Source of the DNA: an uncultured Gammaproteobacteria bacterium
Lineage (GTDB): Bacteria > Pseudomonadota > Gammaproteobacteria > Arenicellales > JAANXG01
DNA: 46,932 bases
Reading direction: 5' to 3'
Assembly (NCBI GenBank): GCA_947258495.1
Contig: CAMYIN010000066.1
Location: 1 to 46,932 of the forward strand
The notes below the pieces were generated by a model, which searched no databases, was not told where the DNA came from, and saw nothing but the letters and a program-made list of their open reading frames with translations. Within the stretch, counting starts at the first letter, position 1. Each line of letters begins with the position of its first letter. The position numbers and the translations under genes are program-made. Shown here piece after piece: positions 1 to 46,932 of the stretch.

Positions 1-115
1 CCGCGAGGGCCGGTTTCGGTCGCTGCCCCTGGCGGGGGGCTGGACCCAGGCGCGGGATCTGCCGTCCCCCCAGGGGACGACCTTTCAGCGCGTGTGGCGC
101 GGACGCCGGAAATGA
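1..115 (+). CDS. lutB: LutB C-terminal end (partial, iron-sulfur lactate oxidation protein)
   Basis: Only the last 37 codons are inside the window, read in the frame starting at base 2 and ending at the TGA at 113-115. The peptide contains GWTQARDLPSP followed by GTTFQRVW. This matches the usual C-terminal tail of LutB/LldF-type proteins, where a Trp-x-x-x-Arg-Asp-Leu-Pro stretch precedes a Gly-x-Thr-Phe segment. LutB is the iron-sulfur subunit of the LutABC L-lactate oxidation complex. The stop overlaps the next start as ATGA, so lutB and lutC are translationally coupled, and the identity is supported mainly by that neighbour. The iron-sulfur domains lie outside the window and cannot be checked. 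Confidence 0.75.
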   Translation, partial: REGRFRSLPLAGGWTQARDLPSPQGTTFQRVWRGRRK

Positions 116-756
116 GCGCCGCTCGGGATGCCATATTCGCCGGCATCGGGCGCGCCCTGGGACGCGGATCCGGGGAATTGCCCCCTCCCGGCGAGCGCTC
201 GACAACGCCGATTGCGCAACTCCAGCCGCGCCTGAAAAAAGAAACGGTCCCGTTTTTCATCGAAAAATTGGAGGCCGCCGCCGGCACGCTGAGCCGGGCG
301 GACACGCTCTCGGGGGTGCCGCAGGCGGTGACGGATTATCTGGGTGAACGGGGACTGGCGCAGACGCTGGTGCTCGCCGGGCATCCCCTGCTTCGTGATC
401 TCGAATGGCCCGCCGGCTGGGAGACGCGAGTCGGCGCAGCAACGGCCGCGGACCACGTCAGTGTCTGCGCCGCCTTTGCCGGTGTTGCCGAGACCGGTAC
501 GCTCGTGCTGTTGTCCGGCGCGGACAGTCCCACGACGTTGAATTTTCTTCCCGACGATCATATCGTGGTACTGCGCACCACCCAGATCGTCGATCATTTC
601 GAGGACCTTTGGCGCCTGCTGCGCGACAACCATCGAACCATGCCCCGTACCGTCAACCTGATTACCGGACCCTCCCGCACCGCCGACGTGGAACAAACGA
701 TACAACTCGGCGCCCACGGTCCCAGGCGCCTGCACGCGGTACTGGTCGAGGATTGA
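112..756 (+). CDS. lutC: LutC/YkgG-family lactate utilization protein
   Basis: This 214-residue protein belongs to the LUD (LutC/YkgG) family, a component of the LutABC system that oxidises L-lactate to pyruvate. The start at 112 is chosen because its ATG overlaps the lutB TGA; a slightly longer frame opening at 94 would run into lutB. Family features are visible in the C-terminal half: a segment around residues 130-140 reading ETGTLVLLSGAD, then LNFLPDDHIVVL, then NLITGPSRTADVEQTIQLGAHGP near the end, which is the characteristic family signature. The length is typical. No signal peptide or membrane segment is seen, so the protein is cytoplasmic. The gene ends an operon; 176 bases without a gene follow before fabA. 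Confidence 0.9.
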   Translation: MSAARDAIFAGIGRALGRGSGELPPPGERSTTPIAQLQPRLKKETVPFFIEKLEAAAGTLSRADTLSGVPQAVTDYLGERGLAQTLVLAGHPLLRDLEWPAGWETRVGAATAADHVSVCAAFAGVAETGTLVLLSGADSPTTLNFLPDDHIVVLRTTQIVDHFEDLWRLLRDNHRTMPRTVNLITGPSRTADVEQTIQLGAHGPRRLHAVLVED

Positions 757-932
757 TCGGTGCGTGCTTGGGAAATCGGGCCTCCGGCGATGCGGCAAGA
801 AGTCGCGCCCGGCCAAGGTCGGCGTGGCCGGGGCGCTCTTGTTCCCACCACGCTTCATTTTTTCAAGCATTGACGCTACTCTAGTAGGGATTACGCAGCA
901 TCATCCCCCCGCCGATCACGCAAATCTACCCA

Positions 933-1448
933 GTGGCCTCTAAACGCTCTTACCAGTACGACGAACTCCTGGCCTGCGCCCGCGGCGAACTGTTCGGACC
1001 GGGAAATGCGCAATTGCCGTTTCCGCCGATGTTGATGTTTGACCGTATAACGAATATCGCCTCGACGGGCGGAGCGCACGACAAGGGCGTGATCGAAGCG
1101 GAGTTGGACGTGAAGCCGGATCTGTGGTTTTTCGATTGTCATTTCGTCGGCGATCCGGTGATGCCCGGATGCCTGGGTCTGGATGCGCTTTGGCAATTAG
1201 TGGGTTTTTTTCTGGGGTGGATGGGCGGTCCCGGTCGAGGTCGAGCGCTGGGAGCCGGAGAGGTAAAATTCACAGGTCAGATCACGCCGGAATCCAAGCT
1301 GGTGACTTATCGCGTCGATTTAAAGCGGGTCATCATGCGCAACCTGTGCATGGGCATCGCCAACGGCACCGTGGCGGCCGACGGTAAAGAGATCTATTTC
1401 GCCAAAGATCTGCGCGTGGGACTGTTCACTTCGGAGGAGGGCATGTGA
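933..1448 (+). CDS. fabA: 3-hydroxydecanoyl-ACP dehydratase/isomerase FabA
   Basis: FabA dehydrates 3-hydroxydecanoyl-ACP and isomerises the trans-2 product to cis-3-decenoyl-ACP, the branch point for unsaturated fatty acids. The 171-residue protein has the hot-dog-fold core. With the GTG at 933 as start, the catalytic His falls exactly at residue 70 ([14 protein letters not shown]) and the catalytic Asp at residue 84 (LGLDALWQ), the numbering of the E. coli enzyme; this supports the GTG start although no convincing ribosome binding site is visible. It lies 117 bases upstream of fabB in the same direction, the arrangement found in many gammaproteobacteria that make unsaturated fatty acids without oxygen. 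Cytoplasmic. Confidence 0.96.
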
Positions 1449-1565
1449 TCCGCACCCGGCAGCGAGCAGGGGAGATCGATGGCTAGCAGGCATCCGCGAC
1501 CGAGGTGCGTCGATCGGATTGCGTTTCCGAGAACCAAGCGGGCTAATTGACCGAGAGGGGGAAAG

Positions 1566-2780
1566 ATGCGTCGCGTCGTCATCACCGGTATGGGAGTGGT
1601 ATCGAGCGTGGGAAACAACAAACAGGCCGTCCTGGAGAGCCTGCTGGCGGGGCGGTCCGGTATCGAGGCACAATCGATCTATCGAGAGATGGGACTGCGC
1701 AGCCAGGTGGAAGGCACCCTATCCATCGATCTCAAAGGCCTCATCGATCGAAAAGTGAAGCGGTTCATGGGCGATGGTGCGGCCTACAACTACGTCGCAA
1801 TGCGAGAGGCGGTCGCCGACGCGGCGCTGGCGGAGGACGAGCTCTCCGATCCGCGGGTAGGCCTGATCATGGGTTCCGGCGGTCCTTCCACGGAAAATGT
1901 GGTGCAAGCGGCAGACCTTCTGCGCCAACGCGGCATCAAGAAGGTCGGCCCCTACATGGTCACGCGCACCATGTCCAGCACCAATGCGGCGTGCATCGCG
2001 ACCGCGTTCAAGATCAAGGGTGTCAGCTACTCAATCAGTTCCGCTTGCGCCACCAGCGCCCATTGTATCGGTCATGCAGCCGAACTCATTCAATTTGATA
2101 AGCAGGACCTTGTCTTTGCCGGTGGGGGCGAAGAAGTCCACTGGACCATGTCCGTCTTGTTTGACGCAATGGGTGCGCTGTCCTCGCGATATAACGATGC
2201 TCCGAAGCGCGCATCGCGCCCGTACGACGTCGACCGCGACGGATTCGTCATTTCCGGAGGCGGTGGCGTGGTCGTGGTGGAGGAACTCGAGCACGCCTTG
2301 CGCCGGGGCGCGCGGATCTACGCGGAACTCGTCGGCTACGGCGCGACGTCGGACGGACACGATATGGTGCAACCCTCCGGCGAAGGGGCGGCCCGCTGCA
2401 TGCGCCAGGCACTGGCGACGACGGAGGCCCCCATCGATTACATCAATGCGCACGGTACCAGCACCCCGGTGGGAGATGTGCGGGAATTGAAAGCCTTGCG
2501 CGACGTGTTCGGCGATAACATTCCGAAGATCAGTTCCACCAAGTCGCTGACCGGGCACGCGCTGGGCGCTGCAGGGGTGTGCGAGGCGATCTACTCGTTG
2601 CTGATGATGCAGCACGACTTTATCGCGGGTTCCGCGAATATCGATAATCTGGATCCGGACGCCGAGGGCTTCCCGATTGTGCGCGATACCGAGAAGGACG
2701 TGCAGCTCGACACCGTCATGTCCAACAGTTTTGGCTTTGGTGGCACGAACAGCGCCCTGATCTTCCGCAGATGCAACTGA
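1566..2780 (+). CDS. fabB: 3-oxoacyl-ACP synthase I FabB
   Basis: FabB is the condensing enzyme that elongates cis-3-decenoyl-ACP made by FabA and also takes part in saturated elongation. The 404-residue protein has the thiolase fold of KAS I/II enzymes. The nucleophilic Cys is near residue 161 in the motif [10 protein letters not shown], and the two active-site His residues lie in [11 protein letters not shown] and [11 protein letters not shown]. The C-terminal motif [10 protein letters not shown] is intact. A purine-rich ribosome binding site (gagaggggg) lies just before the ATG. Assignment to FabB rather than FabF rests on pairing with fabA and on overall length; the two paralogues are otherwise similar. 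Confidence 0.95.
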
Positions 2781-2950
2781 AGGCGCATTGAATTGCCGAT
2801 GTGGGTCTGCTACAAAGATCACCAATGTGCAGAGCGATAATGCCTACCGAAGACACAACGACGCTGTGTTGTGCGAAAACCGAATCGTTCCCCAAGCGCG
2901 ATAAAGGCTTTTCGATTTCACCCTGATCATCGATGGATAAGGAGTTGGCG

Positions 2951-3307
2951 ATGTGGAAGCGCGCAGCAGTTACGCTTTTGATTACCGGCGGCATGATGTT
3001 TCCGTGGGCCGCCGGAGCGGCACAATGGCGGTATCACCAAGGCGATGCCCGCATCGAGGCCGCACCCCCGCAGGCAATGGGTGAAGATACATCGGCCGCG
3101 CTCCCCGCCCTCGATATCGACGCGGCCGTGCCGCGAAACAACATGACCAAGGACGCGGTTCGAAAAAAATTTGGTGAACCGCAGGAAAAAATTTCGGAGG
3201 TGGGTGAGCCCCCCATCTCCCGTTGGCGTTATCCGGCCTACACGGTGTATTTCGAGCGGGACAGGGTGATTGTGGCGGTGTCCAACCAAGTGGGGCCGGA
3301 GCGGTAG
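2951..3307 (+). CDS. Small exported protein with BamE-like C-terminal motif
   Basis: This 118-residue protein starts with a signal peptide (MWKRAAVTLLITGG, then a hydrophobic stretch ending AAGAA). The start at 2951 is preferred over an ATG 18 bases upstream because AAGGAG sits at the right distance before it. The mature part has a low-complexity Ala/Pro linker and then a segment reading MTKDAVRKKFGEP, followed by GEPPISRWRYPAYTVYFERDRVIVAV. That pattern (Met-Thr-Lys, Val, Gly-Glu-Pro, then Trp-x-Tyr and a short beta hairpin) resembles small conserved periplasmic proteins related in fold to BamE/SmpA/OmlA. No lipobox Cys is seen. The molecular role is unknown. It is probably transcribed alone. 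Confidence 0.7.
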   Translation: MWKRAAVTLLITGGMMFPWAAGAAQWRYHQGDARIEAAPPQAMGEDTSAALPALDIDAAVPRNNMTKDAVRKKFGEPQEKISEVGEPPISRWRYPAYTVYFERDRVIVAVSNQVGPER

Positions 3308-3481
3308 AATCCGACAGAGGCATTTTCCCGATTCATCGCGCGCGATCTCACTCGGTGGCCGTTCCCGGTATTCGGTAAAGTATGCCGTGCAACGGACGGG
3401 ATGTTTCGCCATCACACAGCGTGTCCGTCCACGGGTTATTGCTTGAGTTGACGTGACATAGATCGTCTGCAGGGGGGTCGC

Positions 3482-4357
3482 ATGCCGGTGAAGAGGAAAA
3501 TGAATATTGCGCACATGTTGGCGCTGGTGGTCTCCGTATTGTTGGCGACACCGGCCGTGCACGCTGAAAAGTTGCCGTTGTGGGAAGTTGCACTCGGAGG
3601 CGGCGCCCTGCGGGTCCCGGAATATCGGGGTTCGGACGATAACCGTGATCTTGTATTCCCGTTCATCTATCCCGTGTACCGAGGTGACTTTCTGCAGGTC
3701 GACGATCGCGGCATTCGCGGCGTGTTCTACGGCACGGAGCGGTTGGAATTGGATTTCAGTGTGGATGCGAACACGTCGGTGAACAGCGACGACAGCGGTG
3801 CCCGGGCCGGCATGCCGGATCTCGACCCAACTCTACAGATAGGTCCCCTGTTGCAGGTTCGACTATGGAAAGACCTGCAGGCACGACGAACGCTGCTGTT
3901 GAACCTGCCGCTCAGATCCGTATTTTCGGTGGGCAGTTCGCCCCAACAGCAGGGCTGGTCGGCGTCGCCGCACCTCACGTTTTACCAGGGCATCGATATG
4001 CTGGGGCGCAGCTGGCGGCTGGGGCTGTCGGGCGGACTGGAGTTCGGCACCGAAAGATTCCACGATTATTATTACCAGGTGACCCCGGAGTTCGCCACCG
4101 AGGCGAGACCGGCGTACGACCCCGGCGGGGGATTCGGCGGCACCCGCTTTATCGCGACGCTGGTGTCGCGTTCGAAAACGAGCTGGCTCAGCCTGTTCGC
4201 ACGCTACGACCGGCTGGACGGGGCGACGTTCGAAGACAGTCCCCTGGTACAACGCAACGACGGTCTGACCTTCGGTCTCGTTTATTCGCGATTCATCGCA
4301 CGCTCCAAGCGCATGGTGGATGTCAAGGACTGGAGGCGGGTGGAGAAGGATCAATAG
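3482..4357 (+). CDS. MipA/OmpV-family outer membrane protein
   Basis: The 291-residue product carries a signal peptide (hydrophobic stretch at about residues 10-25, likely cleaved after AVHA) and then a mature region of alternating hydrophobic residues typical of a small beta-barrel. The opening of the mature part, with GGGALRVPEYRGSDD and then FPFIYPVYRGDFL, is the hallmark of MipA/OmpV proteins, and the C-terminal strand reads LTFGLVYSRFI. Members are outer membrane proteins; MipA links murein hydrolase and synthase in E. coli, but substrate and partner vary, so no precise function is claimed. A G-rich ribosome binding site lies a few bases before the ATG. The gene converges with coq7, with 67 bases between them. 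Confidence 0.85.
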   Translation: MPVKRKMNIAHMLALVVSVLLATPAVHAEKLPLWEVALGGGALRVPEYRGSDDNRDLVFPFIYPVYRGDFLQVDDRGIRGVFYGTERLELDFSVDANTSVNSDDSGARAGMPDLDPTLQIGPLLQVRLWKDLQARRTLLLNLPLRSVFSVGSSPQQQGWSASPHLTFYQGIDMLGRSWRLGLSGGLEFGTERFHDYYYQVTPEFATEARPAYDPGGGFGGTRFIATLVSRSKTSWLSLFARYDRLDGATFEDSPLVQRNDGLTFGLVYSRFIARSKRMVDVKDWRRVEKDQ

Positions 4358-4424
4358 AAATCCCGGAATCGGAGTCGCGGAATTCGACACCGACCTCTGA
4401 TTTCCAGACTGAACGGGCCGCCGC

Positions 4425-5060
4425 TTAGATCTTCTCAGCCGTGTGAGTCATGATCTTGGAAGCCACGCCCATGGCTTGTTTCACGACTTCCGGGAGTTCC
4501 GCGGCGCCCGCTTTGAGTGCGGTACTGGCGTGGCCGGCTTCGTCCTTGCGCATCTGCTCGATGATGATGCGAGTCTTGTTATCGTCCGGCGGCAGGCGAT
4601 CCAGGTGGCCGTCCAGGTGGCGCACGACCTGGCGTTCGGTTTCGGCCAGAAAACCCAGGCTCCAGCGATCGCCCGCGACGCCGGCGAGGGCGCCGATGGC
4701 GAACGAGCCCAGGTACCAGAAGGGATTGAGAAAGCTCTTGTGCGTGCCCAATTCCTCGATGCGCTCCTCGCACCAGGCGAGATGGTCGTTTTCCTCCCGC
4801 GCGGCCTTCGCCATGGCGTCGCGAACACGCGTCGATCGAGCCGTCAGCGACTGGCCTTGATACAGTGCCTGCGCGCACACTTCACCGCTATGGTTGACGC
4901 GCATCAGGCCGCCGATCAGCTTGCGTTCGCCCTCGCTAAGATCGACGTCGATTTCGTCGGATCCGGGCGTCGCTCGCTGCCGTGGCGGTCTGCCGAACAG
5001 CGTGCGCAGACCCTGGTCCAGATGAGCGATGAGTCGGTCGCGTGCCGAGTATTCACGCAT
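4425..5060 (-). CDS. coq7: 2-polyprenyl-3-methyl-6-methoxy-1,4-benzoquinol hydroxylase Coq7
   Basis: Coq7 is a ferritin-like di-iron monooxygenase that adds the C6 hydroxyl in ubiquinone synthesis, replacing UbiF in many bacteria. The 211-residue protein shows the di-iron ligand motifs of the family: VNHSGEVCAQALYQGQ with a Glu near residue 60, EENDHLAWCEER (Glu and His near 90-93), and DEAGHAS toward the C-terminus. A hydrophobic membrane-interacting stretch (WYLGSFAIGALAGVAG) lies in the middle. The start at 5060 (MREYSARDRL) gives normal family length; the open frame continues upstream to 5237, but that part lacks family similarity. The gene stands alone and diverges from the TRAP operon across a 300-base gap. 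Confidence 0.93.
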   Translation of the reverse strand: MREYSARDRLIAHLDQGLRTLFGRPPRQRATPGSDEIDVDLSEGERKLIGGLMRVNHSGEVCAQALYQGQSLTARSTRVRDAMAKAAREENDHLAWCEERIEELGTHKSFLNPFWYLGSFAIGALAGVAGDRWSLGFLAETERQVVRHLDGHLDRLPPDDNKTRIIIEQMRKDEAGHASTALKAGAAELPEVVKQAMGVASKIMTHTAEKI

Positions 5061-5360
5061 GACGGTAATCGCTTGAATGGTGTGATTTGCACGACATTGG
5101 GACTCGAAGATACAAGACACTGGTTGCCGCCCGCAACTTCGGTGGAGAGATATATCCTGGATACCGGGAGCGGCAAAAATATCCCTTGCTTCCATAGGGA
5201 TAAGTACCGCTGAACCGTCCATTGAGAAACTATACATACGCTTTGCTGCGGTGTATGTTACCCATGCCCGTGGGGGCTACTCTTCCGCGGTCACCTGATG
5301 TAGTCCTAACAGTCAAAAATCTTCGTCAGATTTGATTCTTTTTTCCAGAGGAGGAAAAGT

Positions 5361-6503
5361 ATGAAGTCGAATGCTAAAGAGAGTGTAAAAGCGGTCAGCG
5401 GCCGGCGTAAGTTTCTGAAAACTGCGGGCGCCGCCACTGCAGGCGCCGCCACCCTGGGTTTTCCCATGGTGTCGCGGGCGCAGACGGTAACACTAAAGAT
5501 GCAGGGCGCCTGGGGCGCGAAAGACGTCTTCAACGACATGGCCATGGAGTACGTCGACCGGGTCAACTCCATGGCGGGGGGGCGCCTTAAAATCGATTAC
5601 CTGGTTTCGGGCGCAGTGGTCAAAGCATTTCAAACCAAAGACGCGGTGCACAAGGGGGTGCTCGACGCCGCCCACGGTGTGACCGTCTACTGGTACGGGA
5701 AGAGCAAGGTCGCGTCGCTGTTCGGTACCGGCCCGGTTTTCGGTCAGGACGCCCATCTGGGGCTGGCCTGGATTTATCGCGGCGGCGGTCAGGAACTCTA
5801 CGACGAGCTGCACCAGAAGCTGGGACTCAACACCGTCGGTTTCTTCGCCTTGCCCATGCCTACCCAGCCGCTCGGCTGGTTCAAAAAGGAGATCAAGAGT
5901 GCCGACGACATGGTGGGACTTAAGTACCGCACCGTCGGCCTGGCCGCCGACCTGATGCAGGAGATGGGCCTCAAGGTGACCCAGCTTCCCGGCGGCGAGA
6001 TCGTACCCGCCCTGGAGCGCGGTGTCATCGAGGCCTTCGAATTCAATAATCCGACCTCGGACCGAAGCTTCGGCGCCCAGGATGTGAGTAAATGGTACAT
6101 GATGGGCAGCTACCACCAAGCCGCGGAATTTTTTGAGATCACCTTCAACAAGACCAAATACGACGCCCTGCCGGATGAGCACAAAGCGATTCTCAGATAC
6201 GCGGCGGAGGCGGCGAACTCGAGCAACTTCTGGACCGCCATGGACCGCTACTCCGCCGACCTGCAGTGGCTGAAAAACGAGGCCGGCGTCAACGTCCGCA
6301 GGACGCCGGGCTCGATAATGAAAAAGCAGCTCGCGGCCTGGGACGTGATGATCAAGAAGCTGGAGGACGAGGACCCGTTCTTCGCCAAGGTGTTGAAGTC
6401 GCAAAAGGATTTCGCCCACCGCGCGGCCTATTACTACCTGCTCAACCAGTGCGACTATCAACTCGCCTTCGAGCATTATTTTCCGGGCGAACTGGGCTTC
6501 TGA
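5361..6503 (+). CDS. TRAP transporter substrate-binding protein (DctP/TakP-like), Tat-exported
   Basis: This 380-residue protein binds the substrate of a TRAP transporter in the periplasm. It starts with a twin-arginine signal (SGRRKFLKTAG, Arg pair at 15-16) and a cleavage site near residue 40 (VSRA). The mature region reads TVTLKMQGAWGAKDVF and later GLKYRTVGLAADLMQEMG and ALERGVIEAFEFNNPTSD, as in the TakP branch that binds 2-oxo acids and related carboxylates; the real ligand is not known. A strong AGAGGAGG ribosome binding site precedes the ATG. It heads an operon with dctQ and dctM; a stable hairpin in the 120-base gap before dctQ would favour higher binding-protein levels. An AT-rich hairpin followed by a T-run lies at 5317-5344 in the leader. 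Confidence 0.93.
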   Translation: MKSNAKESVKAVSGRRKFLKTAGAATAGAATLGFPMVSRAQTVTLKMQGAWGAKDVFNDMAMEYVDRVNSMAGGRLKIDYLVSGAVVKAFQTKDAVHKGVLDAAHGVTVYWYGKSKVASLFGTGPVFGQDAHLGLAWIYRGGGQELYDELHQKLGLNTVGFFALPMPTQPLGWFKKEIKSADDMVGLKYRTVGLAADLMQEMGLKVTQLPGGEIVPALERGVIEAFEFNNPTSDRSFGAQDVSKWYMMGSYHQAAEFFEITFNKTKYDALPDEHKAILRYAAEAANSSNFWTAMDRYSADLQWLKNEAGVNVRRTPGSIMKKQLAAWDVMIKKLEDEDPFFAKVLKSQKDFAHRAAYYYLLNQCDYQLAFEHYFPGELGF

Positions 6504-6548
6504 CGACAGGCTTCCCGGCAGGCCATGCATTACCGGCTCCCGTAAACT

Positions 6549-6574
6549 GGGGCGGCGCTGACCAGCGCCGCCCC
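6549..6574 (+). promoter_or_regulatory. Stable intercistronic hairpin between TRAP dctP and dctQ
   Basis: A perfect 11-bp stem (GGGGCGGCGCT paired with AGCGCCGCCCC) closes a four-base loop in the gap after the binding-protein gene. There is no T-run, so it is better read as an mRNA-stabilising or partial attenuation element than as a full terminator. Confidence 0.7.
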
Positions 6575-6623
6575 GTTCGCTCACGGTCGCGCATGCGCCG
6601 GGTACCCGGAGAGGTTGTGCGTT

Positions 6624-7283
6624 ATGAATAAGTTCGTGATGTTCATCGACATGTTGAGCACCTGGGTGGGCAAGGCCTTCGCGTGGTGCATCCTGGTGCT
6701 GACCTTCGCCTACACCTACGAGGTGTTTGCGCGTTATATGTTCAACAATCCGACCGCGTGGGCCTTCGACATCAGCTACACCATGTACGGGGCCTTGTTC
6801 ATGATGGCCGGCGCCTATTGTCTCTCCCGGGACGCGCACGTGCGCGGGGACGTGATTTACCGGCTCTGGCCGCCGCGCGTGCAGGCGGGGATCGAGTTTA
6901 CGCTCATCATCCTGTTCCTGTTTCCGGGCATGGGGGCGTTGATTTACGCCGGCATCGACTACGCCGCCGAGTCCTGGACCTATCTGCCCTGGGGTCCGGA
7001 CGGGCCGCGGGGAGAGATCAGCGTCAACAGCCCCGCCGGCGTGCCGGTGTCTCCCTTGAAGACGATTCTGCCGTTGGCGGCCTTCTTTGTGTTCCTCCAG
7101 GGATTCGCCGAATTGTTCCGCTGCGTGTACTGCTTCAAGCACGGCAAGTGGCCGGAGCGTCTACGGGATGTCGAGGAGACCGAAGACGCCTTGATCCGGG
7201 AAGCGCAGGAGCGCGAACACAAGCTCGAACACGCGCTGCATCTGGATGAACTCGATGAAAAGCCCCCGGGAGGCAGGCAATGA
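6624..7283 (+). CDS. dctQ: TRAP transporter small permease subunit DctQ
   Basis: This 219-residue protein is the four-helix small membrane subunit that pairs with DctM. Hydrophobic segments are seen at about residues 9-35 (WVGKAFAWCILVLTFAYTYEVFARY), 50-70, 90-115 (FTLIILFLFPGMGALIYAGIDYA) and 145-165. The motif FARYMFNNPTAWAFDISY is the standard DctQ signature (Arg-Tyr, then Trp, then Glu/Asp). The start at 6624 follows GGAGAG at good spacing; an in-frame start 9 bases earlier is less favoured. The C-terminal tail is long and charged (EREHKLEHALHLDELDEK), probably cytoplasmic. The stop overlaps the dctM start as ATGA. Confidence 0.92.
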   Translation: MNKFVMFIDMLSTWVGKAFAWCILVLTFAYTYEVFARYMFNNPTAWAFDISYTMYGALFMMAGAYCLSRDAHVRGDVIYRLWPPRVQAGIEFTLIILFLFPGMGALIYAGIDYAAESWTYLPWGPDGPRGEISVNSPAGVPVSPLKTILPLAAFFVFLQGFAELFRCVYCFKHGKWPERLRDVEETEDALIREAQEREHKLEHALHLDELDEKPPGGRQ

Positions 7284-8629
7284 CCGATCCCCAAGTCGCT
7301 TTGCTCATGCTGGGAGTCTTGTTGATCACCATCCTGCTCGGCTTTCCTATCGCCTTCACCCTGGTGGCCATGGGCGTCGGATTCGGGTTCTACGCATACT
7401 TCAATCCGGCGTTGCCCTGGTACGACAACACCGTCTTTTATCTGCTCGTCAACCAGACCTATTCCGTGATGACCAACGACGTGTTGGTGGCGGTGCCTTT
7501 ATTTCTATTCATGGGTTACATCGTCGAGCGCGCCAACATCGTCGACCGGCTGTTTTTCAGCCTCAATATCGCGGCGCGCGCGGTTCCCGCGTCGATGGCG
7601 GTGGCGGCGCTCGCTACCTGCGCGCTCTTCGCCACCGCGGTCGGTATCATCGGCGCCGTGGTCACGCTGATGGGATTGCTCGCGCTCCCGGCGTTGCTCA
7701 AGGCCGGCTACGACACCAAGTTTGCCAGCGGCGTGATTTGCGCCGGGGGTTGCCTGGGCATCCTCATCCCGCCCAGCATCATGTTGATCGTGTACGCGGC
7801 GACCACCGCGATCTCGGTGGTGCAGGCCTACGCGGCGGCTATGTTTCCGGGTCTCATGCTCGCGGGGTTGTACATGATCTTTGTCATCGGGCGGGCGATC
7901 CTCAATCCGAGCATCGCGCCCAAGGCGAGCAAGGAGCAGGCGGATGCCGTGTCGGGCAGCATCATTTGGATGATGATCACGTCCTTCATACCGCTCGCCC
8001 TGCTGATCATGGCCGTTCTCGGCGCCATCCTGTTCGGCTGGGCGTCGCCGACGGAAGCGGCCGCCGTCGGCGCCTTCGGCGGCTTGGTGCTGGCCGCCGG
8101 TTACCGCACTTTGAACTGGAAGATGTTGCGGGAGTCGGTGTATCTCACGGTGCGCACCTCGGCCATGGTGTGCTGGCTGTTCGTCGGTTCGTGGACCTTT
8201 TCGTCGGTGTTTTCCTACCTCGGTGGCCACGAGATCATCTCGGAATTCGTGCTCGGTCTGGATCTCACCCCGGTCATGTTTCTGATCATGGCGCAAATCA
8301 TCATTTTCCTGCTCGGCTGGCCCCTGGAGTGGAGTGAGATCATTATCATATTCGTGCCCATTTTTCTGCCGCTGCTGGATCCGTTCGGCATAGACCCGCT
8401 TTTCTTCGGCATACTCGTGGCGCTCAACCTGCAGACGTCGTTTATGACGCCGCCTATGGCGATGGCCGCGTACTATCTGAAAGGCGTTGCACCTCCGCAG
8501 GTCCAGCTCGTGGAGATCTTCAAGGGCTGTTTCCCGTTTCTCGCGATCGTGGTGTTAGCCATGGTGCTGCTCTACAACTTCCCGGGCATCGCGCTGTGGC
8601 TGCCCGAGAAAATTTACGCAGTTCGATAG
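7280..8629 (+). CDS. dctM: TRAP transporter large permease subunit DctM
   Basis: DctM is the 12-helix transport subunit that uses an ion gradient to move the substrate delivered by the DctP protein. The 449-residue protein is hydrophobic along its whole length and begins with MLGVLLITILLGFPIAFTLVAMG. Family motifs include VPLFLFMGYIVERANIVDRLF, GCLGILIPPSIMLIVYA, FLLGWPLEWSEIIIIFVPIFLPLL and the C-terminal TSFMTPPMAMAAYYLKGVAP. Translation is coupled to dctQ by the ATGA overlap. The length is normal for a stand-alone M subunit, in contrast to the fused QM protein at 43016-44821, so the two TRAP systems are of different types. Ninety bases separate it from the amidase gene. Confidence 0.94.
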   Translation: MTDPQVALLMLGVLLITILLGFPIAFTLVAMGVGFGFYAYFNPALPWYDNTVFYLLVNQTYSVMTNDVLVAVPLFLFMGYIVERANIVDRLFFSLNIAARAVPASMAVAALATCALFATAVGIIGAVVTLMGLLALPALLKAGYDTKFASGVICAGGCLGILIPPSIMLIVYAATTAISVVQAYAAAMFPGLMLAGLYMIFVIGRAILNPSIAPKASKEQADAVSGSIIWMMITSFIPLALLIMAVLGAILFGWASPTEAAAVGAFGGLVLAAGYRTLNWKMLRESVYLTVRTSAMVCWLFVGSWTFSSVFSYLGGHEIISEFVLGLDLTPVMFLIMAQIIIFLLGWPLEWSEIIIIFVPIFLPLLDPFGIDPLFFGILVALNLQTSFMTPPMAMAAYYLKGVAPPQVQLVEIFKGCFPFLAIVVLAMVLLYNFPGIALWLPEKIYAVR

Positions 8630-8719
8630 CGATGCTTGGTTGCCGCCAGGAATCGCGGTCCGCGGGACGTCGCCCAATGCGGAATACAGGGTCGGAACGT
8701 TTAGCGTGAGTACGCTGCC

Positions 8720-10078
8720 GTGACCCCGATCGAAATGAGTGCGGTTGAGACCGCACGCGCCATCCGCGAGGGCGCAGTCGACTCCGAGGAGGTGGTGCAG
8801 GCGTGCCTCGACCGCATCACCGAGTTGGAAGACACCGTCCTCGCCTGGGCGCACGTGGACGCGGGACATGCCCTGACCCAGGCGCGCGCCGCCGATGATG
8901 CGCGGCGCGTGGGTGCGGCGCTGGGGTCGCTGCACGGCGTCCCGGTGGGCGTCAAGGATATCTTCGACACCAAGGATATGCCGACCGAGGACGGCACCGT
9001 TCTGCACGCCGGGCGCCGGCCTTTGGCCGACGCCACCGCGGTGGCCTTGCTTCGTCAGGCGGGGGCCGTGATTCTCGGCAAGACCGTCACCACCGAGCTC
9101 GCGGTATACGCACCGGGAAAGACTCGCAATCCCCATAACCTCGATCACACTCCCGGGGGTTCGTCCAGCGGCTCTGCGGCTGCGGTCGCGGCACACATGG
9201 TCCCGCTCGCGATCGGCACCCAGACCAACGGCTCGGTCATCCGTCCCGCGTCCTATTGCGGCGTCTACGGTTTCAAACCGAGCCACGGCGCGATCTCGCG
9301 GCATCGCGTGCTCCAGCAGTCGCGCGTGCTGGACACCGTCGGTGTATTCGCTCGCACGGTAGAAGACGTCGCGATGGTCGCCGAGCCGCTCATGCGCTTC
9401 GACGAAAACGACCCCGATACCCGGCCGCAGGCGGCGCCGAGGCTGGTCGAAACGGCCGCCGCCGCGCCGCCGGTGGCGCCGCAGCTGGCGTTTGTCCGCA
9501 CCCCGGTATGGGAGGACGCCGACGACGACATGCAGGCGGCGATTATGGAACTGGTCGAGGTCCTCGGAGCGGACATCGAGGAGGCCACGCTCCCGGCGGT
9601 GTTCGACGATGCCGTGGCGTGGCATCGAACCATCATGGAAGCGGACCTGGCGAGGAGTTTCGAGCGCGAGTATGCGACGGGCAAAGAGCGTTTGAGTGAG
9701 ATTCTGCGCGAAATGATCGAGCGTGGGCAAACCTATTCGGCGGTGGCCTACAACAATGCCGTGGGACAGATCGGCGCATTGAACGCGATCCTCGACGCGA
9801 TGTTCAAGAAGTACGACGCCATCCTCACGCCTGCGACTACCGGCGAGGCGCCGGCCGGGCTCGACTCCACCGGCAGCCCGATATTTTGTACTCTCTGGAC
9901 CTTGTGCGGCGTGCCCGCTGTAACGCTGCCGTTGTTCCGGGGACCCAATGGAATGCCCATGGGAGCGCAGCTGGTTGGCCCCAAGGGCGACGACGCGCGC
10001 CTGTTGCGAACCGCCCGCTGGCTGGTGGGGGCCGTGAACAAAAGCGCTCACGACGAAACGGGGGAGGTGATTGCATGA
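8720..10078 (+). CDS. Amidase-signature family hydrolase
   Basis: The 452-residue protein is a cytoplasmic amidase-signature enzyme that hydrolyses carboxamide or related C-N bonds through a Ser-Ser-Lys triad. The triad is visible: Lys79 in GVKDIF, the cis-Ser near 148 in PGGSSSGSAAAVAA, and the nucleophilic Ser172 in GTQTNGSVIRPASYCG. The 24-residue gap between the two serines is standard. The start is a GTG at 8720. It follows the TRAP transporter in the same direction and overlaps the next gene as ATGA, so an imported acid amide or a downstream product may be its substrate; this is inference. A GatA role is unlikely because no gatB or gatC is adjacent and the family GatA motifs are not evident. 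Confidence 0.88.
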   Translation: MTPIEMSAVETARAIREGAVDSEEVVQACLDRITELEDTVLAWAHVDAGHALTQARAADDARRVGAALGSLHGVPVGVKDIFDTKDMPTEDGTVLHAGRRPLADATAVALLRQAGAVILGKTVTTELAVYAPGKTRNPHNLDHTPGGSSSGSAAAVAAHMVPLAIGTQTNGSVIRPASYCGVYGFKPSHGAISRHRVLQQSRVLDTVGVFARTVEDVAMVAEPLMRFDENDPDTRPQAAPRLVETAAAAPPVAPQLAFVRTPVWEDADDDMQAAIMELVEVLGADIEEATLPAVFDDAVAWHRTIMEADLARSFEREYATGKERLSEILREMIERGQTYSAVAYNNAVGQIGALNAILDAMFKKYDAILTPATTGEAPAGLDSTGSPIFCTLWTLCGVPAVTLPLFRGPNGMPMGAQLVGPKGDDARLLRTARWLVGAVNKSAHDETGEVIA

Positions 10079-10251
10079 TCAAGTTGATTACCGGGATTTT
10101 CGGACTTAGTCTGATTGTCGTTTTCCTGGGTTACTACGCAATCTCAATCAATTCCTTGCCGCTTTGGATCATCATCGTTGTCATATTGGCGATGATCACC
10201 ACGGACGTCATCCAGTCGATACGCAAAAAAGACAAAAACGACGCAGATTAG
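10075..10251 (+). CDS. 58-residue two-helix membrane miniprotein
   Basis: The ATG overlaps the amidase stop, and GGGGGAGG lies before it, so translation is well supported. The product has two hydrophobic segments (about residues 3-24, ITGIFGLSLIVVFLGYYAI, and 29-47, LPLWIIIVVILAMITTDVI) and a short charged tail (RKKDKNDAD) that predicts a cytoplasmic C-terminus. No family is recognised. Its position between the amidase and a binding-protein-like gene suggests a helper of this gene cluster, possibly at the membrane near the TRAP transporter, but nothing in the sequence proves that. Confidence 0.7.
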   Translation: MIKLITGIFGLSLIVVFLGYYAISINSLPLWIIIVVILAMITTDVIQSIRKKDKNDAD

Positions 10252-10266
10252 TAAACAAGTAAACAT

Positions 10267-10299
10267 GTCCTGCAGATCCGGATCGTCGTTCTGCAGGAC
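10267..10299. repeat. Inverted repeat downstream of the miniprotein gene
   Basis: GTCCTGCAG and CTGCAGGAC form a perfect 9-bp inverted repeat around a 15-base loop, in the 107-base gap before the next gene. There is no T-run, so it could be an operator or an mRNA hairpin. The octamer AGTAAACA also occurs twice just upstream. Confidence 0.55.
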
Positions 10300-10358
10300 G
10301 CTGTAGATGCGGACCGGGTTACGGAAAGTAACGGTCTCGAGCACTCGGGGAGAGTATC

Positions 10359-11249
10359 TTGGCGCAAATACATATTATGGTCTCGCGGCATTCCGCGTTT
10401 TACAGCCCATTGATCGCGGCGATCAGCGGCGGATTCCTGCGGGAGCAGGGTCTGGAGCCGACGTATTCGATCATGACCCCGGACAAATCGGTGGCGGACG
10501 CGCTCGCCGACGGATCGGTGCACGTCGGGCAGTCCTCGGTGGCCGCGAGTTGGGGGCCGATGGAAAAGGGCGAGGCCAACACCGTCATGCACTTCGCCCA
10601 GATCAATGAACGCGATGGGTTTTTTATCGCCGGCCGCAAGAGGGACCCGGACTTTACCTGGGCCAAGCTCCGCGGGCGGGAAGTGCTCGTGGATCATTTC
10701 GGGCAACCGCTGGCGATGTTCAAATACGCGGCGCACAAGATGGACCTGGACTACGACGAGATCAATGCCGTCGACGCCGGCGACGTCCACGAAATCGAAC
10801 GCGCTTTCCACGACGGACGCGGGGATTACGTGCATCTCCAGGGTCCGGCGCCGCAGCAGATGGAACGGGACGGCGTCGGCTACGTCGTCGCCGCGGTGGG
10901 TGAAGCCATTGGGCCGGTCGCGTTCAGCAGTCTGGTGGCGACCGGCGAATGGCTGCAGACCGATATGGCGCTGGCGTTCGTGGCCGCCTATCGCAAGGCG
11001 CGCGACTACGTGATTCATGCACCGTCGATGGAGATTGCGGAATCGGAAGGTGAATTTTTTCCGGGGATAGATCGGGAGGCGTTGGCCTCGGCGATCGATT
11101 TCTACCAGCATCTGGGTTGCTGGGGTGCGGACATACACATTACGCGACAGCATTACGACGTTGCTTTGGACGTTTTTCTGCACAGCGGTACGGTCAGCAA
11201 ACGACACGGCTACGACGAAGTCGTAGTACCGCCTCCCGACGAACGCTGA
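10359..11249 (+). CDS. NMT1/THI5-like binding-protein-fold protein lacking a signal peptide
   Basis: The 296-residue protein begins directly with MAQIHIMVSRHSAFYSPLIAAISGGFLREQGLEPTYS-type residues, the usual start of the mature part of a type-2 periplasmic binding protein of the NMT1/THI5 family. Further motifs are GSVHVGQSSVAASWGPMEKGE and LRGREVLVDHFGQPLAMFKYAAHKMDLDYDEI. No signal peptide precedes it, so it should be cytoplasmic. The start used is a TTG at 10359 with GGGGAGAG just before it; the alternative ATG at 10377 has no ribosome binding site. Cytoplasmic members can act as enzymes or ligand sensors. No ABC permease or ATPase gene is adjacent. The substrate is unknown. Confidence 0.75.
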   Translation: MAQIHIMVSRHSAFYSPLIAAISGGFLREQGLEPTYSIMTPDKSVADALADGSVHVGQSSVAASWGPMEKGEANTVMHFAQINERDGFFIAGRKRDPDFTWAKLRGREVLVDHFGQPLAMFKYAAHKMDLDYDEINAVDAGDVHEIERAFHDGRGDYVHLQGPAPQQMERDGVGYVVAAVGEAIGPVAFSSLVATGEWLQTDMALAFVAAYRKARDYVIHAPSMEIAESEGEFFPGIDREALASAIDFYQHLGCWGADIHITRQHYDVALDVFLHSGTVSKRHGYDEVVVPPPDER

Positions 11250-11545
11250 CCGGCGTAAGCGTTTCTGCACGTCTCCTGCGCGGCACCCGCGCAGCGCAAT
11301 GCGGATTCAACGCACGCTTGCATACGAAGACGTCCGGACGCGCCTGCAAACGACAAGGTTGTATCCAGAGGCACGCTTCGCGGCACGCCGTGGAGACCTC
11401 CCTGCAGGCTCCGCGCCGGCATCCCGGCAGGCCGCGGTCTCGAAGCGTCGCTCTCGATTCGGTCGGGCTGACAGCGCGTTTCCCTGCTCTGTCGGAATTC
11501 TGCAAGACCCGGGCGTTGTGCTGCACGCAATGCCTGCGGCGGCGT
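11250..11545. other. Intergenic stretch without a recognised gene
   Basis: This stretch of about 296 bases separates the NMT1-like gene from the convergent glxR remnant. Short open frames exist on both strands but none has a ribosome binding site or a recognisable protein pattern, and no clear terminator is seen. It may be decayed coding DNA, consistent with the pseudogene next to it. Confidence 0.5.
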
Positions 11546-12405
11546 TCAAGCCACTTCGTGCTGCGCCAAGATCTCCAGTACCCGCACCATCGCCGAGTGA
11601 TCCAGCTCCGACCAGCCGTGGCCCGCACAGGCGTTGAACAATTCCTGGGCGGCGGCGGTATTGGGGAGGCTTACCCCCAGGGCGCGCGCCCCCTGCAACG
11701 CCAGGCTCAGGCCTTTTGATGCAGATTGATGCGGAAGCCGGGATCGAAGGTGCGTTTGATCATGCGTTCGCCGTGTACCTCCAGGATCTTGGGGCCGGCG
11801 AAGCCCCCCATGAGCGCCTCGCGCACCTTGGCCGGATCGACGCCCGCCTTGGAAGCGAACAACAGGGCCTCGCCCACGGCCTCGATCGTCAAGGCGACCA
11901 CGATCTGGTTGGCCACCTTGGCCGTCTGCCCGGCGCCGTTATCAACCACCAGCGTGACGTTCTTACCCATCAGTTCGATCAACGGTTTCACGCGCTCGAA
12001 ATCGTCAGCGCGGCGGCCTTGGCCCCCACTTCACCGCCGGATACCGGCGCATCGAGATAATCGCAGCCGAAGTCGTTCACCCGAGCGGCAAAAACCTTTG
12101 GTCTCGATGGGGGAAACGGAACTCATGTCGACCACGATCTTTCCCGAACCGAGGCCCTCCGCGACCCCACGGGCAGCGAACAGGATCGCTTCTACCTGGG
12201 GCGTGTCCGGAACCATGGTGATCACGATCTCGGATTTCTCCGCCACCTCCTTAGGTGTCGCGCACTCGCCGGCGCCGCCTTCGAGCAGTGGCTGCGGCAG
12301 CGGCGATCTGTGTTTGACGGTAAAGATGCGGTGACCGCCGGCCTGCAGTTGGCCGGCCATGGGGGCGCCCATGATGCCGAGTCCGATAAAACCAATGTCG
12401 CGCAT
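11546..12405 (-). pseudogene. glxR: Tartronate semialdehyde reductase / 3-hydroxyisobutyrate dehydrogenase-family gene, frameshifted
   Basis: The gene reads from 12405 toward 11546. It begins intact with IGFIGLGIMGAPMAGQL, the Rossmann NAD-binding start, and continues to VVDMSSVSPIETKGF. Near 12090 one extra T in a run of five shifts the frame; the sequence then continues in another frame as FAARVNDFGCDYLDAPVSGG up to a stop near 12000. A deletion of about eight codons shifts the frame again, after which FERVKPLIELMGKNVTLV and GAGQTAKVANQIV follow. Near 11720 a further single-base loss stops the frame at LHQKA, and the true tail continues in a third frame as SLALQGARALGVSLPNTAAAQ to a stop at 11546. 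At least three lesions argue for a real pseudogene rather than one sequencing error. The enzyme would reduce tartronate semialdehyde to glycerate. Confidence 0.88.
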
Positions 12406-12477
12406 TGTTGGCTCCAGGTTAACGAAATGAAAGAAGATTTCCGCAGTGCAATCGGCTAACAGAAACCGGGAAGCGGC

Positions 12478-12603
12478 TCAACCGGTAAGATACGGTTGCG
12501 GCCAACCCAATCCTGCATTGGTATTCGCCGACGGTTTGTATTCGCATCCCATCCAACCGCCGTAGCCGGGTTGTGCGACAGGCTCGAGCCCGTTGAGCAT
12601 CAT
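12478..12603 (-). pseudogene. hyi: Hydroxypyruvate isomerase C-terminal remnant
   Basis: Read on the minus strand, this fragment encodes [20 protein letters not shown] followed by GWPQPYL and a stop at 12478. This is the conserved C-terminus of hydroxypyruvate isomerase (pattern GY-x-GW-x-GCEY-x-P, then GLGW). The rest of the roughly 260-residue enzyme is absent: upstream the frame turns into unrelated sequence (SAASLTMM and before). It sits just upstream of the broken glxR on the same strand, the usual hyi-glxR order of the glyoxylate carboligase pathway. The upstream boundary of the remnant is approximate. Confidence 0.75.
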
Positions 12604-13092
12604 GGTCAAGCTCGCGGCAGATTTCGGCGTTAACGGAAACCGACGACGGCGCGAAAAAAGTGCGTGCAATTGTAACGGTTCTCGTAAGTTTTGTACCTGG
12701 ATGACCGCACCCCGATCGACCCTGGATTAATGACCTCCGGCACCGCTGCGCCGATCTCGATCCGGGCGCGTGCAAGCGGTTGCAGCCGTACCTCCCGGTC
12801 GCCCCGCCGTCCGCCCGCGGGCGGTCGCCGACAACCGTTCCCGTCTGTCGCGGGGCCGTCGCAGGGGCCCCGGCAATATGGAAAAAAGCTTTATTTTGTC
12901 TAACTTTATATACAGGGGTGTAACGTTTCCGCGTCCGTCCCGATACCGATCAGGTAGCGTTACACACGTTCAGATACCCATGGCACGGAGGTAACTTCGA
13001 GAGCTCGTGCGCACAGCTGACCGTCGTCGGTAGCGGGTCCGACGACCGCACGATTGCGCGACGCAAGAGCACGAGATGGCGACGAAGATCTG
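12604..13092. other. Non-coding region upstream of the GGDEF-EAL gene
   Basis: About 490 bases hold no gene that can be supported. The left part is GC-rich and probably decayed hyi sequence; the right part turns AT-rich around 12881-12915, a plausible promoter zone for the GGDEF-EAL gene, though no clean -35/-10 pair with 17-bp spacing is seen. A dyad at 12918-12965 is listed separately. Confidence 0.5.
12918..12965. promoter_or_regulatory. Dyad GTGTAACG / CGTTACAC upstream of the c-di-GMP gene
   Basis: GTGTAACG at 12918-12925 and its exact reverse complement CGTTACAC at 12958-12965 are separated by 32 bases, just downstream of the AT-rich segment. The half-site could bind a dimeric regulator. 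It resembles the repeated motif inside the mobile element at 38525-38653, which may be coincidence. Confidence 0.4.
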
Positions 13093-15102
13093 ATGTTTAA
13101 ATCGCACCGTTACATCTGGATCACCAGTATCCTGGGTCTGTTCGCTGTCGTGGTGCTTTTGTTGGTATTTAGACACCTTGCCTTTCAAGGGCTTATAGAC
13201 CACGAAGCAAAAGCGAACATCACCTTGAGCCGGGTGTTTTCCAACACGCTGTGGCCGAAGTATTCGATGTTTGTTCAACGCGCATCGCGTATTCCCAGGG
13301 GGGAACTTCCGAACCACTACACCGTCAGGCAACTTCGGGATGACATACGCAAGCAGATGGCGAGATCCCGGGTGTCGAAGGTCAAGATCTACAATCTCGA
13401 TGGGCTCACGGTGTTCTCCTCGGATCCCGGGCAGGTCGGCGAGGACAAAAGCGACAACGCCGGTTTTGTCGGCGCCAAAAACGGTGCGCCCGTCAGCGGC
13501 ATTACCTTTCGCGACCGTTTCGACGCCTTTGAGGGCGAAATCGTGGATCGCAATCTCGTCTCTTCCTACATCCCTATTCGCGCAAGCGAAGACGCCCCGG
13601 TTGAGGCCGTGTTCGAAGTCTACTCGGACGTGACCGATTTGGTCACTGGTCTGCAGCGGCTCCAGTGGGAGATCGCAGGCTGGGTGGTGGGGAGTCTGTC
13701 GTTGCTGTACGCGCTCGTTTTTCTCATCGTCCACCGCGCCGAACGCACCATCCAACGACAGGAAAAAGCGCGTCTGAAAAACGAAGCCAAGATCCATTAC
13801 CAGGCCTACTACGACTCGCTCACGGATCTGCCGAACCGTACGAGCTTCAGCGAACGCCTGCAGGAGGCGATCAAGCGCGCCCGCCGGGCGGAACGCATGC
13901 TGGCGGTGCTTTATATAGACATCGACGAGTTCAAGTTGGTGAACGACAGTTTTGGGCACTCGACGGGCGACCAGGTGCTCAGGATCGTCGCCAAACGTCT
14001 GACGTCGTGCGTACGCGAAAGCGACATGCTGTTCCGCATGGGTGGCGACGAATTCACCGTCATTATCGAGGGCCTGGAATTCGTCGGCAGTCCGGGCGGC
14101 CTGGCCAATCGAATCATTGATGCCATGGCTGAACCGATGGTCGTCAACGGCCACGATTTCATCGTCACGGCCAGTATCGGCATCGCCGTGTTCCCCAAAG
14201 ACGACGCCACCGTCGAAAAATTGGTGAAAGACGCCGATACCGCCATGTACCTGGCGAAGGAAGCGGGCCGAAACCAGTACCAGTATTATTCACCATCCAT
14301 GAAGGAACAGGCCGCGGAACGATTGGCCTTCGAGACGGGGCTCAAGCAGGCGCTGCGCAACAACGAGTTCCTGCTCTACTACCAACCTCGCGTGACGACC
14401 GACGACGAGGATATCGTCGCCGTCGAGGCCCTGCTTCGCTGGGAGCATCCCCAATGGGGGTTGGTGCGGCCGAATGTGTTCATTCCGCTTCTGGAGCGCA
14501 TGGGGCTGATCAACGACGTCGGGAAGTGGGTGCTGCGCGGCGCCTGCCGGCAGGTGAAATTGTGGCACGAGGACGGTATGAGCGGTCTGCGTGTGTCGGT
14601 AAACATCTCCCCACGGCAGTTTAGAACCGGTCTGCTGGTGGAAACGGTGAAAGATGCCCTGAGCGAATCGGGTCTGGACCCCGTCCATCTCGAACTCGAA
14701 TTGACCGAAGGCGTGCTCATCGACAATATCGACGAAACGGTCAAGATCATGAGAGAGCTCAAACAACTCGGGGTATCGATCTCGATCGACGATTTCGGCA
14801 CCGGTTATTCGTCGTTGAAATACCTCAAAGTGCTGCCGATCGATTTCCTCAAGATCGACCGAACCTTCGTTATGGATCTCGCCAACAATGAGAAAGACGC
14901 GGCAATCATCAAGACCATCTCCGCCCTGGCGCACAGTCTGAAGATCCGATTGGTGGCGGAGGGCGTGGAGCAACCGCAACAGGTCGAATTCCTCAAGACC
15001 CAGGATTGTCATGAATTTCAGGGATTTCTCTTCAGCCGCCCGGTGCCTCCGCAAGACATCCCGGTAATCGTTGCCCAGCGAAGAGTGCGACGCGCGGGAT
15101 AG
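13093..15102 (+). CDS. Membrane-anchored GGDEF-EAL cyclic di-GMP turnover protein
   Basis: The 669-residue protein combines a diguanylate cyclase and a c-di-GMP phosphodiesterase domain. It has a membrane segment at about residues 8-28, a periplasmic sensor region at about 30-195 with no recognised named fold, a second membrane segment at about 203-223, a short basic coiled coil, a GGDEF domain at about 245-405 and an EAL domain at about 425-665. The GGDEF signature is intact (MGGDEF, 327-331) and is preceded by an inhibitory I-site RESD exactly five residues upstream. The EAL side keeps VEALLRWEHP, LELTEG, SIDDFGTGYSSL, FLKIDRTFV, VAEGVE and QGFLFSRP, so both activities look possible. The start at 13093 is chosen because it immediately precedes the first membrane helix. 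It is transcribed alone. Confidence 0.93.
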   Translation: MFKSHRYIWITSILGLFAVVVLLLVFRHLAFQGLIDHEAKANITLSRVFSNTLWPKYSMFVQRASRIPRGELPNHYTVRQLRDDIRKQMARSRVSKVKIYNLDGLTVFSSDPGQVGEDKSDNAGFVGAKNGAPVSGITFRDRFDAFEGEIVDRNLVSSYIPIRASEDAPVEAVFEVYSDVTDLVTGLQRLQWEIAGWVVGSLSLLYALVFLIVHRAERTIQRQEKARLKNEAKIHYQAYYDSLTDLPNRTSFSERLQEAIKRARRAERMLAVLYIDIDEFKLVNDSFGHSTGDQVLRIVAKRLTSCVRESDMLFRMGGDEFTVIIEGLEFVGSPGGLANRIIDAMAEPMVVNGHDFIVTASIGIAVFPKDDATVEKLVKDADTAMYLAKEAGRNQYQYYSPSMKEQAAERLAFETGLKQALRNNEFLLYYQPRVTTDDEDIVAVEALLRWEHPQWGLVRPNVFIPLLERMGLINDVGKWVLRGACRQVKLWHEDGMSGLRVSVNISPRQFRTGLLVETVKDALSESGLDPVHLELELTEGVLIDNIDETVKIMRELKQLGVSISIDDFGTGYSSLKYLKVLPIDFLKIDRTFVMDLANNEKDAAIIKTISALAHSLKIRLVAEGVEQPQQVEFLKTQDCHEFQGFLFSRPVPPQDIPVIVAQRRVRRAG

Positions 15103-15426
15103 CGGAGTCGTCGGGCCTCGGGAACTACCGGGCGCCGTTTGCCCAAGCCCACGGCGTGACGACCAGGTCGCTTGACGGCCGGGGCCGAGGACGTCGAGAA
15201 TGCCGGTTGCGCTTGTGGTGCCCTGCGGGGCGGTGCGATGTGCTGCTACAGTCTGCTTCATTCCCGGCAAGCGGCCGCGCCAAGAACACGCCGATGCGGT
15301 GCCAGCCGTTGCTAATTCCGCGACCGCGCTCCCGCCCAGGGGCTTCACGGCGTACGCTCGTGGAACGCCGCCGCCGGCGGGTATCATGTCGCTGATGACG
15401 CGTAAATAGCGCGACGCCGGCAGACG
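15103..15426. other. Intergenic region before the acyl-AMP ligase gene
   Basis: This stretch of 324 bases is GC-rich, with no coding frame supported by a start, ribosome binding site or family pattern, and no intrinsic terminator. It must carry the promoter of the ligase gene, but no clear sigma-70 pair is visible. Confidence 0.5.
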
Positions 15427-17463
15427 ATGCAGGTCCAGGGAAAACACAAACTATCAGCGATGGTAAAGACACGTCCTTTTCTACTACAACTTACGGATAT
15501 CGTGGAATACAAGACCTTAACCGAGGCACTGGATGCACTGCGCGACGAGCCGCGCCGCATTACCTATCTCAAGAGCCGAGATCGGCGCAGTGCGATCTCG
15601 TTCTCCGAACTCCGTCGCAGGGCGCTCGGGATACTCCGTCATTTACAGCAACGGGGGCTGGAGCGGCAGCACCAGCTGATAGTGCTGCTCGACGACAACG
15701 AGCAGTTCGTCGACATATTCTGGGCCTGTCTCTACGGAGGCATTATCCCGGTGCCTATCGCGGTGGGTGTGTCGGACGAGCAGCGTTTGAAATTGTTCCG
15801 CGTGTTCGAGAAGCTGCCGCAAGGGTACGTGTATACGAATCGCGCAAACTGGCATCGGTTCCGCGGTTTTGCGCGAGATCGCGGCATTGAAGACGCCTAC
15901 GATCGAATGCGGTCGCGATGTCTGCTCAGCGACGATGTCCACGATATATCCCGGCCGGGCCGGCTGGAGGAGATCCGGACCGGAGATGTCGCCTTTATCC
16001 AATACTCCTCCGGGTCAACCAGCGAACCGAAGGGCGTCGTGCTCACGCACGGAAATCTGCTCGCCAACATCAGAGACATCATCCAGGCGGCGCAGTTCAG
16101 CGCCGACGACGTCAGTCTCAGTTGGATGCCGCTGACCCACGACATGGGTCTCATCGGTTTTCACCTGAACATGCTGATTCGCGGCATGAACCACGTCCTC
16201 ATGGACACGGAGGTCTTTGTCCGTCGGCCGTTGAGTTGGATGCAGGCGGCGACTACGGAGCGCGCCAACGTATTGTGTTCGCCGAATTTCGGTTATCGAC
16301 ATTTTCTGAACGTTTTCAATCGCCGCGGGCAGGGTGAAGCCGACTTCGACCTGTCCCACGTGCGGCTCATTTTCAACGGCGCCGAGCCCATCTCCGCGCC
16401 GTTGTGCGAACAATTCCTGGACGCCCTTGCGCCCCGTGGATTGCGCCGGACAGCCATGTTTCCGGTCTACGGTCTGGCGGAGGCGAGCCTCGCCGTGTCG
16501 TTCCCCCCCGTGGGCAGGAGCTTGCACTATCGCGACATCGATCGCCGGCATCTTGCCCTGGGAGACGCGATCCAGACCGGCGCTGTCGACGACGCCGCGA
16601 TGCGATGTGTGAGCGTGGGGCGCGCCATCGGTGCTTGCGAGGTACGCGTTGCCGATGCGGACGGGACGGCGCTGCCCGACGCCACCGTGGGTCGTGTTCT
16701 TATCAAGGGTCCCAACGTCAGCCGGGGCTATTATCTCGATCCGACGGCAACCCGGGCGGCGATCGACGCGGACGGCTGGCTCGACACCGGCGATCTGGGC
16801 TTTTTGCAGGAGCAGGAGCTGTTCGTCACCGGTCGCTTGAAGGACGTGTTGTTTGTCAACGGTCAGAATTTTTACGCCCACGACCTGGAAGCGGTCGCCG
16901 TGCAGTCGGGGCTATTGGAACTGGGCAAGGTCGCGGTCGGCGGCTATCGGCACGAACATTCGGAGAGCGACAGAATTCTGGTGTTCGTCGTGCATCGCGG
17001 CGCGATGGAGCAATTCGCCGACACCGCACGGGAAGTCGCGGCCTACGTCAACGAACACACGGGCGCGGAAGTGTCGGAGATAATCCCGGTGCAACGGATT
17101 CCCAAGACCACCAGCGGCAAACTCCAGCGCTACACCTTGGTGCGGGCGTACGCGGACGGCGAGTTCGCAGCGCAACTGGAACAATTAAGGCAGCTCGCTC
17201 GCTCGGCGCAGGAGACGGTACAGGAGCCGATTTCGGATGTGGAACGCCAACTCCAGGGGATATGCAATCGGGCCTTGGAGGGGATTCGATTGGGCCGGCA
17301 CGACAATTTCTTCGAAACCGGGGCGAGCTCATTGAAGCTCATCGATATCCACGAGCGTATCGAAGAGCGTTTTCCGGGACGCATCGAGCTCACGGATCTG
17401 TTCGACCACCCCACCCTGGCGGAGCTCGCAGCGTTCCTGGAACGAAAGACGTCAGCCGTATAG
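15427..17463 (+). CDS. Fatty acyl-AMP ligase with C-terminal acyl carrier domain
   Basis: The 678-residue protein activates a carboxylic (probably fatty) acid as acyl-AMP. The adenylation domain (about 30-585) shows the P-loop-like motif IQYSSGSTSEPKGVVLTHGN, then SWMPLTHDMGLIGFHL, the A5-type motif PVYGLAEASLAVSF, DGWLDTGDLGFL and the late Lys in PKTTSGKLQRYTL. The PLTHDMGLIGF stretch is typical of the FAAL group, which passes acyl-AMP to carrier proteins rather than to CoA. A carrier domain follows at about 605-675, with the phosphopantetheine Ser at about 635 in DNFFETGASSLKL. Thus the activated acyl chain can be loaded in cis. A second possible start lies 33 bases downstream (MVKTRPF). 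The 3' end overlaps the convergent lpxL-like gene by 12 bases. Confidence 0.88.
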   Translation: MQVQGKHKLSAMVKTRPFLLQLTDIVEYKTLTEALDALRDEPRRITYLKSRDRRSAISFSELRRRALGILRHLQQRGLERQHQLIVLLDDNEQFVDIFWACLYGGIIPVPIAVGVSDEQRLKLFRVFEKLPQGYVYTNRANWHRFRGFARDRGIEDAYDRMRSRCLLSDDVHDISRPGRLEEIRTGDVAFIQYSSGSTSEPKGVVLTHGNLLANIRDIIQAAQFSADDVSLSWMPLTHDMGLIGFHLNMLIRGMNHVLMDTEVFVRRPLSWMQAATTERANVLCSPNFGYRHFLNVFNRRGQGEADFDLSHVRLIFNGAEPISAPLCEQFLDALAPRGLRRTAMFPVYGLAEASLAVSFPPVGRSLHYRDIDRRHLALGDAIQTGAVDDAAMRCVSVGRAIGACEVRVADADGTALPDATVGRVLIKGPNVSRGYYLDPTATRAAIDADGWLDTGDLGFLQEQELFVTGRLKDVLFVNGQNFYAHDLEAVAVQSGLLELGKVAVGGYRHEHSESDRILVFVVHRGAMEQFADTAREVAAYVNEHTGAEVSEIIPVQRIPKTTSGKLQRYTLVRAYADGEFAAQLEQLRQLARSAQETVQEPISDVERQLQGICNRALEGIRLGRHDNFFETGASSLKLIDIHERIEERFPGRIELTDLFDHPTLAELAAFLERKTSAV

Positions 17464-18309
17464 GGAACGCTTGCGTTTCCATCGGTTGTGAAACCAGAAC
17501 CAGTCGGCGGGATGGTCGACGATCTGCGTTTCCACCGAGTCCACATACGCCTGCATGATGGAATGATCGTCTTTTCGGTAGGGCGGTTCCGCCAGCAGCC
17601 GAATTTCGGCCCGATAATGGCCGCGCTCGATGCGCGACATGGCGACGAAGACGACGGGGTATCCGGCGAATTTCGCCAATAGCTCCGGCGCCAGGAAAAA
17701 TCCGGTCTCCTGATTGAGAAACCGCACCCAGTAAGCCTCGTCCTGCCAGTTTGGCGCCTGGTCGGGGGCGATGGACAGGATTCGTGGCGTATCGCGACGC
17801 CGCATCACTTCCGCGACGACGGTCCGGTCCGGTATCAAGGTGCCGCCGAATCGGGTGTAGATCGTGGACATCACCGCCTCCAGCGAGCGATTGCTCAAGG
17901 GGCGGTAGACCGCCTCCAGGGGATAATCGAACCTCAGACTCATCGCCAGCAACAGCCATTCGATATTACATTGGTGCGCCACGGTCACCAGCACGGCCTG
18001 ATTACGCGCAAGGTAACGCTCGATGATCTCGACGCCGCGGAGGTCCACGCGGCGCTGCAGGTCTTGCGCAGGGATGGTCAGCGATTTCACCATTTCCATG
18101 GCAACGTCCGCATAGTTCCTGTAGACCTGGCGCGCCAGAGCGTCGATGGCATCGGTTTCCCGATCGGGAAAGGCGTTGCGCAGATTGGTCGACACGATCG
18201 CGCGACGTGAAGGGACAAATCGATAAAGTATAGAATTCAGCAATGGAGACAATCCGTACAACGCAGAAAGCGGCAATCGAGACAGCAGGGTCAACGTCGC
18301 GGGAAGCAT
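17452..18309 (-). CDS. LpxL/HtrB-family lipid A acyltransferase-like protein
   Basis: The 285-residue protein belongs to the lysophospholipid acyltransferase superfamily branch that includes LpxL and LpxM, which add secondary acyl chains to lipid A at the inner membrane. The catalytic HX4E motif is present as AHQCNIE (His112, Glu117), and SIAPDQAPN and WFWFHNRWK match later conserved blocks. An N-terminal hydrophobic stretch (about 3-30) would anchor it. It converges on the acyl-AMP ligase gene with a 12-base overlap of coding ends. Whether it modifies lipid A or another lipid, such as an aminolipid or a product of the neighbouring ligase, cannot be told from sequence alone. Confidence 0.88.
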   Translation of the reverse strand: MLPATLTLLSRLPLSALYGLSPLLNSILYRFVPSRRAIVSTNLRNAFPDRETDAIDALARQVYRNYADVAMEMVKSLTIPAQDLQRRVDLRGVEIIERYLARNQAVLVTVAHQCNIEWLLLAMSLRFDYPLEAVYRPLSNRSLEAVMSTIYTRFGGTLIPDRTVVAEVMRRRDTPRILSIAPDQAPNWQDEAYWVRFLNQETGFFLAPELLAKFAGYPVVFVAMSRIERGHYRAEIRLLAEPPYRKDDHSIMQAYVDSVETQIVDHPADWFWFHNRWKRKRSLYG

Positions 18310-18361
18310 GTGTCAATCATAAACGATGCGCTCACGGGGGGTGTCAAGGCCGATGTACCCG

Positions 18362-19597
18362 ATGAGTGACACCACTACCGATTCTCTGTCCCACATCCGG
18401 GTCGTGGATTTGAGTCGGGTGTTGGCGGGACCGTGGGCGACACAGATCATGGCCGATCTGGGTGCGGACGTCATCAAGGTCGAACGCCCGGGCGTTGGCG
18501 ACGATACCCGCTCGTGGGGTCCGCCCTATGTTCGCGATCGGAACGGCGTAGAGACCGGCGAATCGGCCTATTACCTGGGCGCGAACCGCGGCAAGAGATC
18601 CATTACCGTCGACATCACCCACCCCGGCGGCCAGGACATCGTCCGGAAACTCGTTGCGAAAAGCGACGTCGTTATCGAGAACTTCAAGGTCGGGGCGCTG
18701 CGAAGGTACGGATTGGCGTACGCCGACATTAAATCCGTCAATCCGCGCCTGGTGTACTGCTCTATTTCCGGCTTTGGACAAACCGGGCCGTACGCCGACA
18801 TCGGCGGCTACGATTTCGTCATCCAGGGTATGAGCGGTCTCATGAGCATTACCGGCGAACGCGACGATCTTCCCGGGGGCGGTCCGCAGAAAATGGGGGT
18901 GGCGATCGCCGACGTCCTCACCGGCATGTACGCCATGGTCGCGATCCTCGCCGCCCTCGCGTACCGCGAGCGCTCGGGTAAGGGACAGTATATCGACATG
19001 GCCCTGCTGGACAGTCAGATCGCCGCGTTGGCGAATCAGAACATGAATTATCTCGTCTCGGGGCGACCGCCCGCGCGCTCGGGCAACGCCCACCCCAACA
19101 TAGTGCCCTACCAGGTGTTCGACTGCAGCGACGGTAAACTGGTCCTTGCCGTGGGCAACGACCGGCAGTTCGCGAGGCTGTGCGCGCAAATCGGCAGGCC
19201 CGACCTCGCCGACGATCCACGCTTTGCCACCAATCCGGCGCGGGTTCGCCATCGAGATGTCTTGGTTTCGACCTTGGCGGGAATTTTCGCCACCAAGACG
19301 GTCGAAGCGTGGAGCGTACTATTGAACCGGGTCGGGGTGCCCTGTGGCCCCATCAACGACCTGGAGCAGGTGTTTGCCGATCCTCAGGTAAGGCATCGGG
19401 GCATGCGAATCGAGCTGCCGCATGCCTTGGCCGGAACCGTCGCCGCGGTCGCGAACCCGATCGGATTCTCCGAGACCCCGGTGCGCTATCGCAACGCCGC
19501 GCCGCTCCTGGGTGAACACACCGAGGAAATCCTGCGCGATTTGCTGCGCCTTACCCAGGACGACATAAAGCGCCTGTCCAAGGATGGGGTGATCTAG
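18362..19597 (+). CDS. Class III CoA-transferase (CaiB/BaiF family)
   Basis: The 411-residue protein is a family III CoA-transferase, which moves CoA between two carboxylic acids through an aspartyl-CoA intermediate. The N-terminus reads IRVVDLSRVLAGPWATQIMADLGADVIKVERP, the strongest family signature, and the catalytic Asp is at about residue 184 in GVAIADVLTGMYAM. Other blocks are RGKRSITVD, YCSISGFGQTGPY and GVPCGPINDLEQVFADPQV. The start at 18362 gives the normal family length; in-frame ATG codons at 18353 and 18326 are possible. The gene diverges from the LpxL-like gene. The acyl group is not known; location next to a Liv-type transporter and a tartrate/malate-type dehydrogenase hints at organic-acid catabolism. 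Confidence 0.92.
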   Translation: MSDTTTDSLSHIRVVDLSRVLAGPWATQIMADLGADVIKVERPGVGDDTRSWGPPYVRDRNGVETGESAYYLGANRGKRSITVDITHPGGQDIVRKLVAKSDVVIENFKVGALRRYGLAYADIKSVNPRLVYCSISGFGQTGPYADIGGYDFVIQGMSGLMSITGERDDLPGGGPQKMGVAIADVLTGMYAMVAILAALAYRERSGKGQYIDMALLDSQIAALANQNMNYLVSGRPPARSGNAHPNIVPYQVFDCSDGKLVLAVGNDRQFARLCAQIGRPDLADDPRFATNPARVRHRDVLVSTLAGIFATKTVEAWSVLLNRVGVPCGPINDLEQVFADPQVRHRGMRIELPHALAGTVAAVANPIGFSETPVRYRNAAPLLGEHTEEILRDLLRLTQDDIKRLSKDGVI

Positions 19598-19825
19598 TCA
19601 CGCATATCCCCCCACCCCGCTTTGCTCCAAGCGGCGCTAACGTGCTGTCTGATCCAAGGATATCGACTCACCAACGCGCACGGGTCGCGGATTGTTGATC
19701 TCGGTTATTGATCGAACTGGTTATTTCACCCACAATATGGGGGCTTTTTCAGCCATCTCGGTGCGATATCCAAGCTGAAAACACGTTATGGCAAGTAATT
19801 CAACCAGAGGTCCCAGGAGGGAATC

Positions 19826-21067
19826 ATGTTGCACTACGTAAAGACAATCTTCGTCTCCTGCGCCACCGCAGCGCTTGCCCTGGCAGCGTTCGGTGTGGCG
19901 CAGGCGAAAGTCGAAGGCGATACCATAGTGCTCGGCGCGGCGCTGTCTTTCACCGGCAAATACAAGACCAACGGCAAGCACACCAAGAACGGCTACGACC
20001 TGGCCGTCAAGAAGGTCAACGAGATGGGAGGTATCAAGGTAGGTGACAAGAACTACCAGCTCAAGGTCGTCTACTACGACGACGAGTCTACCCCCGCCCG
20101 TGGCGCCCAGCTGGCGGAGCGCCTGATCAAGCAGGACGGCGTGCAGTACATGCTCGGCCCGTACAGCTCGGGGCTGACCAAGGCGATGGCGCCGGTGACC
20201 GAGAAATACAAGATCCCCATGGTCGAGGGCAACGGCGCCTCCCGGTCGCTGTTCAACAAGGGCTACAAGTACCTGTTCGCGGTGCTGTCGACCTCGGAGC
20301 AATATCTGGCCGAGGCCATCAACCTCGCCGCCGAGCAGGCGTTAGCGGCAGGCAAGGACCCCGCGGAACTCAAGTTGGCCGTAGCGGTGGAGAACGACCC
20401 GTTCTCTCAGGACATCCGCGCCGGGGTGTTGGACGATGCCCAGACCCACAGCATGAACGTCGTCATCGACGACAAGCTGCCCAAGGAGCTGAGCGACATG
20501 ACGGTCACACTGACTAAAGTCAGGGCGCTGAAACCGGACGTCCTGGTGGTGTCCGGCCATTCCAAGGGTGCGGCCACCGCGGTGCGGCAGATGATGGAGC
20601 AGAAGGTCGAAGTGCCGATGTTCGCCATCACCCACTGTGAGGCGGCCGACGTGATCGGCAAGTTCGGCGCCGGGGCCGACTATACCCTCTGCGCCACCCA
20701 GTGGGCCGAGACCATGACCTACAAGGACGACTACTTCGGATCGGCCAGCGATTACGCCAAGCTGTTCGAGAAGGAATATGGGTACGTGCCGCCGTATCAG
20801 GCCGCCGAATCCACGGCGTCGGTCCTGGTGTGGGTCGATGCCCTGCAGCGCGCCAACTCCTTCGATACCGATAAGCTGCGCGACGCCCTGGCGGCGACCG
20901 ACATGCAGACCTTCTACGGCAACATCAAGTTCGACGAGACCGGCAAGAACATCGCCAAGCCGATGGTGCTGCGCCAGATCCAGGGCGGTCAGTACAAGGT
21001 CGTGGCGCCGACCAAGTGGGCGTCGGACAAGCTGATCCATCCGCGTCCCAAGTGGAGCGAACGATAA
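19826..21067 (+). CDS. livK: Liv-type ABC transporter substrate-binding protein
   Basis: The 413-residue protein has a signal peptide (hydrophobic stretch at about 9-25, cleavage after AQA) and a type-1 periplasmic binding fold. The mature start, GDTIVLGAALSFTGKYKTNG, and the segment LAERLIKQDGVQYMLGPYSSGLTKAMAPVTEKYKIPMVEGNGAS are typical of amino-acid/amide binding proteins of the LivJ/LivK type. An AGGAGGG ribosome binding site precedes the ATG. It heads the livKHMGF operon. The ligand is not necessarily a branched-chain amino acid; the same family binds amides, urea and aromatic acids. A stable hairpin follows the stop codon. Confidence 0.92.
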   Translation: MLHYVKTIFVSCATAALALAAFGVAQAKVEGDTIVLGAALSFTGKYKTNGKHTKNGYDLAVKKVNEMGGIKVGDKNYQLKVVYYDDESTPARGAQLAERLIKQDGVQYMLGPYSSGLTKAMAPVTEKYKIPMVEGNGASRSLFNKGYKYLFAVLSTSEQYLAEAINLAAEQALAAGKDPAELKLAVAVENDPFSQDIRAGVLDDAQTHSMNVVIDDKLPKELSDMTVTLTKVRALKPDVLVVSGHSKGAATAVRQMMEQKVEVPMFAITHCEAADVIGKFGAGADYTLCATQWAETMTYKDDYFGSASDYAKLFEKEYGYVPPYQAAESTASVLVWVDALQRANSFDTDKLRDALAATDMQTFYGNIKFDETGKNIAKPMVLRQIQGGQYKVVAPTKWASDKLIHPRPKWSER

Positions 21068-21084
21068 CGTAGGATGCTAAAGAG

Positions 21085-21113
21085 GCCCGCCCCCGGCTTC
21101 GCCGGAGGCGGGC
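21085..21113 (+). promoter_or_regulatory. Hairpin between livK and livH
   Basis: GCCCGCC pairs with GGCGGGC, and the stem continues inward (CCGGC/GCCGG) around a TTC loop. Only a short T-poor stretch (TATTTG) follows, so partial termination or protection of the livK mRNA end is more likely than full termination. It ends 9 bases before the livH ATG and may also affect livH translation. Confidence 0.7.
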
Positions 21114-21122
21114 TATTTGTGA

Positions 21123-22022
21123 ATGGGCAACCTCGAGATCCTGTTACAGGCACCGATCTTCTCGGTGCAATTGCTGATCGATGGCTTGCTGGTGGGGTCG
21201 ATCTTCGCCCTGGCCGCCTACGGCATGGCGTTACTGTGGGGAGTGATGAACATCATCAACATCTCCCAGGGCGATTACGTCATCCTCGGCGGCTATGTCA
21301 CCTTGACGCTGTACAACGCCGGGATTCACCCGTTGTTCGGCGTGCCGGTGGCGGCGGTGGTATTGTTCTTCGTCGGCTGGGCGATCTACCGGATGGTGAT
21401 ATTCCGCGTCGTCGATCGCGATCTGTTTATCTCGATCCTGGCGACGTTCGGCATTTCCATCCTCCTGCAGCAGTTGATGGACCAGATCTTCGGCGCCGAC
21501 ATCCAGTCCGCCGAATCGGGCCTGGGCACGCTGTTCCTGTTCGATAATCAAGTGACCGTGGGTCAGATCAAGCTGGTGGCCTTCGCCGTGGTGGTGGTCG
21601 TCGGCGTAGCCCTGGTGTTGTTTTTCAAAAAATCGCGCATGGGGCAGGCGATCCGTGCGACCGCACAGAATGCCAGGGCAGCGCGGTTGATGGGCATCAA
21701 CACCGATCGCGTCTACGCCATGACCTTCGCCATGAACGCCGCCATCTGCGGCGCCGCCGGGGCACTGGTGGTGATGACCTGGGTGATTCAGCCGTTCATC
21801 GGCCTCGCCTACACCATCCGCTCGTTCATGATCGTGGTGGTGGCCGGTCTGGGCAACATCGCCGGGGTCGTCGCCGCGGCCTTGGGGCTGGGCGCGGCGG
21901 AGCAGTTCGCCGCCTTCCTCCTCGGCGCCGAATTTCAGATCGGCTTCGTCTTCGGGCTGCTGGTGGTCATCCTGTTGCTGCGCAACATGGTTCTCAAACG
22001 CCAACGCCAGGTGCTGAAATGA
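21123..22022 (+). CDS. livH: Liv-type ABC transporter permease LivH
   Basis: This 299-residue integral membrane protein is one of the two permeases of the ABC importer. About eight hydrophobic segments are seen, starting with QLLIDGLLVGSIFALAAYGMALLWGVMNIINISQGDY, a typical LivH opening. The block MGQAIRATAQNARAARLMGINTDRVYAMTFAMNAAICGAAGALV holds the EAA-like loop that contacts the ATPases. The length is normal. The stop overlaps the livM start (ATGA). The hairpin just upstream leaves little space for a ribosome binding site, and none is obvious, so translation may be weak or depend on readthrough from livK. Confidence 0.93.
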   Translation: MGNLEILLQAPIFSVQLLIDGLLVGSIFALAAYGMALLWGVMNIINISQGDYVILGGYVTLTLYNAGIHPLFGVPVAAVVLFFVGWAIYRMVIFRVVDRDLFISILATFGISILLQQLMDQIFGADIQSAESGLGTLFLFDNQVTVGQIKLVAFAVVVVVGVALVLFFKKSRMGQAIRATAQNARAARLMGINTDRVYAMTFAMNAAICGAAGALVVMTWVIQPFIGLAYTIRSFMIVVVAGLGNIAGVVAAALGLGAAEQFAAFLLGAEFQIGFVFGLLVVILLLRNMVLKRQRQVLK

Positions 22023-23083
22023 ACGGCCCCGGTAAGATGGGTTTGTATCTGGGGTTGCTGGTCGCGGCGCTGGTCATCCCGCAGATCCCCGTGTTGCAGC
22101 CCTATCTCATCCAGTTCGCGTTCTTGTGGGTGATGATTCTGTTTGCCATGACCTGGGACATCATGGGCGGGCAGATGGGGTACAACTCGTTCGGCAATAT
22201 CGTATTTTTCGGGGTCGGCATGTACGCCACCGCGGTCGTGCAACGGGATCTGTACTTCACGGTGGAGGAATACGCCGAAGTCGCCGGCGGCGAGCAGGCG
22301 GCGTTGACCGTCGCGGAGTATTTGACCGGACTGGGTCTGGGCATGGCTACCGGCGCGGTGTTGGCGGTGCTGATCGCCGCGGTGCTGGGATCCGGTATTC
22401 TCGGACTGCGGGGTCATTATTTTGCCATATGCACCCTGGGTCTCGGCATTGCCGCCGGTGAGTTGGCCAGCGGTTGGGATTACATCGGTGCCGGGTCCGG
22501 TCTGGTAACACCGCTGCTGCCAGACGAATTGGGCGAGCGCGGTCCATTTTTCTATTATGTTTTCCTGGTGCTGGCGGTGATCACGTTCACCGTGCTCAAG
22601 CGCCTGTATGCCGGTCAATTCGGGCTCGCCATCAACGCCATCCGCGACGACGAAGACAAGGCCGAAGCGCTGGGCTTGCATGCCACCCGTTACAAGACCG
22701 TCGCCTGGTGCGTATCCGGTTTCTTCCTGGCTTTGACCGGCGGCGTCTTCGGCAACCTGGTGATCTTCATCGACCCCACCGACGTCGCGTTTGCCGGGCC
22801 GACCTTCGGCGTGTGGATGGTGTTGATGGCGATCCTTGGCGGTAAGGGAACGCTGTGGGGGCCGGTCATCGGCGCCACCGTGTTCCACGTCACCCAGGAG
22901 TTCTTCTGGACTTATCTGTTCGGCTGGCAGCGGGTGGCGCTGGGTCTGCTGATCGTGGTCGTGGTGGTGTTCTTTCCCCTGGGCATCGTCGGCTGGCTGC
23001 GCGAACGCTGGCCACAGCGGTTCGGTGAGGTCGTCGACGAGGAGGCCCGCCGCGTGCAGGTGTCGCTGGAGGGGGAGCGGTGA
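22019..23083 (+). CDS. livM: Liv-type ABC transporter permease LivM
   Basis: The 354-residue second permease carries about nine hydrophobic segments and the family block YAGQFGLAINAIRDDEDKAEALGLHATRYKTVAWCVSGFFLALTGGVFG, which contains the cytoplasmic coupling loop. The opening segment TWDIMGGQMGYNSFGNIVFFGVGMYATAVV is typical of LivM. A loop of about 25 residues after it (LYFTVEEYAEVAGGEQAAL) is somewhat longer than in E. coli LivM. Translation is coupled on both sides: ATGA overlap with livH and GTGA overlap with livG. Confidence 0.92.
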   Translation: MNGPGKMGLYLGLLVAALVIPQIPVLQPYLIQFAFLWVMILFAMTWDIMGGQMGYNSFGNIVFFGVGMYATAVVQRDLYFTVEEYAEVAGGEQAALTVAEYLTGLGLGMATGAVLAVLIAAVLGSGILGLRGHYFAICTLGLGIAAGELASGWDYIGAGSGLVTPLLPDELGERGPFFYYVFLVLAVITFTVLKRLYAGQFGLAINAIRDDEDKAEALGLHATRYKTVAWCVSGFFLALTGGVFGNLVIFIDPTDVAFAGPTFGVWMVLMAILGGKGTLWGPVIGATVFHVTQEFFWTYLFGWQRVALGLLIVVVVVFFPLGIVGWLRERWPQRFGEVVDEEARRVQVSLEGER

Positions 23084-23823
23084 GCGCGATCTTGGAAGTC
23101 GAGAACGTCACCAAGACCTTCGGCGGCGTGGTCGCCAACGACAGCATCAGCCTGTCGGTGCCGGAGGGATCCATCATCGGCCTCATCGGGCCGAACGGGT
23201 CCGGCAAGACCACCCTGTTCAATTCCATCGTCGGTTACCACCCCATCGACGGCGGATCCATTCGCTTCCAGGGCAAGGAGCTGTCCCATCTCAGGACACC
23301 CGAGATCGCCCGCCTGGGACTATTGCGCACGTTTCAGCAGACCCGCATCTTCGGCCGCATGAACTGCGTGCAGAACATGCAGATCAGCCTGCCGCACGTG
23401 CACGACAACTTTGCCACCATGCTGCGGAAGTTCTCGCCCGAGATTTCCGAGCGGGCTGAGGGTTTACTGGACTTTGTCGGTCTCTACGCTAAACGCTATC
23501 TGCGTGCGGAAGACCTTTCGTTCGGCCAGCAGAAGCTGCTCGAGTTCGCCATGGCGTTGATGAACAGACCGATCGCGCTGTTGCTCGACGAACCCACCGC
23601 GGGCATCAATCCCACCCTCATCAACGGTCTCATCGACCGGTTGAAACGCGCCAACGCCGATTTCGGCATCACGCTTTTCGTCATCGAACACAATATGCGC
23701 GTCATCATGAACCTCGCTCAGCACATCTATTGTCTCGCCCACGGTGAGCTGCTGGCCGACGGTGCCCCCGAGGACGTCCAGAGCGATCAACGCGTGATTG
23801 ACGCGTATCTGGGCGCACACTGA
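23080..23823 (+). CDS. livG: Liv-type ABC transporter ATPase LivG
   Basis: The 247-residue ATPase starts at a GTG that overlaps the livM stop. Walker A is GPNGSGKTT (Lys at 43). The ABC signature reads LSFGQQKLLE, with Phe-Gly-Gln in place of the usual Ser-Gly-Gly at the core, a variant common in LivG proteins. Walker B is IALLLDEPTAGINP and the switch His is in VIEHNMRVIM. It pairs with LivF to energise import through LivHM at the inner membrane. The stop and the livF start share one base (TGATG). Confidence 0.94.
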   Translation: MSAILEVENVTKTFGGVVANDSISLSVPEGSIIGLIGPNGSGKTTLFNSIVGYHPIDGGSIRFQGKELSHLRTPEIARLGLLRTFQQTRIFGRMNCVQNMQISLPHVHDNFATMLRKFSPEISERAEGLLDFVGLYAKRYLRAEDLSFGQQKLLEFAMALMNRPIALLLDEPTAGINPTLINGLIDRLKRANADFGITLFVIEHNMRVIMNLAQHIYCLAHGELLADGAPEDVQSDQRVIDAYLGAH

Positions 23824-24695
23824 TGGCGGAGAACGACCGCGACAAGTCCGACAAGATCCATGGCCACGGCATGGGAACAGTGGACACCGTGTTGTCGGTG
23901 GACGAGGTCGCACGAGACGCCGGCGAACTCACCCTGGACCGACCAACGGTGGACAAGTTTGCCGCGCTCGCGGACAACGCGCCGTTGCTCACTATTGAGA
24001 ACCTCAATGCCGGTTACGGCAAGATGCAGATTCTGTTCGATGTCCACTTACAGGTCAGGAAGGGCCAGTCCTTGTGTTTGATCGGACCCAACGGCGCGGG
24101 AAAATCCACGGTGCTGCATTCGATCTATGGGTTCACCAATATCATGAGCGGCTCGATCCGAGTTGACGGTCGCGAGATCACTACGCTCGGCCCCAACCAG
24201 AAACTCAAGGAGGCGAAGATCGCCTACATCCTGCAGGACAACTCCGTGTTTCCGGACATGACCGTGGAGGAAAACCTGTGGATGGGCGGATACCTGATGG
24301 AAGATCCGGCGCACGCGCGCGAGGCGGCGGACAGGATCTTTGACAAATACACGAAGCTCGCCGAACGCCGCAACCAGCCCGCCCGGGTGCTGTCGGGCGG
24401 CGAGCGGCGCCTGTTGGAGATCTCCCGCGCCTTGGTCATGAATCCCGAAATTTTGTTGGTGGACGAGCCGTCAATTGGCTTGGAGCCGCGTTTTATCAAC
24501 ATGGTGTTCGAGATCCTCGACGACCTGCAACACAACGAAGGCAAGACCATCATCATGGTGGAACAAAACGCCAAAAAAGGCCTTGAGTTTTCCGATGTCG
24601 GTTACGTCATGGTGTCCGGCGAGATTGCGATTGCGGATAAGGGCGACGTGTTGCTCGCAAACCCTGAGGTCGGACGGCTGTTCCTGGGTGGTTGA
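23823..24695 (+). CDS. livF: Liv-type ABC transporter ATPase LivF with N-terminal extension
   Basis: The 290-residue protein is the second ATPase of the importer. Its ATPase core begins only at about residue 54 (PLLTIENLNAGYGKMQILFDV). Walker A is GPNGAGKST (Lys94), the signature is LSGGERRLLE, Walker B is ILLVDEPSIGLEP and the switch region is MVEQNAKKGLE. Usual LivF proteins have about 235 residues, so this one carries about 53 extra N-terminal residues rich in charged residues (MAENDRDKSDKIHGHGMG). The annotated start is favoured by its overlap with the livG stop; no internal start near the core has a ribosome binding site. The function of the extension is not known. Confidence 0.92.
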   Translation: MAENDRDKSDKIHGHGMGTVDTVLSVDEVARDAGELTLDRPTVDKFAALADNAPLLTIENLNAGYGKMQILFDVHLQVRKGQSLCLIGPNGAGKSTVLHSIYGFTNIMSGSIRVDGREITTLGPNQKLKEAKIAYILQDNSVFPDMTVEENLWMGGYLMEDPAHAREAADRIFDKYTKLAERRNQPARVLSGGERRLLEISRALVMNPEILLVDEPSIGLEPRFINMVFEILDDLQHNEGKTIIMVEQNAKKGLEFSDVGYVMVSGEIAIADKGDVLLANPEVGRLFLGG

Positions 24696-24816
24696 GGAAC
24701 CAAACAGCAAATCCATCGCGTCGCAAACCAACAGCCCCCATCATGGACTAGCTTCAACCAACGGAATTTGATTGCATTTTCGGGGTATATTTCCCGCTAG
24801 AAGTGTGACGACACAG

Positions 24817-25881
24817 ATGACTGCAGCAGATCACAAGATTGCCGTAATTCCGGGCGACGGCATCGGCCGAGAAGTCGTGCCGGAGGGTATGCGCGTTCTG
24901 GAACGGGTGGGTGGGAAGTTTGGAATTACGTTCACCTGGTCGGAGTATCCCTGGAGTTGTGAGACCTACGCCAAGACCGGTGAAATGATGCCTGAGGACG
25001 GGATCGCACAGCTCAAGTCCGCAGACGCGATTTTCCTCGGCGCGGTGGGTTTTCCCAATGTGCCCGACCACGTCTCGCTCTGGGGACTGTTGATTCCCAT
25101 CCGGCGCGAGATGCAGCAGTACGTGAATCTGCGGCCCGTGCGGCTGCTCGAGGGCATCCGTTCGCCGTTGCGGGACCGCGGTGCGGAAGATATCGATTTC
25201 GTCGTGGTGCGGGAGAACAACGAAGGGGAATATTCCGAAATCGGCGGTCGTCTGTATCGAGACACCGACGCGGAGATGGTGGTCCAGGAGAGCGTATTCA
25301 CCCGCCAAGGCGTGGACCGGGTCATCCGCTACGCCTTCGAGCTGTCACGCACGCGCGACGCCAGGCACCTGACGTCCGCCACCAAGTCCAACGGCATCAT
25401 CCACACCATGCCCTACTGGGACGAACGGTTTGCCGCGGTGGCCGCCGACTATGCGGATATTCGCACCGACCAGTATCATATCGACATCCTGGCGGCGAAT
25501 TTCGTCCTCCATCCGGACTGGTTCGATGTCGTCGTCGGCAGTAATCTGTTCGGCGACATCCTCTCCGATCTCGGGCCGGCGGTCGCCGGGACCATCGGCA
25601 TCGCGCCCTCCGCCAACATCAATCCCGAGCGCCGATTCCCGAGCATGTTCGAGCCCGTGCATGGTTCGGCGCCGGACATCGCCGGGCAAGGCATCGCCAA
25701 TCCCATCGGCCAGATCTGGTCGGCGGCCATGATGCTCGAGCACCTCGGCCACGCCGAGGCCGCCGAGTCGGTCGAACGCGCGATCGAGACCGTGCTCGCG
25801 GAGCCCGGCCTGCACACCCCGGACATGGGCGGCAAGGCCACCACCAGCGAGCTCGGCCAGGCGATCGCCGCGGCGCTGTGA
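24817..25881 (+). CDS. Tartrate/D-malate/isopropylmalate-type decarboxylating dehydrogenase
   Basis: The 354-residue protein belongs to the isocitrate/isopropylmalate dehydrogenase superfamily and looks closest to the tartrate dehydrogenase (TtuC) and D-malate dehydrogenase (DmlA) branch. It begins KIAVIPGDGIGREVVPEGMRVL, includes NLRPVRLLEGIRSPLR with the substrate-binding Arg residues, VVVRENNEGEYSEIGG, the Lys and Asp residues of TSATKSNGIIHTMPYWDE and DILAANFVLHPDWFDVVVGSNLFGDILSDLGPAVAGTIGIAPSANI, and MFEPVHGSAPDIAGQGIANP. The enzyme should oxidise a 2-hydroxyacid with NAD and a divalent metal. The start at 24817 is preferred; a GTG at 24805 is possible. There is no leuC or leuD nearby, arguing against leucine synthesis. 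Confidence 0.88.
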   Translation: MTAADHKIAVIPGDGIGREVVPEGMRVLERVGGKFGITFTWSEYPWSCETYAKTGEMMPEDGIAQLKSADAIFLGAVGFPNVPDHVSLWGLLIPIRREMQQYVNLRPVRLLEGIRSPLRDRGAEDIDFVVVRENNEGEYSEIGGRLYRDTDAEMVVQESVFTRQGVDRVIRYAFELSRTRDARHLTSATKSNGIIHTMPYWDERFAAVAADYADIRTDQYHIDILAANFVLHPDWFDVVVGSNLFGDILSDLGPAVAGTIGIAPSANINPERRFPSMFEPVHGSAPDIAGQGIANPIGQIWSAAMMLEHLGHAEAAESVERAIETVLAEPGLHTPDMGGKATTSELGQAIAAAL

Positions 25882-25961
25882 GTCACGCAGTGGACCGGGT
25901 GCCGGTCGCGATCCGCTGCGCACCGTAATCCCGCAATCCCTCGAACAATCCGCCCGCGCCA

Positions 25962-26648
25962 TTGTTTTTTCAAAGCGTCTCTGTGGATGTAAAGAAAGGC
26001 ATGCGGGCGGGGAGCTCCGTAGTGCCCACGTTCGTGGCCATATTCATAGGTGTGGGTATTGCCGCAGAGGTCGCGGGGGTGGCGCCGGTCACGGCCTTGT
26101 TGTCTACGGCGGCGGTCTTCGCCGCCCCCGCGCAGTTCGCCATGTTCGACCTGGCCATGCAGGACGGCGTGCTGCTGCAGGTTATCTCCGTGGGTGTGCT
26201 CGTGAACCTTCGATTTTTTGTCATGAGCCTGACGTTGACGACGTTCTTCAGTCACGTCCCCCCCTCGCGCATGGCCTGTTGGGCGCAATTCGTCAGCGCT
26301 TCGTCCTATCTGATGACGTTCTTCCAGTCGCGCCGCGACGAGCGCCTGGACCTGTTCGATTTTTACCGCGGCGTGATCTTCATGACTTTTTCCGCGGCGG
26401 TCGTCGGCACCGCGATAGGCATAGTGATCGGTGCCCGGCTTCCCGCATTGCTGGCGTTCGGCGCGACCTTGTTCCTGCCGATCTATTTTTCGCTGCTGCT
26501 GGTGGGAGAAACCCGGGGACGCCGGGAAGTCGGTGCCGCGATGATCGGACTGGTGTTGACGCCGCCGCTGGAATTGCTGTTGCCGGGTTGGGGAATCTTC
26601 ATCGCCGCGGTCGGCGCGGGCATCGCCGTCTCCGTGCCGAAGCGATGA
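25962..26648 (+). CDS. azlC: AzlC-family branched-chain amino acid exporter large subunit
   Basis: AzlC and AzlD form a branched-chain amino acid exporter (YgaZH in E. coli). The protein (up to 228 residues) is hydrophobic with the AzlC block VTALLSTAAVFAAPAQFAMFDLAMQDGVLLQVISVGVLVNLRFFVMS, which contains the characteristic AGxAQF-like motif (here FAAPAQF) and an Asn-Leu-Arg segment in a membrane helix. The start is uncertain: the frame opens at a TTG at 25962, with an in-frame GTG at 25983 and an ATG at 26001 that would trim the N-terminus too close to the first helix. The stop overlaps azlD as ATGA. The exporter lies downstream of the liv operon and may balance its uptake. Confidence 0.85.
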   Translation: MFFQSVSVDVKKGMRAGSSVVPTFVAIFIGVGIAAEVAGVAPVTALLSTAAVFAAPAQFAMFDLAMQDGVLLQVISVGVLVNLRFFVMSLTLTTFFSHVPPSRMACWAQFVSASSYLMTFFQSRRDERLDLFDFYRGVIFMTFSAAVVGTAIGIVIGARLPALLAFGATLFLPIYFSLLLVGETRGRREVGAAMIGLVLTPPLELLLPGWGIFIAAVGAGIAVSVPKR

Positions 26649-26977
26649 CGAATCTGGAATGGCTGATTGCCGTGGGCGGCGCCGCCGCGGGTACCTACGT
26701 CCTCAGGGCGGCGCCGTTCCTCTGGGCACCGCTGCGCGAAGCCGGGCGGAAGTACGCCGATTTCCTCAGCTACGTGTCCTTCGCTATCGCCGCGGGCATC
26801 GTCTCCAAGGCGATGTTGCTGCAGGAGGGGCGATTCGCGCTCGGACCCGAGACCTACATCAAGTTCGCCGGCCTCGCGGTCGCGCTCGGCGTTTACCGCG
26901 GGACACGCAATATCCCGTTGGCGCTTTTTCTGGGTGCGGGCGCCGCGGTGGCGATACGCTGGATGAGCGGGGCCTGA
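26645..26977 (+). CDS. azlD: AzlD-family exporter small subunit
   Basis: This 110-residue small membrane protein overlaps azlC by ATGA. It has the AzlD pattern: WLIAVGGAAAGTYVLRAAPFLW at the start with the conserved Arg-Ala-x-Pro in the first helix, then FLSYVSFAIAAGIVSKAML, a middle helix IKFAGLAVALGVYRGTRNIPLALFLGAGAAVAIRW. Together with AzlC it should make the complete exporter. Length and four-helix layout are normal for the family. It ends 60 bases before the convergent peroxiredoxin gene. Confidence 0.88.
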   Translation: MTNLEWLIAVGGAAAGTYVLRAAPFLWAPLREAGRKYADFLSYVSFAIAAGIVSKAMLLQEGRFALGPETYIKFAGLAVALGVYRGTRNIPLALFLGAGAAVAIRWMSGA

Positions 26978-27037
26978 TTCCGCGCCGGCAATCGTCGTCC
27001 CGGCGTCGATCCCCGACACCGACACCGACGCGGACGA

Positions 27038-27523
27038 CTACGACAACTGCTCGAGTATCCGTTCGGCGCCGCTGATCTCGAACTTTCCCGGCGCCTCGAC
27101 GTTGAGCGCCATGACGACGCCGTCGTCGACGACCATGGAGTAGCGCTGCGAACGGATTCCCATGCCTCGGTCGTGGCGGTCCTCCGCCAGTCCGATCGCT
27201 TCCGTGAAGTCGGCGTTTCCGTCGGCCACCATCAAGATATTGTCGTCCGCGTTCTGAGACTTGCCCCAGGCATGCATCACGAAGGCGTCGTTCACCGACA
27301 GGCAGACGATCCTGTCGACGCCTTTTGCGTAGATGTCGTCAGAGTGGACCACGAATCCCGGCAGGTGGCTGGCGGAGCAGGTGGGCGTAAACGCCCCCGG
27401 CAGGGCGAACAGCACGACCCGTTTGCCCGCAAAAAGTTCGTCGGAGGGCAGGCTCTTCGGGCCGCCGTCGCCCATCACATATAGCGTTACGTTGGGGAGT
27501 CGATCGCCGACTTTGATGGACAT
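27038..27523 (-). CDS. Prx5-type peroxiredoxin
   Basis: The 161-residue protein is a thiol peroxidase of the Prx5 group, reducing hydrogen peroxide and organic hydroperoxides. The active site is LPGAFTPTCS with the peroxidatic Cys at 49 and the assisting Pro and Thr at 42 and 46; the conserved Arg lies near 126 in RSQRYSMVVDDG. There is no fused glutaredoxin domain, so reduction would come from a separate thiol system. GGAGG lies at good distance before the ATG. The gene diverges from glcD over a 129-base gap. Glycolate oxidases can produce peroxide if electrons leak, so the pairing may be protective; that is inference. Confidence 0.93.
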   Translation of the reverse strand: MSIKVGDRLPNVTLYVMGDGGPKSLPSDELFAGKRVVLFALPGAFTPTCSASHLPGFVVHSDDIYAKGVDRIVCLSVNDAFVMHAWGKSQNADDNILMVADGNADFTEAIGLAEDRHDRGMGIRSQRYSMVVDDGVVMALNVEAPGKFEISGAERILEQLS

Positions 27524-27652
27524 GTTTCGTGTACCTCCGCGGTGGTCGAATTTGCGAGCCTATGCGGGTTTGTACACCCTTGCAAGCGCCGGTGTGTCAT
27601 CCTTCCGAGATCGTGGTATGTTGACTCCGACGAATAGGCCGAGGGAAAAGAC

Positions 27653-29146
27653 ATGTCCCGAGCAGCGGAGACTTTCACCACCGGTAAGCAGGCGGATCGC
27701 GAGGTCCATGCCAAGGCCCTGCGCGCGTGGCTGCCGCGCCACGCGGTGCTCGACCAGGTGGAGGAGCTCAGACCCTACGAGTGCGACGGCCTGAGCGCCT
27801 ATCGCAAACTGCCTCTCCTGGTGGTATTGCCGGATACCGTCGAGCAGGTGCAGGCGGTAATGCGTTACTGTGCGCGCGAGGAAGTCCCGGTGGTGGCGCG
27901 CGGTGCGGGTACCGGCCTGTCCGGGGGCGCGTTGCCGCTCGAACACGGCGTGCTCCTGAGTCTGGCGAAGTTCAACCGCATACTCGACATCGATCTCGTC
28001 AATCGCACCGCCCGGGTCCAGCCCGGCGTGCGCAACCTGGCAATATCGGAAGCGGTTTCCGCATCGGGTTTTTATTACGCCCCCGACCCGTCTTCGCAGA
28101 TCGCCTGCAGCATCGGCGGCAACGTGGCCGAAAACGCCGGCGGCCTGCACTGCCTCAAGTACGGACTCACGGTGCACAACATCCTGAAACTGCAGGTCGT
28201 CACCGTGGACGGTGACCTGGTCACCATCGGCTCCGACAGCCTCGATGCGCCCGGCTACGACCTGCTGGCCCTGATGACAGGTTCCGAAGGCATGCTCGGC
28301 ATCATCGTCGAAATCACCGTGCGCCTGCTGCCGAAGCCGGAGTCGGCGAAACTCATCATGGCCTCGTTCGCCGACGTGGAGAAGGCGGGCGACGCCGTGG
28401 GCGACATCATCGCCACCGGCATCATACCCGGGGGCCTGGAGATGATGGACAACATGGCGACGCGGGCGACCGAAGACTTTGTCCACGCCGGCTACGACGT
28501 CGACGCCGCGGCGATCCTGCTGTGCGAGCTGGACGGCACGCCGGAGGAAGTGGAAGACGATATCCTGCGGGTGACGAAGGTATTGCAGCGCAGCGGCTGC
28601 ACCGACCTGCGCATTGCGAAGGACGAACAGGAGCGGCAACTGTTCTGGTCCGGTCGCAAGGCGGCGTTCCCGGCGGCGGGGCGGATTTCCCCCGACTACT
28701 ACTGCATCGACGGCACCATCCCCCGAAAACAAATCGGCTACGTGTTGACGCGCGTCGCGGAAATGGGCGCCGAGTACGGTCTGCGCGTGGCCAACGTATT
28801 TCACGCCGGGGACGGCAATCTGCATCCCCTGATCCTGTACGACGGCAACCAGCCCGGCGAGTTGGAGCGCACCGAAGAACTCGGCGGCAAGATCCTGGAA
28901 TTGTGCGTGGAGGTGGGCGGCACCATCACCGGCGAGCACGGGGTGGGCGTGGAAAAGATCGATCAGATGTGCGTGCAGTTCCAGCCCGAGGAGCTGACGC
29001 AGTTCCACGCGCTGAAACAGGCGTTCGATCCGAAGCAATTGCTCAATCCCGGCAAGGCCGTCCCGACGCTCAGCCGCTGCGCGGAATTCGGCGCCATGCA
29101 CGTGCACAAGGGAGAGCTGAAGTTCCCGCACCTGGAGCGGTTCTGA
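27653..29146 (+). CDS. glcD: Glycolate oxidase FAD-binding subunit GlcD
   Basis: GlcD is the large flavin subunit of the membrane-associated glycolate dehydrogenase GlcDEF, which oxidises glycolate to glyoxylate. The 497-residue protein has the FAD-binding PCMH domain at about 55-235, with VARGAGTGLSGGALPLEHGVLLSLAKFNRI and YAPDPSSQIACSIGGNVAENAGG, and a C-terminal oxidase domain with VFHAGDGNLHPLILYD and TGEHGVGVEK, both typical of GlcD and D-lactate dehydrogenases. A purine-rich ribosome binding site (gagggaaaag) precedes the ATG. The next gene starts four bases after the stop. Confidence 0.95.
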   Translation: MSRAAETFTTGKQADREVHAKALRAWLPRHAVLDQVEELRPYECDGLSAYRKLPLLVVLPDTVEQVQAVMRYCAREEVPVVARGAGTGLSGGALPLEHGVLLSLAKFNRILDIDLVNRTARVQPGVRNLAISEAVSASGFYYAPDPSSQIACSIGGNVAENAGGLHCLKYGLTVHNILKLQVVTVDGDLVTIGSDSLDAPGYDLLALMTGSEGMLGIIVEITVRLLPKPESAKLIMASFADVEKAGDAVGDIIATGIIPGGLEMMDNMATRATEDFVHAGYDVDAAAILLCELDGTPEEVEDDILRVTKVLQRSGCTDLRIAKDEQERQLFWSGRKAAFPAAGRISPDYYCIDGTIPRKQIGYVLTRVAEMGAEYGLRVANVFHAGDGNLHPLILYDGNQPGELERTEELGGKILELCVEVGGTITGEHGVGVEKIDQMCVQFQPEELTQFHALKQAFDPKQLLNPGKAVPTLSRCAEFGAMHVHKGELKFPHLERF

Positions 29147-29150
29147 CATC

Positions 29151-30230
29151 GTGACAGCCGCGGCGATCCCCGACAAGGACATCGGCGAGCAGCTCTGCCA
29201 GACGGTGCGGCAGGCGGCGTCGGAAGGCGCGCCGCTGCGCATCCAAGGCGCCGACACCAAGGCCTTTTACGGCCGCGACAGCGAGGGCGTCGTTCTCGAT
29301 GTAACTGCGCACGCCGGCGTCGTCGGTTACGAGCCTTCCGAGCTGGTGATCACGGTCCGCGCCGGAACGCGACTCGCGCAGCTCGAGTCGGTGTTGGCCG
29401 ACAAGGGCCAGATGCTGGGTTTCGAACCCCCCGGCTACGCCGACGGAGCGACCCTGGGCGGAACCGTAGCCTGCGGATTTTCCGGTCCGCGGCGGCCCTA
29501 CAGCGGCGCGGCCCGGGATTTCGTCTTGGGCACACGCGTCATCAACGGCCGCGGCGAGCTCTTGCGTTTCGGCGGCGAGGTGATGAAAAACGTCGCCGGC
29601 TACGACGTTTCCCGCCTCATGGTCGGCGCCATGGGCACGCTGGGCGTCATCACCGAGGTGTCCATGAAGGTGTTGCCCGTTCCCGCGCGCGAAGCCACCC
29701 TGACTCTGTCCATGCCGGTGGAGCAGGCGATACGCCAGATGAACGCCTGGGCGGGTCAGCCGCTGCCGATCTCGGCGACCTGTTTCCACGACGATACCCT
29801 CCGGGTTCGGCTTTCCGGATCCGAGAAAGGCGTCGCCGCCGCGGTGGCGAAAATCGGCGGCGAGGCGGCGGGCGACAACGGCGATTTCTGGCGCAGCGTG
29901 CGGGAGCATCGACATCCGTTCTTCGAGGACGAGCGGCCGCTGTGGCGGCTCTCCGTCCCCCAGGGATCGCCGCCGTCGATGCTCGACGGCGACTGGCTGA
30001 TCGAATGGGGAGGCGGACAACGCTGGCTCAAGACCGAGGCCGCGGCGAAAACGGTACGCGGCAGCATCGCCGATTCCGGCGGCCACGCGACCTTGTTTCG
30101 AGGCGGAGATCGCTCTTCGGAGGTGTTTCAGCCCTTGACCTCGCGGCTGCTCGAGTTGCACCGCAATCTGAAGAACGCCTTCGACCCGGAGCGCGTATTC
30201 AACCGCGGTCGGATGTACCGGGACTTTTAG
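29151..30230 (+). CDS. glcE: Glycolate oxidase FAD-binding subunit GlcE
   Basis: GlcE is the second, shorter flavin-domain subunit of glycolate dehydrogenase. The 359-residue protein starts at GTG four bases after glcD. It contains an FAD-binding domain with LRIQGADTKAFYGR, VVGYEPSELVITVRAGTRLAQLESVLADKGQMLGFEPP, GATLGGTVACGFSGPRRPYSGAARDFVLG and GEVMKNVAGYDVSRLMVGAMGTLGVITEVSMKV, the last being diagnostic for GlcE. The C-terminus ends LKNAFDPERVFNRGRMY, as usual. Length is normal. It is followed by a 130-base gap before glcF, larger than commonly found in this operon. Confidence 0.95.
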   Translation: MTAAAIPDKDIGEQLCQTVRQAASEGAPLRIQGADTKAFYGRDSEGVVLDVTAHAGVVGYEPSELVITVRAGTRLAQLESVLADKGQMLGFEPPGYADGATLGGTVACGFSGPRRPYSGAARDFVLGTRVINGRGELLRFGGEVMKNVAGYDVSRLMVGAMGTLGVITEVSMKVLPVPAREATLTLSMPVEQAIRQMNAWAGQPLPISATCFHDDTLRVRLSGSEKGVAAAVAKIGGEAAGDNGDFWRSVREHRHPFFEDERPLWRLSVPQGSPPSMLDGDWLIEWGGGQRWLKTEAAAKTVRGSIADSGGHATLFRGGDRSSEVFQPLTSRLLELHRNLKNAFDPERVFNRGRMYRDF

Positions 30231-30360
30231 ACCTTTGACCATGAAAAACGAAAACCGCCCGCGAAACCCAGGCCGTCCGGATTGTCCGCAGTCGACCGCC
30301 GCGCCGCCTGCGCAGGTTTGTATGAACGCTATCTGCGTACCTTCTTCGTGACCCGGGCGC

Positions 30361-31563
30361 ATGCAGACCGCACTCGCTGATTTCATACGCGGAACCGACC
30401 ACGGGAAGGAAGCCGAGGCCATCCTCCGCGCCTGCGTGCATTGCGGTTTCTGCACCGCGACCTGTCCCACCTACCAGCTGCTGGGAGACGAGCTCGACAG
30501 TCCGCGCGGCCGCATCTACCTCATCAAACAAGTCCTCGAAGGCGAGCAGCCGACGGCAACGACGCAGCTGCATCTCGATCGTTGCCTGACCTGCAGGAGT
30601 TGTGAAACCACCTGCCCCTCCGGCGTCCGTTACGGCCGGTTGCTGGACATCGGACGTGAAGTCGTCGATGTCCGTGTCGCGCGTCCATGGTTGGATCGGG
30701 TCACACGGCGGACCTTGCGCGCGATCATTCCGCACCGGCGGCGCTTCGGCGCCCTCATGCAACTCGGACAGGCGGTGCGACCGCTCATGCCGGGTGCGAT
30801 CAAACGCACGATTCCGCCCCGCTCCCGCGCCGCCAGCTGGCCGCAGAGTTCGCATCCGCGCACCATGCTGGTGATGCAGGGTTGCGCGCAGGCGGCGTTG
30901 GCGCCGGAGATCAACGCCGCCGCCGCACGCGTACTGGATCGCTTGGGCGTAAGCCTCGTGGCTGCGGAAGATACCTGCTGCGGGGCCCTCAGCCACCATC
31001 TGTCGGCGCCGGAGGAAGCGCTCGGCTTCGTGCGGCGTAACATCGACGCCTGGTGGCCGCATGTCGAGGGCGGCGCGGAGGCGATTGTAATGACCGCCAG
31101 CGGATGCGGGGTCATGGTCAAGGAATACGGTTATCTGCTGCGTCACGATTCCGCGTACGCGGACAAGGCGGCGCGCGTCTCCGAGCTGACGCGCGACCTG
31201 TGCGAGATCGTTGGCGCCGAAGACGTTTCCGCCCTGCGTGTCCAGGCGCGGCAGCGCGTGGCGTTTCATACACCCTGTACCCTGCAGCACGGGCAGAAGC
31301 TGAACGGCGTCGTCGAGTCCATTCTGCACCGCATCGGCTTCTCGCTCACGCCGGTTGCGGACCCCCATCTGTGCTGCGGATCCGCCGGTACCTATTCGAT
31401 CCTGCAGCGGGACCTCGCCGGTCGGCTCAAGGACAACAAGCTCAGGGCGTTGCAGGCGGGCGACCCCGATGTGATCGCCACCGCCAACATTGGGTGCCTG
31501 TCGCACTTGGCGGCCGGGGCCGCGGTCCCGGTCCGGCACTGGATACAGTTGCTCGACGCATGA
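30361..31563 (+). CDS. glcF: Glycolate oxidase iron-sulfur subunit GlcF
   Basis: GlcF passes electrons from the flavin subunits to the quinone pool. The 400-residue protein has two 4Fe-4S ligand sets near the N-terminus: CVHCGFCTATCP (Cys 25, 28, 31, 35) and CLTCRSCETTCPSG (Cys 75, 78, 81, 85). Two CCG-domain motifs follow, DTCCGALSHHLS and HLCCGSAGTYS, which mark the GlcF/LutA/heterodisulfide-reductase D-like fold. All ligands are intact. No ribosome binding site is clear before the ATG at 30361. It belongs to the glcDEF cluster and is followed by the COG4091-type gene 80 bases later. Confidence 0.95.
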   Translation: MQTALADFIRGTDHGKEAEAILRACVHCGFCTATCPTYQLLGDELDSPRGRIYLIKQVLEGEQPTATTQLHLDRCLTCRSCETTCPSGVRYGRLLDIGREVVDVRVARPWLDRVTRRTLRAIIPHRRRFGALMQLGQAVRPLMPGAIKRTIPPRSRAASWPQSSHPRTMLVMQGCAQAALAPEINAAAARVLDRLGVSLVAAEDTCCGALSHHLSAPEEALGFVRRNIDAWWPHVEGGAEAIVMTASGCGVMVKEYGYLLRHDSAYADKAARVSELTRDLCEIVGAEDVSALRVQARQRVAFHTPCTLQHGQKLNGVVESILHRIGFSLTPVADPHLCCGSAGTYSILQRDLAGRLKDNKLRALQAGDPDVIATANIGCLSHLAAGAAVPVRHWIQLLDA

Positions 31564-31643
31564 ATCGAGAGTGCAAGCGCAACCCGGCGTCACCGGCCAC
31601 AGCGCGGAGCCGCAACCGTCCGGTGTATGAAGATTGATTTGCG

Positions 31644-32993
31644 ATGTCGTTGATTCAACCGTTATTGCAGCGCGAGCAGGCGGGTAAGCCCATACGCGTC
31701 GCCCTGATCGGCGCCGGCAAGTTCGGTTCCATGTTTCTGGCCCAGGCGGCGACCACGCCCGGTCTGCAGGTGGCCGCCATCGTCGATCTCGACCCCGCCA
31801 GGGTGCACGCCACCCTGGGGCGCGTAGGTTGGCGGAGGGAGATATTCGACGCCGCGGCGATGGCGCAGGCGTTGTCGGAAGGTGGAACCGTGGTCACCGA
31901 CGACGTCGATACCGTTTTCAGCGCCGACGCCATTGACGTCGTCATCGAGTGCACCGGTCAGGTGATTGCGGGTGTCGAGCACGCCTGCAGGGCCTTCGCC
32001 GCCGGCAAACACGTGGTCATGGTGAATGTCGAAGCCGACGCCCTGGTGGGCCCGGTATTGGCGAGGGAGGCGGCCGCAGCGGGCGTGATCTACTCGCTGG
32101 CCTACGGCGATCAGCCGGCCTTGATCTGCGAACTGGTCGATTGGGCGCGCACCAGCGGTTTTACCGTAACCTGCGCAGGCAAGGGGACGAAATATCTCCC
32201 CGCGTATCATAGCTCTACACCGGATACCGTGTGGCGGCACTACGGCTTTACCGAGGAGCAGGTCGCCGGCGGCGATTTCAACGCGCAGATGTTCAATTCG
32301 TTCCTCGACGGGACCAAATCGGCCATCGAAATGGCTGCGGTGGCCAACGCCACCGGCCTGGTGCCGCAAGCCGAAGGCCTGCAGTTTCCGGCCTGTTCTG
32401 CGGACGAGCTGGCGCAGGTCTGCCGACCGCGGGAATTCGGCGGTGTCTTGAGTCGTGCCGGAACGCTGGAGGTCGTCTCCAGCCTGCAGCGCGACGGCAG
32501 CGAAGTCGAGCGCGACCTGCGATGGGGTGTCTACGTCACCTTCGAAACCGAGAGCGCGTATTCCCAACGCTGTTTCGGTGAGTACGGTGTGTTGACCGAC
32601 GACAGCGGCCGGTTCGCGGCGCTGTACCGTCCGACCCACTTCATCGGTCTGGAACTGGGTCTCTCCGTCGCCCACGCCGTGCTGCGCAACGAATCCACGG
32701 GGACGGCGCGGACCTTCCTCGCCGACGTCGCCGCGGTGGCGAAGCGGGACCTTTGCGCGGGAGATCGCCTGGACGGGGAGGGCGGGTACTGTGTCTACGG
32801 AAAATTGACGTCGGCGGCGGCGAGTCTCGAACGCCGTCTGCTGCCGCTCGGCCTCGCCGCCGGCTTGCGACTGCGCTCCGTCGTGGCGGCGGGCAGCCCC
32901 GTGACCTGGGACCACGTGGAGGCGCCGGAGGGCTCCCTCGCCCTCGACCTGCGGCGGCGGATGGAGCGCGCCGTCACCGAAGGTTCGCTATAA
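31644..32993 (+). CDS. COG4091-type homoserine dehydrogenase-like oxidoreductase with SAF domain
   Basis: The 449-residue protein starts with a Rossmann domain (IRVALIGAGKFGSMFLAQAA, about residues 18-36), then AAIVDLDPARVHATLGRVGW, DVVIECTGQVIAGVEHACRAFAAGKHVVMVNVEADALVGPVLA and the block SLAYGDQPALICELVDWARTSGFTVTCAGKGTKYLP, all matching the group annotated as homoserine dehydrogenase-like or FlgA-homologous SAF proteins (COG4091). A C-terminal SAF-like region (KRDLCAGDRLDGEGGYCVYGKL) is present at about 365-390. Members are found in carbohydrate and hydroxyacid catabolism, and the substrate is often unknown. Its place just after glcF suggests a role with glycolate-related or sugar-acid substrates. 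It is not the amino-acid-pathway homoserine dehydrogenase. Confidence 0.85.
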   Translation: MSLIQPLLQREQAGKPIRVALIGAGKFGSMFLAQAATTPGLQVAAIVDLDPARVHATLGRVGWRREIFDAAAMAQALSEGGTVVTDDVDTVFSADAIDVVIECTGQVIAGVEHACRAFAAGKHVVMVNVEADALVGPVLAREAAAAGVIYSLAYGDQPALICELVDWARTSGFTVTCAGKGTKYLPAYHSSTPDTVWRHYGFTEEQVAGGDFNAQMFNSFLDGTKSAIEMAAVANATGLVPQAEGLQFPACSADELAQVCRPREFGGVLSRAGTLEVVSSLQRDGSEVERDLRWGVYVTFETESAYSQRCFGEYGVLTDDSGRFAALYRPTHFIGLELGLSVAHAVLRNESTGTARTFLADVAAVAKRDLCAGDRLDGEGGYCVYGKLTSAAASLERRLLPLGLAAGLRLRSVVAAGSPVTWDHVEAPEGSLALDLRRRMERAVTEGSL

Positions 32994-33022
32994 TCCCGCC
33001 CCCCGAGCGATCTTGGTTAGCA

Positions 33023-33340
33023 ATGCCTGACCGACCTTATTACCGCCGCCACGTGTTTTTTTGCGTCAATCGGCGTGACAACGGCAAGGCGTGCTGCGCC
33101 GATCACGATTCATCCCGCATGCGCGAATACGCCAAATCCAAGGCAAAGGAACTCGGGATCTCCGGCCAGGGCGGCGTACGCATCAACCAGGCCGGTTGCC
33201 TCGACCGCTGCGAAAAAGGGCCGGTGGTCGTCGTCTATCCGGAAGGCGTCTGGTACAGCTACGTCGATGAGGAAGACCTGGATGAGATCATCGAGGAACA
33301 CCTCGTGCACGGCCGCGTGGTTGAACGCCTGAAAATCTGA
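33023..33340 (+). CDS. Thioredoxin-like [2Fe-2S] ferredoxin
   Basis: This 105-residue protein is a Shethna-type, thioredoxin-fold [2Fe-2S] ferredoxin. The four likely ligands are Cys14 (HVFFCVNRR), Cys25 (KACC, with an extra Cys at 24), Cys59 and Cys63 (AGCLDRCEKGP), the usual spacing for this group. The segment VVVVYPEGVWYSYVDEEDLDEIIEEHLVHGRVVERL is typical of the C-terminus. The start at 33023 gives the family length. It lies 29 bases after the COG4091-type gene and could accept or donate electrons in that cluster, but such ferredoxins are also common just upstream of rplM as conserved neighbours. Confidence 0.9.
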   Translation: MPDRPYYRRHVFFCVNRRDNGKACCADHDSSRMREYAKSKAKELGISGQGGVRINQAGCLDRCEKGPVVVVYPEGVWYSYVDEEDLDEIIEEHLVHGRVVERLKI

Positions 33341-33458
33341 CCCCATATCCTCTCCGGGACGCCGGTGCACCGTGGGGCACTCGATCGCGTTCCCGGGTGC
33401 GTGCTGCGTGCGCGTGCGCCCGCCGAATATTCGTCTATACTTCTGTTACATAGGCAGT

Positions 33459-33487
33459 TTGACAAAACAGAAGATATATTAGATAAT
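33459..33487 (+). promoter_or_regulatory. Strong sigma-70 promoter for a candidate small RNA
   Basis: TTGACA at 33459-33464 and GATAAT at 33482-33487 are separated by exactly 17 bases, a -35/-10 pair one base from consensus. Transcription should start near 33494. It lies after the ferredoxin stop in an AT-rich island, and no open frame with a ribosome binding site follows before the terminator at 33589-33620. Confidence 0.75.
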
Positions 33488-33493
33488 TATTAT

Positions 33494-33620
33494 ATCCTGA
33501 AGTTTTGGTGGTGCTTCAGGGAAAGAAAAGCGGGTATTGGCTTGGACGCGGATACCCACCGTCTCCTCCATCCTCCTTTGGTGGTTTGGGCGTGGCTCCT
33601 CTAGGCCACGCCTTTTTTTT
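33494..33620 (+). ncRNA. Candidate small RNA with C-rich anti-Shine-Dalgarno loop
   Basis: The predicted transcript is about 127 nt, from the promoter above to a strong intrinsic terminator. It folds into a hairpin at 33496-33520 (CCTGAAG/CTTCAGG, loop with GGTGGTG), a hairpin at 33532-33557 (GGGTAT/ATACCC), a short stem at 33556-33584 (CCACC/GGTGG) and the terminator. The third stem exposes a 19-base loop with CTCCTCC and TCCTCC, complementary to Shine-Dalgarno sequences, a feature of several known bacterial sRNAs. Stems two and three share two bases and could compete. It is not a tRNA, 6S or SRP RNA as far as can be recognised. Because rplM has its own promoter downstream, this is unlikely to be only the rplM leader. 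Confidence 0.6.
33589..33620 (+). terminator. Intrinsic terminator of the candidate small RNA
   Basis: GGCGTGGC pairs perfectly with GCCACGCC around an eight-base loop and is followed by eight T residues (33613-33620), a textbook Rho-independent terminator on the plus strand, 102 bases before rplM. Confidence 0.92.
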
Positions 33621-33659
33621 ACCCGCCGCAGCGCCCACCCGGGCGCGATCCGCCACGTC

Positions 33660-33688
33660 TTGTAACTTGCTGTGCTGTTTAGTAGTAT
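33660..33688 (+). promoter_or_regulatory. Probable rplM promoter
   Basis: TTGTAA (33660-33665) and TAGTAT (33683-33688) are 17 bases apart, downstream of the terminator. Transcription would start near 33695 and give a leader of about 28 bases before the rplM ATG. Confidence 0.6.
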
Positions 33689-33722
33689 CCGCCCCCGCAC
33701 TGCGCTGGACCCTGCGATCGAG

Positions 33723-34151
33723 ATGAAGACCTACACCGCGAGACCGAAAGACATTCGTCGAGACTGGTACGTCGTCGACGCCACCGACAAGGTGCTGGGA
33801 CGGCTGGCGAGCGAGGTCGCGCGGCGTTTGCGCGGCAAGCACAAACCCGAATTCACCCCGAATATGGACACCGGCGATCACATAGTCGTTGTCAACGCCG
33901 AAAAGGTGCGAGTCACCGGCAACAAGGCGGCGGCCAAGGTCTATCACCGGCATACCGGGTATCCAGGCGGAATTAAATCCGAGACGTTTGAGAAGGCCCT
34001 GGCGCGGCATCCGGAACGGGTGATCGAGACCGCGGTGAAAGGCATGTTGCCGAAGAACCCGCTCGGCCGGGTCGTGTTTTCAAAATTGCACGTATACGCC
34101 GGTCCCGAACATCGGCATCACGCGCAACAGCCCAAGCCGTTAGAGATCTGA
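33723..34151 (+). CDS. rplM: 50S ribosomal protein L13
   Basis: The 142-residue protein begins [33 protein letters not shown] and continues through [33 protein letters not shown] to the L13 signature block [13 protein letters not shown] near residue 105. It binds 23S rRNA and is an early assembly protein. The start at 33723 gives the standard family start and length; an open frame extending upstream to 33672 is not part of the protein. It is transcribed with rpsI, 22 bases downstream. Confidence 0.98.
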
Positions 34152-34173
34152 ACCAAAACAGAAGAGGTAGAGC

Positions 34174-34572
34174 GTGGCGAACTCGGAAGAGGTATATATC
34201 GGCACCGGTCGGCGCAAGTCATCCACCGCAAGGGTGCGCCTGACGCGCGGCAGCGGACAGATCGTCGTCAACCGGCTACCGCTGGATGAGTACTTCGGTC
34301 GGGAAACCTCCCGTATGATCGTGCGGCAACCGCTGGTCACGGCTGAAATGGAAAACACCTTCGACATCGAAGTGAATGTCGGTGGCGGCGGCAACAGCGG
34401 TCAGGCGGGCGCCATCCGGCACGGCATCACCCGCGCCCTGCTCGTCTACGATGAAGCGCTGCGCCGCAAGCTGCGCAAGGCCGGATTTGTGACCCGGGAC
34501 GCCAGGGAGGTCGAACGTAAGAAAGTCGGACTCCACAAAGCGCGCAAGCGTCCGCAATACTCGAAACGATAA
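34174..34572 (+). CDS. rpsI: 30S ribosomal protein S9
   Basis: The 132-residue protein starts with GTG, preceded by AGAGGT. It has the S9 pattern [24 protein letters not shown], the block [20 protein letters not shown] and the C-terminal [17 protein letters not shown], whose Lys-Arg end reaches toward the P-site tRNA anticodon. The pair rplM-rpsI is conserved. A GC-rich 175-base gap without a clear terminator follows before tRNA-Gln. In many gammaproteobacteria petABC or sspA follows rpsI; here that order is interrupted by the tRNA and the inserted element. Confidence 0.98.
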
Positions 34573-34691
34573 CGGAACAGCCGTCCCCGCCTGCGGCGGC
34601 AACACGACTGCGCGGAACGCAAGACCGGACCCGCGGACTAGCGGAACACCGGGCGGGCTTCCGCGGACGGCGTCGCGCGATCCGCCCGAGC

Positions 34692-34719
34692 TTGCCCTTA
34701 CCCCTCGTCTATATATGCT
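34692..34719 (+). promoter_or_regulatory. Probable promoter of tRNA-Gln
   Basis: TTGCCC (34692-34697) and TATGCT (34714-34719) with a 16-base spacer precede the tRNA; the start would lie near 34726, about 22 bases before the mature 5' end. Confidence 0.55.
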
Positions 34720-34747
34720 TTACACTCCCATCCGAGTCCGATCCCGC

Positions 34748-34821
34748 TGGGGGATCGTCTAGTGGTAGGACTGCGGACTCTGACTCCGCCAGCGGGGGTT
34801 CGAATCCCTCTCCCCCAGCCA
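34748..34821 (+). tRNA. tRNA-Gln (anticodon CUG)
   Basis: The 74-base gene folds into a cloverleaf: acceptor TGGGGGA pairs with TCCCCCA, the D arm holds GTCTAGTGGTAGGAC, the anticodon stem GCGGA/TCCGC encloses the loop CTCTGAC with anticodon CTG, the T loop is TTCGAAT, and a discriminator G plus encoded CCA ends it. Its 3' part is the attachment site of the adjacent integrated element and is repeated at 42839-42887. The gene remains intact at the integrase-proximal junction. Confidence 0.97.
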
Positions 34822-34825
34822 ATAA
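34777..34825 (+). repeat. Left attachment site (49-bp direct repeat, tRNA-Gln 3' part)
   Basis: The sequence from the anticodon loop of tRNA-Gln to four bases past the CCA is repeated perfectly at 42839-42887 in the same orientation. It marks the crossover region of the element's integrase. Confidence 0.93.
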
Positions 34826-34858
34826 CTACGGGGGTTTTCTCCGATTCGCTTCTCTTTT

Positions 34859-34878
34859 TTGCTAACCGTTTGCTAACC
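34859..34878 (+). repeat. Left integrase arm-type repeat
   Basis: TTGCTAACCGTTTGCTAACC, itself two TTTGCTAACC-like units, occurs here and again at 42703-42722 in the same orientation near the opposite end of the element. Such paired sites inside both junctions are expected for the arm-binding domain of a tyrosine integrase. The left copy overlaps the integrase stop codon. Confidence 0.75.
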
Positions 34879-36033
34879 GCGCTGCGAGACACCGCCCAGG
34901 ATGGCGTCGATTGCGCGGGCTGCTTCCTCCTGCATGTCCGGCATGACGTGAGAGTACAGGTCGAGCGTCACCGCGACCGAGGAATGACCGAGGCGCTCAC
35001 TCACGACCTTCGGATTGATCCTCTGGCGCAATAACTGTGTCGCATGTGTGTGGCGCAGATCGTGGAGCCGTATCCCCTGGAACTCGGTCCGCCGGATCAT
35101 CTTACGGTAACTGTTGGTGAGACTCTCGGGCGGCCAGATGGACCCGTCTTCAAGACAAAAGACCAGATCATTATCTTGATACAGTTTACCCGCTTGTAAC
35201 CGTTCCTCTTTTTGCTTGGTCCGATCTTTCTTTAGCGCCTGCACCGTTATCGACGGCAACGCTATCTTGCGTCGGGAGCGCGTTGTCTTCGGTGTCTTAA
35301 ACCGCAACCCCTTTAATTTTGTTTGCTCGACACTGCGATTGACCGATAACCACCGACCCTCTATATCCACGTCACTCCACTTCAATGCGAGCAGTTCCCC
35401 TCTGCGGAGTCCCGTTGTCACCGCGACGAGCAGAGGCGTATGGAGTCGCCGACCCTCCGCCAGCTTGAGTAACGATTCTGTTTGATCCTCTGTCAGACAT
35501 TTCATTTCTTGGTTCGTTATCTTGGGAGGTTCCACGGCATCGACGGGATTACTTTGTAGAATTTGCCAGCGCACCGCTTGCTTGAGCGCCTTATGAAGTA
35601 CCACGTGATGCTGGCGCACGGTCTTAGCGCTTAACCCCCCTCTACCATCTACCCGACCGCTGCGGAGTGCTTCGTCATAGTACTCTTGAACATGGATCGG
35701 TTTAAGATCGCTCACCTTCATGTCGCCGAACGTGGTGACCAAATGATGATGGCATATCTCCGCATAACGCACATACGTCTTAGTGGCGATGGCATGCTCG
35801 ACATGGGCAAGCCATTTTTCGAGGTAGTCTCTAATCGTGAGTTGCTGGGGTTCGATATACGTCCCGGTGTCTAACTGGCGTAATGCTCCCGTGAGCCGTT
35901 CCTGAGCCATTTTCTTGCTGCCGCGTACCGTCTCCCATTTTTGACGGCGCTTGCCGTTGGCGTCGCGGGGCAATTCGATAATGATGGACCACGTGCCTTT
36001 TGCACGCTGCTTGATATGACCTCTGTTACTCAT
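34873..36033 (-). CDS. int: Phage-type tyrosine integrase
   Basis: This 386-residue site-specific recombinase has an N-terminal arm-binding region beginning MSNRGHIKQRAKGTWSIIIELPRD, a SAM-like core-binding domain at about 60-160 and a catalytic domain at about 175-375. Catalytic residues are visible: Arg at about 210 in TTGLRRGELLALKWSDVD, the HxxR box in LHDLRHTHATQLL, and the final His and Tyr in GHSSVAVTLDLYSHV. The start at 36033 is chosen because GGAGGG lies about 10 bases upstream and its ATGA overlaps the stop of the upstream zinc-finger gene. It lies next to the tRNA-Gln site and points toward it, the usual arrangement for insertion into a tRNA 3' end. Confidence 0.96.
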   Translation of the reverse strand: MSNRGHIKQRAKGTWSIIIELPRDANGKRRQKWETVRGSKKMAQERLTGALRQLDTGTYIEPQQLTIRDYLEKWLAHVEHAIATKTYVRYAEICHHHLVTTFGDMKVSDLKPIHVQEYYDEALRSGRVDGRGGLSAKTVRQHHVVLHKALKQAVRWQILQSNPVDAVEPPKITNQEMKCLTEDQTESLLKLAEGRRLHTPLLVAVTTGLRRGELLALKWSDVDIEGRWLSVNRSVEQTKLKGLRFKTPKTTRSRRKIALPSITVQALKKDRTKQKEERLQAGKLYQDNDLVFCLEDGSIWPPESLTNSYRKMIRRTEFQGIRLHDLRHTHATQLLRQRINPKVVSERLGHSSVAVTLDLYSHVMPDMQEEAARAIDAILGGVSQRG

Positions 36034-36791
36034 GTTAAACCCCTCCGTTGCTGTGAAGCGTAGACACGGCATGTGTTACTGCAGTAGCGTGCCGTCCCGC
36101 GTTGATATTCAAACCACTTGCCGCACCGTTCACAGGCGCGGTGATTCATCTTGCGCCCGACTGTGCGCGAGAACTGATAAAAGATCGCGCCGACCAAATT
36201 ATCCGGAACGAGGCGAGTTTCGAGTTGCCCCTTCGACCACATGAGACGGGGCGAGACGTGTTCGCGTAATACTTTATCGGTTCGTAGCTTCAGGTAGTAC
36301 AGGGCAGGTTCGTAAGTGTCGCTATACGTGAATTGTTTTAATCGCGCTGGTGCGTCTTCGGAAACGTCAATCTTGAGTCGGTCTTCTCCGAACTCGTCTT
36401 CTATACGAATGACAATATGATTCTTGTCCGGCCACCGGACGAACTTGAACTCTCGATGACCGTCTTCAACGCGATCCCGCATATCGACTAGGCGGCGCAG
36501 ACAGCCGACGTAATACGTCCATGCGCTGAGGGGTTCAGCGGGAACGGATTTTCTCTTTATAGTGATGTTCTCCGCGACACCTAAATGCCCCCACTGATTC
36601 GCGAAGCCGACGAACGCATCTGCATCGTTCGGCAGATTCGCGAACTCGCGAAACAACACTCCGTTGTCGAGAGGACGGATTGTGGACCACAGTCCGGGAT
36701 CGCTGACGAGATACGAGCGCCCCCCAGACCGAATCACCCGATACCCGTCATCGGGAACCTGCCAAGCGAAAAATAAAAGTTCTTCGGTCAT
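36030..36791 (-). CDS. C-terminal zinc-finger protein coupled to the integrase
   Basis: The product is about 253 residues from the ATG at 36791. The first 190 residues match no family that I recognise (opening MTEELLFFAWQVPDDGYRVI). The C-terminus carries a compact zinc-binding motif, CERCGKWFEYQRGTARYCSN-TCR, with Cys-x2-Cys and Cys-x3-Cys pairs followed by a basic tail, resembling CGNR-type zinc fingers of DNA-binding regulators. The open frame extends to 36875, but that start would leave no room for a promoter between the divergent genes. Its stop and the integrase start overlap as ATGA. It may regulate the divergent promoter or assist integration; this is inference. Confidence 0.72.
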   Translation of the reverse strand: MTEELLFFAWQVPDDGYRVIRSGGRSYLVSDPGLWSTIRPLDNGVLFREFANLPNDADAFVGFANQWGHLGVAENITIKRKSVPAEPLSAWTYYVGCLRRLVDMRDRVEDGHREFKFVRWPDKNHIVIRIEDEFGEDRLKIDVSEDAPARLKQFTYSDTYEPALYYLKLRTDKVLREHVSPRLMWSKGQLETRLVPDNLVGAIFYQFSRTVGRKMNHRACERCGKWFEYQRGTARYCSNTCRVYASQQRRGLT

Positions 36792-36878
36792 TACGTTAAA
36801 TATACAATATATCTGATTGTAGCGTAAATTTCTTTTTGTTATGTTTTGGTCTGAATCAACAACCGATGAGGCCAAACG
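36792..36878. promoter_or_regulatory. Divergent promoter region between regulator/int and the rightward operon
   Basis: This AT-rich stretch of 87 bases separates the two divergent operons of the element, standing out from the GC-rich surroundings. On the minus strand TTTACG and TATATT are 18 bases apart and point to the zinc-finger gene. The related sequences TTACGTTAAAT and AGCGTAAATT flank this region and could be operator halves. A GATGAGG ribosome binding site serves the HTH gene. Confidence 0.55.
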
Positions 36879-37082
36879 ATGACGACGCAGAAAGAACGTG
36901 CCCAGGACGCGAAAACGCCCCCGCTGGCGCTGAGCGTCGCTGAAGCCGCGATTGCCCTGCGAATGTGCACGAATAGCGTCTATGCAGCGGTTCGATCCGG
37001 CGACCTGCCGTCGGTCCGTATCGGGGGTCGGATTGTTATCCCGGTCGGAGCGCTTCAGCGCAAATTAGAGGAGATGGCGTGA
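36879..37082 (+). CDS. Excisionase-like helix-turn-helix protein
   Basis: This 67-residue protein has the HTH_17/excisionase pattern: LALSVAEAAIALRMCTNSVY for the first two helices, then AAVRSGDLPSVRIGGRIVIPVGALQRKLEEMA with the winged turn. Proteins of this type act as directionality factors or as activators of the excision genes in phages and satellites. It opens the rightward operon and overlaps the next gene as GTGA. An excisionase and an AlpA-like transcription activator cannot be told apart by sequence alone. Confidence 0.83.
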   Translation: MTTQKERAQDAKTPPLALSVAEAAIALRMCTNSVYAAVRSGDLPSVRIGGRIVIPVGALQRKLEEMA

Positions 37083-37273
37083 CCAAAAAGAAAAAACGCC
37101 CGCCGGGGCATGGCGGGCGCGTATTACGATTTCCAGGGGCGCGGAAATACAAGACCGATTATATAGTCCGATCCTGCACCTGTAAAAGTAAAGGTACCTG
37201 CCGTACGTGTAAGGCACACCAAGCGCTGCACCGTGCAACCCTCACCTTCCTTCGCTTTGGCGGTGCCGGATGA
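37079..37273 (+). CDS. Cys-rich basic miniprotein
   Basis: The product is 64 residues from a GTG that overlaps the HTH stop; it overlaps the following ATPase gene by ATGA. The N-terminus is strongly basic (MTKKKKRPPGHGGR) and the middle holds SCTCKSKGTCRTCKAH, with four Cys in Cys-x-Cys and Cys-x2-Cys spacing, plus His residues. This could form one zinc site and bind nucleic acid. No family is recognised. Position between Xis and the replication ATPase suggests a role in replication or regulation. Confidence 0.7.
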   Translation: MTKKKKRPPGHGGRVLRFPGARKYKTDYIVRSCTCKSKGTCRTCKAHQALHRATLTFLRFGGAG

Positions 37274-38712
37274 TTGGTGCGATCGCGGAATTGGCGCAAC
37301 TGTCGCCGATGGAATACGACCGGGCGAGAAAGGCCAAGGCCAAGGAGTTGGGCGTTAGACCGGCAACCTTGGATGCTGAAGTAAAGAAAGCGCGCCAAGA
37401 AAACGATGCGACCACGATTCAATTCGTCGAGCCGGAGCCGTGGCCGCAATCCGTCGATGGTGGCGTGCTACTCGATACCGTCCGCGCTTTCATCTTGCGT
37501 TATGTCGCAATCACCGACGCGGGCGCGGTGGCGGCGTCATTGTGGGTGATTCTTAGTTGGCTGCACCCCACGCTCGCAATTCACATCTCGCCGATTCTGG
37601 CGGTAACGTCACCACAAAAACGATGCGGTAAGACTACTCTGCTGCGGGCGCTGTCTTTATTGGTGCGGTATTCATTGCCGACCAGCAACGTTACCGTCGC
37701 GGCATTGTTCCGGGCTGTTGACAAGTATCAACCCACATTGCTGATTGATGAAGCCGACACCTTTTTACACGAAAACGACGAGTTGCGCGGGATTCTCAAC
37801 AGCGGACACGTTCGGGAAAGCGCCGGCGTCATCCGCACCGTGGGCGACGATCACGAACCCCGCCAGTTTTCAACGTGGAGCGCAAAGGCCATTGCATTAA
37901 TCGGCAACCTTAGCGATACCCTGGAGGACCGATCCATACTGATTGCACTGCAACGGCGGAAGGCGGGCGAGCCCATCGAGCGATTGCGGGCCGTTGACGT
38001 GGCCGACCATGCCGAACAGATCAAAAGCATGTGTGCAAGATGGGCCGACGATCACGCCGCCAGCGTCGGCGGATGGGAGCCGTACTTGCCGAGCGAGCTG
38101 CATGACCGGGCTATAGATAATTGGGAGCCGCTGCTGGCGATTGCTGAGGTCGCCAAAGATAAGGAATGGGTCAAGGCGGCGCGTGAGGCCGCGTTAAAGC
38201 TCAGCGGGGGCGGCGATGATAATGATGACGCCGGCGTGGCGCTGTTGGCGGACATTCGCGAGGTTTTCGCGGGCAACGACGCCATGTTCTCTAAAGACCT
38301 GGCCGCCGACTTGGCGTGCCTGGATGACCGACCTTGGGCGCGCTGGCACAAAGGCAACCCGATCAGCACCAACGCAATCGCCAGATTACTAAAACCGTTC
38401 AAGATTGGACCGACCACGATCCGTGACAACCAAAATGTTGCGAAAGGATACAAGTCTGAGTTTTTCGCCGACGCATGGGAACGCTACCTAAAAAAAGAAA
38501 ATTCCCCTTATGCCCCTGAAACAACCGTTACACCGTTACAACGTAGCAACCATGCGGGTTTCAGCGGAAAAACAAACGTTACAACCGAAACCGGTGTAAC
38601 GGTTGAAAATCGGCGGAAACCCGCACCAGTATTGGATTGTAACGGTGTAACGAATGAATCGGGGGGAAACGGGGGTTTACGTAATTTTTATGAACCGGGG
38701 GCCGACGGATGA
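37270..38712 (+). CDS. DUF3631-like P-loop ATPase, probable replication protein
   Basis: The 480-residue protein has a P-loop ATPase core: Walker A as SPQKRCGKTTLL (Lys121), Walker B as LLIDEAD (157-163), and a downstream DUF3631-like region with LNSGHVRESAGVIRTVGDDHEPRQFSTWSAKAIALIGNLSDTLEDRSILIALQRRK. DUF3631 proteins are found in phages, plasmids and satellites beside or fused to primase domains and are thought to act in replication as helicase-like ATPases. No primase domain is seen here. The last 60 residues (from about 419) are low-complexity, rich in Thr, Val, Asn and Gly; the DNA there carries a symmetric repeat array that may be the origin, which could explain the odd protein tail. 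Both ends overlap neighbouring frames as ATGA. Confidence 0.85.
   Translation: MIGAIAELAQLSPMEYDRARKAKAKELGVRPATLDAEVKKARQENDATTIQFVEPEPWPQSVDGGVLLDTVRAFILRYVAITDAGAVAASLWVILSWLHPTLAIHISPILAVTSPQKRCGKTTLLRALSLLVRYSLPTSNVTVAALFRAVDKYQPTLLIDEADTFLHENDELRGILNSGHVRESAGVIRTVGDDHEPRQFSTWSAKAIALIGNLSDTLEDRSILIALQRRKAGEPIERLRAVDVADHAEQIKSMCARWADDHAASVGGWEPYLPSELHDRAIDNWEPLLAIAEVAKDKEWVKAAREAALKLSGGGDDNDDAGVALLADIREVFAGNDAMFSKDLAADLACLDDRPWARWHKGNPISTNAIARLLKPFKIGPTTIRDNQNVAKGYKSEFFADAWERYLKKENSPYAPETTVTPLQRSNHAGFSGKTNVTTETGVTVENRRKPAPVLDCNGVTNESGGNGGLRNFYEPGADG
38525..38653. repeat. Six-iteron dyad, candidate replication origin
   Basis: Three forward CGTTACA copies (38526, 38534 and 38577) and three reverse TGTAACG copies (38595, 38638 and 38646) are placed as exact mirror images about position 38589. 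The outer pairs are tandem 8-bp units. A 10-bp inverted repeat, TGCGGGTTTC at 38553 and GAAACCCGCA at 38616, shares the same axis. All lie inside the 3' coding end of the ATPase gene, where satellite origins are often placed relative to their replication gene. Confidence 0.75.
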
Positions 38713-38741
38713 AACGCAGACCGAGCCGCACCAATGGTCAG

Positions 38742-38807
38742 GCAAGGGGGGGTTCGGATTCTCACAGGGTGGTTCCGGAGGAGCGCCGCCCCCCCGTGCT
38801 TTTTTTT
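38742..38807 (+). terminator. Intrinsic terminator between replication and packaging genes
   Basis: GCA-A-GGGGGGG pairs with CCCCCCC-G-TGC (one A/G mismatch) around a 36-base loop and is followed by eight T residues at 38800-38807. It lies just after the ATPase stop codon and before the likely start of the small terminase. Confidence 0.7.
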
Positions 38808-38840
38808 CGGGCAATGTTAAAAATCCAGAAGCGACGAGCG

Positions 38841-39212
38841 ATGCAAAAAATACCTAGCAATATCAAGAAGTTCAAAGGCACTTACCGCCCGGACAAGGAA
38901 AAACGGAAGCGGCGAACCGCGTTCCAAACCGCTGCACCCCCGCTCAAAAGGCCCCCAGACCTGCCTGCGGAGCAACGAAGGGCATGGGACGAGCTTGTGC
39001 GCTGCGCGAAGGCGGCTAACCTAGCGCTCGAAAGCTGGGATTTGCCCGCGATGCGCCAGGCGGTGTCCATTTACGCGGTTTTGCTGCACAACCCCGCCGC
39101 CGTCAATGCGTCGCTGCATGGGCAGCTACGGCTGCTGCTGCAAGGGCTGGGCATCAGCGTGACCGAGCCGGTGGAAGATCCTATCGACCTGGAGCGAGCG
39201 CTGGACGAATGA
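38841..39212 (+). CDS. P27-like phage terminase small subunit
   Basis: Small terminases recognise phage DNA and start packaging. From the ATG at 38841 the product has 123 residues: IPSNIKKFKGTYRPDKEKRK, then PPDLPAEQRRAWDELVRCAKAANLALESWDLPAMRQAVSIYAVL, ending LLLQGLGISVTEPVEDP, the layout of P27-family terminase small subunits. The frame is open from 38709 with an ATGA overlap, but the upstream part lies across a terminator and does not resemble the family, so the later start is preferred; 38814 is another option. No large subunit is encoded nearby, so it may redirect a helper phage's motor. The stop overlaps the next start (ATGA). Confidence 0.72.
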   Translation: MQKIPSNIKKFKGTYRPDKEKRKRRTAFQTAAPPLKRPPDLPAEQRRAWDELVRCAKAANLALESWDLPAMRQAVSIYAVLLHNPAAVNASLHGQLRLLLQGLGISVTEPVEDPIDLERALDE

Positions 39213-39586
39213 CGCGGCGGGCGACGCGGCTGATACCCGAACAGCATGTGCTGGAGTCGTTTCTGTTTGGGAAAATCACGGGTGAGCAGCTATGTAAGTC
39301 TCTCGACAGCCCGTTTGCCGACTTTGTTGTGTTGGACCCCAACACGCGCTGGGGCAGGGGCATGCGGAAACTGTGGGATCGGCACGGGGCGCGGCTGCTC
39401 AAAGAGGCGGGGTACAAGGGCATGACGCGGCACTCCCAGCTTCGCAACGTTCTGTATCGACCGGAGCTTACGGGCAAGTATAAAAATCTGGATTGGTTGA
39501 TTGGCGATCTCGGCCCGCCCAAAGGTTTTACGGAAGCACCGATTGGCTTGCCATCGAAGAAACTACTGTATATATTTACAGTATGA
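39209..39586 (+). CDS. Hypothetical protein of the packaging operon (125 aa)
   Basis: The start overlaps the small terminase stop as ATGA, and the stop overlaps the next start in the same way, which supports real translation. The 125-residue product is basic and has no signal peptide or membrane segment; visible stretches are LDPNTRWGRGMRKLWDRHGARLLKEAGYKGM and KNLDWLIGDLGPPKGFTEAP. No family is recognised. Position between the small terminase and the capsid gene suggests a role in DNA packaging or head assembly; it is too short to be a large terminase or a portal. Confidence 0.7.
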   Translation: MTRRATRLIPEQHVLESFLFGKITGEQLCKSLDSPFADFVVLDPNTRWGRGMRKLWDRHGARLLKEAGYKGMTRHSQLRNVLYRPELTGKYKNLDWLIGDLGPPKGFTEAPIGLPSKKLLYIFTV

Positions 39587-39837
39587 AGCCCAAACGCGAA
39601 TACATCGAGCTTGATTTTGATTTGAACCGTCTGGAGCGCGACGAGCTGCTCTTTACGGTGCAGCAAATCGTCGATTTGTATTCGCTTTGCCTGCAGGGCC
39701 GACACCACATTGCGGCCGAGTTTACGCACGCGCTTTTGGGTCTCTGCCTTGCACGCGGACTGCGCGAGCAGGATTCACGCGCCGTCCGTTGGTTCCAGCG
39801 AATGATGGAGCCGCGTGACGGCCACACTATCAATTGA
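39583..39837 (+). CDS. Hypothetical protein of the packaging operon (84 aa)
   Basis: The 84-residue product begins MKPKREYIELDFDLNRLERDELLFTVQQIVDLYSLCLQG. It appears mostly helical, with an acidic N-terminal half. Its ATG overlaps the upstream stop as ATGA and it ends 13 bases before the capsid start. No family is recognised. A small helical protein in this place could be a scaffold or a size-determining factor; that is only inference from position. Confidence 0.65.
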   Translation: MKPKREYIELDFDLNRLERDELLFTVQQIVDLYSLCLQGRHHIAAEFTHALLGLCLARGLREQDSRAVRWFQRMMEPRDGHTIN

Positions 39838-39850
39838 AAGAGGTAACATC

Positions 39851-41020
39851 ATGTTTACGAAAGGCAGTAACAGCCCCCCCCAAATCGATATCCCCCAACC
39901 CGTTGCGCGTTCGCGCCGTAAGAGTCCACCCCCGCCAAACCCCCCGAAAACCATCGCCGAAGTACAAGCCCGATTACGCGCCCTGGAAAGCGCCGCCGGT
40001 TTGGAGCCGGTGTATCGTGAACCGAAACGGCCGGCGCCGCGGGGGTTTCGCAGTTATGAGGACGCTTTCGACGCCGGCATGTTTCTGCTGGCGATCGGTA
40101 AGGACAAGAAAGCGCTGCGCCATTGTCGGGACCGCAATCTGATGGTTGCCAGCGTTGGCACGGCGGGCGGTTTTTTGATGCCCGCAGGCTTGGCGACTGC
40201 GGTCCAGCGACACATTCAGGAGCAGTCCGTCATCATGCAGGAAGCGACCGTATTCACGATGAGCGATAACCTGCTCACGGTGCCGTTGCGGAGTTCAGGG
40301 CTGACGATTTACCCCGTCGATGAGAATCAAGAAATTACCGCATCGGACATCGAGTACGACGCGGCAGAGTTGAATCTGCGAAAGGCAGCGGCTTTGTACA
40401 AGTCGAGCGTCGAGTTGGCAACCGATGCCGTGGTTGATCTGGTAGCCGAGTTCACGACCGAGGTCAGCGGCGCGTTTGCCCAGCATTTTGACCTGGTCGG
40501 ATTCGTCGGGGACGGCGGACAGGACCACAACTCCATTGTGGGTGTCGGAACCCGGTTTGCAAACGACTCCACGCTGGCGGGTACTATCACCGCTGCGGGC
40601 AGTGCTTATACCGATGTGACCGTTGCCAACATCGACTCGATGATTGCGGCGCTACCGGCGCACCTACACGGGAACGCGAAGTTCTACGCCAGCCCGCAGG
40701 GTTGCGCGAATATCTTTTGCAGACTGAGCGACACCGCAAGCCTGCACCCGGTCGGGCCGATGGCGTGGTGCGGTTATCCGATTGAGTTTACCGCTGCGCT
40801 GGGCGCGGGCGGATCGGGAACGCCGCTACTTCTGCTCGGCGACCTGCGGCGCGCCGTCGTATTCGGCATCAAGAACGACATCCGGATCATGGCGTCCGAG
40901 CAGCGGTTCATGGAGCTGCACTCCGTTGCGTACCGTGCTGTGTCTAGATTCGATTGCATAGCGCACGGTGTCGGAGATTCCACCGACGCCGGCGCTGTGG
41001 TTAGCCTAGTCGGCGCGTAA
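39851..41020 (+). CDS. HK97-fold major capsid protein
   Basis: The 389-residue protein shows HK97-type capsid features: an N-terminal Pro-rich and helical arm of about 100 residues (RRKSPPPPNPPKTIAEVQARLRALE), then the mature start VGTAGGFLMPAGLATAVQRHIQEQSVI, the E-loop/P-domain part LRSSGLTIYPVDENQEITASDIEYDAAELNLRKAAALYKSSVELATDAVVDLVAEF, and the C-terminal GDLRRAVVFGIKNDIRIMASEQRFMELHSVAYRAVSRFD. The start at 39851 has AAAGAGGT before it. The N-terminal arm resembles a cleavable delta domain, yet no protease is encoded in the element. A terminator follows. The protein could build a small satellite head or alter a helper's head. Confidence 0.88.
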   Translation: MFTKGSNSPPQIDIPQPVARSRRKSPPPPNPPKTIAEVQARLRALESAAGLEPVYREPKRPAPRGFRSYEDAFDAGMFLLAIGKDKKALRHCRDRNLMVASVGTAGGFLMPAGLATAVQRHIQEQSVIMQEATVFTMSDNLLTVPLRSSGLTIYPVDENQEITASDIEYDAAELNLRKAAALYKSSVELATDAVVDLVAEFTTEVSGAFAQHFDLVGFVGDGGQDHNSIVGVGTRFANDSTLAGTITAAGSAYTDVTVANIDSMIAALPAHLHGNAKFYASPQGCANIFCRLSDTASLHPVGPMAWCGYPIEFTAALGAGGSGTPLLLLGDLRRAVVFGIKNDIRIMASEQRFMELHSVAYRAVSRFDCIAHGVGDSTDAGAVVSLVGA

Positions 41021-41049
41021 ACCCCGTCGCGCTGGCTAGACTCTCGGCG

Positions 41050-41084
41050 AAGGGGGCGGCGTGGTGTCGCTCCCTTTCTTTTTC
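41050..41084 (+). terminator. Intrinsic terminator after the capsid gene
   Basis: AAGGGGGCG pairs with CGCTCCCTT (one G-T pair) around a nine-base loop, followed by TCTTTTTC. It ends the rightward operon 30 bases after the capsid stop. Confidence 0.82.
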
Positions 41085-41293
41085 GAGTAACTACGTCTTC
41101 GCCCAAGTGCCGCAAACGGCCAGGAGCGGTTGTTTAAGAACGCCAAGAAACGTCGATTCTAAAGTCCGTTGCTGTAAGCAGTGCGGACATACAAGATAAA
41201 TTTCTGAGCAAGCGCGGGAAAGCATTGTTAGATTCTTCCTGGCTCGACTTGTTCGTACGTGACCGTTGCGTTGGGTTGACCGTGGACTTCGAG

Positions 41294-41324
41294 TCAAACA
41301 AAACCCCGCCACTGAGGGCGGGGT
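41294..41324 (-). terminator. Intrinsic terminator after the PEP-CTERM gene
   Basis: On the minus strand ACCCCGCC pairs with GGCGGGGT around a six-base loop, followed by TTTTGTTTG. It lies 31 bases beyond the PEP-CTERM stop. The 209 bases between this terminator and the one at 41050-41084 hold no supported gene. Confidence 0.82.
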
Positions 41325-41355
41325 CATGTTGGATAGGTGTGTGAGAAATCAATCG

Positions 41356-41985
41356 TTAAGCATTCAGTCTGCGCCGTCTTGCAAAGCCTAAACCGGCTAG
41401 GCCAAGGCCCATGAGTAAGAGGGTCGTGGGTTCGGGCACTGAGGCCCCCACAGTATTGATAACAACCCGCTCAATTACGGAGCCGTTTTGAGCGCCTTGG
41501 TTGTGATCCCAAGAGAAAGAAGTGAATGCTGGACCAGAAAAATTGATGATGCCCTGTCCATTATCCGCACCGCCGGTCGAGGTCGTGATCGTGGTACCGT
41601 CAAAAAGGGTCCCGAATTGGTTGGTGTACGAAATGACTACTGGACCATTCGACGTAGAAAAATTGGTAAACGTCTCCGGAGCGCCCGACCCGACATCACT
41701 TGCCGCGTCAAACTCCCATTCTATCGAATCAATGGCTTCAGAGAACGTCAAGGTATAAGAGCCAACGGCGCTACCGGGGCCGAACCAGATTCCCGCGAAA
41801 GTCCCGACGGCAATGTTGGTCAAAACACCGCCTGTTGTCGTGGCCGTCAAAGTTACGCCGCCGGACGAAACGGAAAGTCCTGAACCCAGCAAGGTGTCGT
41901 TGTACGTAATGAGAACGGCGTTTGCTTGCGCAGCCATAGCAAAAATCACCATCCCACTAATGGTTCTAATGAAACTTCGAATCAT
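41356..41985 (-). CDS. PEP-CTERM sorting domain protein (element cargo)
   Basis: This 209-residue exported protein has a signal peptide (MIRSFIRTISGMVIFAMAAQANA) and ends with a clear PEP-CTERM signal: VPEP at about 183-186, a hydrophobic helix TTLLLMGLGLAGLGFA and the basic cluster RRRRLNA. Such proteins are processed by an exosortase (EpsH/XrtA) and reach the surface or matrix of exopolysaccharide-producing bacteria. The middle is Gly/Ser/Thr-rich with many short beta-like stretches (TLTATTTGGVLTNIAVGTFAGIWFGPGSAVGSYTLTFSEAIDSIEWEFD). A G-rich ribosome binding site and a sigma-54-type promoter lie upstream. No exosortase gene is in the window. Its presence inside a phage-like element is unusual. 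Confidence 0.9.
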   Translation of the reverse strand: MIRSFIRTISGMVIFAMAAQANAVLITYNDTLLGSGLSVSSGGVTLTATTTGGVLTNIAVGTFAGIWFGPGSAVGSYTLTFSEAIDSIEWEFDAASDVGSGAPETFTNFSTSNGPVVISYTNQFGTLFDGTTITTSTGGADNGQGIINFSGPAFTSFSWDHNQGAQNGSVIERVVINTVGASVPEPTTLLLMGLGLAGLGFARRRRLNA

Positions 41986-42036
41986 TTTCGTTCCCCCCTC
42001 TTCGGCTATTCGCTAGGATTGCTAGCCATAACGATC

Positions 42037-42052
42037 AGCAATAATCGTGCCG
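42037..42052 (-). promoter_or_regulatory. Sigma-54-type promoter of the PEP-CTERM gene
   Basis: Read on the minus strand, CGGCACGATTATTGCT matches the RpoN consensus (GG at -24 and GC at -12, ten bases between). It lies about 52 bases upstream of the PEP-CTERM start, giving a leader of about 40 bases. Known PEP-CTERM regulons use RpoN with the PrsK/PrsR two-component system. Confidence 0.72.
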
Positions 42053-42110
42053 ATAAGATAACAATCATTTATAAATCAACTACATAGTCATTCTTCTGAC
42101 AGTCAAAAGA

Positions 42111-42479
42111 TTAAGTCGAAAGGAAAACTGTAAAAGATCCTGACATCTTCAGCCTAGATTCCGTCTTTTGGGCCAAAAAAAAGTGTAAAAAATCAAGACA
42201 CCTGTCACAGCTGCGTGATTTGGTGTATTCCCCCCACCGCCACGGCGTGAAACTGCCCGTCCTTATACACACCGCTGGCCCTAACGGATGGGCCGGTGGT
42301 CCGGTAGGGAACGATAAAGCGGTCATTCCGGAGTCATTGGCACGAAAGGCCGGGTTGGGTCGATAGCAGAGATAACACCCCCGCGTTAGTCGCTGCGCTT
42401 CGGCGAATTTTAGTTTGGCATATCGAGAGCAGATAATCGTCCCCTTGGCATCACCCAAACGGGTGAGAATCGCGTCCAT
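42111..42479 (-). CDS. Hypothetical Cys-containing protein at the right end of the element
   Basis: The 122-residue open frame begins directly after the stop of the gene upstream (TGA then ATG), suggesting an operon of two small genes on the minus strand. It shows RLTRGCYLCYRPNPAFRAND near residue 35 and SRSCDRCLDFLHFFL near 90, each with a Cys-x2-Cys pair, which together could bind one zinc ion. No family is recognised. The C-terminus is rich in Phe and Ser. Support is weaker than for the plus-strand genes, because no independent ribosome binding site is clear. Confidence 0.45.
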   Translation of the reverse strand: MDAILTRLGDAKGTIICSRYAKLKFAEAQRLTRGCYLCYRPNPAFRANDSGMTALSFPTGPPAHPLGPAVCIRTGSFTPWRWGEYTKSRSCDRCLDFLHFFLAQKTESRLKMSGSFTVFLST

Positions 42480-42680
42480 TCACGGTCGCAGCGCACTCAA
42501 TAGTTCCGCCCCGTCTCGCCCACCGATCATGGTCCAGGACGCGATCCGCCCGGACTCCACCTTAATAATGATGAATGAGTGGGTGTGCCGGCAATGAAGG
42601 GTGTGTTCCCCGTCGGGGGCGTGTCGTGCGGCGCTGGCTACTTTCTGCTCGCAGGCGAAGCACAGGCGCAAGGGGGTCAT
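42480..42680 (-). CDS. Small hypothetical protein with Cys/His motif
   Basis: The 66-residue product from the ATG at 42680 (a TTG lies two codons earlier) reads MTPLRLCFACEQKVASAARH, followed by a HTLHCRHTHSFIIIKVE segment. Cys-x2-Cys and Cys-x-His spacing suggests a small zinc-binding fold with a beta-rich C-terminal half (GRIASWTMIGGRDGAELL). It is the gene closest to the right arm site of the element. No family is recognised. It may be cargo such as a regulator or an anti-phage factor, but nothing proves it. Confidence 0.5.
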   Translation of the reverse strand: MTPLRLCFACEQKVASAARHAPDGEHTLHCRHTHSFIIIKVESGRIASWTMIGGRDGAELLSALRP

Positions 42681-42702
42681 GGGCAAAGTCTAGCAATCAA
42701 TC

Positions 42703-42722
42703 TTGCTAACCGTTTGCTAACC
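42703..42722 (+). repeat. Right integrase arm-type repeat
   Basis: This is an exact copy of the 20-base repeat at 34859-34878, same orientation. Downstream at 42748 and 42758 the octamer AATGGTAA occurs twice with a 10-base period, which could be binding sites for the excisionase. Confidence 0.72.
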
Positions 42723-42838
42723 AAAGGAACGAAAAGATACGTTAATCAATGGTAAAGAATGGTAAGGTGACCACGCAAAAGCCCCATAATCATTGACTAT
42801 TTGGAAAAGGACGTGACTGCTTGTTAAACGGTCTACGC

Positions 42839-42887
42839 ACTCTGACTCCGCCAGCGGGGGTTCGAATCCCTCTCCCCCAGCCAATAA
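42839..42887 (+). repeat. Right attachment site (49-bp direct repeat, tRNA-Gln fragment)
   Basis: This is a perfect copy of 34777-34825. It holds only the anticodon loop to the 3' end of tRNA-Gln and cannot fold as a tRNA. Original chromosome sequence resumes at 42888. Confidence 0.93.
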
Positions 42888-42901
42888 TATTCGGGTCCAT
42901 A

Positions 42902-42944
42902 CCGGAGACATAGGTAACAGATTATTCCGGAGACATGGGTAACA
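42902..42944. repeat. Tandem 18-bp repeat just outside the right junction
   Basis: CCGGAGACATRGGTAACA occurs at 42902-42919 and 42927-42944, 25 bases apart, with one difference. Repeats of this kind, reading TGTTACCCATGTCTCCGG on the other strand, resemble terminal sequences seen at some insertion sequences. No transposase gene is present, so it may be a solo end or remnant. Confidence 0.5.
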
Positions 42945-43015
42945 CTTTTGGGGCGAAGGGGTTGGGTCCATTTCCTGTCGCATCTCCGGAATCGAAACCG
43001 ACTCCGCACGGGGCG

Positions 43016-44821
43016 CTAGTCCAGAATTACCTGGGGCAACCAGAGGGTGAGTGCCGGAACGTAGGTGATGAAGAGCACGGCGGCAAGCAGAATAAAAAAG
43101 TAGGCCAGAGTAGAGCCGTAGATGTGGACCAGGGGTTCCTTGAAGCGATATGCGGAAAGAAACAGGTTCACCCCTACCGGCGGCGTGATGTAACCCAGTT
43201 GCAGATTGGCGAGAAAAATCACGCCGAGGTGGATGGAGTCCACCCCGTAGGCGGCGGCCATGGGCGCAATCATGGGCACTATGACGATGATTGCGGAATA
43301 AATGTCCATCAATGCCCCGGCGACAATCAAGACGATGTTAACCGCCAGCAGGAACAGGTACGGCGACTGGATGAATTGCTGTATCCATTCCAGGGCGTGC
43401 ATGGGTATGCGGGCTATTACGAGAAAATTGGTGAACCCCAGGGCGACGCCGAGGATGATCATGAAGCCGCCCACCATGACGGCACTTTCCACGACGATGC
43501 GGGGAATGTCCCTCGGCAGGCTGACTTCCCGATGGACAAAGCACTCGATGACAACGGCGTAAAATACCGTCAGCGCCGCCGCCTCCACCAGCGTGGCGAA
43601 GCCGCCGAATATTCCGGCTAGGATCAACAGCGGTAACAGGATCTCCCACTTCGCCTCCCACGATGCCGTATACAGTTCGCGCAGGCGAAACGGCGTACGC
43701 AACGCCTCTCCGCGCCAACCTTTCCAGGCGCCCCAACCGGCGACCACGATCACGAGCAGGACTCCCGGCAGGAGCCCGGCCACGAACAGCCTCGCCAGAT
43801 CGAGTTCGGCGTAAAAGGCGTAAAGGATGACCGGCAGGCTCGGCGGGAAGAGCACGCCGATGGAGCCGGAGACCGTCACCAGGCCCAGGGAGTCGCGTTT
43901 TTGAAAGCGCGCTTTCATGAGCATCGGCAACAACACACCTCCCATGGCGAGGATGGTAATTCCGGAGGCGCCGGTGAGCGGGGTGAAGAACGCCAGCACC
44001 AGCGTAGTGACGACGGCGACGCCTCCGGGCAACCATCCCAGGAGCGCCGAGAAAAGGCGCAGCAACCGCCTGCTCGCGCCGCCTTCCGCAAGGATGTAGC
44101 CCGCAACGGTGAACAGGGGAATCGCGGGGAGCATGGACTCGGTGCTCAAGCGGTAGGTCTCCCCGGGCACCGCCGAGATGGGGGTGCCTTCGTGCCAGAA
44201 AAACAGCAGCGCCGCGCCACCGATGACGGCGTAGATCGGCATGCCCAGGGCCATGGCGAGCAGCAACGCGCAACCGGCCGTCCACATGATCACCGTTCCC
44301 GGTGTGTCGAACAGAAACCCGAGCGCCGCCGGGATCAACAGGCCGAGGGCCACCAGCGAACGGCCTTTCGAACCGCGCGAACCGTGTCGTATCAATCGCA
44401 CCGCGATGAGGGCAAAGCCTATCGGCATGATCGCGGAAAAAAGCCATACCGGGACGCCCCAGGCGACGGTTCCGCCGTACCGGTAGTCGACCGACACCAG
44501 TTGTGCGCTGGCGAACGCCAGGCAGCCCGTGATGCCGACGGCGAGCGCCGAGGTCAGCGCCTTCGCCCGGCGCTGCCAGGTCTCGGACATGAACTCACCG
44601 GTCGACAGCGCGAGTAGCAGGTCGGCGCGCGCAGCCAGGCCGGCGCCGAGGAAGGTTATCCAAAGCGTGAGATGCTGCACCAGCGGAATCGAACCGGGGA
44701 CGCCGGTGCCTGCGACTTCCCGGCCCAGCAACTCCGCGAGCGGCAGAATCGACAGGGCCGCCACTACGAGTACCGCAGCCAGATCCTCCGCAGTCCGCAG
44801 CAAGTCCCGCAACGGCGCCAT
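43016..44821 (-). CDS. Fused TRAP transporter permease DctQM
   Basis: The 601-residue protein joins the small (Q) and large (M) TRAP permease subunits in one chain. Residues 1-165 form the Q-like part with four hydrophobic segments (LAAVLVVAALSILPLAELLGREVAGTGVPGSIPLVQHLTLWITFLGAG). Residues from about 175 on form the M-like part, with PLFTVAGYILAEGGASRRLLRLFSALLGWLPGGVAVVTTLVLAFFTPLTGASGITILAMGG, GSIGVLFPPSLPVILYAF, FIILGVALGFTNFLV and LANLQLGYITPPVGVNLFLSAYRF. It is the last gene of the minus-strand operon tatT-dctP-dctQM, 53 bases after dctP. Fused QM proteins are common in TPAT-type systems. The substrate is not known. Confidence 0.92.
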   Translation of the reverse strand: MAPLRDLLRTAEDLAAVLVVAALSILPLAELLGREVAGTGVPGSIPLVQHLTLWITFLGAGLAARADLLLALSTGEFMSETWQRRAKALTSALAVGITGCLAFASAQLVSVDYRYGGTVAWGVPVWLFSAIMPIGFALIAVRLIRHGSRGSKGRSLVALGLLIPAALGFLFDTPGTVIMWTAGCALLLAMALGMPIYAVIGGAALLFFWHEGTPISAVPGETYRLSTESMLPAIPLFTVAGYILAEGGASRRLLRLFSALLGWLPGGVAVVTTLVLAFFTPLTGASGITILAMGGVLLPMLMKARFQKRDSLGLVTVSGSIGVLFPPSLPVILYAFYAELDLARLFVAGLLPGVLLVIVVAGWGAWKGWRGEALRTPFRLRELYTASWEAKWEILLPLLILAGIFGGFATLVEAAALTVFYAVVIECFVHREVSLPRDIPRIVVESAVMVGGFMIILGVALGFTNFLVIARIPMHALEWIQQFIQSPYLFLLAVNIVLIVAGALMDIYSAIIVIVPMIAPMAAAYGVDSIHLGVIFLANLQLGYITPPVGVNLFLSAYRFKEPLVHIYGSTLAYFFILLAAVLFITYVPALTLWLPQVILD

Positions 44822-44874
44822 CCTTTTAGGAATCGCAGATAGGTTTGTCGGGATGGATTCCCGCGCTTTTCTTG

Positions 44875-45909
44875 CTATTTAGCTTCCGCACTTTGACCGG
44901 ACTTGGTTTGGTTCTGAAATTGCGTGTGCAGTTGCATGATCTTGGAGAAAAGCTGCGGATGCTTCTTGGTGCATTCCAGTTCGGGATAGGCCTTGTTCAC
45001 CTCGGCGCGCCAGAGCTCCATCGTAGCCTGATCGACGCGCACGATCTGCAGTCCGCGTGCCTGCATCTCGCGGATCGCGTCGTCCTCCGCGCGGCGTATC
45101 CGTTCCCGCAAGCCTTTCGCTATGTTCTCCACGGCCTTGATCGCCGGCGCTCTGTACTTCTCGGGTATTCGCTTCCAGGCGTCGAGGTGTATCACGGTGG
45201 CGGCGTTCAGGGGAGCCCACTTTATGTCCGTCATATAAGTGGCAGCCTGATAGCTTCTATCCAGCAACGCGAACAGCGGCGGTACATCGATGGCTTCGAT
45301 CAGCCCCGTCTGCAGCGCCGTAAGCATGTCGGTGGACGCCAGGGGCACGACACGGAAGCCGAACTGCTTGAACAGGCGCTCCGTCTCAGGGAATCCCGCC
45401 GCCGTCCACAGGCGCAGTTTCCTCAGCTCGTCCGGAGTTTTCACCGGTTGTTTGGCGAAGAAGTACACCCAGCCCGCCTCGGCCCAATTCAGCACCTTGA
45501 TCTTTCTGGATTCCAACTTCTCCTGCAGATCCGCGGTGATGGCGCGGCGCACGTAGTCGAGCTCTTCGTAGGAATCGAACAGCAAGGGGATGTTCAGGCA
45601 GTCTATGCTGCTGTCGATCTGCGGCAACCCGGACCCGGATATCGCCACCGCGTCCAGTCCCCGGCGCTGCAGTTTGCGCACCATTTCGGTTTCGCCGCCG
45701 AGAACGCCGCCGGCATAGACGATCACCTGCAGCTCGCCATCGGACAAGTCCCGCCACTGCTGACGAATCCGCAGCAGCGCGTCGTGCCAAGCCGAGCCCT
45801 CCGGGGCGATCGTCCCCAACTTGATTACGACTTCGGCACGGACGATTGCCGGAGACAGCGCACAGCACAACAACGCGAGCGTAAACAGGTACGATTGAAT
45901 TTTTGTCAT
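44875..45909 (-). CDS. TRAP transporter substrate-binding protein of the TPAT type
   Basis: The 344-residue protein has a Sec signal peptide (MTKIQSYLFTLALLCCALSPAIVRA) and a DctP fold: VVIKLGTIAPEGSAWHDALLRI, VYAGGVLGGETEMVRKLQRRGLDAVAISGSGL, then LRLWTAAGFPETERLFKQFGFRVVPLASTDMLTALQTGLIEAIDVPP. The conserved Arg of DctP proteins that binds a carboxylate is usually in the segment corresponding to LRKLRLWTA. It is paired with a TatT-like protein, so it would be TatP of a TPAT system. The ATG follows GGAG very closely. It is different in sequence from the binding protein at 5361-6503. Confidence 0.92.
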   Translation of the reverse strand: MTKIQSYLFTLALLCCALSPAIVRAEVVIKLGTIAPEGSAWHDALLRIRQQWRDLSDGELQVIVYAGGVLGGETEMVRKLQRRGLDAVAISGSGLPQIDSSIDCLNIPLLFDSYEELDYVRRAITADLQEKLESRKIKVLNWAEAGWVYFFAKQPVKTPDELRKLRLWTAAGFPETERLFKQFGFRVVPLASTDMLTALQTGLIEAIDVPPLFALLDRSYQAATYMTDIKWAPLNAATVIHLDAWKRIPEKYRAPAIKAVENIAKGLRERIRRAEDDAIREMQARGLQIVRVDQATMELWRAEVNKAYPELECTKKHPQLFSKIMQLHTQFQNQTKSGQSAEAK

Positions 45910-45942
45910 TCTCCGGTCCTTTCAGTCCGTTTCAGCCATTGC

Positions 45943-46833
45943 TCAAAGAAACAATTCGTCTATGCGGCTTTTGAGCCACTTTGCTCTGCGCTGGGAAAGC
46001 ACGTTGAGCAGACGATGATCGGGGTATGCATCGATGTCCACCGCCAGGGTCTTGTCGAGCAGCTCCTGAAATTCCCGCTTGTCCTGTTTCGGTAGTGAAA
46101 CCGCCTCGGCGTACGCAAGGTGAAGCCCGGCTCGACTGCCGCGAGAGAGTTCCAGCGCCCGCTGGTAGTGTCGGTGTATTGTCTCTTCGTCGCGCGGGCC
46201 CCGACCGACCGCCGCCCACGTTAACCGAAACTCGTGCAGGGTGCCCGCATTCCATGACTCGTCCAGCTCCATGGCGCGATCGAGCAGGGCCTCGACCTCC
46301 GGCAATCTCGCCAACAGTGTCGCGTCGGTGCGGGACACGGATATCGCCAGTCCCAATGCCGCCGCCGCCCAGTACAGCGGCGGCACCGCCGTCTCGGCGT
46401 CCCCATCGGGTATTCGCGACACCGCCTCTTTGGGTTGCGCCGTCCGCCCTGTGGTAAACCCGGGATACGACACTTGCAACGCCCGCAGTGCGTAGTCGAA
46501 GGCCCGGAGATACAACTTCCGCGCGCGTCGGCGATATTCCAGGGCGAGATCCAGGTCCTCGGCGGCTTTTCTGTCGGCCTCGAAATGCACATAGGCGTAG
46601 GCATAGAGGACGTAGCCGCGGCTCGCCGTGACGAGCAGCCCGCGATGGCGCGGGGACTCGGACAACATGCTCTCGACGAGCTTGAGGCTGAAGGGGAGAG
46701 CGGCACCGACCAAGACGAGGTCGTCGTCTCGCTCGTAGACCGAATCACCATCGGCCAGCAGGTCCGCCACCGAATTCACCGCCATGCGTTTCATGGAGCA
46801 TCCCGTCCCGGCGGCGATCACGGACAGCAACAA
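45943..46833 (-). CDS. TRAP-associated TatT-like lipoprotein
   Basis: The protein (about 296 residues) matches the TatT component of TPAT transporters: a helical, TPR-like lipoprotein that binds the substrate-binding protein. It has a lipobox near residue 12 (AAGTGC), then helical repeats such as YVLYAYAYVHFEADRKAAEDLDLALEYRRRARKLYLRAFDYALRAL, and PPLYWAAAALGLAISVSRTDATLLARLPEVEALLDRAMELDESWNAGTLHEF, typical of the family. The start is uncertain: 46833 is a TTG inside the hydrophobic signal; the same frame stays open upstream to the window edge without ATG or GTG, so the real start may be a rare codon nearby (RYLRYPSILALLLSV precedes the lipobox) or lie beyond. It is followed by dctP after 33 bases. 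Confidence 0.85.
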   Translation of the reverse strand: MLLSVIAAGTGCSMKRMAVNSVADLLADGDSVYERDDDLVLVGAALPFSLKLVESMLSESPRHRGLLVTASRGYVLYAYAYVHFEADRKAAEDLDLALEYRRRARKLYLRAFDYALRALQVSYPGFTTGRTAQPKEAVSRIPDGDAETAVPPLYWAAAALGLAISVSRTDATLLARLPEVEALLDRAMELDESWNAGTLHEFRLTWAAVGRGPRDEETIHRHYQRALELSRGSRAGLHLAYAEAVSLPKQDKREFQELLDKTLAVDIDAYPDHRLLNVLSQRRAKWLKSRIDELFL

Positions 46834-46932
46834 CGCCAGGATGGATGGGTAACGCAGGTAGCGTAGCCGCGTTGCGGTCTCCGACTGCGGATTTCGACAG
46901 CCTTGCCAGCTCAGTGACGCGTCTCGCCCGGG

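What the first reader, a model, noticed from the sequence alone, without database searches (positions are those of the whole stretch)
38525..38653. Six CGTTACA iterons in exact mirror symmetry inside the ATPase gene
Six copies of a 7-mer are placed so that each forward copy has its reverse partner at the same distance from 38589, and a 10-bp inverted repeat shares the axis. Tandem 8-bp pairs lie at both outer ends. Such order in 129 bp is not expected by chance or by coding needs, and the protein tail there is low-complexity. Satellites and plasmids often have iteron origins at the end of the initiator gene, so this is a strong candidate origin.
Basis: seen in the sequence. Interest (0 to 1): 0.85.

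Follow-up and report, generated by a model that had tools for sequence, protein, structure and literature searches.

The report
Mirror-image replication origin inside initiator gene
A small mobile DNA element carries six copies of a short word in exact mirror order at the end of its helicase-like gene; many relatives keep a mirror layout with different words, and one residue of the protein's DNA-binding wing changes with the word, so this is most likely the start site from which the element copies itself.

Summary
Six CGTTACA copies lie at 38526, 38534, 38577 (+) and 38595, 38638, 38646 (-), exactly symmetric about 38589, the best of 15,366 axes in the element. The gene is a DUF3631 (RepAM) ATPase whose model resembles MCM, SaPI PriRep1 and AAV Rep40 helicases. 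The array encodes a tail modelled as disordered.

Many relatives keep a mirror layout while word and tail change: score >=16 in 74 of 104 loci versus 9 of 1205 control windows. In 3 of 88 scored loci the array lies wholly, in 12 partly, after the stop codon. Iteron base 4 covaries with residue 390 in the wing of the C-terminal winged helix (z 13.4; next column 5.1). In neighbour pairs differing at this base residue 390 differs in 22 of 22, otherwise in 8 of 32. Of 12 loci outside the training set that could be judged, 10 fit, one is mixed, one contradicts.

Best reading: a dyad-symmetric iteron origin read by its own initiator. Binding and replication are untested. The one library paper naming DUF3631 predicts rolling-circle replication.

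The parts
34859..34878 (+). left copy of a perfect 20-bp direct repeat, likely attL
   Evidence: 37 bp past the tRNA-Gln (CTG) gene 34748-34821
42703..42722 (+). right copy of the 20-bp direct repeat, likely attR; element about 7.84 kb
34873..36072 (-). tyrosine integrase
   Evidence: PF00589 E 1.6e-22; phrog_1 E 2e-79
36879..37082 (+). small HTH protein (HTH_17; weak excisionase/regulator match phrog_66)
   Evidence: PF12728 E 2.7e-9; phrog_66 E 1.9e-5
37079..37273 (+). small protein with four Cys, no family found
37270..38712 (+). DUF3631 (RepAM) initiator ATPase gene
   Evidence: PF12307 137.9 bits against cut-off 24; MCM / PriRep1 / Rep40-like model
38281..38487 (+). codons 338-406: C-terminal winged helix (my reading of the helix-strand order), proposed iteron-reading domain
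   Evidence: covariation
38416..38418 (+). codon 383 (Thr), first strand of the wing hairpin, weakly covaries with iteron base X3
   Evidence: z 6.0, second to another column at 6.7
38437..38439 (+). codon 390 (Val), second strand of the wing hairpin, covaries with iteron base X4
   Evidence: z 13.4; pair test 22 of 22 versus 8 of 32
38526..38532 (+). iteron 1 (outer)
38534..38540 (+). iteron 2 (outer tandem, 8-bp step)
38553..38562 (+). left arm TGCGGGTTTC of the 10-bp inverted repeat
   Evidence: AAACCC or GGGTTT in 48 of 104 stretches of 230 bp after the conserved domain versus 5 of 104 in-gene control stretches
38577..38583 (+). iteron 3 (inner, 43 bp from iteron 2)
38589..38589 (.). symmetry axis
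38595..38601 (-). iteron 4 (inner, mirror of 3)
38616..38625 (-). right arm GAAACCCGCA of the 10-bp inverted repeat
38638..38644 (-). iteron 5 (mirror of 2)
38646..38652 (-). iteron 6 (mirror of 1)
38709..39212 (+). next gene, weak terminase-small-subunit match
   Evidence: phrog_83 E 0.014
39851..41020 (+). HK97-type major capsid protein
   Evidence: PF05065 E 1.2e-23; phrog_10 E 8.5e-29

Best explanation
The 129-bp array is the replication origin of an integrative element, read by the DUF3631 ATPase in whose gene it lies. The C-terminal winged helix of the ATPase binds the 7-bp iterons, its wing touching the two variable bases (base 4 via residue 390, base 3 perhaps via residue 383). Three iterons on each side, in mirror order, would seat two oppositely facing ATPase assemblies, most likely two hexamers, over the centre at 38589. 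They would open the duplex there and leave in both directions as replicative helicases, with polymerase and primer supplied by the host or a helper. Shown: exact symmetry, a mirror layout kept in many relatives without keeping word or peptide, independence from coding, a replicative-helicase-like model, covariation of word and wing residue. Inferred: direct binding, two hexamers, melting at the axis, bidirectional replication.
For: Symmetry and its rarity. Layout kept with other words: mirror score >=25 in 38 of 104 loci versus 0 of 1205 control windows; tandem step 8 bp in 76 of 88 scored loci; the six-site layout 8-43-18-43-8 in 16 of 87 elements and close to it in 6 more (no shuffled control for these layout counts). 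Pseudomonas phage Phipami28 has that exact spacing with CGCGACA, five copies exact and one with a mismatch. Order of variants: of 88 loci, 23 have four identical sites, 21 have two different tandem sites repeated in mirror order, 0 in translated order, 44 fit none of these exactly (several of the 21 are close relatives; the scoring favours neither order). Non-coding arrays: L025, L033, L104 wholly and 12 more partly after the stop codon; in Streptomyces plasmids L150 and L151 the array starts in the last codons and runs through the intergenic gap. Reader: residue 390 z 13.4 versus 5.1 for the next of 359 columns; 22 of 22 versus 8 of 32 pairs, Fisher p 1.3e-8, next best column clearly lower. 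Fold: MCM, PriRep1 and Rep40 chains lead the Foldseek list, best E 5.4e-7. Published parallel: SaPI Rep recognises, with its C-terminal domain, iterons directly downstream of its gene (passages of PMC7581432).
Against: No direct replication or binding data. 19 of 104 loci score below 14; seven loci fetched later show no array by the quad score (L118, L120, L133, L134, L135, L140, L142; L139 also failed it but shows CCGTCC-type repeats in the printed sequence). L008 has no tail. 47 of 87 elements fit neither of the two exact layouts. The word/residue rule has exceptions (L097, identical to L112, in the training set; L137 contradicts and L113 is mixed outside it) and says nothing for other residues at 390. 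The residue 383 rule is weak. There is no marked AT-rich unwinding zone: the 40 bp from 38570 are 60% AT, the element's 95th percentile. GC skew shows no switch at 38589. TM-scores of the listed fold matches are low (0.23-0.36 by query length), and other AAA+ proteins (RuvB, BchI) also appear in the list.
Confidence: 0.83

Rival explanations
1. The array is a binding site of the ATPase with another job: copy-number or incompatibility control, partition, or regulation of the next gene at 38709.
For: Covariation shows who reads the site, not what happens there. The array lies just before the next gene.
Against: Six sites about one axis, downstream of the initiator's own conserved domain, fit an origin better than an operator.
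Confidence: 0.1
2. DUF3631 is a rolling-circle initiator and the symmetric array is a double-strand origin with a hairpin nick site, as predicted for RepAM.
For: RepAM proteins are predicted to be RCR initiators with pC194-like nick sites (PMC3218068 section 7). The stretch 38504-38674 would fold as a strong hairpin (-53.6 kcal/mol, z -9.2, 0 of 200 shuffles as stable).
Against: The model is a helicase-type ATPase. Among invariant and nearly invariant columns of 50 sequences the only His is H180. No CTTGATA (motif recalled) lies in the array; the nearest is at 38861. In 20 of the 22 six-site elements iteron positions are 94% complementary, which is partly by selection, but spacers only 45%, so sites rather than a long stem are conserved.
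Confidence: 0.03
3. The repeats are a by-product of coding: a protein tail rich in V-T motifs.
For: Many tails read VTxSQ ... VTD or similar.
Against: 8-bp steps put neighbouring copies in different frames; site A falls in all three frames (47, 28, 13 of 88); arrays continue past stop codons; no synonymous recoding of the window tail reaches the score; the tail is modelled as disordered.
Confidence: 0.01
4. The symmetry is kept by inverted-repeat copying (template switching), with or without function.
For: Variant sites are repeated in mirror order, 21 to 0; spacers are complementary above the roughly 25% expected (45%).
Against: Neutral copying would symmetrise the spacers as well as the iterons, and would not tie the word to residue 390 or keep the 8- and 43-bp steps in distant lineages. 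It may act on top of selection.
Confidence: 0.03

Closest known systems
SaPI Rep / SCCmec Cch2 self-loading initiator helicases and their iteron origins
   Same: MGE-encoded helicase whose C-terminal domain reads short iterons lying directly downstream of its gene; two hexamers proposed (passages of PMC7581432). PriRep1 is among the best fold matches.
   Different: Different Pfam family (DUF3631); mirror layout, often with 8- and 43-bp steps; the array usually begins inside the coding sequence; found in Pseudomonadota, Desulfobacterota-type and Actinomycetota hosts among others (record titles).
RepAM (DUF3631) initiators of actinobacterial ICEs such as pMEA300
   Same: Same Pfam family, already called a replication initiator (PMC3218068 section 7); two Streptomyces plasmids carry the same kind of array after it.
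   Different: The published prediction is rolling-circle replication; the data here point to a dyad iteron origin and a helicase-type initiator. The pMEA300 origin itself was not examined.
Phage P4 alpha protein and its type I iterons (recalled)
   Same: C-terminal winged-helix origin-binding domain and 8-bp repeats; recalled, not tested.
   Different: P4 alpha also carries a primase (recalled); the P4 origin-binding domain 1ka8 is only a chance-level match to our C-terminal model (E 0.82).
IncU plasmid RA3 oriV at the 3' end of repB
   Same: Origin mapped to the 3' end of the initiator gene (abstract of PMC9455977).
   Different: Only the abstract was seen; it says nothing of mirror symmetry, and the relation of the initiators was not tested.
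PLE satellite of Vibrio cholerae: RepA_N initiator and iteron origin
   Same: Satellite-encoded initiator acting on iterons (passages of PMC7145576).
   Different: RepA_N family, origin in a non-coding region, no helicase activity predicted.

Membership tests
DUF3631 / RepAM (PF12307) | Match above the curated Pfam cut-off | tested here: met
   137.9 bits against 24
Self-loading initiator helicase with adjacent iteron origin (SaPI Rep / Cch2 type) | Replicative-helicase ATPase fold with P-loop | tested here: met
   MCM, PriRep1, Rep40 matches; G120, K121, D160, E161 invariant in 50 sequences
Self-loading initiator helicase with adjacent iteron origin (SaPI Rep / Cch2 type) | Iterons at or just after the 3' end of the helicase gene | tested here: met
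Self-loading initiator helicase with adjacent iteron origin (SaPI Rep / Cch2 type) | C-terminal domain reads the iterons | tested here: met
   indirectly, by covariation of residue 390 with iteron base 4; no binding assay
Self-loading initiator helicase with adjacent iteron origin (SaPI Rep / Cch2 type) | AT-rich unwinding zone between iteron sets (recalled for SaPIs) | tested here: inconclusive
   centre 60% AT, the 95th percentile of the element
Self-loading initiator helicase with adjacent iteron origin (SaPI Rep / Cch2 type) | ATP-dependent unwinding and origin-dependent replication | not testable with these tools
   needs bench work
Rolling-circle (HUH) initiator | Conserved His-hydrophobic-His pair | tested here: not met
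   only H180 among invariant and nearly invariant columns of 50 sequences
Rolling-circle (HUH) initiator | pC194-like nick motif in the origin (motif recalled) | tested here: not met
   no CTTGATA in the window's array
Capsid-forming phage-inducible island (cf-PICI; features recalled) | Integrase, AlpA-like regulator, replication module and capsid module between att repeats | tested here: inconclusive
   integrase, HTH_17, DUF3631, capsid and 20-bp repeats present; none of the ten proteins scanned with Pfam or nine with PHROGs matched portal, protease or large terminase
Capsid-forming phage-inducible island (cf-PICI; features recalled) | Helper-phage induction and transfer | not testable with these tools
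   needs bench work

The most novel reading that the evidence does not exclude
A broad, undescribed class of bacterial mobile-element origins: a dyad of initiator-specific iterons, mostly starting in the 3' coding end of a DUF3631 helicase, that loads two opposed helicase rings as SV40 T antigen or MCM do. The initiator wing and the word evolve together by a simple residue-to-base code, which lets related elements diverge into separate replicons. It would overturn the rolling-circle label on RepAM.
Probability: 0.5. Interest if true: 0.85.

Novelty: new variant of a known kind. Interest (0 to 1): 0.74.

Why it matters
It gives a function and a mechanism to a domain of unknown function found in integrative elements of several phyla, locates their likely origins directly from sequence, and offers a testable residue-to-base code for how an initiator recognises its own origin. 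It also argues against the only published mechanism that I found for the family.

Tried and rejected
Rejected: coding repeat, rolling-circle origin, simple hairpin (see rivals). GC skew was uninformative: the cumulative minimum near 36.75 kb goes with the switch in gene direction, with no switch at 38589. A single-protein scan of viral contigs found nothing. The quad score alone separates weakly from controls (median 26 versus 23; 47 of 105 above the control maximum), so the mirror score carries the claim. The C-terminal model alone gave no significant fold match (best E 0.094). Covariation was run for word positions 1, 3, 4 and 7; positions 2 and 5 hardly vary and were skipped, position 6 was not run. 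The residue 383 / base 3 rule outside the training set, by my reading: 11 of 15 fit, 2 mixed (L117, L148), 2 contradict (L115, L136); kept as suggestive only.

Selections. 105 oriented loci were scored (window, 12 first-search loci, all 92); L012, L013 and L016 were left out (same place as L015, partial match, overlap with L017), and L039 was too short for the mirror score, hence 104. Some loci are the same contig fetched twice (L003 = L021, L004 = L088); L069 and L099 have the same tail. Covariation used 76 loci with a clean word, 68 after removing copies above 95% identity. A4 used 49 of the 51 valid loci plus the window. The spacer test used 20 of the 22 six-site elements (L036, L099 left out). 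The neighbour survey scanned 139 of the 153 ORFs, from 17 of 92 loci. Outside-training test of the 390 rule: 31 loci examined (21, 7, 3), 12 counted; dropped were L112 (identical to L097), L114 (C-terminus missing), L120 (no word) and 16 with other residues at 390. Of the ten that fit, L121, L143 and L148 rest on weak or partial arrays, and the words of L143 and L148 were read from the printed sequence.

Full report
1. Observation. Six exact CGTTACA copies stand at 38526, 38534, 38577 on + and 38595, 38638, 38646 on -. Each mirrored pair sums to 77178, so the axis is 38589. The 10-bp inverted repeat 38553-38562 / 38616-38625 shares it. Around this axis 48 of 72 positions are complementary, the unique best of 15,366 axes tested in the element (mean 18.2, sd 3.8). 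The coding tail's mirror score is 33; the best of 2000 synonymous recodings is 29.

2. Surroundings. The array is in the 3' end of a DUF3631 gene, 37270-38712 (PF12307 E 5.4e-40). The gene lies in a 7.84-kb element bounded by a perfect 20-bp direct repeat beside a tRNA-Gln gene, with an integrase, a small HTH protein and an HK97 capsid gene. No other copy of the ATPase was found in the held genome, which is 74% complete; the second, minus-strand hit of that search is, as I read it, the palindrome matching itself.

3. The protein. A model from 50 aligned sequences (mean pLDDT 85) shows three N-terminal helices, an ATPase core, a helical region and a C-terminal winged-helix-like domain; residues 410-480, which the array encodes, are almost all below pLDDT 50. 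The Foldseek list is led by MCM helicases, SaPI PriRep1 and AAV Rep40 (best E 5.4e-7) with low TM-scores; RuvB and BchI also appear. One paper in the library mentions DUF3631: it calls the family RepAM, initiator of pMEA300, and predicts rolling-circle replication (section 7 and passages read).

4. Relatives. Homologues were found in 12 of 369 genomes of the class, 17 of 398 of the phylum, 14 of 390 of one order, 2 of 78 and 14 of 385 of two other classes and 1 of 2 of another order; these draws overlap. 80 genome-contig loci were kept of 207 relatives, and 12 viral contigs. The tails differ, yet a mirror array follows the last conserved residues in many: score >=16 in 74 of 104 loci and 9 of 1205 control windows, >=25 in 38 and 0; 19 loci score below 14. 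Words include CGTTACA, CGCTACA, CGTCACA, CGTAACA, CGCAACA, CGAAACA, CGTCAGA and AAGTGCC. The tandem step is 8 bp in 76 of 88 scored loci. The window's layout 8-43-18-43-8 occurs in 16 of 87 elements and nearly so in 6 more, a second layout (two tandem sites, one inverted site 31 bp on, mirrored) in 18, neither in 47; no shuffled control was run for these layout counts. Phage Phipami28 has exactly the window's spacing with CGCGACA, one of six copies carrying a mismatch.

5. DNA, not protein. In L025, L033 and L104 the scored sites lie wholly after the stop codon, in 12 more partly (L025 is weak by the mirror score); in two Streptomyces plasmids most of the array is intergenic. Site A falls in all three reading frames (47, 28, 13). 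Of 88 loci, 23 have four identical sites; in 21 the two tandem sites differ and recur in mirror order, in none in translated order, and 44 fit none of these exactly (the 21 are not all independent).

6. Writing the word as C-G-X3-X4-A-C-A, X4 covaries with residue 390 (z 13.4; next of 359 columns is its neighbour 391, 5.1). T at X4 goes with Val390 (20 of 25 loci), A or C with Thr390 (41 of 50). In disjoint closest pairs, defined on the ATPase part alone after removing near-copies, residue 390 differs in 22 of 22 pairs that differ in X4 = T or not, and in 8 of 32 that do not (p 1.3e-8; the next column has an excess of 0.43 against 0.75). Residues 383 and 390 lie on the two strands of the wing. 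The window (X4 = T, Val390) fits. Outside the training set 31 loci were examined and 12 with Thr or Val390 and a readable word counted: 10 fit (L110, L115, L119, L121, L136, L138, L143, L148, L150, L151; three of them on weak or partial arrays), L113 is mixed, L137 contradicts. L150 and L151 are Streptomyces, another phylum.

7. Interpretation. The array is most simply a set of binding sites for the ATPase itself, arranged as a dyad. [quoted passage not shown] Two opposed rings and bidirectional replication are inference. 8 and 43 bp are about 0.76 and 4.1 turns of B-DNA (at 10.5 bp, recalled), so iterons 2 and 3 would face the same side.

8. Limits. No replication or binding data. Seven loci fetched later show no array by the quad score (L118, L120, L133, L134, L135, L140, L142), and L139 failed it although CCGTCC-type repeats are visible. 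The element's life cycle, satellite or other, was not settled: of 139 neighbouring ORFs from 17 loci, 12 match tyrosine integrase and 2 carry TubC_N; no capsid family is among the 25 of 66 families shown. That I know of nothing like this in print rests on the searches in one open-access library; the original pMEA300 papers were not available.

Noticed in passing
window 39851-41020: An HK97 major capsid gene sits in a 7.8-kb integrative element in which none of the proteins scanned matched portal, protease or large terminase; a capsid-bearing satellite or a reduced prophage.
   Followed up: partly
window 41356-41985: A PEP-CTERM protein gene lies on the minus strand inside the likely att repeats, as possible cargo or older host DNA.
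   Followed up: no
window 38422-38428: A one-mismatch iteron (CGTGACA) lies inside the codons of the proposed iteron-reading wing; it may be chance.
   Followed up: no
L118, L133, L134, L135: Four DUF3631 homologues from one genus of one unnamed family, with Arg at position 390, show no mirror array after the gene by the quad score; their binding site may lie elsewhere.
   Followed up: no
L016/L017 (G085 contig C9): Two DUF3631 copies lie about 1.5 kb apart on one contig, matching in pieces as if frameshifted or fragmentary.
   Followed up: no
window 36030-36875, minus strand: A reverse gene between integrase and HTH protein ends in a Cys-rich stretch (weak HNH endonuclease match, phrog_1271 E 4.1e-6).
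   Followed up: no
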